Shown: positions 1 through 46,062 of the stretch, one piece after another
Position numbering within the stretch: the first letter of the stretch is position 1
How the letters are laid out: every line of letters starts with the position of its first letter
Origin: a virus
Direction: 5' to 3' (one strand)
Virus record (IMG/VR): IMGVR_UViG_3300030380_003376
Location: 1-46,062 of that record
DNA: 46,062 bases
Notes under the pieces: model-generated
Told to the model about the DNA's origin: nothing
Databases searched by the model: none
What the model saw: the letters and a program-made list of their open reading frames with translations, nothing else
Program-made: the position numbers and the translations under genes

Positions 1-969
1 AGTCGTAAAGATCAGTCTCACATCGATGGGGATGTGGAAGAGTGTGTTCTTTTAGATGGCGTTCATAGCTTTACTACTACACAAAGAACTTGGGACGAAA
101 GCGGTGATCTTACTGTTAGGTATAAGGCTCAGACACCTCAGGATGGTAAATTAGATACGGGTGCCATTCTCTCATTAGATGGCACACATGAATTTAAGAG
201 AGACAGCAATACTACGCTTGAGGTTATAGACTGTGTCTGCTCAGGCACTGATACTGTTTCTCCCTGGCAAATTGCTGCGAAAACCTCTTCGACACCTAGG
301 GTTAATACAATAAATTTAACTAGAACAATATGGACTAAAAGAACCACAGGTGTTTGGATTCAGATTTTCCAGATGGATGGTACAATAACTTTTAACATTG
401 CCAACACAGTGCTAGAGAATCAAAGAGACGACAGTAAAGATTGGTTGCTAGGTAGTGGTGGATCCAACAGGGCAATTAATCTTAATGTCTCAGGAAGCAC
501 ATGGCATCATGTTAGAGTTAACCTTAACCAAACAGATACTTCAAGCACATTCTTTTCCATTGGTAATATTTACAATACCCACCCTGGGGCTTCTCGATTA
601 GCGTTCTGTCCCGATTTCATAGATTGCTCAAGCATTGATGATATTACTGAGCGTGGTACGGGTAATCATGGTAATGTTTTTGGTACAATTATTAACCACA
701 GTCCTGAAGTCACTTTTAACACAGATGGGTCAGATCCAGGAGCGGGTGAGGTTTCTTTCCTAGGAGATTACACTGTCTGCTCTCAAAATTTCGCACTCGT
801 TGATCACCCTAATAATCTTGCTTTGGATTATGTGGTTAGTGGGCCTGTATCGGGTATCACATCAACCTCAGAGGATCTTTCAAACTCAACCAGACTAGGA
901 ACTGCTGATTGTGGTGCCTTTGAAAGACCTAGACTTAAAAATCAAGTTACCCCTGTTAATCTATTCTAA
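1..969 (+). CDS. C-terminal part of an unknown, probably virion structural protein (5' end outside window)
   Basis: The frame is open from base 1, so this is the 3' part of a longer gene; the GTG at 34 is only an in-frame codon. The visible part is about 322 residues, rich in Ser, Thr, Asn and Gly, with alternating hydrophobic residues typical of beta-structured phage surface proteins. I see no membrane segment or catalytic motif. Close to the end it carries TADCGAFERPR, which resembles the D-x-GAFE/GAYE motif that often closes right-handed beta-helix or adhesin-like proteins. That link is inference from a short motif. It ends with TAA at 967-969, convergent with the minus-strand gene ending at 1035. 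A tail fibre, spike or decoration protein is the likeliest role. I do not recognise the family. Confidence 0.7.
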   Translation, partial: SRKDQSHIDGDVEECVLLDGVHSFTTTQRTWDESGDLTVRYKAQTPQDGKLDTGAILSLDGTHEFKRDSNTTLEVIDCVCSGTDTVSPWQIAAKTSSTPRVNTINLTRTIWTKRTTGVWIQIFQMDGTITFNIANTVLENQRDDSKDWLLGSGGSNRAINLNVSGSTWHHVRVNLNQTDTSSTFFSIGNIYNTHPGASRLAFCPDFIDCSSIDDITERGTGNHGNVFGTIINHSPEVTFNTDGSDPGAGEVSFLGDYTVCSQNFALVDHPNNLALDYVVSGPVSGITSTSEDLSNSTRLGTADCGAFERPRLKNQVTPVNLF

Positions 970-1034
970 TGTTATTAAAAATAAAATTTGGTATCAGACC
1001 TGTCACTAACTGTGCATCTGGTTGTTGACTATCT

Positions 1035-1397
1035 TCACTTGCCTTGCATCCTAGGGTAAATCATCAGATAGATGATCCAAGTTGTAGCTGCCCCAAAGCA
1101 GCCTGCAAAGAGGTAATCTAGTATGATGTAAGAATTGCATTTAGAGAAAGGATGCCAATACATTGATCCCCAAAAAACTCCACTCCAGAACCCCATACAT
1201 AGGATACAGTTTACAAGCTTTCCGAAAAGCTTAAACTTTCTCTCAACAACTTCTGTGTAGTTGCCTTCATCGTCTTTAACCATCTTGGAGAAGGTAAGAA
1301 AGTTTCTCAGGGGCAGCATAATTTGAGAATTGACGATGATAGTCGCCATCCCAAATGTTCCGAGAATCCAAATTAAAGTACTAGTTAGGTAATCCAT
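1035..1397 (-). CDS. Small membrane protein with a Cys-x2-Cys-GFW motif (DUF1360-like)
   Basis: This 120-residue protein has three hydrophobic stretches at about residues 4-30, 60-81 and 91-113, so it should lie in the host inner membrane. Between the first two is a charged loop. The second segment carries CILCMGFWSG, with Cys64 and Cys67. That resembles the CxxC-x-GFW signature of DUF1360-type small membrane proteins found in bacteria and phages, whose function is not known. Its ATG at 1397 lies inside the upstream glycosyltransferase-like gene, which stops at 1381, so the two overlap by 17 bases and are probably translated as a pair. The cysteines could bind a metal or be redox active; nothing in the sequence decides this. 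Confidence 0.8.
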   Translation of the reverse strand: MDYLTSTLIWILGTFGMATIIVNSQIMLPLRNFLTFSKMVKDDEGNYTEVVERKFKLFGKLVNCILCMGFWSGVFWGSMYWHPFSKCNSYIILDYLFAGCFGAATTWIIYLMIYPRMQGK

Positions 1398-2097
1398 GTG
1401 TTTTATCTGTAGGAAGTTTTGCGTAGCTTACAGTTGCTGCATGATGTCTCATAAATTTTTCTCTGGCTGCAAACCACCCATCTCTCATTATGCCAGGAGA
1501 CTCATGCATTGCAATGATTGGTACGACATAATTTGATAATCCTTCTAAATGAGCTTTGTATGTTAAGTGTATGTCGTAAAAGTCCCACCCTGTTTCTAAG
1601 TAATCTGGTTGATCTAACCCAATCTTTCTAAGGTTTCCATAAGTGATTGCAAGCAAACACCCATCGAGCACAACCACTTGACCACTCTTACCAAAATAGT
1701 TAGGGTTCATTCTCTGATGATTGTCGCCCTGAAACACAAAACCTCTTGCATCTCCAGTATTTCTAGCAACCCACCAACCACCATCTGGCGGTATTCGACA
1801 AGACCCTGCGAGCCCTACGAATCCTACATTAGGCTTTCTGGTGACTCTTAGGTTGTTTATTAGATCCTTTGGCTTAGATAGAATTTCTAAGTCGTCATGA
1901 CAAAGAACTATAATATCTCCATCCTCCATGGGTGCATATTTAAAGAATTTGATATTCTCTTTATGTCCCTCATAAATAGATGTGGCATTGTAACAGACTT
2001 TAATTTCTAAAGCTTCATTGTCTTTACAGTAGTCAATTAATTTACCTAAAGAATTAGGTTGTTTCCCTTCTCTACTGCATACAGAGAAATAAATCAT
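1381..2097 (-). CDS. Glycosyltransferase-like protein (GT-A fold candidate)
   Basis: A 238-residue protein that starts directly with a beta strand (MIYFSVCSREG). It then shows the layout of a GT-A nucleotide-sugar transferase: a strand ending in CYNATS (about 35-40), and DGDIIVLCHDDLEIL (59-73) with an HDD acidic motif where such enzymes bind the metal and sugar nucleotide. After this come VGFVGLAGSCRIPPDGGWW and LETGWDFYDIHLTYKAHLEG, the latter like the acceptor-side acidic region. A longer reading from an ATG at 2181 would add 28 residues of poor quality lying wholly in the terminase gene. I chose 2097 because the fold begins there. The gene diverges from the terminase with one base between the two start codons. 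It may modify virion, DNA or host surface sugars; the substrate is unknown. Confidence 0.75.
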   Translation of the reverse strand: MIYFSVCSREGKQPNSLGKLIDYCKDNEALEIKVCYNATSIYEGHKENIKFFKYAPMEDGDIIVLCHDDLEILSKPKDLINNLRVTRKPNVGFVGLAGSCRIPPDGGWWVARNTGDARGFVFQGDNHQRMNPNYFGKSGQVVVLDGCLLAITYGNLRKIGLDQPDYLETGWDFYDIHLTYKAHLEGLSNYVVPIIAMHESPGIMRDGWFAAREKFMRHHAATVSYAKLPTDKTHGLPN

Positions 2098-2098
2098 T

Positions 2099-3664
2099 AT
2101 GAATAATAATAGCGAAAATCTAGAAGAGATTGCAGAGGAATTTAAGAAATGTTCTCGCAATTGCGAATATTTTACAAACAACTACATCAAAGTTGTACAC
2201 CCTATGAGGGGGATGGTTAACTTTAAACTTTACCCCTTCCAGTCTCGCATTTTAGACGAGTTTCAAGATTATCGACTTACAATTCTACGAAAGTTTAGGC
2301 AGGCTGGATGTACCACGCTAATGGCCGCGTATGCTTTGCACTTTTGCATCTTTGGTACAAACAAGAGAGTTGCTATCCTATCCAAGGGTGACGCTGAAGC
2401 TAAAGAAGTTATCTCCAGAATTAAAATCATGTATGAGGAGCTTCCTTTCTGGATGAAGCCTAAAACTACTAGAGATAACGATCACACTCTTTCTTTTGAA
2501 AATGGATCATCTATTCAATCTAAGGCATCAGGAAAACAGTCAGGACGCTCTATATCGGCTTCTCTGCTCATATTAGATGAGGCGGCATTCATTGAGCACA
2601 TTGATACTATTTGGGCTGCTGTGGGGCCTACAACGTCCACAGGAGGCCGTGTAGTGTGTCTCTCTACGGTTAACGGTATTGGTAACTGGTTCCACAAGAT
2701 GTATACTCAAGCAACAGAGGGTGACAATGGCTTCCACCCGATTGATATTACCTGGAAGGAGCATCCTGAGTATAAGAGACACAAAGGGTTTGAATGGCTA
2801 TACGAGCAAATGGAAGCTTGCAGTCCTCCAATCAATGTTGACAAGTGGGAAGAACAAACTAGACGTAAGCACAGCTACAAAGAATGGTTGCAAGAGTATG
2901 AAGCTAGTTTCTTAGGGACAGGTGAAACCTACATTGAAGGTGAAATCTTACGTAACCTTAAAGAAAACTGTAATAAGGACTACTGGATCAAATACAATAA
3001 TAAAATGCGTGTTTGGGAGGATCCACAACCAAATCACGAATATGTGTTAGCAGCCGACCCCTCAATTGGCCGTGAGAGGGATTACTCAGCCTTCCATATT
3101 ATTGACATCTATAATGGTAAGCAGGTAGCAGAGTTCTATTCCAACAGGACGCCTATAAACGAATTCGCCAAGATTATAGCAGACGAGGCTAGGTTATACA
3201 ATACCGCTTTTGTGTGTCCTGAAAGGAATGGCATCGGGAACAATCTAATCTACTTCCTACAGGAAGAGTTGGAGTATGAAAACTTGGTGATGGATGACAA
3301 ACGAGAGATCGGAATTATGATTACTCAGAAGAATAAAGAGAATTTATTAGCCGATCTTGAGCACAATATCCGATCAGGTAAAGTTTTAATTAACTCTGAG
3401 AGGCTGATTGGGGAGCTTTTAACATTCATTATTGACCCTGAAACGGGCAAGGTTAAGCCAGATAGTAACTGTCATGATGATTTAATTATGTCTTTTGCCA
3501 CTGCTATCAAAGTTTTTAATAACTTAAGAGGTAATGCATTCATAGAAAAGACAGAAGATGGCACTTATATCCCCCCAGCCATACAGAACGCTTATACATA
3601 TAAGGTGAAGACATCTACAGATGAACTTACAGAAGAGAACATTAAATGGCTGATAGGAAAGTAA
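2099..3664 (+). CDS. gp17: Large terminase subunit (DNA packaging ATPase and nuclease, gp17-type)
   Basis: A 521-residue protein that pumps DNA into the prohead through the portal and cuts the concatemer. The ATPase domain shows a Q-motif-like YPFQSRIL (about 46-53), a deviant Walker A KFRQAGCTT (65-73), Walker B LLILDEA (156-162) and coupling motif STVNG (189-193). The usual Walker A lysine position is Cys71; Lys65 at the front may replace it, as reported for lambda gpA and seen in related terminases. The RNase H-like nuclease has Asp320 (AADPSIG), Glu375 (CPERNG) and Asp460/461 (CHDDLIMS). Length is close to T4 gp17 (610 residues) without its longer N-terminus. No strong Shine-Dalgarno precedes the ATG. 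It overlaps the portal gene by 19 bases. No small terminase gene is recognisable beside it. Confidence 0.95.
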   Translation: MNNNSENLEEIAEEFKKCSRNCEYFTNNYIKVVHPMRGMVNFKLYPFQSRILDEFQDYRLTILRKFRQAGCTTLMAAYALHFCIFGTNKRVAILSKGDAEAKEVISRIKIMYEELPFWMKPKTTRDNDHTLSFENGSSIQSKASGKQSGRSISASLLILDEAAFIEHIDTIWAAVGPTTSTGGRVVCLSTVNGIGNWFHKMYTQATEGDNGFHPIDITWKEHPEYKRHKGFEWLYEQMEACSPPINVDKWEEQTRRKHSYKEWLQEYEASFLGTGETYIEGEILRNLKENCNKDYWIKYNNKMRVWEDPQPNHEYVLAADPSIGRERDYSAFHIIDIYNGKQVAEFYSNRTPINEFAKIIADEARLYNTAFVCPERNGIGNNLIYFLQEELEYENLVMDDKREIGIMITQKNKENLLADLEHNIRSGKVLINSERLIGELLTFIIDPETGKVKPDSNCHDDLIMSFATAIKVFNNLRGNAFIEKTEDGTYIPPAIQNAYTYKVKTSTDELTEENIKWLIGK

Positions 3665-5409
3665 GAGAGGGAGCAGAAGGCTACACTCAGTTCGACAACC
3701 CACAGGCTCCTTACAATAAACCGTTTGGGCTTGTAGGTAGGTTTTTCAAGAAGTTCTTCTCCCGAGAAGTAGAAGACTTTGAGGATCAGCGATACATAAA
3801 CCCTATAACTAGGAAACAAGTCGCTCCCTCCAAACCCTTACAGGGTGATGCGGTTCAATCTAATCAAATAGTTAAAATACCCGCGACATTTGGTTACGAG
3901 AAAAGTTCATACCCCATCCTCCCTCAGCTAGAAAATGACAGGAAGAAGAGGTACAAAGAATACGAGGATATGGATGGCTATCCCGAGATCTCCTCTGCCT
4001 TTGATATTTACAGTGATGATTGCACTCAGGAAAATATTGATGGAACCCCTTGGGATATTGTAACCGATGATGAGATGGTAAAAAGCGAAGTCCGAAACAT
4101 GTTTGATCAGGTCAACATGACTCGCTATCTTTGGGACATCTCTAGAAACGTTGTTAAGTATGGGGACATGTTTATTGAAACCATCATTGATCTTAATGCG
4201 GCTAAGAAAGGCATTCAAAGAATTAAAATTCTAAACCCTAGCTTTATTTTCAGAGTCGAAGACGAGTTTGGTTACTTGAAAAGATTCTTACAAGAAATTC
4301 CTAGGAGGAGTGATTACTCAAGCTATGGGTCGATCGGTCCTGTTTTAGATGATTCTAGAATGATTTCTCTGGACCCTGGTCAAATTGTTCACTTTAGGTT
4401 ACATACCTCTGACCCAACACACTACCCTTACGGCAAATCGGTTGCTGCTGCTGCAAGAGTTACCTACAAGAGCCTGAAGATGATGGAAGATGCGATGCTT
4501 ATCTATCGTCTTGTTCGTGCTCCTGAGCGTCGTATCTTCTACATTGACACCGGCTCGCTGCCTGCTTCTAAGGCTGAAATGCATATTAAGAAGCAGATGG
4601 ATAAATTCAAAAAGAACAAAAGCTATAACCGTCAAACAGGCAATATTGAAGAGAACTACAACGCTCTTGCTGCCGATGAAGATTTCTACATTGCTGTAAA
4701 TGGTAGAGGGTCTGGCACGAAAATTGATACACTCCCTGGCGCTGACAATCTTGGCGAGGTGGATGACGTTAAATACTTCAGAGATAAGCTCCTTGCAGCG
4801 ATGAAGATTCCAAAAGACTACATTGTTGAGAAGGATAATACTCCTGAGAGAAAAGCTAACTTAGCTCAACTAGATGTTAAATTCGCCAGAGTTATTACAA
4901 GAATTCAAAAGTCGATTGAGCTTGGGTTAGAAACTTTAGCAAAGAGGCACTTAATGCTTCGCGGCTTCCCGAACACTCTCATTAATGAACTGAGAATCAA
5001 GCTCCCTGCCCCATCTGACATGGCTCTAAAAAGACAGCTAGACACTGATGAGCAAAAGGCTAGAGTTGTCCAAGCTGTCAAAGGTTTGGGGATTTTCCCG
5101 ATGGAAAAGATCTACAAAGACTACTATCAGCTTTCGGACAATGAAATTGAGAATATGAAGGAAGGTCTTGAAAGAGATCAAAAAGACCCAGTCTTTGGGG
5201 CTATGGCACAGGCGCCGGGTGCTCCTCCTCCTCCTCCCGGTGGAGCACTACCACCCCCAGAAGGAGAATCTCCTCCTCCAGGTCCAGAGCCTCAGCCCGA
5301 ATCTATCAATATTGAAAATATGAAATCTCTAGCTATTGAGGCTGATTGTGACGACGAATTACTCAAGCTATTGGAAGATATGTCGAAAGGAAATCATTTT
5401 AATAAATAA
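3646..5409 (+). CDS. gp20: Portal protein (gp20-type)
   Basis: A 587-residue protein forming the ring at the head vertex through which DNA enters and to which the tail joins. The core has the features of T4-type portals: YKEYEDMDGYPEISSAFDIYSDD (about 103-125), a region ending in NPSFIFRVEDEFG, then LVRAPERRIFYIDTGSLP and a long helical stretch DVKYFRDKLLAAMKIPKDY followed by the glycine-poor crown helices. The C-terminus (about 523-553) is a proline-rich linker with runs of four to five prolines, then a short acidic helical end; this tail is unusual for portals and may be flexible or clipped by the prohead protease. It overlaps the terminase gene by 19 bases, a coupling common in packaging modules. 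Confidence 0.93.
   Translation: MADRKVREGAEGYTQFDNPQAPYNKPFGLVGRFFKKFFSREVEDFEDQRYINPITRKQVAPSKPLQGDAVQSNQIVKIPATFGYEKSSYPILPQLENDRKKRYKEYEDMDGYPEISSAFDIYSDDCTQENIDGTPWDIVTDDEMVKSEVRNMFDQVNMTRYLWDISRNVVKYGDMFIETIIDLNAAKKGIQRIKILNPSFIFRVEDEFGYLKRFLQEIPRRSDYSSYGSIGPVLDDSRMISLDPGQIVHFRLHTSDPTHYPYGKSVAAAARVTYKSLKMMEDAMLIYRLVRAPERRIFYIDTGSLPASKAEMHIKKQMDKFKKNKSYNRQTGNIEENYNALAADEDFYIAVNGRGSGTKIDTLPGADNLGEVDDVKYFRDKLLAAMKIPKDYIVEKDNTPERKANLAQLDVKFARVITRIQKSIELGLETLAKRHLMLRGFPNTLINELRIKLPAPSDMALKRQLDTDEQKARVVQAVKGLGIFPMEKIYKDYYQLSDNEIENMKEGLERDQKDPVFGAMAQAPGAPPPPPGGALPPPEGESPPPGPEPQPESINIENMKSLAIEADCDDELLKLLEDMSKGNHFNK
5401..5408 (+). promoter_or_regulatory. Candidate T4-like late promoter box (AATAAATA)
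   Basis: AATAAATA lies across the end of the portal gene, 46 bases before the ATG at 5455. It fits the NATAAATA late-promoter form described for T4-like cyanophages (TATAAATA in T4). Transcription would begin about six bases after the box and leave a leader of roughly 40 bases. The box is AT-only and lies in AT-rich DNA, so chance matches are expected. Confidence 0.4.
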
Positions 5410-5454
5410 GACCAACTAACGACATCTAAATAATTTTGATAACAATTATATGCT

Positions 5455-7137
5455 ATGTTAACTAACCTTATTGAAAATAGAGGAAAAGAGTTCAGTAATC
5501 TTGTTAAGATTGGTGACTACTTAGCTCGCACTCTCAGAGAAAACGTAGAACTTTTCAACGTTGAAGATGGTAAAGCTACTTATTTAACCGAAAGTGGTTC
5601 TGTAATAAGTGGTAAATACACCTTCAGCCCCACTCTTAAACTTACTAAGGTCGTTGTAGAGGATGCCTCAGTGCTAGAAGATAGAAAGTCTTTTGAGGAT
5701 GCTACGGTCAAGAAAGTATCTCTTATGCTTTCAAACTTAATGGAAAGTGACTACAACAAGGCTGATGATTCTTTTGATCGTATCTTATCCATGTATGAGA
5801 CGCAACTGTCTTACGAGAGAATTAAAAAGAGACTTGAAGAGAAGGTTGAGCGATTTGGTGAGCAAGGTAGAATTGTTAGTTCTCCTGAGTTCCAACGAGT
5901 TAATGAAATTAAGGACCAGTTAGTTGAATTCCTAGCTGATAAGAATTTTATTAAGGAGTCGGCTAGTATTAGAAATGGCGTTAAACTTTCTACTCTGGTC
6001 TCTACGTCTTTTGATCTTCCTAAGATGAGTGTTGAGCAGATTGCTGAAAGCAAGAGCTTTGAGGTAAAAACAATTGGAAAGCAGAGCCTATATGAGCACC
6101 TTTGCAGAAAGGAATTGATTCAAAAAGAACTCTTAGAAGCTCGTCAGAGTTTTGATAAGATTTGGGTTGACAACAACTCAATTCAAGATCTTGCTGCGAT
6201 GATTTATGAGAGTGATGAGGACAACATAAGGCATCAAGTTGCTCAAGTTGTCTCGGACGTTCCTTACTTTGCGTTATCGAATAAAAAGCAGTTGTCGAGT
6301 ATAATTAAGAACTCACTTTCGATGAATGAGGTGGACGCTAAGGCCAAGGATATAAATTCTTTTTCAAGCAAAATATTTGAAATGAAGAAGCCTGTCAAGG
6401 CTTATGTCCTTGAAGTTCTTAATGAAAAGTATGGGATTGATGTTCGTAAACTTGATGAGGTTCCGAGCTTTCAAACGCTGCTTATGACCGAGTCTGAAAT
6501 TCTTAGCGAAATCGCTAAAGAGGCTCCTGCTGACTCAGTCATTCAAAAGACGCTTGTAGAGTTTATTGAGATTCTTAATACAAAGAATGGTGCTGAGTCT
6601 ATTGACCTCTCTGATTTCATTAATGAGATTTTCAACAAAGCTGGGTATACAGAAGCTTTAAACGAAGCTCAATTAATGGATTACATGGACTTCAGTAAAG
6701 TTGGTGATGACTTGGGCAAAATTGGGAAAGTTCTTAAGATGCTCGTTCCAGCCGTCGAAAAAGCTGCTGAGGAAATCGAGGATCACGAAGAAGGCACGGA
6801 GGATGGCGAATCCTCTGAAAAAGAAGATGGTGAGGATCCTTTAGGCGCTCCCGACGATATGGACAGCGATTCTGAAGTCCCTATGAAGGATAAGAAAAAG
6901 GACGCTGATGATATCGCAAAAGAGGTAAAGGATGAAGCTGAAGCAGAAGAAGCAGAAGCTAAAGATGAAGACCCTCAAGACGATGAGAATGAGGAGGATG
7001 AAAGCGAAGAGGATGAACCTGAAGAAATGGATCAGGATGATCTGACAAGCGTGCTTTCAAGCATTGAAGATCTATTAAAAGATCTAAATGGTAAGGACAA
7101 AGACAAAGAGAAAGATCCAGAGCAATACAAGAGCTAA
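5455..7137 (+). CDS. Unknown protein with highly acidic C-terminus, next to the portal
   Basis: A 560-residue soluble, mostly helical protein that I do not recognise. Residues 1-435 are mixed helix with many charged pairs (for example YERIKKRLEEKVERFGEQGR) and likely coiled-coil stretches. From about residue 438 to 540 the chain is dominated by Glu and Asp, with a short basic patch (KDKKKDADD), and it ends in a leucine-containing helix, SVLSSIEDLLKDLNGK. Long acidic tails are typical of prohead core or scaffold proteins, and the position directly after the portal fits a head-assembly or portal-linked role. This is inference only. There is no clear Shine-Dalgarno before the ATG, and an AATAAATA box lies 46 bases upstream. 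It could also be a virion-injected protein. Confidence 0.85.
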   Translation: MLTNLIENRGKEFSNLVKIGDYLARTLRENVELFNVEDGKATYLTESGSVISGKYTFSPTLKLTKVVVEDASVLEDRKSFEDATVKKVSLMLSNLMESDYNKADDSFDRILSMYETQLSYERIKKRLEEKVERFGEQGRIVSSPEFQRVNEIKDQLVEFLADKNFIKESASIRNGVKLSTLVSTSFDLPKMSVEQIAESKSFEVKTIGKQSLYEHLCRKELIQKELLEARQSFDKIWVDNNSIQDLAAMIYESDEDNIRHQVAQVVSDVPYFALSNKKQLSSIIKNSLSMNEVDAKAKDINSFSSKIFEMKKPVKAYVLEVLNEKYGIDVRKLDEVPSFQTLLMTESEILSEIAKEAPADSVIQKTLVEFIEILNTKNGAESIDLSDFINEIFNKAGYTEALNEAQLMDYMDFSKVGDDLGKIGKVLKMLVPAVEKAAEEIEDHEEGTEDGESSEKEDGEDPLGAPDDMDSDSEVPMKDKKKDADDIAKEVKDEAEAEEAEAKDEDPQDDENEEDESEEDEPEEMDQDDLTSVLSSIEDLLKDLNGKDKDKEKDPEQYKS

Positions 7138-7138
7138 T

Positions 7139-7145
7139 AGGAGGT
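7139..7145 (+). promoter_or_regulatory. Strong Shine-Dalgarno for the fibre gene (AGGAGGT)
   Basis: AGGAGGT ends five bases before a GTG at 7151. It is the strongest ribosome binding site in the window, and it decides the GTG start for the fibre gene. Most other genes here lack such a site. Confidence 0.8.
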
Positions 7146-7150
7146 AGTTC

Positions 7151-9316
7151 GTGACCATTAAAAACAGACTTCCTTTAGCTCTTAGCTATGACAGTAACGA
7201 CAATCCTTCTGGACTTGCAGAGTTTTTAGTCAGCAGCACTGATTTAGCTGATGTAGCTACTAATCACATACCTACTCAAAATCAAGTCTTAGCTTTCTCT
7301 GCCGTTGGGGATGGTACTTTCTTGTATGCGCCTTCAACCTTAACCAATACCGATCCAGGCGTAACAAAGATAGTTGCTGGGACCAATATTTCGATATCAC
7401 CAACTAATGGATTAGGAGAGGTAACCATAACCAATACAGGAGGTGGTGGAGGTGCTAGTTTTCCCACTGGATCCACAGGTGATATTTTATACTATGCTGC
7501 GGACGGTACGAGCTTAACACCCATAGATCCAACTGTAACTCCATTAAATCTCGCTACTACTGGTTACGTAGCAGACGAGCTAGCTTCCTATGCTACGAAC
7601 TCTAATCTAGCTGCTACAGGTCTATCTTTAATCAATACACAAACTGCTTTAGCGACTACGGGAGCGGCTTTAATCAACACGCAAACTGCTTTAGCGACTA
7701 CAGGGGCAGCTTTAATCAACACACAAACTGCTTTAGCTGCTACGGGAGCAGCTTTAATCAATACACAAACTGATCTAGCTGCTACAGGACTATCTCTAAT
7801 CAATACACAAACTGATTTAGCTGCTACAGGCCTATCTCTAATCAACACGCAAACTGATTTAGCTGCTACAGGACTATCTTTAATCAATACACAAACTGAT
7901 TTAGCTGCTACAGGACTATCTTTAATCAATACACAAACTGATCTAGCTGCTACGGGTCTATCTCTAATCAATACACAAACTGCTTTAGCTGCTACGGGAG
8001 CGGCTTTAGCGACTACAGGGGCAGCTTTAGCAACCACAAATACCAATTTAGCTGCCACAGGTCTATCTCTATTCAATACGCAAACTGCTTTAGCGACTAC
8101 AGGGGCGCTGCTAGCCACTGCCCTTCAAAAGCCTTCCACGGGTGCTGAAGGTGAACTTCTGGTCCTCGGTGATTCCGGTAACAATACGACCACTACCTCA
8201 GTTTCAGACTTCCTAACAGGCAATAGTATTGTTACCTTTTCAAATTTTGGTAATCAGCTAACCAATAACGATGGTCTAACTAAAACAGAAGCCGCAAGTT
8301 TCTCCTCTACGTTGTTTGCTTCTGCTGCTTTCACTACTGCCGATGGTCGAGCCTTTATTAATAGTAACGCTGACTTATCCAATGTAGGCAAGGTTCTTAC
8401 TACCACCCCCACGGATGGACAGGTCCTTGCCTATGACGGTAATAATTGGGCACCTAAAACTATCGTTGGAGGATTTGGTTTAATATCGCCGGGAGCAAAA
8501 CTTGAAGGCGCGGAGCTTGTTCTTGAAACAAGCAACGTAATTACCACTCCTCCTGGAACTACCGGAAAGGGAGATGCTAACACTAACAAGCTGTTAGCAT
8601 TCTCAGGTACAGATGCGTCGTCTACAAAGTTCGTAGGAAGTGAGTTTGGTATTGAGTTGATACAACAACCCGATCAAGCTATTACAGCAGGTGATAATTT
8701 TATATACTTTTCTGCTGATTTAAATGATGGTGGAACATCTGGCCCTGTAGCTACATCCCTAAACAGTAATGTTAAAAGTTTTATAGAAAATGGAAGTGGC
8801 ACTAGTGTTGGTGTCCCTCAAGTTCTTCATAGGCAAGTTGGAGCCCCGGTAGCATCGTCTAACTCTACTAGCCTTGCAGAGCTTGTATCTTTTACTCTAC
8901 CTGCTAACTACCTCGCATTGGGTGATATTGATATTAGGATTAGAGGCCGTCAGTTTGCACAGGGTTCAAACCTAAGATGGAATTTTAAAATAGCTGGGAC
9001 CAATATACTTAATTCCAATATATCTCAGGGCACCTTCTCAGATTTTACTGTGTATAATATGCATATTCAGATATCAAAAACGGCAACTGATAAGCAGTTA
9101 GTAACCGCTAATTTTACACAATCGACAGGCTCAAGCTCGGCGGCTGGTAAAGGTAGTTGGGCAGGTACACACCGCGTCGGTCAAATCACAAATGATGGTG
9201 TTACCGCTGATGAGAGCACTGCATTAGCTTTATCTCTTGAGGCTCAACAAGCTAATTCGGCGCAAACAGTCACCGTGGATCAGTTTAGAGTTACTCTAAT
9301 GCCTGATCCGGCCTAA
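7151..9316 (+). CDS. Tail fibre-like protein with tandem 14-residue repeats
   Basis: A 721-residue protein starting at GTG. Residues 1-150 are beta-rich and Gly/Ser/Thr-rich. From about 153 to 320 the chain is a tandem repeat of the 14-residue unit LAATGLSLINTQTD, two heptads with small or aliphatic residues at the core positions. Such L-x2-TG-x2-L repeats are seen in trimeric shafts of marine phage fibres. Residues about 320-560 hold smaller domains linked by glycines, including FLTGNSIVTFSNFGNQLTNN and VLTTTPTDGQVLAYDG-type segments often found in fibres. The end (about 560-721) looks like a beta-sandwich tip. It probably binds the host surface. It ends 4 bases into the 3' end of the opposite-strand gene. 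Confidence 0.85.
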   Translation: MTIKNRLPLALSYDSNDNPSGLAEFLVSSTDLADVATNHIPTQNQVLAFSAVGDGTFLYAPSTLTNTDPGVTKIVAGTNISISPTNGLGEVTITNTGGGGGASFPTGSTGDILYYAADGTSLTPIDPTVTPLNLATTGYVADELASYATNSNLAATGLSLINTQTALATTGAALINTQTALATTGAALINTQTALAATGAALINTQTDLAATGLSLINTQTDLAATGLSLINTQTDLAATGLSLINTQTDLAATGLSLINTQTDLAATGLSLINTQTALAATGAALATTGAALATTNTNLAATGLSLFNTQTALATTGALLATALQKPSTGAEGELLVLGDSGNNTTTTSVSDFLTGNSIVTFSNFGNQLTNNDGLTKTEAASFSSTLFASAAFTTADGRAFINSNADLSNVGKVLTTTPTDGQVLAYDGNNWAPKTIVGGFGLISPGAKLEGAELVLETSNVITTPPGTTGKGDANTNKLLAFSGTDASSTKFVGSEFGIELIQQPDQAITAGDNFIYFSADLNDGGTSGPVATSLNSNVKSFIENGSGTSVGVPQVLHRQVGAPVASSNSTSLAELVSFTLPANYLALGDIDIRIRGRQFAQGSNLRWNFKIAGTNILNSNISQGTFSDFTVYNMHIQISKTATDKQLVTANFTQSTGSSSAAGKGSWAGTHRVGQITNDGVTADESTALALSLEAQQANSAQTVTVDQFRVTLMPDPA
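7607..8110 (+). repeat. 42-base in-frame tandem repeat in the fibre gene
   Basis: Nine consecutive 42-base units run from 7607 to 7984, each coding LAATG(L/A)(S/A)LINTQT(D/A) or a close variant. They are followed by three 21-base half-units, one more full unit (8048-8089) and a further half-unit to 8110. Differences between units are mainly third-base changes, plus two alternating blocks: a GAALI form in units 2-4 and a GLSLI form in unit 1 and units 5-9. The repeat is coding and has no unique spacers. Confidence 0.95.
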
Positions 9317-9558
9317 CCTAGAAGCATATCACCACGCTTAAGGGAATTGAACAAGCGGGTGTAAAACAGTTCACGAAGAGAATCTAACTCTCGCAAAACA
9401 CTCGTCAAGTTCCTCACAGTTGTTTCTGTAATCTTTTCATCATCCTTGATGCCTTTTAGGATATCTGTGCAGGCATCAAGCATGTTCTGCTGATCTTTAG
9501 TAATCTTGTTGATTGTATCGATCTGCGCTTCTTTTGTAATAATTTCAGAATCGGACAT
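9313..9558 (-). CDS. Small helical protein of unknown function
   Basis: An 81-residue protein, almost all helical by composition, with a likely coiled coil across about residues 15-70 (QQNMLDACTDILKGIKDDEK and LTSVLRELDSLRELFYTRLF). I see no membrane segment and no motif I recognise. Its ATG at 9558 lies 14 bases inside the UvsW-type helicase gene, so it is the second gene of a two-gene minus-strand operon. Its TAG at 9313 overlaps the fibre stop codon. In T4 the uvsW region also contains small uvsY-linked genes, but I cannot claim homology. Confidence 0.75.
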   Translation of the reverse strand: MSDSEIITKEAQIDTINKITKDQQNMLDACTDILKGIKDDEKITETTVRNLTSVLRELDSLRELFYTRLFNSLKRGDMLLG

Positions 9559-10930
9559 TGTGTACCTCGAACTTTAGTCTTTTATAGTGTTGTATTCTTT
9601 GTTTTGAGTGATTCTCTAGGTAAGGAATTCGATCATAGAAATCGTAGAAATACATAGTATCTTTACCGTCTGCTTTACGGATACCTCTACCCAAACCCTG
9701 CAACGTTGGGACCTCGCCTGATAACCCTCTAGCATTAATCATGTGTGTAATCTCATCAATGCTAATACCAGTTTGCATAACGTTAGTGCCAATTATCGTA
9801 GCAGCCTTATCATCTTTTACGAACTTGGTTATAATATCATATCTACTATCAATATCATCTTTTCCTTCGATAGTATAGCAGTTACTAATTCTTTCTTGTA
9901 AGTTCTCAATGTGCTGCAAGTTTTTTACAAGAATTAAGATCTTAGCATTAGTATTAGATTGATATACTTTTGATACAATATCCTTAATTTTATCATTACG
10001 GATATCACAGTTTACCACGTATTGATCATAAATATCAAGGTAAGTTAAGTCATTATCAACAGATGATGTAGGAGTGTTATCTACAACTTGAATTATGGGC
10101 TTTGCAAGAGCACCATCTTTGATTAGATCCTCTGCTGTCCGAGTCGTGTATACAGGTCCAAAAGCTCCCTCTAATACCATCCTGGCGTTAATATCCTTTG
10201 CATTATCTCTTGGAGGTGTGGCAGTGAATGCGAGCCTGTAGGAAGCATTAGGGAAGCTTTCGATAGCTGCTATGGTTGTCTCGCCCTTGCAGAACTGGTG
10301 TGCTTCGTCAACCATCAATACCTCAGTATCTTGTAGGTGTGTATCAACAATACGCTCAATACTTTGAACTGTTGAAAGCATTACCTGACCGGGAAGATAG
10401 CCCTCTCCTGAGTTATAACCCAGATTCTTTATACCGCACCTCTTAAAAAATTCATAAGTTTGATTTAAAATTCCTTTCTCTCTGAAAAGAACAACCACTT
10501 TTGGATTGTCTCCCCATTGAAGTGCAGCTATGCATCCTGCCATGATTAGAGTTTTACCTGAGCCTGTTGGACTATCAATAATCGCCCTTCTTCTTTTGAG
10601 ACACTGATCGATAGCCTTTTCTTGATATTCTCGATACTTGAAGTTTCCGGCTTCAGGTATGAAAAAGGGTTCTGATTCGAGCTTATTTTCCCATTCGATA
10701 TCAGTTACTCCGATATTAGTTAGATCTTTTAAAATACGAGTAAGAAGTCCTGTCCTAAACTTACCACTAGTTGCGAAGTATCTCTTCTTACCGTCCCATC
10801 GTCTTTTTTTATAGGCCGGTGAGTATTCATGGCCTGGGACTGGGAATGAATACTTTTCTTTTAAAGCCCCTATTATCTTGGGATTATCCGTCTCCAGCTT
10901 CGACGTTAAATTCCCTAATATTATTTTCAT
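9545..10930 (-). CDS. uvsW: UvsW-type superfamily 2 helicase
   Basis: A 461-residue helicase with a clear order of SF2 motifs: Walker A GSGKT (123-127), DEAH box VDEAH (207-211), motif III FTATPP (235-240) and motif VI QGLGRGIRK (411-419). The first 100 residues hold a small basic domain before the YREYQEKAID Q-type entry to the helicase core, the arrangement of T4 UvsW (503 residues). In T4, UvsW unwinds branched DNA and R-loops, drives the switch to recombination-dependent replication, and lies near uvsY, 25 and 26. Here a gp26-type gene is its divergent neighbour, 37 bases away, which supports the call. It is the first gene of the minus-strand pair. Confidence 0.9.
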   Translation of the reverse strand: MKIILGNLTSKLETDNPKIIGALKEKYSFPVPGHEYSPAYKKRRWDGKKRYFATSGKFRTGLLTRILKDLTNIGVTDIEWENKLESEPFFIPEAGNFKYREYQEKAIDQCLKRRRAIIDSPTGSGKTLIMAGCIAALQWGDNPKVVVLFREKGILNQTYEFFKRCGIKNLGYNSGEGYLPGQVMLSTVQSIERIVDTHLQDTEVLMVDEAHQFCKGETTIAAIESFPNASYRLAFTATPPRDNAKDINARMVLEGAFGPVYTTRTAEDLIKDGALAKPIIQVVDNTPTSSVDNDLTYLDIYDQYVVNCDIRNDKIKDIVSKVYQSNTNAKILILVKNLQHIENLQERISNCYTIEGKDDIDSRYDIITKFVKDDKAATIIGTNVMQTGISIDEITHMINARGLSGEVPTLQGLGRGIRKADGKDTMYFYDFYDRIPYLENHSKQRIQHYKRLKFEVHNVRF

Positions 10931-10967
10931 ATACTATAATAGTTTATCAAAAAACATTACAATCTTC

Positions 10968-11723
10968 ATGAGTAAACTTAAACAAGTACAACCTACGAAC
11001 TCAAATCAATATGATGAGTTATTAGATAAAATGTTTGCAGGAGTGGAGTCTCCTCAATCTCTTATCGTCGATCTACCCTCTAAAAGCAAATTCTACACTA
11101 ACGTAAAAGAAGTTGTGGTAACGCCTTTGACCTTTGAAGAAGAGACAAAAATCATTAATTCAAGAGGAAAGGGGAATGATGTTATTAATCTAATTCTTGA
11201 AAAATGCGTTAAAGGCATTGAAATATCTGAGCTTTTACAAATCGATAAACTTTTTCTTCTCATGAAGGTAAGAGAGGCGTCATATGGTGCGATCTATAAG
11301 TTTGATTTGGCCTGTCCTGCTTGTGCTGCTCAGATCAAGACAGAGATTGACATCGCTAATGACCTTAATGTCAACTACGTGTCCGATGACTTTGAGGACC
11401 CTCGTATGGTAACCTTACCTCAGTTAGGTGTCGAAGCTGTAGTAAGATTCCCTAGAAATCATGAGGAGGGATTTCACGCGGATGCTGAAAGTTTGGCCAA
11501 GAATTTATACAGATTTGTATTATCTCTAAACGGGGAGACCAACTCTGTATTCATCTCAAAAGCCATTAAAAGAATGCAAATTGCTGACGTTAAGACGATA
11601 GCTAATGAGGTGACCAAGGGTGAGTTTGGTTTAGATCCTAGATTCCTATTTGAGTGCCCCTCTTGCGGTCACAATACGATGATGGAAATACCTCTGGATG
11701 CAGGTTTTTTTTCGGTGACCTAA
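10968..11723 (+). CDS. gp26: Baseplate hub subunit, gp26-type, with zinc-ribbon-like cysteines
   Basis: A 251-residue product when read from the ATG at 10968 to TAA at 11723. An earlier in-frame ATG at 10878 would run into the helicase gene and adds poor sequence, so I prefer MSKLKQVQ. The chain has VDLPSKSKFY and VVVTPLTFEEETKI, typical of T4-type gp26 baseplate proteins (PF12322-like, my assignment from memory). It also has two cysteine pairs, C116PACA and C230PSCGH, that would make a zinc ribbon. The last codons read GGT TTT TTT TCG GTG ACC TAA. The reading frame ends abruptly after the second Cys pair, whereas the -1 frame continues with a helical domain. The end given here is therefore probably only one of two products. 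Confidence 0.85.
   Translation: MSKLKQVQPTNSNQYDELLDKMFAGVESPQSLIVDLPSKSKFYTNVKEVVVTPLTFEEETKIINSRGKGNDVINLILEKCVKGIEISELLQIDKLFLLMKVREASYGAIYKFDLACPACAAQIKTEIDIANDLNVNYVSDDFEDPRMVTLPQLGVEAVVRFPRNHEEGFHADAESLAKNLYRFVLSLNGETNSVFISKAIKRMQIADVKTIANEVTKGEFGLDPRFLFECPSCGHNTMMEIPLDAGFFSVT
11705..11712 (+). other. T8 slippery site, candidate -1 frameshift
   Basis: Eight Ts follow GG. In the gp26 frame this reads as T TTT TTT T, a heptamer (X XXY YYZ with X, Y and Z all T) on which both the P-site and A-site tRNAs can re-pair after a -1 shift. The zero frame stops nine bases after the run (TAA 11721-11723). The -1 frame is open to 11890. A run of eight Ts can also allow RNA polymerase slippage. I see no strong hairpin just downstream. 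Confidence 0.6.
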
Positions 11724-11890
11724 TAGACTCTTTATCCTTTGAGGAGTTGATGCGTCAAGCCTACATATTAGTAAGCAAGACTGGGTTTTCTTATTCAGAT
11801 GTAAAAAAGATGACTTCAAACGAGAGGATGGCCTTTCTAAATATGTATGTCGAAGAAATGAACCAGATGAAAAATGAGGCTTCAAAGTAA
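11705..11890 (+). CDS. -1 frame extension of the gp26-type gene (helical C-terminal domain)
   Basis: In the -1 frame after the T run the sequence codes FFFGDLIDSLSFEELMRQAY, then ILVSKTGFSYSDVKKMTSNE and a helical end. This is a compact helical domain with the pattern I associate with the C-terminal part of T4-type gp26 proteins (aromatic-S-x2-D-hydrophobic followed by an ERxxFL helix). Shifting at the T run would give about 307 residues. The TAA at 11888 overlaps the next ATG at 11890 (TAATG), as at other translated junctions in this operon, so this frame is evidently translated. It might instead start on its own at ATG 11750, where GAGGAG lies only three bases upstream, giving 46 residues. 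A sequencing error in the T run is a third possibility. Confidence 0.7.
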   Translation, partial: FFFGDLIDSLSFEELMRQAYILVSKTGFSYSDVKKMTSNERMAFLNMYVEEMNQMKNEASK

Positions 11891-12834
11891 TGAGAATTAA
11901 TGATAAAAAAGTAGATACTCGCCATGAGAGGCCCACGGTCTTAGGGCCTACGGCGTTAATCCTTTATTTTGTAAATGATGGTCAGTATCAGGACCCCCAT
12001 GCTATCAGCGGGGTTTCGATATTTGCTGCCTCGGACAACCAGTCACCAAGCTCGGTGGTAACTGCTGATGGAGAGATTGACCCTGCTGTAACTGGCAGTG
12101 TCTTGATGCATTTCTCCGCTCCAGGCGTCGTCGCTGATAACAGCTTGTATGATGCCAGCAACTACAACGCTAACTTTAATTCCTCTAGTGTATACAAGTT
12201 GGATAATGGGAAGTTTGCTTGTGTTCTTTTAGACAATACTACATTACCTAGTGGTATATTTAATCTTTCGGGCCAAACAGGCATAGATAACAGAGTTTCC
12301 TCCACTGGAAAGTACATTGATGTTTGGACAGTTCAAAGAGTTAATGGCTCTGATCTTGATACCATAATCAATGATTTCACATTAACAGAGGATCGATTCT
12401 TTGGAATTACTGAGCCTCTTCTTTTCAGAGTAAATACTCGCCTAGAGAACAATCACTTGGTACTAGGGTCTAAGGTAGATCTCAAGTTTGTTAATGAGTT
12501 CACTTTAGAAAACGCTAATGTTGACAGAAGTATAGTAAACTTGTTCAAGGAATCCCTTGTCATGGATCCCATGATTGAAATAGTGAAGAAGAATACTGAC
12601 AGGAACTTACCGTCTAGAGTTACCGTCTCGGGATACACGGACACCTCCGGTTTCATGGATGTGACATCTGAAAACACTGCGATCTTTACTTTTGACACTG
12701 ATGCCTTGAAGACTCACGCAGAAGTCGTTGCTGGCAACTTAGGATCGCTCACAGGAACATACGCTGTCAGACTTAAGTTTACCGCGTTGAATCAGACCAT
12801 CGTGTCAGATGATCTAGGATTCATTATTAGGTGA
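11890..12834 (+). CDS. Unknown, probably virion-associated beta-rich protein
   Basis: A 314-residue soluble protein with alternating hydrophobic residues suggesting beta-sandwich domains. Notable segments are ALILYFVNDGQYQDPHAISGVSIF near the start and FTFDTDALKTHAEVVAG with YAVRLKFTALNQTIVSDDLGFIIR at the end, which resembles an immunoglobulin-like or other beta-sandwich domain. I do not recognise the family. It begins in a TAATG overlap with the -1 frame gp26 extension, so it is part of the same small baseplate operon. It ends with 21 bases overlapping the opposite-strand primase gene. A baseplate or tail accessory role is inferred from position only. Confidence 0.8.
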   Translation: MRINDKKVDTRHERPTVLGPTALILYFVNDGQYQDPHAISGVSIFAASDNQSPSSVVTADGEIDPAVTGSVLMHFSAPGVVADNSLYDASNYNANFNSSSVYKLDNGKFACVLLDNTTLPSGIFNLSGQTGIDNRVSSTGKYIDVWTVQRVNGSDLDTIINDFTLTEDRFFGITEPLLFRVNTRLENNHLVLGSKVDLKFVNEFTLENANVDRSIVNLFKESLVMDPMIEIVKKNTDRNLPSRVTVSGYTDTSGFMDVTSENTAIFTFDTDALKTHAEVVAGNLGSLTGTYAVRLKFTALNQTIVSDDLGFIIR

Positions 12835-13752
12835 ACCTAGGAGGCATTCTAGGCTGTTGAGGGGCATTGTCTTCTCAGCAGTCTGCTTCAGGTAGTCAGG
12901 ACCCTTCTTTATCAAGACCTCATTCCAGTCTTTGAAACAATCAGGAGGAGTAACGGTTTGGACATTGTCCCTGCAAACCCAGTTGCTAAGTTGCAGGAAT
13001 TTATCTCTACCTTTCTGGCCAGCTTCGTCACTATCAAATGCACATACAAGAGGGCCTTGGTATTGGCTCAGTTGAAGCATCTGCTCACGACTCGTATAGC
13101 AGCTTAGGGTGGTTGTAGAATTTAACCCTACCGCTTGTAGGCTTAGGCAATCAAAGACTCCCTCAGTGACGTACAGAGGCTCATACGAGCTATATTCGTA
13201 AGGGTATAAGACTTGCGAACTTTTGAGATCCTTACAGTTCAAATACTTAGGCATTTCATCACCTAGAGCCCGAGCTTGAAAGTAGAACAATCGACCCTTT
13301 CGATTGATGAAAGGAATGATCAGCCTACCCTTGTAAGGGCCAGATTTTGCTAGCATAAACTTGGCGTTAGGAACCATTCTGTTCACAGCAAAGGGATGAT
13401 CTTCAACGAACTCAAAGTCCTTTGCGTCTTCGATGTTAGATTGGATCTTGTTGGTATCAAACCTGATGGGCTTGCGAATCTTGTCATTCTCGTTGAATTG
13501 CTCAAAGGCAAGATTGACCTTTGCCTCTGCATAAGAACACTTTTCCATCAGAACATATAGCTTGATGAAGTTTCCAGTCTCACCAGTCTTAAAGCATCTC
13601 CATAAGCCATTCTCGACATTGATGGACATGTGACGCTTATAGTCATTATTAATAAAGATAGATGGAACTACCATCTGTCTTCCGTCGCTCTCAAGCCTAT
13701 AATTAGAGGAGAACTTATCCAGACAGTACTTTCTAATATAGGAATCGTCCAT
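12814..13752 (-). CDS. DNA primase, TOPRIM type (DnaG/gp61-like)
   Basis: A 312-residue enzyme that makes RNA primers for lagging-strand synthesis. The N-terminal part has WRCFKTGETGNFIKLYVL, the shape of a primase zinc-binding domain, but with only one cysteine visible where several are usual. The core includes GRLIIPFINRKGRLFYFQARAL, then the TOPRIM motifs VTEGVFD (Glu197) and AFDSDEAG (Asp240, Asp242), which bind the catalytic metals. I chose ATG 13752; ATG 13755 just before it is equally possible, while the in-frame ATG at 13830 would lie wholly in the opposite gene. It diverges from the nuclease gene with one base between start codons. A short DnaG-family enzyme of this kind would work with a phage replicative helicase, not present here. 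Confidence 0.88.
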   Translation of the reverse strand: MDDSYIRKYCLDKFSSNYRLESDGRQMVVPSIFINNDYKRHMSINVENGLWRCFKTGETGNFIKLYVLMEKCSYAEAKVNLAFEQFNENDKIRKPIRFDTNKIQSNIEDAKDFEFVEDHPFAVNRMVPNAKFMLAKSGPYKGRLIIPFINRKGRLFYFQARALGDEMPKYLNCKDLKSSQVLYPYEYSSYEPLYVTEGVFDCLSLQAVGLNSTTTLSCYTSREQMLQLSQYQGPLVCAFDSDEAGQKGRDKFLQLSNWVCRDNVQTVTPPDCFKDWNEVLIKKGPDYLKQTAEKTMPLNSLECLLGSPNNES

Positions 13753-13753
13753 C

Positions 13754-14587
13754 ATGTTTATAAATAGTATTAGTGCCTCTAAGAGTGACATAATAGACCA
13801 GTGCCTGTGGAAATACAGACTGAGATACATCTTGCGACTGCCGGGATTCGGCGCGAAGAATGAGGATGCTTTGAACTTCGGATCCTTTATTCACAAGATA
13901 TTTGAGGTTGGATACAAAGAGAAAGATTTAAAGTCTTTACTTAAAATTGCTGAACAAGAGCGCCCAGTGTATAAGGTTCCGTTCCATGAAAACGACCGGA
14001 TGAAATGTTGCCTGGAGAACTTCCTGATGTGGAATCAAAAGCTGGGAGAGACGGTATCCACTGAACAGACTTTCAATATCCCTTTGGATAAGAAGCATGA
14101 GATTAACTTCATAGGGGTTATTGACCGAGTGATCAAGGGTTCAGATGGCGGATATCTGGTTATTGACTACAAGACATCCAAGCGAGAGAAGAAAAAGAAA
14201 ACCTTGATGGACGACAATCAGTTGAAAGGATATGCCTACGCTATCCATGAGACACATGGAGTTCCTTACAATAAGATATACTGTGCTCATTACTATCCTG
14301 TCACAGGGAACTTCGTAACTGTTAAGTTCTCCAAGTTTCAGGTTGATCGATGGAAGAAGCTACAGATCGAGAAGGTCTGGAGAATTCGTAAGAAGAAGAA
14401 GGATGAGTTCTGGGCTCAAGAAAACATTTTCTGTGACTGGTGTGAGTATAAGGAGGCTTGCCCTAAATTTCACTCAGATGAGCATGTCTGCAAGCGTATT
14501 GACGAGCAGAAGGAATTAAAGAAAGCTAGTAACAACGTAAAACCAGAAGACAAGAAGAAGAATGTCGATAGTCCCCTTAAGGGGTGA
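13754..14587 (+). CDS. PD-(D/E)XK nuclease with Fe-S cluster cysteines (RecB/Cas4-like)
   Basis: A 277-residue exonuclease-like protein. It opens with SISASKSDIIDQCLWKYRLR, the usual entry of RecB/AddB nuclease domains. It has His47 (FGSFIHKIFE), Asp124 (GVIDRV), Asp138 and Lys140 in VIDYKTSK (the D-x-K active site) and Gln156 (QLKGYAYA). Cysteines 17, 227, 230 and 236 give C-x209-C-x2-C-x5-C, the spacing of the AddB/Cas4 iron-sulphur staple that holds the two ends of the domain together. Residues after 240 are a charged tail. It sits between a primase and small genes and may act in recombination or DNA end processing, or degrade host DNA. There is no CRISPR array or Cas1 in view, so a CRISPR role is not supported. 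Confidence 0.9.
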   Translation: MFINSISASKSDIIDQCLWKYRLRYILRLPGFGAKNEDALNFGSFIHKIFEVGYKEKDLKSLLKIAEQERPVYKVPFHENDRMKCCLENFLMWNQKLGETVSTEQTFNIPLDKKHEINFIGVIDRVIKGSDGGYLVIDYKTSKREKKKKTLMDDNQLKGYAYAIHETHGVPYNKIYCAHYYPVTGNFVTVKFSKFQVDRWKKLQIEKVWRIRKKKKDEFWAQENIFCDWCEYKEACPKFHSDEHVCKRIDEQKELKKASNNVKPEDKKKNVDSPLKG

Positions 14588-14677
14588 CGAATATCCCATG
14601 GAGATGCCATTATTCTTGTTCTTGAACATGGCACGGTCAACGGCGTTTTCAATTTGTTGTTCTAATTCTTTATTCAT
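14516..14677 (-). CDS. Small membrane protein, 53 residues
   Basis: The minus frame starting at ATG 14677 reads MNKELEQQIENAVDRAMFKN, a short soluble stretch ISMGYSSPLKGT, then IDILLLVFWFYVVTSFL and TAA. The protein is an N-terminal amphipathic helix plus one C-terminal membrane span, a sensible layout for a small tail-anchored phage protein. Its start overlaps the stop of the upstream 99-residue gene by eight bases, which suggests translational coupling. Its last 72 bases run opposite to the end of the nuclease gene, whose charged tail codes the complementary strand. The function is unknown. It could act on host membrane or lysis control, but nothing shows this. Confidence 0.6.
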   Translation of the reverse strand: MNKELEQQIENAVDRAMFKNKNNGISMGYSSPLKGTIDILLLVFWFYVVTSFL

Positions 14678-14969
14678 AGCTGATTGCTCTTAGTGATCCT
14701 GAGATTATAGGTCTGTAGATCTCGTAGTCAATATCCTCCAGGAAACTTTCTACAACTTCCTTATTAAATCCAGAATCAACAGTTAGGAACTTTTGAACAA
14801 TTTTAAGCTTCAAAGGTTTTCTAGTATCTAAGGACTTCAGTAGTTTGATTTGAAACAGGCTAGGAAGTCTTTTACCGTATTTAAAGGACCATTTATCGGT
14901 AAAATCACTGGAGAAAGTAAAATTCAGTAAATCAATTATCTCGACTAAGTCTTCTTCTAATGTATTCAT
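14670..14969 (-). CDS. Unknown 99-residue protein
   Basis: A 99-residue soluble protein, mainly helical, with no Cys and no membrane segment. Visible pieces are EEDLVEIIDLLNFTF, WSFKYGKRLPSLFQIKLLKS, a short basic TRKPLKLKI, and FNKEVVESFLEDIDYEIYRP. I do not recognise it. The ATG at 14969 lies 70 bases from the divergent gene at 15040, and the end overlaps the start of the 53-residue membrane protein. Its position in a minus-strand island between replication and tail genes resembles that of small regulators in T4-like phages, but no motif supports that. Confidence 0.75.
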   Translation of the reverse strand: MNTLEEDLVEIIDLLNFTFSSDFTDKWSFKYGKRLPSLFQIKLLKSLDTRKPLKLKIVQKFLTVDSGFNKEVVESFLEDIDYEIYRPIISGSLRAISYE

Positions 14970-14972
14970 AGT

Positions 14973-14980
14973 AATAAATA
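14973..14980 (+). promoter_or_regulatory. Candidate late promoter box ahead of the tail operon (AATAAATA)
   Basis: AATAAATA lies in the 70-base gap between the divergent genes at 14969 (-) and 15040 (+), 59 bases before the + strand ATG. It matches the NATAAATA late form used by T4-like cyanophages and sits where the large structural operon begins, so it is the best-placed box in the window. The predicted leader would be roughly 50 bases. Confidence 0.5.
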
Positions 14981-15039
14981 GTTATAGAGACAACCCTCAT
15001 GAATAATCATAAGAATCTCTAAAAATACTAACAAATTAC

Positions 15040-15492
15040 ATGGTTACACTACAGGGAGCCCTAGCCAGATTGCAGAGCCAATATGAGCAAGTGAGATTAG
15101 TAAGCACTTCATATTTGGGTGTTGGAGCCGGGGATATCGTTGTGGTGTCGTACCCAAGAACGAATGAGGTGACTCAGAGAAAAACACCCCTCCAGAGAAT
15201 AGGCTTCATAATGTCTTCAAATAGCACGCCAGGAGACAGTGGTCTCAGAATATCTACTAGACTAAATCAGATCTTAAACTTCGTAGACGCAGAACTGATA
15301 AATGAAGACGAATTTGCTGATGTAGTAGATAAACTATACAACGAAGAATTAGAACCCATGGTCTCTAAATTTAAGTATGCCTTCAATGGAGATGTAGGCG
15401 GTGTTCCCATTATGGACAAATTTAAAACTTTTAAAATATCAGAGATTTCGGGTAAAAGTGTCCTCAGGATAGAGGTGGATAATAATGGTTAG
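15040..15492 (+). CDS. Unknown protein opening the tail/baseplate operon
   Basis: A 150-residue soluble protein with a helical start (LQGALARLQSQYEQVRLV), a small beta region VGAGDIVVVSYPRTNEV, a helical middle LINEDEFADVVDKLYNEELE and a beta-like end KISEISGKSVLRIEVDNNG. I do not recognise it. It is the first gene after a candidate late promoter and overlaps the next gene, the tape-measure candidate, by 8 bases, so a tail or baseplate assembly role is likely. In comparable operons this place is often taken by a chaperone or small baseplate protein, but this is inference. No strong Shine-Dalgarno precedes the ATG. Confidence 0.8.
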   Translation: MVTLQGALARLQSQYEQVRLVSTSYLGVGAGDIVVVSYPRTNEVTQRKTPLQRIGFIMSSNSTPGDSGLRISTRLNQILNFVDAELINEDEFADVVDKLYNEELEPMVSKFKYAFNGDVGGVPIMDKFKTFKISEISGKSVLRIEVDNNG

Positions 15493-16906
15493 TACCCCTA
15501 GAAATCAAGCCTTAATTGATGCTTTGAATAAAAATGTACAGGCTCTTCAGGGCATGAATAGATCTTTTAATGTCTATCAGTCAAAGCTTACTAACTTCTT
15601 TAACCCCATAGATATGCTTGCTGATGTATTCAGGCAAACTGAATCCAATCAAGTTAAAGCGTTACAGTTAGGAACCACAGCAAACAAATTTCAACAAGCG
15701 AACACCCTCGCTCTAGATAAACTTCAATCCTCCAATGTTTCTCTTCAGAAGTTTATGATTACATCCTTTGGGATGGGTCTTAGGCGATTATCTGATGAGA
15801 CCATTAATCTTGCTGACGAATTGATTATCACAGGACAGGATACCAACGGACTGTCTCGTGCGATGGGTGCTCTTAGACTCTTAACGGGTAATTCCATAGA
15901 ATCTACAGCCAGTCTTTCTAAGACAATTTTAGACACCTCTAAAGAGACCGGCGTTAGTACAGGTGAGTTAATCAATGCCTTGAATCAATTTCAGGGAGCG
16001 TTATTCGAAGCCTCTCTATACGGAGAGACAGCGGTTCAAGGTCTTGCAGAGCTTGGCACAACACTACAGGGCGGGTTAGCAGGTGCTCCAGGAGCCACTC
16101 AAGCCATCAATACACTGATAGGTATGCAGGATGCCTTAAACCTAGTGCAACAAGAGCAGCTTGGCTTGAGAGGGTTCTTTGATGATATTCGAACTAATGG
16201 ATTTGATCAAGATAGGCACCTTCAAATGATTGTGAATGCAAATGAAAGATTGCAATCCATGATGGGTGACGATGCCATCACTCGAACTGCAATAGCTAAT
16301 CAATTCGGGTCTGCTCAAGTTAGAGCTTTAGGTATTGTAGCACAAGGCATTTTGAGCATGGAAGGTCTTTCTGAGGATCAGAAAAAAACTCAAGCTAAAA
16401 ACCTTGAAAGTATGCAAGCTTTTGAAGAGAGGAAAAGAAAATTCTTTAATGTCATCGCCCCCAAACAATATGAATTGCTTGTAGCTACACTACCCGCTTT
16501 AGCGGCTGGCGCTGCCGCAGGACAACTCTCCAGGGGAATTTTTGGAGGAGGGCTGGGAGGAGGCCTGGGGAGACTCTTAGGAAACATTCTTCCCGTCGCG
16601 GGTGCTGGCTTTGCTGTCTACACTTTCTTCCCAGAGATAGTTAGTCTATTGAAGGGTATTAATAATAATACAGATGCTACCGCTGAAGAGGCTAGAAAGA
16701 AATTGCAAGAGCGTCGTCAAGCCAATATCACGATTGGCAAAGACTTTGATTCTACTTTAAATATAATAGAAGCTCTTATATCTCGTAGTGGAGCAATGGG
16801 CGACGTTAGTGTTGTTGCACCCTTGCTTCAATCAATGAAAGACCAGTTAGAGATTGCAAATAGCAGACCACCGGCTTTGAGTAACACTAGAGTTACAGGA
16901 CCCTAA
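15485..16906 (+). CDS. Tape measure protein candidate (gp29-like role)
   Basis: A 473-residue, mostly helical protein. The first 320 residues are long helices rich in Ala, Gln, Leu and Asn with few aromatic residues. Residues 330-392 are strongly hydrophobic (PKQYELLVATLPALAAGAAAG, then a Gly-rich GIFGGGLGGGLGRLLG, then ILPVAGAGFAVYTFF), as is common for the membrane-active part of tape measures. The final part is a charged helix. Such proteins fill the tail tube, set its length, and are ejected with the DNA. At about 1.5 Å per residue the whole protein would span roughly 70 nm. The call rests on composition and on its place just before the tube-cap and hub genes; it is not a motif match. Confidence 0.65.
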   Translation: MVSTPRNQALIDALNKNVQALQGMNRSFNVYQSKLTNFFNPIDMLADVFRQTESNQVKALQLGTTANKFQQANTLALDKLQSSNVSLQKFMITSFGMGLRRLSDETINLADELIITGQDTNGLSRAMGALRLLTGNSIESTASLSKTILDTSKETGVSTGELINALNQFQGALFEASLYGETAVQGLAELGTTLQGGLAGAPGATQAINTLIGMQDALNLVQQEQLGLRGFFDDIRTNGFDQDRHLQMIVNANERLQSMMGDDAITRTAIANQFGSAQVRALGIVAQGILSMEGLSEDQKKTQAKNLESMQAFEERKRKFFNVIAPKQYELLVATLPALAAGAAAGQLSRGIFGGGLGGGLGRLLGNILPVAGAGFAVYTFFPEIVSLLKGINNNTDATAEEARKKLQERRQANITIGKDFDSTLNIIEALISRSGAMGDVSVVAPLLQSMKDQLEIANSRPPALSNTRVTGP

Positions 16907-16908
16907 TA

Positions 16909-18234
16909 ATGCCAAGATTTACTTCTTTAAAAACGTTTGAACAGGTTAAAAGACCCAGGAAGCTTCCCGAGCGTTCACACTTAGGTATAGAGTTTCCTCA
17001 ATCTAATGGAAGAATATTCAGAACCTACATACCTTTCTTGCAAAATCCTATAATTACCGAGAGAGGTGAATCTAACCTTAATCAGTACGATTTAGTAGGT
17101 CGAGCCGGATCTTTGTTTAGTTATGGCGGTGCAAAGTCTAGAGTTTTCAATCTTCAATTCACTATAAACCTTCTTCACCTTTTGTACACTGATTCTACTG
17201 AATCTATAGATACTAAGTTCTTAAGGCAATTCAATCTATTCTTCGCTGACGAAGAGAGGGCTAAAAAAGCTTTCAAGTTAAGACCGGGTGGTGAGCTTGA
17301 TCAAGAAAAGGCAAAAGTTGGTTCAGCATATGATGCTCTTTACGCGGCTGAGGATTTTGCAGTTGAGACTGCATTTGATAAGCAATTTAACACGATTGAT
17401 CCTCATACGGCAGGCCCCAACGGGGAAGATTATAGTCATCTTCTAGGGGAGGATCCACTAGAGTATGACGGGGGCAGGCATCAGTTAGCTCTTGATCAGA
17501 TAGAATTCCAGGAAGTAAATGTCATGGAAGCTGAACTTGATCTTATAGCATTGCAAGGTGACATAACCCAAGAGGTTATGGATGATGCTTTTGACCCAGA
17601 TATTAAGATAGGTAAGGGCTTTCCACACGCTGAAACTCATAGAACATTTTACAGGAAAGCTTTAGGTATCATGACTGGAGGTGATGAATCTCTCTTTCAA
17701 ACTCCTGTATTTGATAGTATTGCAAATGACTTTGTTGAGTTTTTGAATGTAAAGCCTTTGGATGGGGTGGGTAACGTCACACCGGGCATCATAACTCCTC
17801 AGGATCAAATAAACAGATTAAATAAACTTATTAACTGTGTCTATGTCTGGATTAATCTTGTCCGAGCAACCACACTTAATAATGCTAAAAATACCACTCA
17901 GGGACCCCCTATTGTTAGGTTAACTCACGGAGCCATGTTTAATAACGTCCCTTGTGTAGTCGCAGACTACAACATTGATATGAATCAGGACGCAGGATAC
18001 GAAGTAGAAACTCTAACTCCCAAGGAAATTACTATCACTATGACACTCAAAGAGTTCAGAACAAATGGAGCGTTTCATCAAGGTAAGCTTGAGTTGGGAG
18101 ATAACTTGGCTGGCTGGGAAGCTATTATAGGTAATAATAATATTGATCCTTATAATGGTGCTATTACGGAGGATCCCTCAGAAGTTTTCCAGGAGAGAGC
18201 GACTAATGAGTATAACACCTTCAGAAGTGAGTAA
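16909..18234 (+). CDS. Baseplate/tail tube junction protein (gp48/gp54-type)
   Basis: A 441-residue protein. The C-terminal part (about 345-385) reads NNVPCVVADYNIDMNQDAGY, then TLTPKEITITMTLKEFR, the closing beta-hairpin motif I know from T4 gp48/gp54 and related tube-initiator proteins. The N-terminal half contains an IPFLQNPIITERGESNL segment similar to the tube-like fold. In T4 these proteins sit on top of the hub and start tube polymerisation. A central insert (about 130-260) is acidic and does not fit the fold. It follows the tape-measure candidate with a two-base gap. Which of the two T4 proteins it corresponds to cannot be decided. Confidence 0.75.
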   Translation: MPRFTSLKTFEQVKRPRKLPERSHLGIEFPQSNGRIFRTYIPFLQNPIITERGESNLNQYDLVGRAGSLFSYGGAKSRVFNLQFTINLLHLLYTDSTESIDTKFLRQFNLFFADEERAKKAFKLRPGGELDQEKAKVGSAYDALYAAEDFAVETAFDKQFNTIDPHTAGPNGEDYSHLLGEDPLEYDGGRHQLALDQIEFQEVNVMEAELDLIALQGDITQEVMDDAFDPDIKIGKGFPHAETHRTFYRKALGIMTGGDESLFQTPVFDSIANDFVEFLNVKPLDGVGNVTPGIITPQDQINRLNKLINCVYVWINLVRATTLNNAKNTTQGPPIVRLTHGAMFNNVPCVVADYNIDMNQDAGYEVETLTPKEITITMTLKEFRTNGAFHQGKLELGDNLAGWEAIIGNNNIDPYNGAITEDPSEVFQERATNEYNTFRSE

Positions 18235-18251
18235 TTTCAATAAATATAATC

Positions 18252-18548
18252 ATGCCAAGCTACAAAAATCATTTAAGCCAAGGTTATCTTGAAACTTTAT
18301 TCAAAGAGAAGAGGGTCACCTCTTCTCTTAATTCTTCTGAATTTATTGGAGCCATTTCAAGATTGAATACCGGAAGGCCTAGTGTGGGAATCATCCCTCC
18401 AGGTTACGAGCATAGGGCTGACAGAATCGCTGAGTTATTTTACGGAAGCCCTACTCTCGATTGGGTAGTGCTTTGGACAAACAACATATCAGATCCTTTT
18501 GAACAACTAAATGTTGGCGATAGAATAAAGATTATATCATTAACATGA
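18252..18548 (+). CDS. gp53: Baseplate wedge protein, gp53-type (LysM-like)
   Basis: A 98-residue protein with the gp53/LysM-like pattern: RADRIAELFYGSPTLDWVVL, then WTNNISDPFEQLNVGDRIKI. In gp53 the same order, a helix pair, aromatic W-x-V-hydrophobic, then N-x-I-x-DPF and a glycine-containing L-x-x-G-x-x-hydrophobic end, holds the wedge to the baseplate rim and was compared with LysM domains. T4 gp53 is 196 residues, so this is a short form keeping mostly the LysM-like part. It overlaps the hub gene by four bases (ATGA). No Shine-Dalgarno is visible before the ATG. Confidence 0.8.
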   Translation: MPSYKNHLSQGYLETLFKEKRVTSSLNSSEFIGAISRLNTGRPSVGIIPPGYEHRADRIAELFYGSPTLDWVVLWTNNISDPFEQLNVGDRIKIISLT

Positions 18549-21500
18549 GAGCCCTTACTGCAAATGTTTTTATAACGAGATCCTTGCCCGCTATGGACAA
18601 GCTCTTCTTTTCATCTGAAGATGATAATTATAGGCTTAAAACATTTGATCAAAGACTAAAAACACTTTCCAAGACTCAATTCGAGCAATCTTTCATTGCT
18701 AGTCCTTTAAGGAATGATGGTCTCATGGACTTAGAGATGTCGGTTACCGCGAATGGCAATGCTTCTCAGGGTAAAGGCCAGACTGTAACCATGAGGTTTC
18801 TGGAGACCTCGAAGCTTCTTGAATTATTTCTTTTAGAAAACGATCCTCTTTCTGAAATTATATCAGCAAGAGAGGAGCAGTTTAGGAGAATGCGGGCCCC
18901 AGGTCAATCTACAAATATAAAAAATAATCCGTTATCTAAATCCACTATTACTGATAGATTAAATAGGGCCAATAGGTATTACTTAGCATTTGGAACTGGC
19001 TCTAATGTTAAAGATTGGTCTGGCCCGTTTACCTTACAGCTTGGTGGAGCTTCACTTAAAAATGATTCTAATAATGTTCGAATCATTGAGCTTGTATTTG
19101 TGCCTGACCTTGAGAGCTATAGAAGTTGGTCTCCTAAATTTGGATCAATCTTAGGGTACAACGATAACTTTCAAAACGCAAGTCAATTTGTTTCCGAAGA
19201 CACAGTGCAGACAGCTAAGTCCTCCATGTATATCAATGGTTGCGAGGGCAAGATATACAACTTAGATCACCGACTCAGAGTTCTTCTCAAAAGGTACATA
19301 TCCACATTCACTAAAAGTGAAGGTAACGCAATCGTGGTCCTACCAGACAAGTTTGGCAAATTAGAGGTTTCTCTCCCAAGTTTTACAAATCTTATAGCTT
19401 CTCCAAAGATTACGACCTACAAATTTTTTGAAGGGATATTTGAAAACTACTCAGACTTTGTTAAAACTGGCGTCAGGTTGTCTAAGTTTTCGATTAAAGA
19501 TGTTCCCGATCAAATTTCTCCGCTTAAGGATGGTTTGAATTACCTACAGGATATTGGACTTGAAGTTGCTGACAAGGTTAAGCAAGTGGCTCTGAATGCC
19601 AAAGATCTGGGTAATAGAGCTTTGGACACACTGCGAGCAGGTGGTCAGACGGCTAGAGAATTGCAAGAAGCATTCAAATCTGTTCAAGAAAAAAAGAAAC
19701 TAGTAGAAATAAACAGATTAGAAACAGAATTTGAGGACCTCAAAACTGCGCGAGACAATTTAAACATTAGATATTCGGAATTTATTGCTGCTTTTAATAA
19801 TGATGAACTGAACACACTAATCTTCAACCCAGGCTCTACGACGGCTGGTAATCCTGCGGCTAGCCAAATATTATTAGATAGGCCTTTCATTAACGGTGCT
19901 CGAAATGCAGCAAACACGTTATTGTCTACTGGAGAACCTCTCATTTCTTTTCAAATCAAAGAATTTTTACAAAATGCTTTTGCTCTTCAAAGTTCAAATA
20001 GTGAGCGGTTATCCACTCGTAGAAAAGATTTAGGCATTGAAAAAGCTAACGCTGCTTTTGAGCAGGCAATGAAGCCTGGAAGCCCTGAGTTTCTTAAGTT
20101 TGTTCAAGAGCAAGAGCTAGCAACTCTTACTAGTTTTGATAAGGAACTTGAACCAATTAGAGCCAGCGTCGCCGGAACTCCATTCTCTTTTAAAACTCCA
20201 CCTACTTTACCGGCAAGTCCAAAATTTTTAGGAACACTTGATATTGATATCCCTGTTGAGAAAAAGATCGCAAAACTAAATCAACTAAACTATGAAGCTA
20301 ACTGGGATTTAATGACAGATTCTTCTAGGACTTTATTTGTCACCAGAGATAAAAACATAGCTTTACAAATGTTTATAGAGCTTAAAAATCTAGCCGCTCA
20401 GGAGGTCTACGATGGTTTTTCTCCTATGGTAGCTCCTTTAATTAAGTTTGCATCAGGGATTAAATCTGCCACTAAACAGAAATCAAAAACATCTCAATAT
20501 GATTTTCTAGAGGAAAATGATATTAGACTCTTAAGGCTTTGGAAAAAGTATGGGATTATAGGAGATGATACTAGACCTGCGTTTATTTATGGGAATACAA
20601 GTGAGATTAGAAAACTTCTATACCCTGAAGGTGATACTCCTAGTGACCACTTAATACAGACAGTTCTTGAGCTTAAAAGTTTTGATGACTTTGATGGTAA
20701 AGGCACTGAAGAGTTCATTGGCCCACGTATCGATGAAAGACTCATTACGCCAAACGATGCAAACGCTGTCAGAAAGTTGAAAGCTGACTCCATCCTTCGT
20801 TATAAGCAATTCGTTGCAGACTTCAGAAGAGAGTTCCCACAACCGCCGAAGCTCTTTTTAAGGCACAACGATAAGAACGCAAATGTGTTAGCTCTTAATT
20901 ATAACATTGATAAGTATCAAGCTGTAATGCTTAATCTGCCTGTGAGTCCTTCTTTAGACAAGGGTTATATAGGAGCTTCAAGGGTTAGACTTGCTAAAGC
21001 AGCAGCCTCTCAGTTTGTTTCAGAAAGTGTTAAAAATGCATTGTCAAAGGTAGATGCACCAACATTCACAGAGTTTGTGACACAGATGTCTACGAGCTAT
21101 CGAGGAGCACCAAGTTTTGATTTAGCAATAAATCTCATCGAAAGCGATAACTTTGAAGCTGTAAAAAATAAAAAAATGATAGACCTCCTATCTGTTTTAT
21201 TTTTCGTTCAAAATGTCGATAGTGAAAGCTTCGGAAACGCCGAAAAATTAGGGAAAGAATTTGGAGTAACTAAAAACATTGACGCTAATTCTTTGTTCGA
21301 TCAATACTATCAAGCCATCCTTGATCAAACTATGAAGCTTTTATACAACTGCAATGTAAGAACTCATCCGATGTTTAACGAAAAAGTTTATTTTAAAAGA
21401 GCTTGTAGGTTAGATGGTAATACTGGAGGAATTATAGGATTTCCTGAGAAGTTAAGATATGACGCTCCGTATAATGGTGATTATACCGTGCTAGGGTTTA

Positions 21501-21880
21501 AGCATGTAATCTCTACCAATAACATTTACACTGAGTTCGATTTAGTGAGGCAAGGTATGGAACATAAGTTTGCTTCTACTAAAGATGTTAAAGTTAAAGA
21601 TTTCTTTTGCAAAATATTATGGGATAATCTTGGTATATCAAAAGAAGAGTATTTTAAAAAGTTTGTAGATGTCAAATTTGCAGATAACGTAACGGGAAAT
21701 AGTTTTACGGATATGATGCTTCGCGGAGTTGGCAGATTAATCGATAATTCGCCTCAAGGAAGTAATCCAGATAACATTCTTTCTGCCCCAGGAGTAAATA
21801 GAGAGACATACAAAGGCAGTATTATCACTCCAAGGTTTGAAAGAGTTGAAAAAGCTTTAAAAGCAATGGGATGTATATAA
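18545..21880 (+). CDS. Very large baseplate hub protein (gp27-like, with long insertion)
   Basis: An 1111-residue protein. The N-terminal region includes LEMSVTANGNASQGKGQTVTM, then MRFLETSKLLELFLL, and the C-terminal region (about 920-1030) has NCNVRTHPMFNEKVYF and YNGDYTVLGFKHVISTNNIY with TEFDLVRQG, the closing hub motif seen in gp27/gpD-type proteins. Between them lies a large mixed segment with a coiled coil at about 345-410 (VQEKKKLVEINRLETEFEDL) and other helices. T4 gp27 is only 391 residues, so most of the extra length is insertion. The hub connects the tube to the central spike, which is the next gene, lying directly after its stop. The insertion may hold another baseplate function. 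Confidence 0.75.
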   Translation: MRALTANVFITRSLPAMDKLFFSSEDDNYRLKTFDQRLKTLSKTQFEQSFIASPLRNDGLMDLEMSVTANGNASQGKGQTVTMRFLETSKLLELFLLENDPLSEIISAREEQFRRMRAPGQSTNIKNNPLSKSTITDRLNRANRYYLAFGTGSNVKDWSGPFTLQLGGASLKNDSNNVRIIELVFVPDLESYRSWSPKFGSILGYNDNFQNASQFVSEDTVQTAKSSMYINGCEGKIYNLDHRLRVLLKRYISTFTKSEGNAIVVLPDKFGKLEVSLPSFTNLIASPKITTYKFFEGIFENYSDFVKTGVRLSKFSIKDVPDQISPLKDGLNYLQDIGLEVADKVKQVALNAKDLGNRALDTLRAGGQTARELQEAFKSVQEKKKLVEINRLETEFEDLKTARDNLNIRYSEFIAAFNNDELNTLIFNPGSTTAGNPAASQILLDRPFINGARNAANTLLSTGEPLISFQIKEFLQNAFALQSSNSERLSTRRKDLGIEKANAAFEQAMKPGSPEFLKFVQEQELATLTSFDKELEPIRASVAGTPFSFKTPPTLPASPKFLGTLDIDIPVEKKIAKLNQLNYEANWDLMTDSSRTLFVTRDKNIALQMFIELKNLAAQEVYDGFSPMVAPLIKFASGIKSATKQKSKTSQYDFLEENDIRLLRLWKKYGIIGDDTRPAFIYGNTSEIRKLLYPEGDTPSDHLIQTVLELKSFDDFDGKGTEEFIGPRIDERLITPNDANAVRKLKADSILRYKQFVADFRREFPQPPKLFLRHNDKNANVLALNYNIDKYQAVMLNLPVSPSLDKGYIGASRVRLAKAAASQFVSESVKNALSKVDAPTFTEFVTQMSTSYRGAPSFDLAINLIESDNFEAVKNKKMIDLLSVLFFVQNVDSESFGNAEKLGKEFGVTKNIDANSLFDQYYQAILDQTMKLLYNCNVRTHPMFNEKVYFKRACRLDGNTGGIIGFPEKLRYDAPYNGDYTVLGFKHVISTNNIYTEFDLVRQGMEHKFASTKDVKVKDFFCKILWDNLGISKEEYFKKFVDVKFADNVTGNSFTDMMLRGVGRLIDNSPQGSNPDNILSAPGVNRETYKGSIITPRFERVEKALKAMGCI

Positions 21881-23029
21881 ATGTTTAGAACAGTTAAAGG
21901 AAGAGTAGTTGCTAATATGGATGAAACCCAGTCTGGCAAATTCATGGCGATATTTCCTGAAATTTCAGATACTCCAGTGGAGGTAATCTACACTTCTCCA
22001 GGATATAGGCTAAACGGAGGTGGTATATTCTTTATTCCTGAAAAAGGAGACACTGTTTTTGCGAATGAAGATTTAAAAGAAAAGAAGATATACTACCAGT
22101 CAACTGTTGTAGATGCCCAGCTAGATGAGATTAAAGCAAAAGCAATTCCGAATTTCAAAGCCGTTCCTGACTCAACCACTTACAGTTTCTATCAAAAGCC
22201 TGTAAAGGTCAAGTACGAAAACCAGAAAGGGTCTGGTTTGTGTATCACAAGTGAGTACTCATCCTTTGGTCAAGACGAAAACACCCCAGCCCCTGCACCT
22301 AAAATTGTTGACTCCGTGGCATTAAAGACTCCTCTTAATAAAAGACTTAGTCTTGATGACTCACCTCAGACAGATGCTATCTTCATAAAGAATCAACATA
22401 AAGATGGCATCATCATTAGTGGAGATGCTACTAAGACTTTCCCGGCTCAAATGATTCAAGCTAAGTCTAGTGGTCCTCATTATTACACTTGTATGCAATC
22501 TCATATGGACATACGAGTTGTTGAGGGCACTGACATCACTATTGAAAACAATTCAACGGGAAAAATGGGTCAAACGCCTGCCGAGGATACTTGGCCTAAC
22601 GGCCCAGAGAATCAACCTCCGAAAAGGTTTGGAGGGATATATTTAAGGAGTGAACACGGAGATGTGTCTCTAGCCTCTAAAGCTGATGACGGGAGAATTT
22701 TTATCACAACACCTAATGCTCAAATACAGATTCAAGAGGATGGTCAGGGGAGGAGTGACGTTGTTATAAAAACTAATGGTAAAATTAGCATGGAAGGCTC
22801 TGAAGGCATTGATCTCAGATCCAATAAATCTATTAGAATTGAAGCCGGGCAAGATGTGGATATTCAAGCTGGAGGCGAGTTTAAATCAACTTCTGATGGT
22901 CAAGCCTCTATATCTAGTGGAGACCAAGTTGCGGTTGATGGTTCAGAAGTTCACCTAAACTCCGGTAACTCCTCACCAGCCCTCTTTGCTGAAATTACAG
23001 AACCTTTATTAAACGATTATAGCGACTAA
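21881..23029 (+). CDS. Central spike protein, gp5-like without lysozyme domain
   Basis: A 382-residue protein. The first 100 residues look like an OB-fold: FRTVKGRVVANMDETQSGKF, then IFFIPEKGDTVFANED. After a middle segment the chain turns into a repeated beta pattern (about 280-350: GKISMEGSEGIDLRSNKSIR, IEAGQDVDIQAGGEF), the triple beta-helix typical of gp5/gpV-type spikes. I see no lysozyme active-site region, so unlike T4 gp5 it should not cut peptidoglycan itself. It starts one base after the hub stop and ends in a TAATG overlap with the next gene. Together with the PAAR protein further down it should form the membrane-piercing device. Confidence 0.8.
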   Translation: MFRTVKGRVVANMDETQSGKFMAIFPEISDTPVEVIYTSPGYRLNGGGIFFIPEKGDTVFANEDLKEKKIYYQSTVVDAQLDEIKAKAIPNFKAVPDSTTYSFYQKPVKVKYENQKGSGLCITSEYSSFGQDENTPAPAPKIVDSVALKTPLNKRLSLDDSPQTDAIFIKNQHKDGIIISGDATKTFPAQMIQAKSSGPHYYTCMQSHMDIRVVEGTDITIENNSTGKMGQTPAEDTWPNGPENQPPKRFGGIYLRSEHGDVSLASKADDGRIFITTPNAQIQIQEDGQGRSDVVIKTNGKISMEGSEGIDLRSNKSIRIEAGQDVDIQAGGEFKSTSDGQASISSGDQVAVDGSEVHLNSGNSSPALFAEITEPLLNDYSD

Positions 23030-25698
23030 TGGTTAGATACGATTTAGATCTATTACGTCAAGTAGAAGGGATCGCAGGCTCTCTAAGCGAGGGTCAGGAT
23101 CTCCTTGGAGCATTAGATGTTCAGTATGGAATTCCTAGCTGCATGATGAGACTAGGTAAAGATCTCTTAAGTCTTTTGCCCACCAATGTTTTAGGAGGTA
23201 TCAGAAATGATATGTCCATAGGTCGCAATGCTGCCGATGCTGTCACTAAAGCATTATCTCAAAAATTAAGAAATCTTACAGGTATAATCGAGTTTGACAC
23301 TGATGAGGGCGTTTTTAGATTTGTTTCGGACGCTTCTCAATTTGGTCAAGATACCAATTCATTAGCTTCACAAATTCAGGGATTTATTGGAACTGCTCAA
23401 CAAGCGATTGGCTTTGGAACTCAACTCTACTCTAACGTTAATGCAGCGGTTGAGAGCGTAGAGGAGTTGATAGATTGCGTTGGGGACTTCGCACAATTTT
23501 TAAAAGGAACTGCGGGTGAGTCTGGTGATCTTAGGGGAGGGTTAGGAGATCCTAGTCTAACGTCTGGCTTAAGCTCTACGCTAACCAACTTATACGGCCC
23601 TGACATTGAAAAAGCCGCTGTTGCAAACACATTTATATCTGATGTGAGCAAGACTATTTCTGATATTGATGAGATTATTACATCTAGAGTTAATGACCCT
23701 TCCTTAGAGCCTAAATTAGCAGGAGCACCTGATGATCCATCAACTTCTGGAACCGTGTTCAGGTTGGGAGCAGGTCCTCCAGAGTCAAAGTCTGGGCAGT
23801 TCTTACTGTCTGTGGATGGTCTTTACTACGACTCCCAAACAAGTGGCGTTACGCCTGCTTTGCTTGAACTTAGTATAAGAGATAAAGAGAGAGACCCCTC
23901 CCTCGATTGGAAATTCGAGTTTGCCCCAAACCTTGGAGGCAAAGGCACCCCTGTGACTAGGGAGTCTTTAAACACTTACTTCAACACTATTTTTGATCCT
24001 AATTTGATTGATGAATCTGCTCTCCTTCAAAAATATTACGATGCAGATAATACTCTTGTAAATATCATTGGTCAGAGAGATAGAAAGATTTTCGATGTTT
24101 CGGCTGAGATAGATCAACACACCGCTCATGGCTCCTCTCAAGCCATCATTAACAACCTTAGAAAAGTTATGGTGGCTGAGTCCGCTAACTTCATGGACAA
24201 GGCGAACAGAAGAAAAAAACAAATTGAGTTAGCTGTGAAAATGCCTCAAGCTTATGGCAAAGGTCAATTGTTTAAGCCAGGAGAAGTTCCTATTAATGAC
24301 TTTTCCTATTTGGCAGGTATAAACTACTCTCTAGACCTAACTCAACAAAGAAATCTAATTATTAGGAGAGATGAGGTCAAGGGAGTTGTTCTTCCGATTG
24401 AGACCAAGTTCTCTGAAATTATTAAAACAAATGAAGATGTGACATTTGATCATCTTCTTGTCAACACTGTTCCTGATGGAGTCATTATTGATAGTGCAAA
24501 TGCTTCAGGATCTACATCAGCTTCTATCGCTGCTGTTCCTACATTAGTTGAAGAGGACCTGTTTGCTCTTTACAATTATTTGACGCTCAAGACAAGTGAA
24601 CCTTCAAGCACCAGCTACGACCTTAGAAATAGCACGAACAAGGGAGTGCCTTACAATGCTCAGATAGTTGGTGATAGTAGAGAGATATTAGACAAGGGGG
24701 TTGGATTAGCTAACCTCAAAGGTGTTTGTAGACCCGACGCTACAGGCTTAGTTTCTGGTAATGGAACTTTTGTAAAGCTACCTCCAGAACAAGAATTCCA
24801 AGATCTTCTTTACAGTAGAAGCGGAGCCACATTTGAAACTTGGGTATATGCACCAGGGCTATCCTCTACTGATCTGTACAATCAAACTCCAGACGTATCG
24901 GGCCTTTACAGACTTATCCTGGCTAATGAAAATACAGGTTCTGGAACTGGTATAGATTCTCAATCTGATATCTTAAATATGTCGTTTGACGACGGTGTTG
25001 GAGTTACTAGAGGCATGATTCTCGGATTTACTAGAGATCGTAGATTTACGCTTTCAAAAGATCCTAGTAACTTGGAAGCGGATAATCCCGTTCACGACGT
25101 TGCATTAATCATTGCACCTACGCAATCCTTCGACTCTTCAAGTGCTGGATTTTTATCAATTAAGAAGGTAAACGATTCATGTCAATCTTCAAATTCTTTG
25201 AGAGGTTTAACAATTCCAGTCTCAAGCACTTTTAATGGAGTTACCCTATCCTCTTGTGAATCTTCTTTCTGTATGCTGTCTGTCACTTTCAATCCCGTGC
25301 GTGATGAAATAAAGGTTTACCTTGACGGGAAGAGTATGATGACATCTGGCTATGAAGATGTTTTTGGTACTAATGCTCGAATTCAGCGACCAATGATTCC
25401 CTCGATTCCTCCAGATAATGCGTTTGAGTACAATACTACTAATATCTCTGATGCTTCATTGGAAGCTTACAGGTTTGGCCCTAAACGGGATGAGTACTTC
25501 ACTCCTTGGATTTTAGGGGGTGGGTACACTGACGGCAACCCTAATGGTGGTTTTATGGGAGGCACGCATGGCGGCAAGGTCAGTGGCCTTCAAGGTCATT
25601 TAGGATGCACTAGATTTTACTCAAAGCCTCTTAGCTCGGCTGAAGTGCTAAATAATTATAACGCAACTCAGAGTTTCTTCAAGAACATTAAACTGTAA
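23029..25698 (+). CDS. Large baseplate-region protein with C-terminal LamG/lectin-like domain
   Basis: An 889-residue protein. Residues 1-240 are helical (LLRQVEGIAGSLSEGQDLLG and similar). The middle is mixed with a coiled coil near 330-420. From about residue 580 it is beta-rich: SRSGATFETWVYAPG, then VTFNPVRDEIKVYLDGKSMM and HLGCTRFYSKPLSSAEVLNN, the normal order of a concanavalin/LamG-type sandwich, closing with LxxxRxYxxxLSxxEVxxNYN. Such domains bind sugars or proteins. It lies between the spike and gp25 genes, where few known baseplate proteins carry lectin domains, so it might reach the host surface or hold a fibre. The exact equivalent in T4 is not clear. Confidence 0.75.
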   Translation: MVRYDLDLLRQVEGIAGSLSEGQDLLGALDVQYGIPSCMMRLGKDLLSLLPTNVLGGIRNDMSIGRNAADAVTKALSQKLRNLTGIIEFDTDEGVFRFVSDASQFGQDTNSLASQIQGFIGTAQQAIGFGTQLYSNVNAAVESVEELIDCVGDFAQFLKGTAGESGDLRGGLGDPSLTSGLSSTLTNLYGPDIEKAAVANTFISDVSKTISDIDEIITSRVNDPSLEPKLAGAPDDPSTSGTVFRLGAGPPESKSGQFLLSVDGLYYDSQTSGVTPALLELSIRDKERDPSLDWKFEFAPNLGGKGTPVTRESLNTYFNTIFDPNLIDESALLQKYYDADNTLVNIIGQRDRKIFDVSAEIDQHTAHGSSQAIINNLRKVMVAESANFMDKANRRKKQIELAVKMPQAYGKGQLFKPGEVPINDFSYLAGINYSLDLTQQRNLIIRRDEVKGVVLPIETKFSEIIKTNEDVTFDHLLVNTVPDGVIIDSANASGSTSASIAAVPTLVEEDLFALYNYLTLKTSEPSSTSYDLRNSTNKGVPYNAQIVGDSREILDKGVGLANLKGVCRPDATGLVSGNGTFVKLPPEQEFQDLLYSRSGATFETWVYAPGLSSTDLYNQTPDVSGLYRLILANENTGSGTGIDSQSDILNMSFDDGVGVTRGMILGFTRDRRFTLSKDPSNLEADNPVHDVALIIAPTQSFDSSSAGFLSIKKVNDSCQSSNSLRGLTIPVSSTFNGVTLSSCESSFCMLSVTFNPVRDEIKVYLDGKSMMTSGYEDVFGTNARIQRPMIPSIPPDNAFEYNTTNISDASLEAYRFGPKRDEYFTPWILGGGYTDGNPNGGFMGGTHGGKVSGLQGHLGCTRFYSKPLSSAEVLNNYNATQSFFKNIKL

Positions 25699-25700
25699 TC

Positions 25701-26144
25701 ATGGCCATACCTGACGATACTGACATTCACGGTAAAATTATACCGCCTAAATCTAATAAGGCTGTATCTTTAAAGGACCCTTACATTAAAGGGTTCAAGT
25801 ATCCTTTTAACTCTTCCTCTGGGAATGGATACTTTTCAAAGGCTAGCGGTTTGAATTTGATTAAAAGCATGATCAAGTCATTTATTAGGACCAATAGAGG
25901 TGAGAGATTTATGCTCCCAGATTACGGTGCCAACCTTCAAAAGTATCTCATGGAGCCTCTAGATCAAACTACTTTTAACTTGATAAAAGATGAAATAGAG
26001 GCGTCCGTTGGTAAATATTTGAAAATACTTCAAATAAACAAGCTTCAGATTTTGGAGACTAGAACTAACAACTTATTAGTTAAATTATTTGTTGGTCTCA
26101 AGGATTCAGAGTCTGCTAATTTTAATGTAGAGGTTAGGATCTAA
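25701..26144 (+). CDS. gp25: Baseplate wedge protein gp25
   Basis: A 147-residue protein of the gp25/W family, which joins the sheath to the baseplate wedge core. The family signature is clear: IRTNRGERFMLPDYGANLQK followed by YLMEPLDQTT, then a helix and a final sandwich edge LVKLFVGLKDSESANFNVEVR. Length is near T4 gp25 (132 residues). The N-terminal extension IPDDTDIHGKIIPPKSNK is a little longer than usual. It starts two bases after the LamG-type gene and its TAA overlaps the gp6-type ATG (TAATG). gp25 next to gp6 is a conserved pair in contractile tails. Confidence 0.92.
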   Translation: MAIPDDTDIHGKIIPPKSNKAVSLKDPYIKGFKYPFNSSSGNGYFSKASGLNLIKSMIKSFIRTNRGERFMLPDYGANLQKYLMEPLDQTTFNLIKDEIEASVGKYLKILQINKLQILETRTNNLLVKLFVGLKDSESANFNVEVRI

Positions 26145-27742
26145 TGGTATTCGACGGCACAGTAAAATCTGATTTTTTAAAGTTTATCCCTTCTGATCTA
26201 CAGAATAAGGAACGGTTTATAAATTTTGCCGCTGCTGATTTTGCTTCATTTAGACAAAACCTCATAGAGTATACTAAGGCTAATTTTCCTTTAGATTACA
26301 ACAACTTTAATGAGTCTGATTTTGGTATTCTTCTAATTGAACTTATGGCTGCGATAGGCCATATTCAATCTCACAAATCTGATTACCTAGGTAACCAGAA
26401 CTTTCTAAGAACTGCCTCTGAGCGCTCTAGCGTTCGAAAATTAATGGAGTTGATTGGGGTTAGAATGAAAGGCCCCATTGCAGCGGCTGCTAACGCCTCT
26501 TTGTCGTTCACTAGTGATGGTACCGATGCAAGTTCGTTAACCTTAAACCCTGCTCAAAGAGCGATATCTATCACCTCTCCTGAGGATGGTGGAGCCCTTA
26601 CTTATACGCTATACAAAGTAAATGCTGATGGTAGTATTAATTTAACAGACAATACAGAATCGTTAGAATGGGTGTTCCCTCTTAGTAGCTCACCTGTTAT
26701 CACAAGTGCTGTTCTTTTAGAGGGCGCATTAGTGGTTGAAACTGGAACATTTACTGGGCCTGAATCTATCAAATCTATAAGGTTATCTCAATCTCCTTAT
26801 ATTGAGAAAAGTGCTCAAGTCTTTGTAGATGGGAACACTACTACTAATGGAGTCTATCTTGAAGAGGAAAATATCTACTTCGCATCAGGAGAATCCGACA
26901 AGGTGTTCCAGGTCGTATCAAACGATAACTTCGCCGCAACATTAGTTTTTGGAGATGACACCATAGGTCAAGCACCAGCAGTGGGCGACAGGTACACTGT
27001 TACGTATCGAGTTGGCGGTGGCAGTAGAGGTAATATTGAAAACGGGTTTATAAACTCGCAGATAACAGGGACATCTAGAGTAGATGGTGGCGCTTCCGTA
27101 GCAGGAGTCGCAGTCACAGTTGAAAACACATCTCAAGGAACTGGTGGCTCAGAGGCTGAAAGTGTTGCAAAAGTTAAAAGATATGCTCCTCTGAAATTTA
27201 GATCTCAAGACAGATGTGTTACTCTTCAGGATTACACAGCGTTTGCGAACACTTTTACATCTAATTTCGGTTCTACCGGCAAAGCAACGGCGGTCGTAAA
27301 TCAAGCTAACGCAACAGCTAACAGCTTACAAATATTTGTTCTAGAAAAGGCTAACGACTTTCAATTAATACAAGCTACGACTGAATACAAATTACAACTT
27401 CAACAGGCTCTTGACGCTAAGAAAATGATAACGGATGATCCCGTTATTGTTGATGGTGTAATTAGAACTTTGGATGTTAATGTTAGCCTCAACTTAGATA
27501 GGAAGTTTAAAAAGGACAAAGCTCAGATAATTGCTAGAGCCAATAATGCAATTCAGAATTATTTTAGAGTAGATAATTTTGAGTTTGATCAAGATTTCAA
27601 CCCTCAAGATCTTGTTAGAGTCATTCTAGAGGAACCTCAGATAAGATTTGCAGAGGTAACAAACATTGACTCCCCCATTGAAGTTGATTACAACGAAATT
27701 ATACAGTTAAATAATTTTTCTGTAACCGCTGAGTTTATCTAA
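26144..27742 (+). CDS. gp6: Baseplate wedge protein gp6 (gpJ-like)
   Basis: A 532-residue protein of the gp6/gpJ family, the main iris-forming part of the wedge. It begins with FRQNLIEYTKANFPLDYNNF, then SDFGILLIELMAAIGHIQSH and NQNFLRTASERSSVRKLMEL, the N-terminal dimer region. The core contains YTVTYRVGGGSRGNIENGFI and later AESVAKVKRYAPLKFRSQDR with CVTLQDYTAFA, the signature of this family, and ends in a tail with VNVSLNLDRKFKKDKAQIIA. T4 gp6 is 660 residues, so this is a little shorter. It is TAATG-linked on both sides, to gp25 and to the gpI-like gene. Confidence 0.9.
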   Translation: MVFDGTVKSDFLKFIPSDLQNKERFINFAAADFASFRQNLIEYTKANFPLDYNNFNESDFGILLIELMAAIGHIQSHKSDYLGNQNFLRTASERSSVRKLMELIGVRMKGPIAAAANASLSFTSDGTDASSLTLNPAQRAISITSPEDGGALTYTLYKVNADGSINLTDNTESLEWVFPLSSSPVITSAVLLEGALVVETGTFTGPESIKSIRLSQSPYIEKSAQVFVDGNTTTNGVYLEEENIYFASGESDKVFQVVSNDNFAATLVFGDDTIGQAPAVGDRYTVTYRVGGGSRGNIENGFINSQITGTSRVDGGASVAGVAVTVENTSQGTGGSEAESVAKVKRYAPLKFRSQDRCVTLQDYTAFANTFTSNFGSTGKATAVVNQANATANSLQIFVLEKANDFQLIQATTEYKLQLQQALDAKKMITDDPVIVDGVIRTLDVNVSLNLDRKFKKDKAQIIARANNAIQNYFRVDNFEFDQDFNPQDLVRVILEEPQIRFAEVTNIDSPIEVDYNEIIQLNNFSVTAEFI

Positions 27743-30700
27743 TGTCTTCTGGAAAACAATACCTCACTGGTCAAAAATACTTCAAGCCTAATTATTACGA
27801 GGCTTTGAAGTTTATCATACCTCAGTATCTTACTGAAGATGATATTGAGAACTTTGGTCAGGAGGTAGATCTTAGAGATCAAGTCTTAAATTCAAATATC
27901 AAATTAGCTGAAAACTTTCACACTCTCATAGAAGTTAGTTCCGTCGCACATACTGTGTTTAGCAGTATTGATACGTTAGCTGGCATATCCAATTACTTTG
28001 TAAAGCAAAATAATCTAACGAATGTAACATCAAGATCTTTTCAAGATAAAATCCTATCACCTTTAGGGGTGTCGATTCAAGACTATGGCTCAAGTTCCGA
28101 ATTCTCCAATTACATTTCGGGAACTTTGTTACCTAGTATTACTTTAAATAATGCATCTCCACCCACTTTCGTAGCTGGACACTCACCATCGGACACTCAC
28201 AATTATTTAATTGAGAATTTGTCTTGGCTGTACTTCCTTAACACATCAGGTCCAAATGAAGCATACAATCCATCAACCACAGTAACTGAGCAAATAGTTG
28301 AAAAATTATACACAGGTCAACCCATTCAGACTGTAGATGGTATTAAAATGCTCATGGATTTTGTATGGAGAGACGGCCATACAGCGTACTACCCAGAAGT
28401 TTTCAAAGTTTCTTCTACAACTTTTACAAGCGGGACTCAGCAATTAGATAACCTAAAAACTTGGATAGATGTCATCTATTCTCCTCTTCAATCGGACTTT
28501 GCGGATTTTACTGTTAGAGACAGGTTTGCTACATTTATAGAGAATAGCATATTAATCAATAATAAAATCCCAAATGGTCCTTTCACTAAATTTCTAAGAG
28601 CACTTTCTTTTATAGCTCAGGATATAAACGACACCTCAGAAAGGCTGGGATCCTTGTATGACATCTCTGAGTGCCCTGAAGAATTTTTACCGCTTTTAGC
28701 AGAGTTAATTGGTTGGGATTTATTTGGAAGTGACCCTGAGAGATGGAGACTTCAACTCAGGAATGCTGTAGATATCTACAAGGCAGTTGGCACCAAAAAA
28801 TCTCTTCAACTTGCAATTAACAGTATTCTCCCTAAAGATCAATTTAGTATTGAGACTTCCGTAACTGAACTTAATGAGTCTTACGTTCCCTACTTAATCT
28901 ATTACTCCTTGGCAACAGAGTCTAAACATTTTAAATCTTTTGACGATTGGACGGAGCCTCTAGCCAATGAGATGCAAGTTTCTGGATACTCCACAACTAG
29001 TTTAGACGAAAACTTAAAACTAACTGTTGATCGTATACTTCTAGAAACTTACGAAAAATTTAAAGATAAGTTTGGTCAGATCCCAAATCAAGAAAAAGGA
29101 TTTAGGTATCGAGGTAGAGTATATCCTATTCCTCCTTTCGAAGAATATTCATACTACATGAACTTCGAATTAAATAGAGAAATAATAGAATTTATTAAAG
29201 ATAGGCTCGTATGTTTTGGAGTCTCTCAAACTTTTGCAAATCAATTTGAAAGTTATCTTGTCGAATATGCTTTGGATGACGATGATGCGCCTAGAACATC
29301 TAGCTTCCTCGTATTCACACCAGACTATAACGACCCACCAAATCTCTCAAACTTAGTAGCTAGTGGGTACAATGAAAAGTTTGAATATGTATCACTATGG
29401 TCAGGCAAATCATCTCACTTTAGGATAAAGTATGATGCTAGTTCTTTCGACTTTGATAATGAGGATATTGGAACATCTGGTGCTGGTGGGGCTTTCTTAG
29501 TAGCATCTAAGCTTGCAAAAGATTTCACCCCTGCTCACGCAATTCCTCTCATAAATTTAGAAATATCTTATATTGATCCTCTTTCTGGGACCTTTGCATC
29601 AGCACTTCCCTTAATTCATCCAAGATGTGAAGAGCAAGAGTCTAGGAATTCTAAGAATCATTTTGTAAGCGGCATAGGCTTTGATACCTATATGCGAGAC
29701 GTTCGCCCTGATGGAAAGTTATTTGGTAGGAATTACTTAGATAACGTAGATTCTGCTCAGGTTCTCGCAGGGACAAGTTTAGATGCCATACCTAGAACAT
29801 CCATTCGTAGAAGAAACTATGAAAAACTCTTACCTAAGGATGGATACTACGACCGAACTGGATTTAATATGCCGATTTCATTTACAATGGCATCGAGCGT
29901 CAGCGGCCTTCCTTTAGGTTTAAACCCTAGTTCTTATGTATACACTCCTGTCACTGATCACGTTAATCTTCCTCCAATATGGAATCAGTGTGAGGGCTAC
30001 AACTCTGCTAACAGCTATTACACGTACGACGTAAGCAACACGTTAAACGCCAGAGGATCCTCAACAGCTTTCCCCACCAATCAAGATTTGACAGTCGATA
30101 GATGTCAGCTTCCAGATATCTATGCTACGATGCACAGCGTAAAAGAAAAGTCTAAAGTTCTTCAAGCTTCAGCTACTTTTGGTCCTGCTACAGAGTATCA
30201 GCTTTCTGTTAGCAACGTGTATCAATCATACGCAAACTCATCCACTGAGAATCAAGGAGATTTCCCAAACTCTGTAGAGGATTACCATAATTACTCCTTT
30301 GGTAGGGATTTGCATAAATTATACAAAATTTATGTAACAGATTATGTGCAGCATCAGATGATTGAAAGACTTCAATATGTTGATGGAGCAAACATATTCT
30401 CTCATGCTTTTGGTCCTGTTTTACTAAACCACGACTTTGAAGATGTAAGCTCCACAAGCTCAGTTATTACGTCTTCACTTTCTGCGACTCGAACGTTAAC
30501 CCCTAGAAGTTCAGTATTTAACGGTGAGCAATCTTATGTCGCTAGCACAGCTAATGACATGTTTTTAGATACTTCTGAAAAAGTATTATCGGGTGCTATT
30601 GATTATGTTGAATTAATTCACACCTCCGGGTCTCCAGAAACTAATAGTTTTTCTATATTTAGGATACCGACTAGCTTCAAGAAAAGCACTGATGACCCTT

Positions 30701-31650
30701 ACATGTTCGATAATACTTTTGTACTATCAAGGTCTTCTGAGGGTGGACTTCCTAGAGTTAGATTTGACTTGAAGAAATACAAAGCTCCGAGCGACCGCCC
30801 CATAGATACAAACTTTTTATTACCTGAGCATACTCATCAAGCTAGAATTAATCTTTTAGTATCAGATAATAATGGTTTAAACTTTGGAGGAAGACAAGTT
30901 GGAATATGGATTCACACGAAGCCTGAGGGTGGAAAAATGTGGTCCTATGATGCTAAGGGTAATTGGACTCAACATAGTGCGCTGACTACTAGATCAAACG
31001 TGGTGAATAAGTTTGCTCACGTTTTTAATATTGCTGAAAAGACCAAGGAGGAGATACCTTCGCAATTAACAAGATACGAATGTGTTGATAATGTAGCACT
31101 GAACTCTGAGGTATCTCCAGTAGCTAGACTTAGGCAGGAAGATTTTGAACAAATATCAGTGGAGTTCAATACGATAAATAAAAATATTAGACTTCCGAAA
31201 GATTACAGACAAGACTACACTTTACTGCACCGGAAAAACCAAAAGTATGTTGTAGAGGTATTCTTACTCCCAGACCAGGACATCGAGAGGTTTATGCTTC
31301 TGGATAGTGTCGAGCTTCAAAACTTAACACTTAAGAAAATGTCTGAAATCTTTGTTACAGGAAGATATCAAAACCCTCTTAATGTTGTCCTGGGGCAAGT
31401 TGTAAGTAAGTGTCCTGAACATCGTGTTGAATTAAGTAAGGATGATTTAAGAAAGATACTTACATTCTTCAACAATATATCTGGCAAGAACTCACAAACG
31501 GGTCTTGCATCCAGAGACAAGAATAAAACTGCGACTATAATGGGAGCAGAGGGTGGCTCTAGATTGGATTACAGGTATCGAACTAATTTCTTCGAAACTC
31601 GTCTTTTCCCCGCAACCACTCTTATTGATCAAATAAATATAGACGTATAA
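27742..31650 (+). CDS. Baseplate wedge protein with P2 gpI-like domain (gp7-type position)
   Basis: A 1302-residue protein. At about residues 303-365 it has ISECPEEFLPLLAELIGWDL, then RLQLRNAVDIYKAVGTKKSL and QLAINSIL, the P2 gpI/Tail_P2_I signature that places it beside gp6/gpJ in the wedge. T4 gp7 (1032 residues) holds the equivalent place. The start SSGKQYLTGQKYFKPNYY shares YFKPN with the protein at 36817. The part after residue 600 is long, beta-rich and Asn/Ser-rich, with segments such as VEVFLLPDQDIERFMLLDS near the end, and likely forms arms for fibre attachment. It is TAATG-overlapped at both ends and lacks its own Shine-Dalgarno. Confidence 0.82.
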   Translation: MSSGKQYLTGQKYFKPNYYEALKFIIPQYLTEDDIENFGQEVDLRDQVLNSNIKLAENFHTLIEVSSVAHTVFSSIDTLAGISNYFVKQNNLTNVTSRSFQDKILSPLGVSIQDYGSSSEFSNYISGTLLPSITLNNASPPTFVAGHSPSDTHNYLIENLSWLYFLNTSGPNEAYNPSTTVTEQIVEKLYTGQPIQTVDGIKMLMDFVWRDGHTAYYPEVFKVSSTTFTSGTQQLDNLKTWIDVIYSPLQSDFADFTVRDRFATFIENSILINNKIPNGPFTKFLRALSFIAQDINDTSERLGSLYDISECPEEFLPLLAELIGWDLFGSDPERWRLQLRNAVDIYKAVGTKKSLQLAINSILPKDQFSIETSVTELNESYVPYLIYYSLATESKHFKSFDDWTEPLANEMQVSGYSTTSLDENLKLTVDRILLETYEKFKDKFGQIPNQEKGFRYRGRVYPIPPFEEYSYYMNFELNREIIEFIKDRLVCFGVSQTFANQFESYLVEYALDDDDAPRTSSFLVFTPDYNDPPNLSNLVASGYNEKFEYVSLWSGKSSHFRIKYDASSFDFDNEDIGTSGAGGAFLVASKLAKDFTPAHAIPLINLEISYIDPLSGTFASALPLIHPRCEEQESRNSKNHFVSGIGFDTYMRDVRPDGKLFGRNYLDNVDSAQVLAGTSLDAIPRTSIRRRNYEKLLPKDGYYDRTGFNMPISFTMASSVSGLPLGLNPSSYVYTPVTDHVNLPPIWNQCEGYNSANSYYTYDVSNTLNARGSSTAFPTNQDLTVDRCQLPDIYATMHSVKEKSKVLQASATFGPATEYQLSVSNVYQSYANSSTENQGDFPNSVEDYHNYSFGRDLHKLYKIYVTDYVQHQMIERLQYVDGANIFSHAFGPVLLNHDFEDVSSTSSVITSSLSATRTLTPRSSVFNGEQSYVASTANDMFLDTSEKVLSGAIDYVELIHTSGSPETNSFSIFRIPTSFKKSTDDPYMFDNTFVLSRSSEGGLPRVRFDLKKYKAPSDRPIDTNFLLPEHTHQARINLLVSDNNGLNFGGRQVGIWIHTKPEGGKMWSYDAKGNWTQHSALTTRSNVVNKFAHVFNIAEKTKEEIPSQLTRYECVDNVALNSEVSPVARLRQEDFEQISVEFNTINKNIRLPKDYRQDYTLLHRKNQKYVVEVFLLPDQDIERFMLLDSVELQNLTLKKMSEIFVTGRYQNPLNVVLGQVVSKCPEHRVELSKDDLRKILTFFNNISGKNSQTGLASRDKNKTATIMGAEGGSRLDYRYRTNFFETRLFPATTLIDQINIDV

Positions 31651-32687
31651 TGTTTTTACAAGGATTTGGAGAAACACTAGCTGATATACTAACAGTTAAT
31701 CCTGAACTAAGCGGCATCACCGCTGCTAGTTCTATTTTGGATACTTCCAACTACACTTTCCATGCTATTACGTATGGTAAAGACGCCCAAGGATTTAACT
31801 TTCACGCTCACTCGGTCAGCACTGTAAATCGTGTTGATGACGAGAGTGATGGCACTGTTAGTGGGTACAATAATGACCATGTCGTGGCTATTAACTACAC
31901 CAATACTGCTCCGATAGTTAGCTCTTACCCCGCTAGTGCAGTTCATAATACCTTCTCATCGACTTATATATCTTTACCTCATTATCCCGCTGTAAATCAT
32001 ACTCGTCTTGAGTTAGCATCCACTCAAACCACGCCCTCTGTAGCCTTTTCTGCGGCGGGTCCTGATCTAGGCCATTATCCGAATGCTTACATAGACACTA
32101 CATTAAGCAATGCTTGGACGGTCATAGGAGGCTTTGCTCCTCCTTCAGCGGCTGGGAAGTCTTGTAATCTGTATAACTCTGCTGGAACACTATTAGCCAG
32201 CGGAGTATTGAGTGGCATATACAATCAAAATGAGGTTATTGACAAAGATGGCTACATAACCGTCAGTCAGGTTAGCGGGTTAAACGCTCAATTAGGCGCT
32301 GACGGACAGGGCTTTGAGCTTTCAGGAGGTCCTGTGATGTTTAGTTCAACCGCATCGGGGATTCAGTTAAGCAAAGGAATCACAGCAATGGCTGTTGTCC
32401 CTCAGCACGGAGATGCGGTAACTTTGGCTGCTTACGGAGGAATAAACCATATAGGAATCTATTGCTTAGATTTAAGGGCCATGCTGGCTTCAGGTATAAC
32501 TCCTCCTTATTCTTACAATGCCCTAAATAATAACAGAATTTACAAATTAGTTTCTAAGGTAAGTTTCTTAGATAACCTGATAAATCATGAAGATGCCACC
32601 ATTTCAGGTTTATTAGAAAGGTTAAATAGGGGCACAGGACTACTTAACAATGGTCCAACATACGTATTAAAATTCAATTTCTTGTAA
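31650..32687 (+). CDS. Unknown beta-rich virion structural protein
   Basis: A 345-residue protein with a short helix (FLQGFGETLADILT) followed by long beta-type segments rich in Ser, Thr, Asn, Ala and Gly, including a hydrophobic VALNYTNTAP-like edge and FELSGGPVMFSSTASG. No Cys-rich site, membrane segment or enzyme motif is visible. It overlaps the wedge gene by one base (TAATG), so its amount is probably tied to wedge translation. A peripheral baseplate or adhesin role is inferred from composition and position; I do not recognise the family. Confidence 0.8.
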   Translation: MFLQGFGETLADILTVNPELSGITAASSILDTSNYTFHAITYGKDAQGFNFHAHSVSTVNRVDDESDGTVSGYNNDHVVAINYTNTAPIVSSYPASAVHNTFSSTYISLPHYPAVNHTRLELASTQTTPSVAFSAAGPDLGHYPNAYIDTTLSNAWTVIGGFAPPSAAGKSCNLYNSAGTLLASGVLSGIYNQNEVIDKDGYITVSQVSGLNAQLGADGQGFELSGGPVMFSSTASGIQLSKGITAMAVVPQHGDAVTLAAYGGINHIGIYCLDLRAMLASGITPPYSYNALNNNRIYKLVSKVSFLDNLINHEDATISGLLERLNRGTGLLNNGPTYVLKFNFL

Positions 32688-32688
32688 C

Positions 32689-33336
32689 ATGTATAAGTCA
32701 TTCGTAGAGCAAATCGGTATGAAGGGACACCTCACTATTCACAAGATCGCAAATGGTGAGGAGGAACTTGTTTATGATGAAGACAACGTTATTACGTCTG
32801 GCTTTGGTTGGTCATTATCTCATTTGTATGGTCTCGCAGGGTCTGAATCCATTACGGACTTTCAGATTGACAGATTTCAATTAGGTGTTAGTGGTCACTC
32901 TGGGAATCAAGTAAGTTCCACCTTTGAGCTTTCTGGGCCTTTATCTTCTACCGAAGAATACACGGGAACAGGCACAGATAGCAATCTCCACGCACCTTCA
33001 GCAAACCTATTCTTAACCACACTGCCCGCTGGAGAAGTTATAGAGGAACAGGTTTTTGCAAAAATCCCTTTTGCTAAGGTTACCAAAATAGATGACAGAT
33101 CTGTTAGATACACTATATTTATTGACGAAGACTCCTGTAACAACCTTCAAAGGGATATTAACGGTGATGGCAGTTTACAGGACGTTTCTCTTAATGAAGT
33201 AGGTCTTTTTGTTAAAAACACTCGGGGTAAAACCGATAAGGATGAAAGTGTTTTAGCGGCATATAGACATTTCAGCAACATAACCAAGACCTCAGACTTT
33301 GGTCTTGTATTTAGATGGACAATCTCATTCGGATAA
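32689..33336 (+). CDS. Unknown virion structural protein with a dockerin-like loop
   Basis: A 215-residue protein. It starts YKSFVEQIGMKGHLTIHKIA and NGEEELVYDEDNVITSGFGW, like the first strands of many phage baseplate-periphery proteins (a short beta-hairpin with EEL-x-x-D-x-N-x-I/V). Near the end is DINGDGSLQDVS, which has the D-x-N-x-D-G spacing of a calcium-binding dockerin/EF-hand loop but lacks the acidic residue at position 12. The end FGLVFRWTISFG is a closing beta strand. It starts one base after the preceding stop. I do not recognise a family. Confidence 0.78.
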   Translation: MYKSFVEQIGMKGHLTIHKIANGEEELVYDEDNVITSGFGWSLSHLYGLAGSESITDFQIDRFQLGVSGHSGNQVSSTFELSGPLSSTEEYTGTGTDSNLHAPSANLFLTTLPAGEVIEEQVFAKIPFAKVTKIDDRSVRYTIFIDEDSCNNLQRDINGDGSLQDVSLNEVGLFVKNTRGKTDKDESVLAAYRHFSNITKTSDFGLVFRWTISFG

Positions 33337-33337
33337 T

Positions 33338-36300
33338 ATGTTAAACCCAAGTGATGTTTATGTTTCTGGCGGAACGAGTGATTTATTAGTCTGTTGGACT
33401 GATAAGGTTACAAAGTATGATGCTAGTTCTTTTTACAACTTTGAGCAGGATAACCTGCCTTTACATGATCTCGATGAGAGGACTCACCTTTTATGGGAGA
33501 GAATGGGACATCCCACTTCCTCTGTTGCAGGAATGTCATTCATTGTATCTGGTGATGCAGCATCCTCGTGTAACCCTCAGTATTTTGTGGATTTAAGTTC
33601 GTGTTTAGAGGCTTTACCTGATGTTATTAATTATCCAATACTAGTTGAAGTCGCTAGTTTTGGCAATCTGGGTGATCTTAAATTATCTAATAAGACTTTC
33701 GGTCCTGATGGTGCGTTGGAGATCGTCAACAGAAACTCAGCTTTTGCAGGTGCTGTTGATCTTAGCAATAACCCAATGACCTTTGACGACATTGATAATA
33801 CTGTTGGGTATAGTTTAGCCACAACGGTAAGCTCAATATTTGATGCTTCTGCACCCTCTATAACTTTTGATCTTTTTAATTCATTCTTATTTTCCACGGA
33901 AGATAGAACATTCATCGCATCCACAACCAACAGGTTTGATGACCCTCGCTATGCTGAGAAAGAACAATATGTCTTCACTCGCCGTGTAGGCAGGGATCAA
34001 TTAGGTGTCCTAACAGCTTCATTGAGTAGTACACATGTTCCTTTTGATAATACAGCACTGAATAAGGCATCTAGTGGGCTTCTCTTTGATATTTACGATA
34101 AGTTATATCGCAGCGAGGCTGGCGATGTTATGAATTCGTTCGACGCTAGTACTCTTAATGAGACTGATAACACAACCGTATTGTTCCCTCCTCAAAATTT
34201 GACAGATGGATCAGATGTAGAGGATGTAGTCGCGGCTTCTCTTTACTTTAATCATTTAAACTCCATAAAGATTTCAGACTGTGATGGTCCTATTTTTATT
34301 AGAAACTTCACGGTAGATGGTCAAAGGTCTAAAGAATATGGTATTGAGATTTCTAACTCAAACGTAAATTTGGAGAGATGCTCAGTTTCTAGATGCACTA
34401 AAGCCGGTCTTTACGCTATGAACTCTCGTGTAAATCTTCTTAGAGGCTTTGTAGCTTTCCGAAACTATGGATTTGAAAATGGTGCCCGTATCGGCACTGA
34501 TTATGCAATTAAGAGAGAGAAGTATAGCGTACTAGATAATTACGGTGCAGGCATCTACGCAGAAAACTCTACAATAGATTTTAAGAGCACTTATGCTAGA
34601 GACGTTGACAAATCTTCTGAAGCCTCATCTTTAATTTACACTCATACTCATTTTGATAAAGATTTACCTGTACCCTCTCAAGAGAATCTGTATTGCTTAT
34701 CCAGAAATGATATTGGTCTGCACGCTATAAACTCAAACATTTTAGGAGGCCGAACAGAGCTTGATGGCTCTGCAACTAGGGCGTGGCAGGATGCTATTCA
34801 AATTTTCTCCGAGTTGAATACTGAAGCGGGTGCCCGCTTGAATAATTGCAGTCTCAACCTTGCAGGTAGATTCTTACTCTATGGTAATTACTTCGGGTTA
34901 GACGCTTACAACAGCGATGTATCTTTTGATTACTTCAAGGCTTACGGAAACCAGAAAGAGGGCATGAAATTAGATGGCTGTGCATTCACTTACAACAACA
35001 ATGTGTATGCAGGTTATTTGGGGGCCTCTCTTTACAATACCGCTAGAGACGATTACTTCCAGCATCAAGTGACCTTGTTACACAATGGCGCTGCTATCAC
35101 AGCTAACAACTCTACTATATCTCCCGTTTACTCTAGTTCAATGCCTGATTTCTATGAAACTTTCATGATCTCTGGCACTCACGGCGTTTATCATGAGGGA
35201 ATAAATGGCGTGGTAACACATGACGTAAAGCCAAACGTGCATTTGAATTCGTCTAAGCTTGACGCGATTCACGCTTCTATTTATCCCGTGGCTAATGGTA
35301 CGGTGGCAGAGGCTTGCCTCGGTGAAGCCATCGCAGCCAAAAACGGATCCAAAGTTTACCTTAGAGGATCTAAAAACTATGCCAACAAGGTAATTGGTGA
35401 TAATAGTGGAGATGCTCAACATAGAAGAGCAGGCATCTACGCCTCTGAAAACTCTACGGTTTCCATTCAAGGTCCGACTGTAATGGCTCAGTTTGGTGTC
35501 GATGTTTTAGTTGATAATAACTCTGAATTAGAGATTTGCCCTCACCGAGATGATGAGGGCAACACCTTAGCGTCTTCCTTTAATCTAGATGATGGATCGA
35601 ACCATACAATGGTCGAACTTCACTCCACCAGAGCTTGCCTTGTGGCTGATAACGGATCGGTTATCAATCTTCAAGATCTTGGCTCTTATCACGATCTCTG
35701 GCCTAACGTTGACGGAACTTACGGACCTGCATTAGACTTAACAAGGCTAGACTATCTTAAGAAGGATCAGGCGGGAACGACTGATTACGTTTCTTCTGTT
35801 AGTGCTGGGTCTTTACAATTCTACCCTAATGCTTTTATTAATCAAGCAGACTTACCATCCAAACCAAATAAGACAAATCTTACTGCAAAGCATAGGAATT
35901 TTGATACTGGTAGTTACACTCCTCAGCCTTACTATTACATTTTCGATGTTCCGATAGCTGAATCTGATAAGCTAACTCAAACTTCGGGCGTGACGACGGG
36001 AGGTATGTGTCTAAGAGCACTCAATAAGAGTAAAGTTAATGTTCAAAACGTACACTTCCCAACGGGTCACGTTCAGACATCGGCTGTAATTTATGATCTT
36101 AGTGGTACAGATGATGTCGGGGAGGCTAACTGCTCCAGGACGTTCATATGGAACATAGCTGATGATTCTATCCTTAAAGCTAGTTACTTATCGGTGAGCG
36201 GAAAACACCCGCAGGACGCTGGATATGTAGGACCCTCTGGCACATGGGGTAACTCTCAGCCCTTCTCTGGAGCGCCCGACTCAACTCCCGACACATCTAG

Positions 36301-36817
36301 TCTATCTGTCTTAGACTACTACGGTAATGATGGTGCTAATCAAAATCTTTTTGGTTCTGACTCTGCCAAGAACTACGGAGCATTTAGATTATATTTCTCG
36401 GTTGATCCTTTAGCTAATTACTTAGTAGATCCTTCCTCGGTTGTCAGTGGCTTTGTGCCTCAAGTATTTGCTCAGGGATATCAATTCTCTGGAAACTTGT
36501 CTGCACCTGGAACCGTAAGCGCAGAATACACTAAGGCTCAATTTAGTGGAGTTGATCACATACCTAGTTCCACAGGTTTCCATTACGCTTCGTCTATGGT
36601 TCATAGTCCCAAGACGGTCAAAGCAGTCTTAGATGATTCCTCCATGAATACCTTTGCAAACGCAAAACACAATACTGCTAATAAATCTGGTTTAGCAAAT
36701 GTAGTAACTAGATATGACCCCTACGATCAAGGATTTGGTGGAGACTCAACCTCAGATAAAGGTAAGGGTAAGGGTGTTGCATCTGTAAATAACTTTAATC
36801 TTAGGAAATTGAACTGA
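33338..36817 (+). CDS. Large beta-helix virion protein (adhesin- or tailspike-like)
   Basis: A 1159-residue protein from ATG 33338, one base after the preceding stop; an earlier ATG at 33299 is inside the previous gene and less likely. The N-terminus has a motif DASSFYNFEQDNLPLHDLDE followed by RTHLLWERMG, like that of the protein at 36817. From about residue 340 to 775 the chain is a run of short beta turns, e.g. NSNVNLERCSVSRCTKAGLY and NSRVNLLRG, and NNSTISPVY, with Asn ladders and repeated NSxV/NSxI units as in right-handed beta-helix proteins. No obvious polysaccharide lyase catalytic motif is seen. It ends with a Gly/Lys-rich stretch and a TGATG overlap with the next gene. A fibre- or spike-like role is likely. 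Confidence 0.8.
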   Translation: MLNPSDVYVSGGTSDLLVCWTDKVTKYDASSFYNFEQDNLPLHDLDERTHLLWERMGHPTSSVAGMSFIVSGDAASSCNPQYFVDLSSCLEALPDVINYPILVEVASFGNLGDLKLSNKTFGPDGALEIVNRNSAFAGAVDLSNNPMTFDDIDNTVGYSLATTVSSIFDASAPSITFDLFNSFLFSTEDRTFIASTTNRFDDPRYAEKEQYVFTRRVGRDQLGVLTASLSSTHVPFDNTALNKASSGLLFDIYDKLYRSEAGDVMNSFDASTLNETDNTTVLFPPQNLTDGSDVEDVVAASLYFNHLNSIKISDCDGPIFIRNFTVDGQRSKEYGIEISNSNVNLERCSVSRCTKAGLYAMNSRVNLLRGFVAFRNYGFENGARIGTDYAIKREKYSVLDNYGAGIYAENSTIDFKSTYARDVDKSSEASSLIYTHTHFDKDLPVPSQENLYCLSRNDIGLHAINSNILGGRTELDGSATRAWQDAIQIFSELNTEAGARLNNCSLNLAGRFLLYGNYFGLDAYNSDVSFDYFKAYGNQKEGMKLDGCAFTYNNNVYAGYLGASLYNTARDDYFQHQVTLLHNGAAITANNSTISPVYSSSMPDFYETFMISGTHGVYHEGINGVVTHDVKPNVHLNSSKLDAIHASIYPVANGTVAEACLGEAIAAKNGSKVYLRGSKNYANKVIGDNSGDAQHRRAGIYASENSTVSIQGPTVMAQFGVDVLVDNNSELEICPHRDDEGNTLASSFNLDDGSNHTMVELHSTRACLVADNGSVINLQDLGSYHDLWPNVDGTYGPALDLTRLDYLKKDQAGTTDYVSSVSAGSLQFYPNAFINQADLPSKPNKTNLTAKHRNFDTGSYTPQPYYYIFDVPIAESDKLTQTSGVTTGGMCLRALNKSKVNVQNVHFPTGHVQTSAVIYDLSGTDDVGEANCSRTFIWNIADDSILKASYLSVSGKHPQDAGYVGPSGTWGNSQPFSGAPDSTPDTSSLSVLDYYGNDGANQNLFGSDSAKNYGAFRLYFSVDPLANYLVDPSSVVSGFVPQVFAQGYQFSGNLSAPGTVSAEYTKAQFSGVDHIPSSTGFHYASSMVHSPKTVKAVLDDSSMNTFANAKHNTANKSGLANVVTRYDPYDQGFGGDSTSDKGKGKGVASVNNFNLRKLN

Positions 36818-39285
36818 TGGCTATAAATTATTTTGAATCTAGTAACCGTTACACAAATCCGGTAAGATACTTCAAACCTAATGATCCTTATTACTATGAA
36901 GTAGATAACATTCCGATTAAGCAATTGGAAGAGAACGCAAAGTTTCTCAAGGATCAAGTTGATGGACTTCTAAAAAACCAAGGTAGAGAGTTTTTGGAGG
37001 CAGGTGAAACAACCACGTTAGATAGAAATAAGTTCAATGAACTAAAGCCAATTGTTGACGGCACTGATTCCAAGGTTAGAGTTTTGCCGGGTCGTTTTAC
37101 GGCTAGAGTCAATGATGCTTACACTAAAACTCCTCTTCAAGTTATCACTCAAGCCCTAGAGGCGGTGCCTTTCCCTCCGACAAATGATTATGATGTTGAA
37201 ACGGCGAATGGAAACACTGTAGCTGCTGCCTTGGCGAAATGGCAATCTAAAACTTCAGCAAACGCAACTCTAATGAACGGTCTTTTTGAAAGATCGTTTG
37301 TGTATCCGATGAAGAATAATGATAAGACGGGCGAAGGTGTCAACACTAGTAATCCTAATAATGTTAATGTGATTGCTGGTGGATTGCTATCAGATCAGTC
37401 TGCGTGGCCTGGGTTCTTAGGTTATTTGCACGAATTTAATACTAACGAAGACACCACTAGAATTTCTAATATGGAATTCGGTGCTGTCGCAGATATTTTT
37501 AGGCAAAATGGAAGACTAGAGTCTAACTTCATAAAGAGGTGGAGAGGTGTAACCAGAACCTCTATTGTGGATGTGACTGAAACTTTAGAAATTGAAATCC
37601 CCAAGTTTGATTCTGAAGAATTTTTCTATTTTGATGCAAGTGGTGACAAGCGGACAGTTGAGTCAAATCAGAGAATCGACCTCCTCTTTATTTATTCCAA
37701 ACCTGTCGATGAGTCTGAGACAACGCTCCCATCATACACTAATGGTAGCCCCAGAACAATTACAAAGCCCACTCTAGGTATTGTGAAAGGTGCGGGGTTA
37801 GGTGTCAACAGAAAAACAGGAAATGAACCTCAAGACCTAACGGGTCTCCAAAGCCTTGATGGAGTATCACTTATGGTTCCGAACAGTTCTGATGAACTCT
37901 CGGAAAATACAGGCTTTCAAACTTCTGCCGGAGTCGCAATTAAAGGTTCGTTCCCGTCGCCCGACGACTTGATGAATTTAGCTCCTCTTCTTTCGGAGAA
38001 TTTATCTACAACATCAGTTGCTCTTATTGGTCAGTCAATTCTTCCAGTTGCTTACATTGTGGTTAAAAAGGATGCTGGACTAAACTCTCAATCGGATGCC
38101 ATTATTAGTAATGATGATGTTATTGACATCAGACCGTTCTTTAGAACAACTGAACTTGCTTACAATGAGAGAGCCGGAATTGCTGCCGCAACCCCTCAGG
38201 TATCGCTGGCTAACCCTGTTGTCACCGAGTCTCACTTGGAACTTGTTACTAGGCAGATAAAGGAAGATTACATTTCTCGTATCGGTCCTGCCACATCACC
38301 ATCCGAAAAAGCTCGAATAGTAGGCGCAGGCACGATCAAGGGTGGCATGTTCTATGGTGTTGAAGGCGCTTTAGCATCTTACGTTAAAGACCAATTCAAT
38401 GCCACAACTTATCAGGGTGCAAAAGCATCAGTTGAGGATAGGTATGGATACGCCACTAATTCCATCCCAGACCTTCCTGATTGGGATATTTCTAGATGGT
38501 GTCAACAAGGTGGTCTTTCTGACAAAGGAACATTCCCTAATGATAGGGTAAACTATTTTCAATGGGGTGTCAATGGCACTGGTGCTACCACTCAAGATTT
38601 AAAGTTCTCTGCATTTAAGGCTAAACCTAATGTTAATGATTTAAATGCGGCTTTCACCTCCAACACAAACCGTATTGGTCGTCTTGGCACCAACAAAACG
38701 TTTCAAAATGGATCTATAAATACTCTACCAGATGAAAGTGGATCTCAAGGTATAACATCGTTCTATTTTGTAGAAAAAACTATTCAGATCGACAGATCTC
38801 AAATCTCCTGGGCAAAGGATTACCACGTTGCTGTTGATTTCTTAAATTGTGTTCCCTTATCCGCTAGAGCAGATAGCTCATTCTCCTCCAACCGACTTAA
38901 GAATGCTGCGGGCACGGCTAACATCTGGGTTGATAAAAGAGAAAATGAGTTTACTATCTTTATCTCCTGGAGTGCTGATGATTTAATTGAGTTCCGCTCT
39001 GCCAGCCCTGCTAATAACCCGTGGCCTGAATCTATCGCTAGAAACAGAGATGATGGTCAACGCTACGCTGGGTTCTGCGTTATGAATTCAGACATTATGA
39101 CTGCTCCAAATCCTAACGGAACATTTGGAGGTACCGCTGGTACCGGGGTTGGCACAGAGTCTGTAACTGCTGGTGTTGCAATATATCCGAGTGTGAGCTT
39201 CCAAGTTTACGGCATTCCTGGTGACATTGAATTACAGTCTAGGAATTTAATGAGTCAGGCTAATCCGACTCTTACTCTACTGTAA
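36817..39285 (+). CDS. Virion structural protein with shared N-terminal adaptor motif
   Basis: An 822-residue protein. At about residues 15-50 it has NPVRYFKPNDPYYYEVDNIP followed by IKQLEENAKFLKDQV. The DNIP-hydrophobic-x-x-L-x-E core is also in the preceding beta-helix protein (DNLPLHDLDE), and YFKPN is in the protein at 27742, suggesting a common docking element. The rest is beta-rich with helical pieces, and includes LVTRQIKEDYISRIGPATSP and a final beta sandwich VAIYPSVSFQVYGIPGDIELQ. I do not recognise an enzyme domain. It is overlapped by TGATG at the start and TAATG at the end, so it is inside one coupled chain of baseplate-periphery genes. Confidence 0.8.
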   Translation: MAINYFESSNRYTNPVRYFKPNDPYYYEVDNIPIKQLEENAKFLKDQVDGLLKNQGREFLEAGETTTLDRNKFNELKPIVDGTDSKVRVLPGRFTARVNDAYTKTPLQVITQALEAVPFPPTNDYDVETANGNTVAAALAKWQSKTSANATLMNGLFERSFVYPMKNNDKTGEGVNTSNPNNVNVIAGGLLSDQSAWPGFLGYLHEFNTNEDTTRISNMEFGAVADIFRQNGRLESNFIKRWRGVTRTSIVDVTETLEIEIPKFDSEEFFYFDASGDKRTVESNQRIDLLFIYSKPVDESETTLPSYTNGSPRTITKPTLGIVKGAGLGVNRKTGNEPQDLTGLQSLDGVSLMVPNSSDELSENTGFQTSAGVAIKGSFPSPDDLMNLAPLLSENLSTTSVALIGQSILPVAYIVVKKDAGLNSQSDAIISNDDVIDIRPFFRTTELAYNERAGIAAATPQVSLANPVVTESHLELVTRQIKEDYISRIGPATSPSEKARIVGAGTIKGGMFYGVEGALASYVKDQFNATTYQGAKASVEDRYGYATNSIPDLPDWDISRWCQQGGLSDKGTFPNDRVNYFQWGVNGTGATTQDLKFSAFKAKPNVNDLNAAFTSNTNRIGRLGTNKTFQNGSINTLPDESGSQGITSFYFVEKTIQIDRSQISWAKDYHVAVDFLNCVPLSARADSSFSSNRLKNAAGTANIWVDKRENEFTIFISWSADDLIEFRSASPANNPWPESIARNRDDGQRYAGFCVMNSDIMTAPNPNGTFGGTAGTGVGTESVTAGVAIYPSVSFQVYGIPGDIELQSRNLMSQANPTLTLL

Positions 39286-42023
39286 TGACTGGTATTCGTT
39301 TCGGGTGTGGAGAGTTTGTTCCAGGTGGGGAACCAATCATAGTCCCCAACCTAAACCCTCCCACACCTCCGACAATAGTACCAGATCCTCCTGTAAAGCC
39401 CACTCAGATACCTCCATTTATTCCTCCCACTGGAGACCCCATTAAGTTTGCCTGCTTACAGGTCTCTCCTGGGGAGAATCCACCACCACCACCCCCAGGG
39501 TTTCGTTACAAGAATGGATTCTTTCAACAATGTTTTCCTTGTGATGGCGCACTCAACACCCTGGGCTTTGGCCCTGCCAAAAATCCTGGGCCTAACAATC
39601 CTGAATGTGTTTTTACTTCAAAACCTGAGTGTGAGCCTAACTGTCCTAACCCTTTAATTCCTATCGAGCCTCCTGACCCTGGCCTAACGAGTGTGGGTCA
39701 ACCTGGAGGAAGACCTGGGGGAGGACCTGGGGGCGGAGGATTCACTCCTGCACAAACAACAGGGGGCGCTATATTCTTCAAATGCAGGCAAACAATATTT
39801 ATTTGTCCTGAAGATATTGAAAAGCCTAATCCTAGAACATTAAGAATTCAACATAATTGTGTAGCATGCAACTCCTTAACTCCAAACGGTTCCACAAATC
39901 TTGTAAGCACAGGATCTCCTCAGGTTGTAGGTAATAAGGCTGTTCAGGTTTTTCAATCGGATTGTGTTTACACCTCAAAAGCTCAGTGCGAGAACAGTTG
40001 CCCACCAGGAAGAATAACAGCTAACTTTGTTGAAAATTGTTTAGAGCCAGTGCTTATAGCCACTGAGCCAACGACTGGTGGAGGAACATCAGACCCTACG
40101 ATTACTACTATAAACATAGCTCAACAAGCAGCGCAAGATCCCACTTTAGGTATTTCTGTTAACGAACCAGGGGTATCAATTAACGAGCCTGCACTGCCTA
40201 ACGTTTCAATTGCTCAAGGTCAACCGTCCTTAAACGAGCCTGCAAATCCTAATGTAGTTATCAACTCCAGGATCTTTCACAATACTTATAATTTCTTTGC
40301 TGTTAATCAGTCACAACAGACGACCAGCTTTACCACGATAACTTCATACTTAGATATATTTAAGAGTAGTGTGACCTCTGAGGTTGCTGATCTTATATTT
40401 AATCAGGGTAGTCTAAATTCTTGGAAAGAGGGAACACTATTTGCTTTAACTTTAGATGATATCGAGGTTAGCTTAATCCCTGACTTATTGGATGCTTTTA
40501 AAATTATACACAAGCCTGGAGGCCAACTAGTAGGCAAAAATGCATTCCTTGAGATGATTAGAAAGCATTTGCTTACCGGGACTTTAGACGAAATTGACGC
40601 AGAATATTACAAGACGTTAGCGCGACGACAGCTAAATGACACTAGATTACAATTTGCAGGCATACAAGATCGCGATATCTCTGAGAGGGCTGGCCTTGGT
40701 TTAGTAGGTAGCCAGTCAGTTGTTGCTGACTCCAATCAACTTGTCAATATTCAGAAAAGGCAAGTGCGTAGGCAGAGAAGATTCTTAACAGATATTAATG
40801 CTAGAATATCTAATGATGTCATTGAGTCATCACAAGATATAGATTTACCTTTAACAGATATTGGGTTTGATGTCTCCACACTGACCGGTGATAGTTACAA
40901 GATCACCATCGGTGAGGGTGATGGTTATTATATTCCTGCTAAGTTGTCAAACGGCGCTGAAGTACCCCTTCTTCTTGAGACGGATATTGCAAAGACTTTC
41001 TATGTTCCTCCTGAAACTAGATTTAATGCCTTAACGCTTTTCAAAGAAGATCCATCTTATCTTTTGACGGCTTCCGCAGCAACTAACAAAAACGAATTCG
41101 TTGCAGGAGACACAGGAGTGACTGAGCTTAAGCCTCTTTACTTTAAACTAGACATTTCTAGCGTTTCCTACTCACCCAATACAAATCCTTTAACCTCTCG
41201 TTACAGTGGCAACTATGTTGTCGAAACTAATCAAACAGTTATTGACGAGCACTCTAAAAATAATGGATTTGCTATTACTAGAGTTAACTTAGATTATCGT
41301 GATCCTTTGTATCGTTACATCTTGGATACAGGGAAGCTATCTTTAGCTCTAAATGATATAAACTTTGTAAGCATCTTAGACCCTAAGGATTATCCGGGCG
41401 GAATTCGTATAGCTAGAAATATTCCATTTGGATTAATTATTACTCCTGTGGCGGGCTCAAAGTTTAATCCTTTTAATGGTCAATCTCAACTAGGATCTTT
41501 TGAAGATCCTTTTGTTAGAAGTATCAAACTTAATGCAGATATCAATATTTCTGACTTGGAGAAATCAAAACCTCAGCTAGATGAGGTTAATTTATTTAAT
41601 AATACCGGGAATTTAAAGGTTGGATTGGCAGAGCCTGCTGACACTCAAAATGTAATCTACAAATATGACAAGGACAATGAGAGGTATATTAACGCATATT
41701 TTAAGAATGGAGAATATCTAACAAGTGCTACTGTTACCGCTCCATCTTCTATGGGAGCTTCTTTCATGATTAAAGATGTAATTGATTATCTTTTAGATAC
41801 TCAGTCATCCAAAAATATTTCCTGGTATGATGTCATCCGAAGAATGCCGTTAAACCGAGTGGGTGAGCTTATTTATGATAACGATCCAAGGTTGATAGGT
41901 GAGTTGGAAAAAGGCTTTCGACAGGGAATGAGCATAAAATTCATTCTTAATACAACTAAAGATATTGAAGATACTCTCCTGGTCGATGATGATCGCACTA
42001 TTATTAAAGAGGGAGATAGATAA
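39285..42023 (+). CDS. Proline- and cysteine-rich modular structural protein
   Basis: A 912-residue protein. Residues 1-55 and several linkers are proline-rich. Two Cys modules match closely: module 1 has FAC57, C83FPC86, and C108VFTSKPEC116EPNC120; module 2 has FKC167, C192VAC195, and C227VYTSKAQC235ENSC239. Both end in C-x7-C-x3-C. A short third start (IRFGC8) sits at the N-terminus, and extra cysteines lie at 174 and 252. Between about 290 and 325 come NEP-containing repeats (GISVNEPGVSINEP, PSLNEPANPNVVIN). The rest (about 330-912) is mixed helix and beta without recognised motifs. It lies TAATG-linked just before the PAAR gene. The Cys sets look like metal-binding or disulfide modules. 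The role is unknown. Confidence 0.82.
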   Translation: MTGIRFGCGEFVPGGEPIIVPNLNPPTPPTIVPDPPVKPTQIPPFIPPTGDPIKFACLQVSPGENPPPPPPGFRYKNGFFQQCFPCDGALNTLGFGPAKNPGPNNPECVFTSKPECEPNCPNPLIPIEPPDPGLTSVGQPGGRPGGGPGGGGFTPAQTTGGAIFFKCRQTIFICPEDIEKPNPRTLRIQHNCVACNSLTPNGSTNLVSTGSPQVVGNKAVQVFQSDCVYTSKAQCENSCPPGRITANFVENCLEPVLIATEPTTGGGTSDPTITTINIAQQAAQDPTLGISVNEPGVSINEPALPNVSIAQGQPSLNEPANPNVVINSRIFHNTYNFFAVNQSQQTTSFTTITSYLDIFKSSVTSEVADLIFNQGSLNSWKEGTLFALTLDDIEVSLIPDLLDAFKIIHKPGGQLVGKNAFLEMIRKHLLTGTLDEIDAEYYKTLARRQLNDTRLQFAGIQDRDISERAGLGLVGSQSVVADSNQLVNIQKRQVRRQRRFLTDINARISNDVIESSQDIDLPLTDIGFDVSTLTGDSYKITIGEGDGYYIPAKLSNGAEVPLLLETDIAKTFYVPPETRFNALTLFKEDPSYLLTASAATNKNEFVAGDTGVTELKPLYFKLDISSVSYSPNTNPLTSRYSGNYVVETNQTVIDEHSKNNGFAITRVNLDYRDPLYRYILDTGKLSLALNDINFVSILDPKDYPGGIRIARNIPFGLIITPVAGSKFNPFNGQSQLGSFEDPFVRSIKLNADINISDLEKSKPQLDEVNLFNNTGNLKVGLAEPADTQNVIYKYDKDNERYINAYFKNGEYLTSATVTAPSSMGASFMIKDVIDYLLDTQSSKNISWYDVIRRMPLNRVGELIYDNDPRLIGELEKGFRQGMSIKFILNTTKDIEDTLLVDDDRTIIKEGDR

Positions 42024-42886
42024 TGCCATTAATTGTTAAAGATGGAGACCCTACTCAAGGTCATGGATGGCCAAGTATTCCCCTTGCAGCTACAAATAAT
42101 ACGTCAGTGAAGATCGAAGGTAAAAACATTGTTGTCGTAGGTGATACATCTCAGCCCGGTAATCATGCTGGCTGTGGTCCAGGAGGATGTGATAAAAGTC
42201 CCGATCACCCAGTAGCGACTCTAACAGGCAGTCCTAATGTTTTTGTGGGTGGAATCCCTGTCGTTAGAGATGCAGACCCTATGGCTTGTGGAGATGTTGC
42301 TGACACTCCTTTTAGCACAGTCTTTGCTAATGGCGGCGGCAACCAGCCGCAGATTCAACCTGGACTCACTCCGTCTGCGTTTGAAACTATTGGATATTTT
42401 ACTAGATCCATAACTGATTCCTACAATATCACGCTTGCCGGTAACATTACCAGACAAAGAATTGGAACAGATAATTTCAACAATCCAATATTTCGTGAGT
42501 TCTGGAGTGGTTGGCGTCCTCAAGCCCTTGCCCCTAAGCCATCTAATGGGTTTAGGGTAACTTTGGTTGAAGAAGGATCGGGCAGGACGTTTAATAGTTT
42601 GCAAGGTATAGGCGCACAAGGTATACCTGCCGCTGCCTCACCCGTATTCAGACAACCTTTGGATGAATTTGTAAGTTACCAAGTGTTACAAGGTCCATTT
42701 ACTGTGGATAATTCAGGTGTTCTAACTTTAAATCCTGCATTCGTTCCACCACGAGACGATCAGGATAATAATCGATTCGTGAGAAGTATTCCTGTGTCCG
42801 TTAGAGTATTCTTCTCACGAACATCCGCAGTCATTAGGAAAGATATAAATTTTGGGGTTTCTTTTAGTCTCTCTACCGCTGTTTGA
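42023..42886 (+). CDS. PAAR-type spike tip protein with C-terminal extension
   Basis: A 287-residue protein. Residues 1-110 form a PAAR domain: IVVVGDTSQPGNHAGCGPGG, then HPVATLTGSPNVFVGGIPVV and RDADPMACGDV. His14, His48, His62 and Cys89 are plausible zinc ligands (three His, one Cys), as in PAAR tips; Cys51 and Cys56 are also near. PAAR proteins cap the beta-helix spike and sharpen it for membrane piercing (T4 gp5.4 has the same role). The 175-residue extension (YFTRSITDSYNITLAGNITR and SVRVFFSRTSAVIRKDINFG) is beta-type and not a known toxin. It may decorate the tip or bind another baseplate protein. The gene overlaps the Cys-rich gene by one base. Confidence 0.9.
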   Translation: MPLIVKDGDPTQGHGWPSIPLAATNNTSVKIEGKNIVVVGDTSQPGNHAGCGPGGCDKSPDHPVATLTGSPNVFVGGIPVVRDADPMACGDVADTPFSTVFANGGGNQPQIQPGLTPSAFETIGYFTRSITDSYNITLAGNITRQRIGTDNFNNPIFREFWSGWRPQALAPKPSNGFRVTLVEEGSGRTFNSLQGIGAQGIPAAASPVFRQPLDEFVSYQVLQGPFTVDNSGVLTLNPAFVPPRDDQDNNRFVRSIPVSVRVFFSRTSAVIRKDINFGVSFSLSTAV

Positions 42887-42915
42887 TTTTTTAATATATT
42901 AAAATAGACTAAAAG
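42861..42915. repeat. Nested inverted repeat between tail and head modules
   Basis: Perfect 10-base arms, CTTTTAGTCT at 42861-42870 and AGACTAAAAG at 42906-42915, are separated by 35 bases. Inside them TTTTAATATATTAAAA (42889-42904) is a perfect 16-base AT palindrome. The left arm lies in the end of the PAAR gene; the right arm is in the gap. No U-run follows on the + strand, so this is not a standard terminator. Confidence 0.7.
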
Positions 42916-42933
42916 GGTACATATAGTAGTAAC

Positions 42934-42938
42934 AGGAG
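42934..42938 (+). promoter_or_regulatory. Shine-Dalgarno of the acidic core-type protein (AGGAG)
   Basis: AGGAG ends 11 bases before ATG 42950. The spacing is long but this is one of few clear ribosome sites in the window. It supports an independent start of the head-assembly module. Confidence 0.6.
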
Positions 42939-42949
42939 TATTTCCAATT

Positions 42950-43306
42950 ATGCGTTATGTAGATGTTGGTGACGATTATGTCAATCAGATTTTAGCCGCT
43001 AACAAGCTGGCTAACGGTTCGGATTCCTTGACTGAGGCCACAAAGGCGAAGAGGAGGGAAGAGGAGGAAGACAAGCAACAAGAGCAGCAGCAAATGGGTG
43101 AAGCAACAGATCTTCACGAGTGCCCGCTCTGTGAGTCGCAGTTAGACAATCCTCTGAGTGTTGAGCAGATCCAGGAGCACATTGAGTTCATCCTGGAGAC
43201 AATCAACGAAGCCGAAGAGTTCGAGGGCGAGGAGCTTTCGGAAGCTGAAGAAGAAGAGGACGACGCGGAAGAAGACGAGGACGAGGAAGATAACAAAAAC
43301 GATTGA
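42950..43306 (+). CDS. Small acidic protein with a CxxC motif (possible prohead core protein)
   Basis: A 118-residue protein. The first 20 residues contain DVGDDYVNQILAANKL, matched in the next protein (VPDSYVDQVLGFAGAL). The middle is charged (KRREEEEDKQQEQQQMGE), then comes HECPLCESQL with Cys58 and Cys61 and His56/His77 nearby, possibly a small zinc site. The C-terminus is almost only Glu and Asp. Acidic small proteins of this size are typical of T4-type prohead cores (gp67-like), and the protease is a few genes on. The function is inferred. The gene starts after the 63-base gap that follows the PAAR gene. Confidence 0.8.
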   Translation: MRYVDVGDDYVNQILAANKLANGSDSLTEATKAKRREEEEDKQQEQQQMGEATDLHECPLCESQLDNPLSVEQIQEHIEFILETINEAEEFEGEELSEAEEEEDDAEEDEDEEDNKND

Positions 43307-43315
43307 GGTTAAAAG

Positions 43316-43786
43316 ATGAGCGCAAGCACTAAAGATCTTTTAGCCTTATCTGAGGGTATCTTAGCTGACCCGACTCCCGTGAAGGAGGTTCCTGTTACTA
43401 ACCCCATGCTCGACGACGGTTTGAAAGCCGTCGTCGTTCCTGATTCTTATGTTGATCAAGTTCTAGGTTTCGCGGGCGCCTTACGGGAGTCCACAAAAAC
43501 TGAATTAATTAAAGAGTCTAAAGTTAGCGAAAAGCCCGTTCAGATTTCAGAGGCTGAACTATTAGAACAAAAAATTCAAGATCTCGTTGAGAGGCTAAAA
43601 AGTCTTCTTGGAGAGGCTAAGGATGTTTTACAAGAAATGACTACTGTAGGAAGCCTAGGTGTAGGCCCTCAGAAAAAGATGTCGCTTAAGAAGACTGAAT
43701 ATCCTCCAAAGCCGTCTAAGTCAATGAAGTATGGTAATAAAATAACGAGCGCATATGGATCTCGTAAATCTAATAAAGGAAACTAG
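43316..43786 (+). CDS. Unknown small protein with the VxDxYVxQVL motif
   Basis: A 156-residue protein. It begins SASTKDLLALSEGILADPTP; residues 41-55 (VPDSYVDQVLGFAGA) match the start of the preceding acidic protein. The central part has a helical, coiled-coil-like LLEQKIQDLVERLKSLLGEA and the end is basic (QKKMSLKKTEYPPKPSKSMK). I do not recognise a family. It lies nine bases after the preceding stop, with GAGG before the ATG, and overlaps the next gene by 32 bases. The motif and context suggest a head-assembly role, for example as a core or processing-related component. Confidence 0.78.
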   Translation: MSASTKDLLALSEGILADPTPVKEVPVTNPMLDDGLKAVVVPDSYVDQVLGFAGALRESTKTELIKESKVSEKPVQISEAELLEQKIQDLVERLKSLLGEAKDVLQEMTTVGSLGVGPQKKMSLKKTEYPPKPSKSMKYGNKITSAYGSRKSNKGN

Positions 43787-44153
43787 AGCAACAAAGGCTA
43801 AAGGTTCTGAAGAGGGTAGGTCTAAAATGAAAAAGACCACTCCAAAAACCAAAGCCGGTAAGTCTCGTGTTAAGATTTACAAGTCCATCACTGACGCTCT
43901 CAGAAATGGTTACGTCGGTCAGATATTCTCTACTACAAACTCAGATAGGCTTTATGTCATCACCAAGCAAAAGTGGGGCAAAGACGATGAGCAGCAAGTG
44001 GGGGGTAGAACGGCTAAGGGATTCTCACCTGGAAGCATACCTTCTAAATTCTCTGACATCAAGAAGTATGCAGTTAGGACAATGATGAGACATGGTAAGC
44101 AACGCTCTGATAAATTTAAGAGCAAGAAATACTGGTCTCGCAAACAGAAGTAG
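43755..44153 (+). CDS. Unknown basic protein in the head module
   Basis: A 132-residue protein, very rich in Lys, with Arg and few acidic residues. It begins MDLVNLIKETR; a later ATG at 43827 (MKKTTPKTK) has GGGTAGG shortly upstream and is an alternative start. The central part (KIYKSITDALRNGYVGQIFS, then DRLYVITKQKWGKD) looks like a small mixed fold, and the C-terminus is basic (KSKKYWSRKQK). It could bind DNA or the acidic core proteins. I do not recognise it. It overlaps the preceding gene by 32 bases and is followed eight bases later by the protease ATG, with AGGAG in the gap. Confidence 0.75.
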   Translation: MDLVNLIKETRATKAKGSEEGRSKMKKTTPKTKAGKSRVKIYKSITDALRNGYVGQIFSTTNSDRLYVITKQKWGKDDEQQVGGRTAKGFSPGSIPSKFSDIKKYAVRTMMRHGKQRSDKFKSKKYWSRKQK

Positions 44154-44161
44154 GAGTCATT

Positions 44162-45877
44162 ATGTTACTCGTCGAATACAACGTTTTAGAAAATGTTCAG
44201 GTTATCACTGAAGGTAAGGGCGCGACCCAGAGGAAGAAGCTTAGAGGTAAGTTTCAGAAGTGCGATGAGCAGAACAACAATGGTAGAATCTATCCCAAGA
44301 AAGTTCTTGAGAGCCAAGTAAAGGCGATTCAAGAGAAGATTGGCGATAGATCCCTGGTTGGTGCTTTGGATCACCCGGCTAACGATGCTATTCACTTATC
44401 GCAAGCTTCTCACCTTATCACAAACCTGTGGCTTGAGGATAATGGCGATGTGATGGGCGAGTGTGAGATCCTTTCTACTCCTAACGGGCAGATTGTTCAA
44501 AACCTGATTGACGACGGTGTGAAGATCGGCATTTCTAGTAGAGGTGTTGGTAGCGTGTCGGAAAGCATCAAGGGCAAGGTTGTTAACGAGGACTTCAAAC
44601 TGATTACGTTTGATCTTGTTTCTGACCCGTCCACGAGAGGTGCGTTCCCTGAGCTTACTGAGTCGATGCGTGAGAACAGTGAGCGTGCTCAAGCTATCGT
44701 TTCGCAGCACAAAAAGGATCGCGTTCTTCGCACAATTCTTGAAAGCAAGATTGAAAAAGCTTTAAACGAAAAGAAAAAACTATCTTCTGCTCAAAAAAAA
44801 ATCGCTACGTTAACTCCTCCAGAAGACGAAATTGATGGTGAAGATCTCGAAGCACTTCGATCCAAGAAGACCGAATCTAAGTTCCCTGATCTGAGCGGTG
44901 ATGGTGAAGTCACCTTTAAAGATATTTTAATGGGTCGCGGAGTTATTAAGGGAAAGAAGAAAAAGAAGAAGAAAAAGAAGAAGAAAAAAAGAAAGGATGA
45001 GAGAACTGAGGCTGCTGAAGCTAAGAGAGACGTTCAAAGGGACATACATAGACAGAGGTTTGGATCAGTTGCACAGGGTAGACGAGCAGCAAAAAGAGCA
45101 CAAGGGGAACCCCAATCGAATGTTCCACCAACTCAAGCCGAACTCAAGCGTAGGCTTAAAGCGAAGCATGGTTCTAATGGAGGTTCATTTGTAAAGCAAC
45201 TTCCAGCAAAATCTTTAGGCGCTTCAACACAAATCAAAGGGCCTTCCATTGCGGAGGAAAACGTTTTCGTACCTCCTAAGAGAAGAGGTGGTGAATCTTC
45301 CGCTGCTTTTCAAGCGAGAAGCAAAGCCGAGAGATTAGCTTTTGATAAATCGCAGGCCGCAACCCGAGAAAAAAACCGTAGAGATATTCGTGCCCGTAAG
45401 GCTGCTGAGAGACGGGGAACTGGCGGCAGAGGTGGTCCTCAAGGTAGAAGGGCGGTTCTTCAAGCAGGACCTCCTCCTGGAGAGACTGGGATGCAGATGG
45501 CATCCACAGAGATCTTTGGTCAAAGGGTTATTGAAGCTTGCAGAAATATCATCAGGAAGAATGAAAGCATGATGGGAAGGTATGCCACTGCTAAAGAGCT
45601 TAATCTTCCCTTAACCCCCGCTCAGAAAAAAATGGAAGACGCTAGAAAAGCCGCTGATGCAGCCGCTGAAAAGCCTAAAAAGCCTGCACCGGGAGTATTT
45701 ACAGGCCCTGAAAGAGGTAAAGGAGAGCCTCAAAAGGCTTACAGAGCTAGGATGCAAAGGCAGAAACCTGGAGCGGCTGGAACTTCTAAGCCTTCCGGTG
45801 CAGGGCTGGGCAGCAGAGACGAAATCCCAGGCGTGTCCGTAGGGAAAATGCCTCAAGTAAGGCGTAAGCCCAAGTAA
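44162..45877 (+). CDS. gp21: Prohead maturation protease (gp21-type) with long basic extension
   Basis: A 571-residue protein whose first 170 residues are the prohead protease: NNNGRIYPKKVLESQ (38-52), ALDHP with His71, and GISSRGVGS with Ser125/126, the His and Ser of the catalytic set, followed by VNEDFKLITFDLVSDPST (family of T4 gp21, peptidase S80 by memory). T4 gp21 is 212 residues, so about 360 residues are added. They contain DLSGDGEVTFKD (243-254), a full EF-hand-type calcium loop; a run of about 12 lysines near residue 270; and a basic region of AxxxR repeats, with a proline/alanine/lysine-rich end. It may act as a linker to the acidic prohead core or be removed by self-cleavage. AGGAG precedes the ATG. 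Confidence 0.9.
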   Translation: MLLVEYNVLENVQVITEGKGATQRKKLRGKFQKCDEQNNNGRIYPKKVLESQVKAIQEKIGDRSLVGALDHPANDAIHLSQASHLITNLWLEDNGDVMGECEILSTPNGQIVQNLIDDGVKIGISSRGVGSVSESIKGKVVNEDFKLITFDLVSDPSTRGAFPELTESMRENSERAQAIVSQHKKDRVLRTILESKIEKALNEKKKLSSAQKKIATLTPPEDEIDGEDLEALRSKKTESKFPDLSGDGEVTFKDILMGRGVIKGKKKKKKKKKKKKRKDERTEAAEAKRDVQRDIHRQRFGSVAQGRRAAKRAQGEPQSNVPPTQAELKRRLKAKHGSNGGSFVKQLPAKSLGASTQIKGPSIAEENVFVPPKRRGGESSAAFQARSKAERLAFDKSQAATREKNRRDIRARKAAERRGTGGRGGPQGRRAVLQAGPPPGETGMQMASTEIFGQRVIEACRNIIRKNESMMGRYATAKELNLPLTPAQKKMEDARKAADAAAEKPKKPAPGVFTGPERGKGEPQKAYRARMQRQKPGAAGTSKPSGAGLGSRDEIPGVSVGKMPQVRRKPK

Positions 45878-45883
45878 TAAATA
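45876..45883 (+). promoter_or_regulatory. Candidate late promoter box (AATAAATA) before the next head gene
   Basis: AATAAATA overlaps the protease stop, 21 bases before ATG 45905. It fits the NATAAATA late form. A start about six bases after it would give a short leader containing AAGGAA (about 45893-45898), a Shine-Dalgarno-like site. Confidence 0.45.
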
Positions 45884-45904
45884 ACTAAACCCAAGGAATG
45901 AACC

Positions 45905-46062
45905 ATGCCCAAACATGAAGACTATGACGATTACAACAACGCAAAGCAGACATTTATTGTGAAAGACGAAAAAGCAGCATTGAAGATGAAACGCGAGGAG
46001 GCTAGAGCCGCCCGTGAAAAATACAAAGCTGTCGTCGCTCGCGAGAGAGAGGAGAAGGCTGC
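45905..46062 (+). CDS. Start of a charged helical protein (3' end outside window)
   Basis: The open frame reads MPKHEDYDDYNNAKQTFIVK, then a charged helix KDEKAALKMKREEARAAREK and on to the window end, 52 codons so far. AAGGAA lies about six bases before the ATG. The composition, an acidic start and then an Arg/Lys/Glu/Ala helix, suits a scaffold or core protein, which normally follows the gp21-type protease, but only the start is visible. I assign no function. Confidence 0.6.
   Translation, partial: MPKHEDYDDYNNAKQTFIVKDEKAALKMKREEARAAREKYKAVVAREREEKA

Follow-up and report, generated by a model that had tools for sequence, protein, structure and literature searches.

The window analyzed here, a 46,062-nt stretch of the IMG/VR virus record IMGVR_UViG_3300030380_003376, is a fragment of a T4-like virus with genes for a T4-type portal (PF07230), a terminase, gp25- and gp6-type wedge proteins and a prohead protease. 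On its plus strand a gp26-type gene (10968..11723, starting at ATG 10968) encodes 251 amino acids in the zero frame. The protein scores 58.8 bits against PF12322 (T4_baseplate) relative to a Pfam curated cut-off of 24.5, so that family membership is met, and it matches phrog_150 with an E-value of 4e-17. The 3' end of this frame reads GCA GGT TTT TTT TCG GTG ACC TAA. The run of eight Ts (11705-11712), the only T8 on the plus strand of the window, contains the slippery heptamer T_TTT_TTT (11705..11711) in the X_XXY_YYZ register, and the zero-frame stop, TAA (11721..11723), lies 9 nt past it. The open -1 frame spans 11654 to 11890 and, after a slip, would add a gp51-like helical domain (11711..11890, plus strand; 59 amino acids plus stop), giving a predicted fused product of 248 + 59 = 307 amino acids as the long form, next to the short form of 251. 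The -1 frame ends as TAATG, in which its stop overlaps the start of the next gene (ATG at 11890; 11890..12834, plus strand), which encodes 314 amino acids and has no family. A first-pass annotation of this DNA had described the T run and the stop nine bases beyond it, the -1 slip register, the open -1 frame with its TAATG overlap, and two products of 251 and about 307 residues, and each of these points was reproduced here from the sequence or, for the products, by computation. On the minus strand, the locus is flanked by a UvsW-like gene (9545-10930) and a primase-like gene (12814-13830), and loci L024 and L151 have a matching ORF layout around gp26, as judged by length and strand; the genes there are unidentified. 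No tape measure gene was identified in the window, the neighbors of the gp26-type gene being the two just named, and a DNA-level search of phages gave no match.

Relatives were collected by searching IMG/VR with gp26 and with the -1 domain, which yielded 95 other non-redundant viral contigs or loci of the same clade, among which gp26 identity drops to about 31%. These loci are kin to one another and so do not represent 95 independent events. In every one of them the second domain lies in the -1 frame behind NNT_TTT_TT(T/C), in register, as the first-pass annotation had read it for the window; the run itself is T8 in 76 loci, T7A in 9 and T6C in 10, and the spacing from heptamer to stop is 9 nt in 92 of the 95. 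The codon ahead of the run varies (AAT, GGT, GAT, AGT, TCT, ACT, CAT and GCT, specifying seven amino acids), and yet its third position is always T, versus 35% third-position T in these genes generally. As a check on selection bias, the 25 loci that were retrieved with gp26 alone were considered separately, and the arrangement fits all 25. Because it is kept in 95/95 other non-redundant loci, the slip-site arrangement exceeds what chance would give in these sequences, and a heptamer in the X_XXY_YYZ register with codon-level conservation (95/95) meets the criterion for programmed -1 frameshifting.

Past the zero-frame stop, all 96 loci keep the -1 frame open, and both other frames are closed in 96/96. 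The median pN/pS in the -1 frame is 0.21 (1009 pairs), which indicates purifying selection, and this was found for the -1 frame only. When searched alone, the -1 domain of the window matches phrog_634, named "baseplate hub assembly catalyst", weakly (E 0.009); 18 of the 38 members of the -1 domain family match phrog_634, the best with an E-value of 1e-5, and hhalign, for which all E-values given are pairwise, aligned the profile of the -1 domain to T4-type gp51 C-termini at 91% and E 1e-6. The structural model of the domain (pLDDT 88) is all helical. Its comparison with the PDB returned only unrelated folds with Z below 5, and the matches in BFVD, whose labels fit (gp51 of P-HM1 and two tail or tape measure chaperones), are weak support only since none had an E-value below 0.02. 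As judged from the profile and family matches, the second domain is homologous to the C-terminal part of gp51 and is not gp26-like. The first-pass annotation had described a helical domain resembling the C-terminal part of gp26; its helical character stands, and its attribution to gp26 gives way to the gp51 family. An island of synonymous constraint was also found about 50-70 nt downstream (11756..11773, plus strand; CAA GCC TAC ATA TTA GTA), where in 82 non-redundant loci ATA is used in 81/81 Ile codons and codon identity is raised at GCC, TTA and GTA. No consensus RNA structure was found for the island in the 82 loci, and the constraint is real but unexplained. A promoter or repeated motif at 11759-11775 was considered and rejected, there being no second copy in the window and a core at chance level.

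The same relation between the two frames recurs outside the clade. In a jumbo-like clade with gp26 about 30% identical, the heptamer is in register in 19 loci, 18 of them T_TTT_TTC, and the -1 frame runs on without a stop into a conserved helical domain. Cyanophage-type loci have NNT_TTT_TTC ten bases before the stop (49/49), with the -1 frame open across it; in those of the Sf-FS3 type, codon 5 of the -1 frame, located five codons past the slip, is an ATG at which a restart is possible. S-RIM2 has the heptamer in register and no ATG in the post-slip stretch. In that phage (L274, 3262-3399), from the end of gp26 onward, the -1 frame is uninterrupted and lacks an ATG, and the ORF annotated there as "baseplate hub assembly catalyst" is probably truncated. 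Heptamers of the T_TTT_TTC type are likewise in register in VH7D (KVP40 group), Aswh_1 (Ishigurovirus) and IC12, and T_TTT_TTG is found in RL38J1 and RHph_Y68. The groups with an in-register heptamer include Pootjesviridae and rhizobial phages, with Pootjesviridae, KVP40-type phages and Ishigurovirus each represented by a single member. Other solutions exist as well: the second domain is in the +1 frame in SP-15, LIS04, GXN1 and LR756508, and Cygsa01 and Vibrio K444, which lack a heptamer, encode the domain as an ORF of its own that restarts at TAATG. Just before the stop in SP-15, LIS04 and GXN1 there is a conserved NCC-CGA-TTY (L007 4690-4720, L006 4680-4705 and L008 4705-4730, respectively), a candidate +1 shift site for which the CCC-based +1 shifts of PSA and SPP1 offer a comparison. 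In PhiSH19 (Ackermannviridae; L269 3300-3480), the -1 domain follows gp26 without a heptamer or an ATG at its start. The first-pass annotation had stated that related phages in which the second domain is always a separate gene would refute a frameshift; it is not always separate.

No element that might stimulate frameshifting was identified for the clade. RNAalifold gave no consensus structure downstream of the slip site in 82 non-redundant loci, and Shine-Dalgarno-like motifs upstream of the heptamer occur in only 4 of the 95 clade relatives. A stem formed by CTAATA (11720-11725) and TATTAG (11766-11771), which looked good in 15 loci, was discarded because only about four pairs persist in the 82 loci and RNAalifold supports nothing there. 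Among cyanophage-type loci (L189-L268), 52/56 have a Shine-Dalgarno-like GGAGG at a distance of 11-15 nt upstream of the heptamer, a spacing that resembles that of the E. coli dnaX stimulator. As a frameshift stimulator this motif is suggestive only, since the codons there also encode conserved residues. The cyanophage GGAGG is also too distant from the downstream ATG to be its ribosome binding site.

The architecture of the T4 proteins provides a further comparison. T4 gp26 consists of the PF12322 domain alone, and T4 gp51 of the same domain plus a C-terminal extension that is homologous to the -1 domain of the window; genes 26 and 51 are separate and lie on opposite strands. Two PF12322 genes were found in 6/6 T4-type Straboviridae tested and one in 16 other phages; Mel-JY01 had none at the cut-off. 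By their shared domain, T4 gp26 and gp51 are short and long paralogues, and this architecture together with the copy numbers implies that phages obtain the two forms from paralogues or else, most likely, by recoding. T4-type gp51 also supplies the homologues with both parts in one uninterrupted frame that the first-pass annotation had proposed as support for a frameshift.

With respect to function, the gp26-type gene lies between the tail tube and tape measure genes in SP-15 and LIS04. The AlphaFold2 model of the gp26-type protein (pLDDT 90.6) has as its top match among solved structures YqbN (3klu; Z 5.0, rmsd 5.2, 94 aligned), which we take to be a homologue of the PBSX chaperone XkdN, and as its next match the HK97 tail assembly chaperone (2ob9; Z 4.9, rmsd 3.2, 70 aligned), the two falling on different halves of the model. 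These matches came from a structure re-alignment in which only 3 of 690 chains reach Z 2; a Z near 5 is modest and can reflect common arrangements. A Foldseek search of the PDB with the same model gave nothing significant, and a sequence search of solved structures gave nothing useful. The short and long predicted forms with a common N-terminal part (251 and 307 amino acids) meet the G/GT criterion; their expression is not shown. "Hub protein" appears to be an inherited label, as the pair looks like a tail assembly chaperone, which would place it in the same class as lambda G/GT, the class from which the first-pass annotation had set a gp26-type hub protein apart. The strongest competitor to this assignment, which we nevertheless consider unlikely, accepts the frameshift and makes its products parts of the baseplate hub and not G/GT-type chaperones. 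It agrees with the database names, which read baseplate hub, and with some T4 work that puts gp26 in the hub (PMC3004832). The same source lists both T4 gp26 and gp51 among the hub assembly chaperones, which favors the chaperone role, and reports that the T4 particle lacks gp51 (PMC3004832). Against the hub reading stand this absence of gp51, the location of the gene in SP-15 and LIS04, the two tail assembly chaperones among the structural matches, and the short/long pair, the mark of G/GT systems.

We place distinctly less weight on internal initiation or termination-reinitiation, by which the second domain would be a separate small protein made, for example, from ATG 11750, which is in the -1 frame and has GAGGAG at 11741-11746. 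The ATG of the Sf-FS3-type cyanophages and the TAATG restarts of Cygsa01 and K444 are consistent with such a start, but it was rejected as a general mechanism because ATG, GTG and TTG are all missing from the first 19 codons of the -1 frame in 82 of the 95 relatives. Moreover, the domain has no ATG ahead of it in S-RIM2, Ishigurovirus and IC12, T4 gp51 has both parts in a single chain, and an internal start would leave the heptamer with no need for conservation. Transcriptional slippage, with RNA polymerase adding a U (or dropping two) at the T8 to create the fused frame in some mRNAs, seems slightly less credible still. The T8 is long enough for it and is present in 76/95 relatives, but ten relatives have six Ts only (T_TTT_TTC) and nine have T7A, all keeping the X_XXY_YYZ register, and the jumbo-like and cyanophage clades have T6C as well. 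Transcriptional slippage generally needs a run longer than six, and the six-T variants therefore argue against it. Prone to error as homopolymers are, a sequencing or assembly error at the run (7 or 9 Ts in reality, as the first-pass annotation had allowed) can be dismissed, since T8 is found in 76 of the 95 relatives with only register-preserving variants in the others, and it is refuted by the recurrence of the -1 arrangement in 95 further contigs and in isolates whose genomes carry T6C.

On the comparative evidence, a programmed -1 frameshift, as the first-pass annotation had proposed, is supported and is the best reading by a wide margin, without expression data. We consider it very probable that the product of the gene is a lambda G/GT-type tail assembly chaperone, with a short form and a -1 frameshifted long form. 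The site, the frames, their selection and conservation, the homologies and the copy numbers come from sequence; the tandem slip, its frequency, the chaperone function and tape measure binding are inferences. Counting against a frameshifted chaperone are the lack of expression data, the failure to find a stimulator in the 82 loci or in more than a few of the 95 relatives, the position of the window gene between uvsW-like and primase genes and not beside an identified tape measure gene, and the separate ORFs of Cygsa01 and K444. Under the proposed mechanism, most ribosomes would terminate at 11721 and release the 251-residue short form, and a minority would slip back one base with tRNA-Phe in both sites on T_TTT_TTT and continue in the -1 frame to the 307-residue long form with its C-terminal helical gp51-like domain. 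On the lambda model, the N-terminal part common to both forms would form a coat on the tape measure, and the role of the extension would be to bring in tail tube or hub subunits; the ratio of short to long form would be fixed by the slip frequency. T4-type phages would obtain the same two forms from the paralogous genes 26 and 51. Most likely, then, gp26/gp51 are the G/GT-type chaperones of T4, made in the window virus by -1 frameshifting. No prior report of a gp26 or gp51 frameshift was found in the literature searched, outside which lie most subscription journals, and novelty is to be understood as not found and not as proved.

A review describes G-T frameshifting as widely conserved in long-tailed phages except T4 (PMC5009743). 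We think it likely, with somewhat less assurance than for the window gene itself, that T4 is no exception to the G/GT rule: throughout the T4-like superfamily gp26/gp51 would serve as the tail assembly chaperone, descended from one gene with a -1 slip at T_TTT_TTY; T4-type phages would have swapped the slip for a duplicated gene (26 for the short form, 51 for the long one), and the SP-15-like phages would use a +1 shift. The T4 tail is the textbook example of a contractile tail, and what gp26/gp51 do, like the apparently missing G/GT pair, has long been a loose end. If the proposal is true, T4 tail initiation obeys the short/long chaperone rule of lambda, gene duplication accounts for the "except T4" clause, and the annotations of gp26/gp51 in many cyanophages and other myoviruses should be changed to a joined CDS. 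There would also be a natural comparison of two ways to set a protein ratio, slip frequency versus two genes.

In lambda, both the short form and its -1 extended counterpart attach to the tape measure, with tail tube subunits being recruited by the extension (PMC5009743). The predicted products of the window gene resemble lambda G/GT and its homologues, SPP1 17.5/17.5* and P2 E/E', in the common N-terminal part of their short and long forms, in a -1 slip (inferred for the window gene) at X_XXY_YYZ near the 3' end, and in a helical C-terminal extension. The SPP1 pair is reported to shift at U_UUU_UUC (PMC6316719), the heptamer of the jumbo-like and cyanophage clades. Unlike lambda G/GT, the window gene belongs to the PF12322/gp51 sequence family and has no identified tape measure gene adjoining it. 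The gp26 and "baseplate hub assembly catalyst" ORFs of cyanophages are offset by -1 in the same way, and T_TTT_TTC again stands at the 3' end of gp26, but they are annotated as two independent ORFs, and in many of them the upstream GGAGG is present along with an ATG five codons beyond the slip. In phage 0305phi8-36, gp143/gp144 form a two-gene tail chaperonin in which G and GT come from paralogous genes without a frameshift (PMC2147016), and gene duplication in T4 thus has a precedent, albeit in another phage lineage and in a paper that does not mention gp26/gp51. T4 gp26/gp51 themselves share both protein architectures with the predicted products of the window gene, and the difference is that T4 has two genes where the window virus has one gene that is inferred to be recoded.
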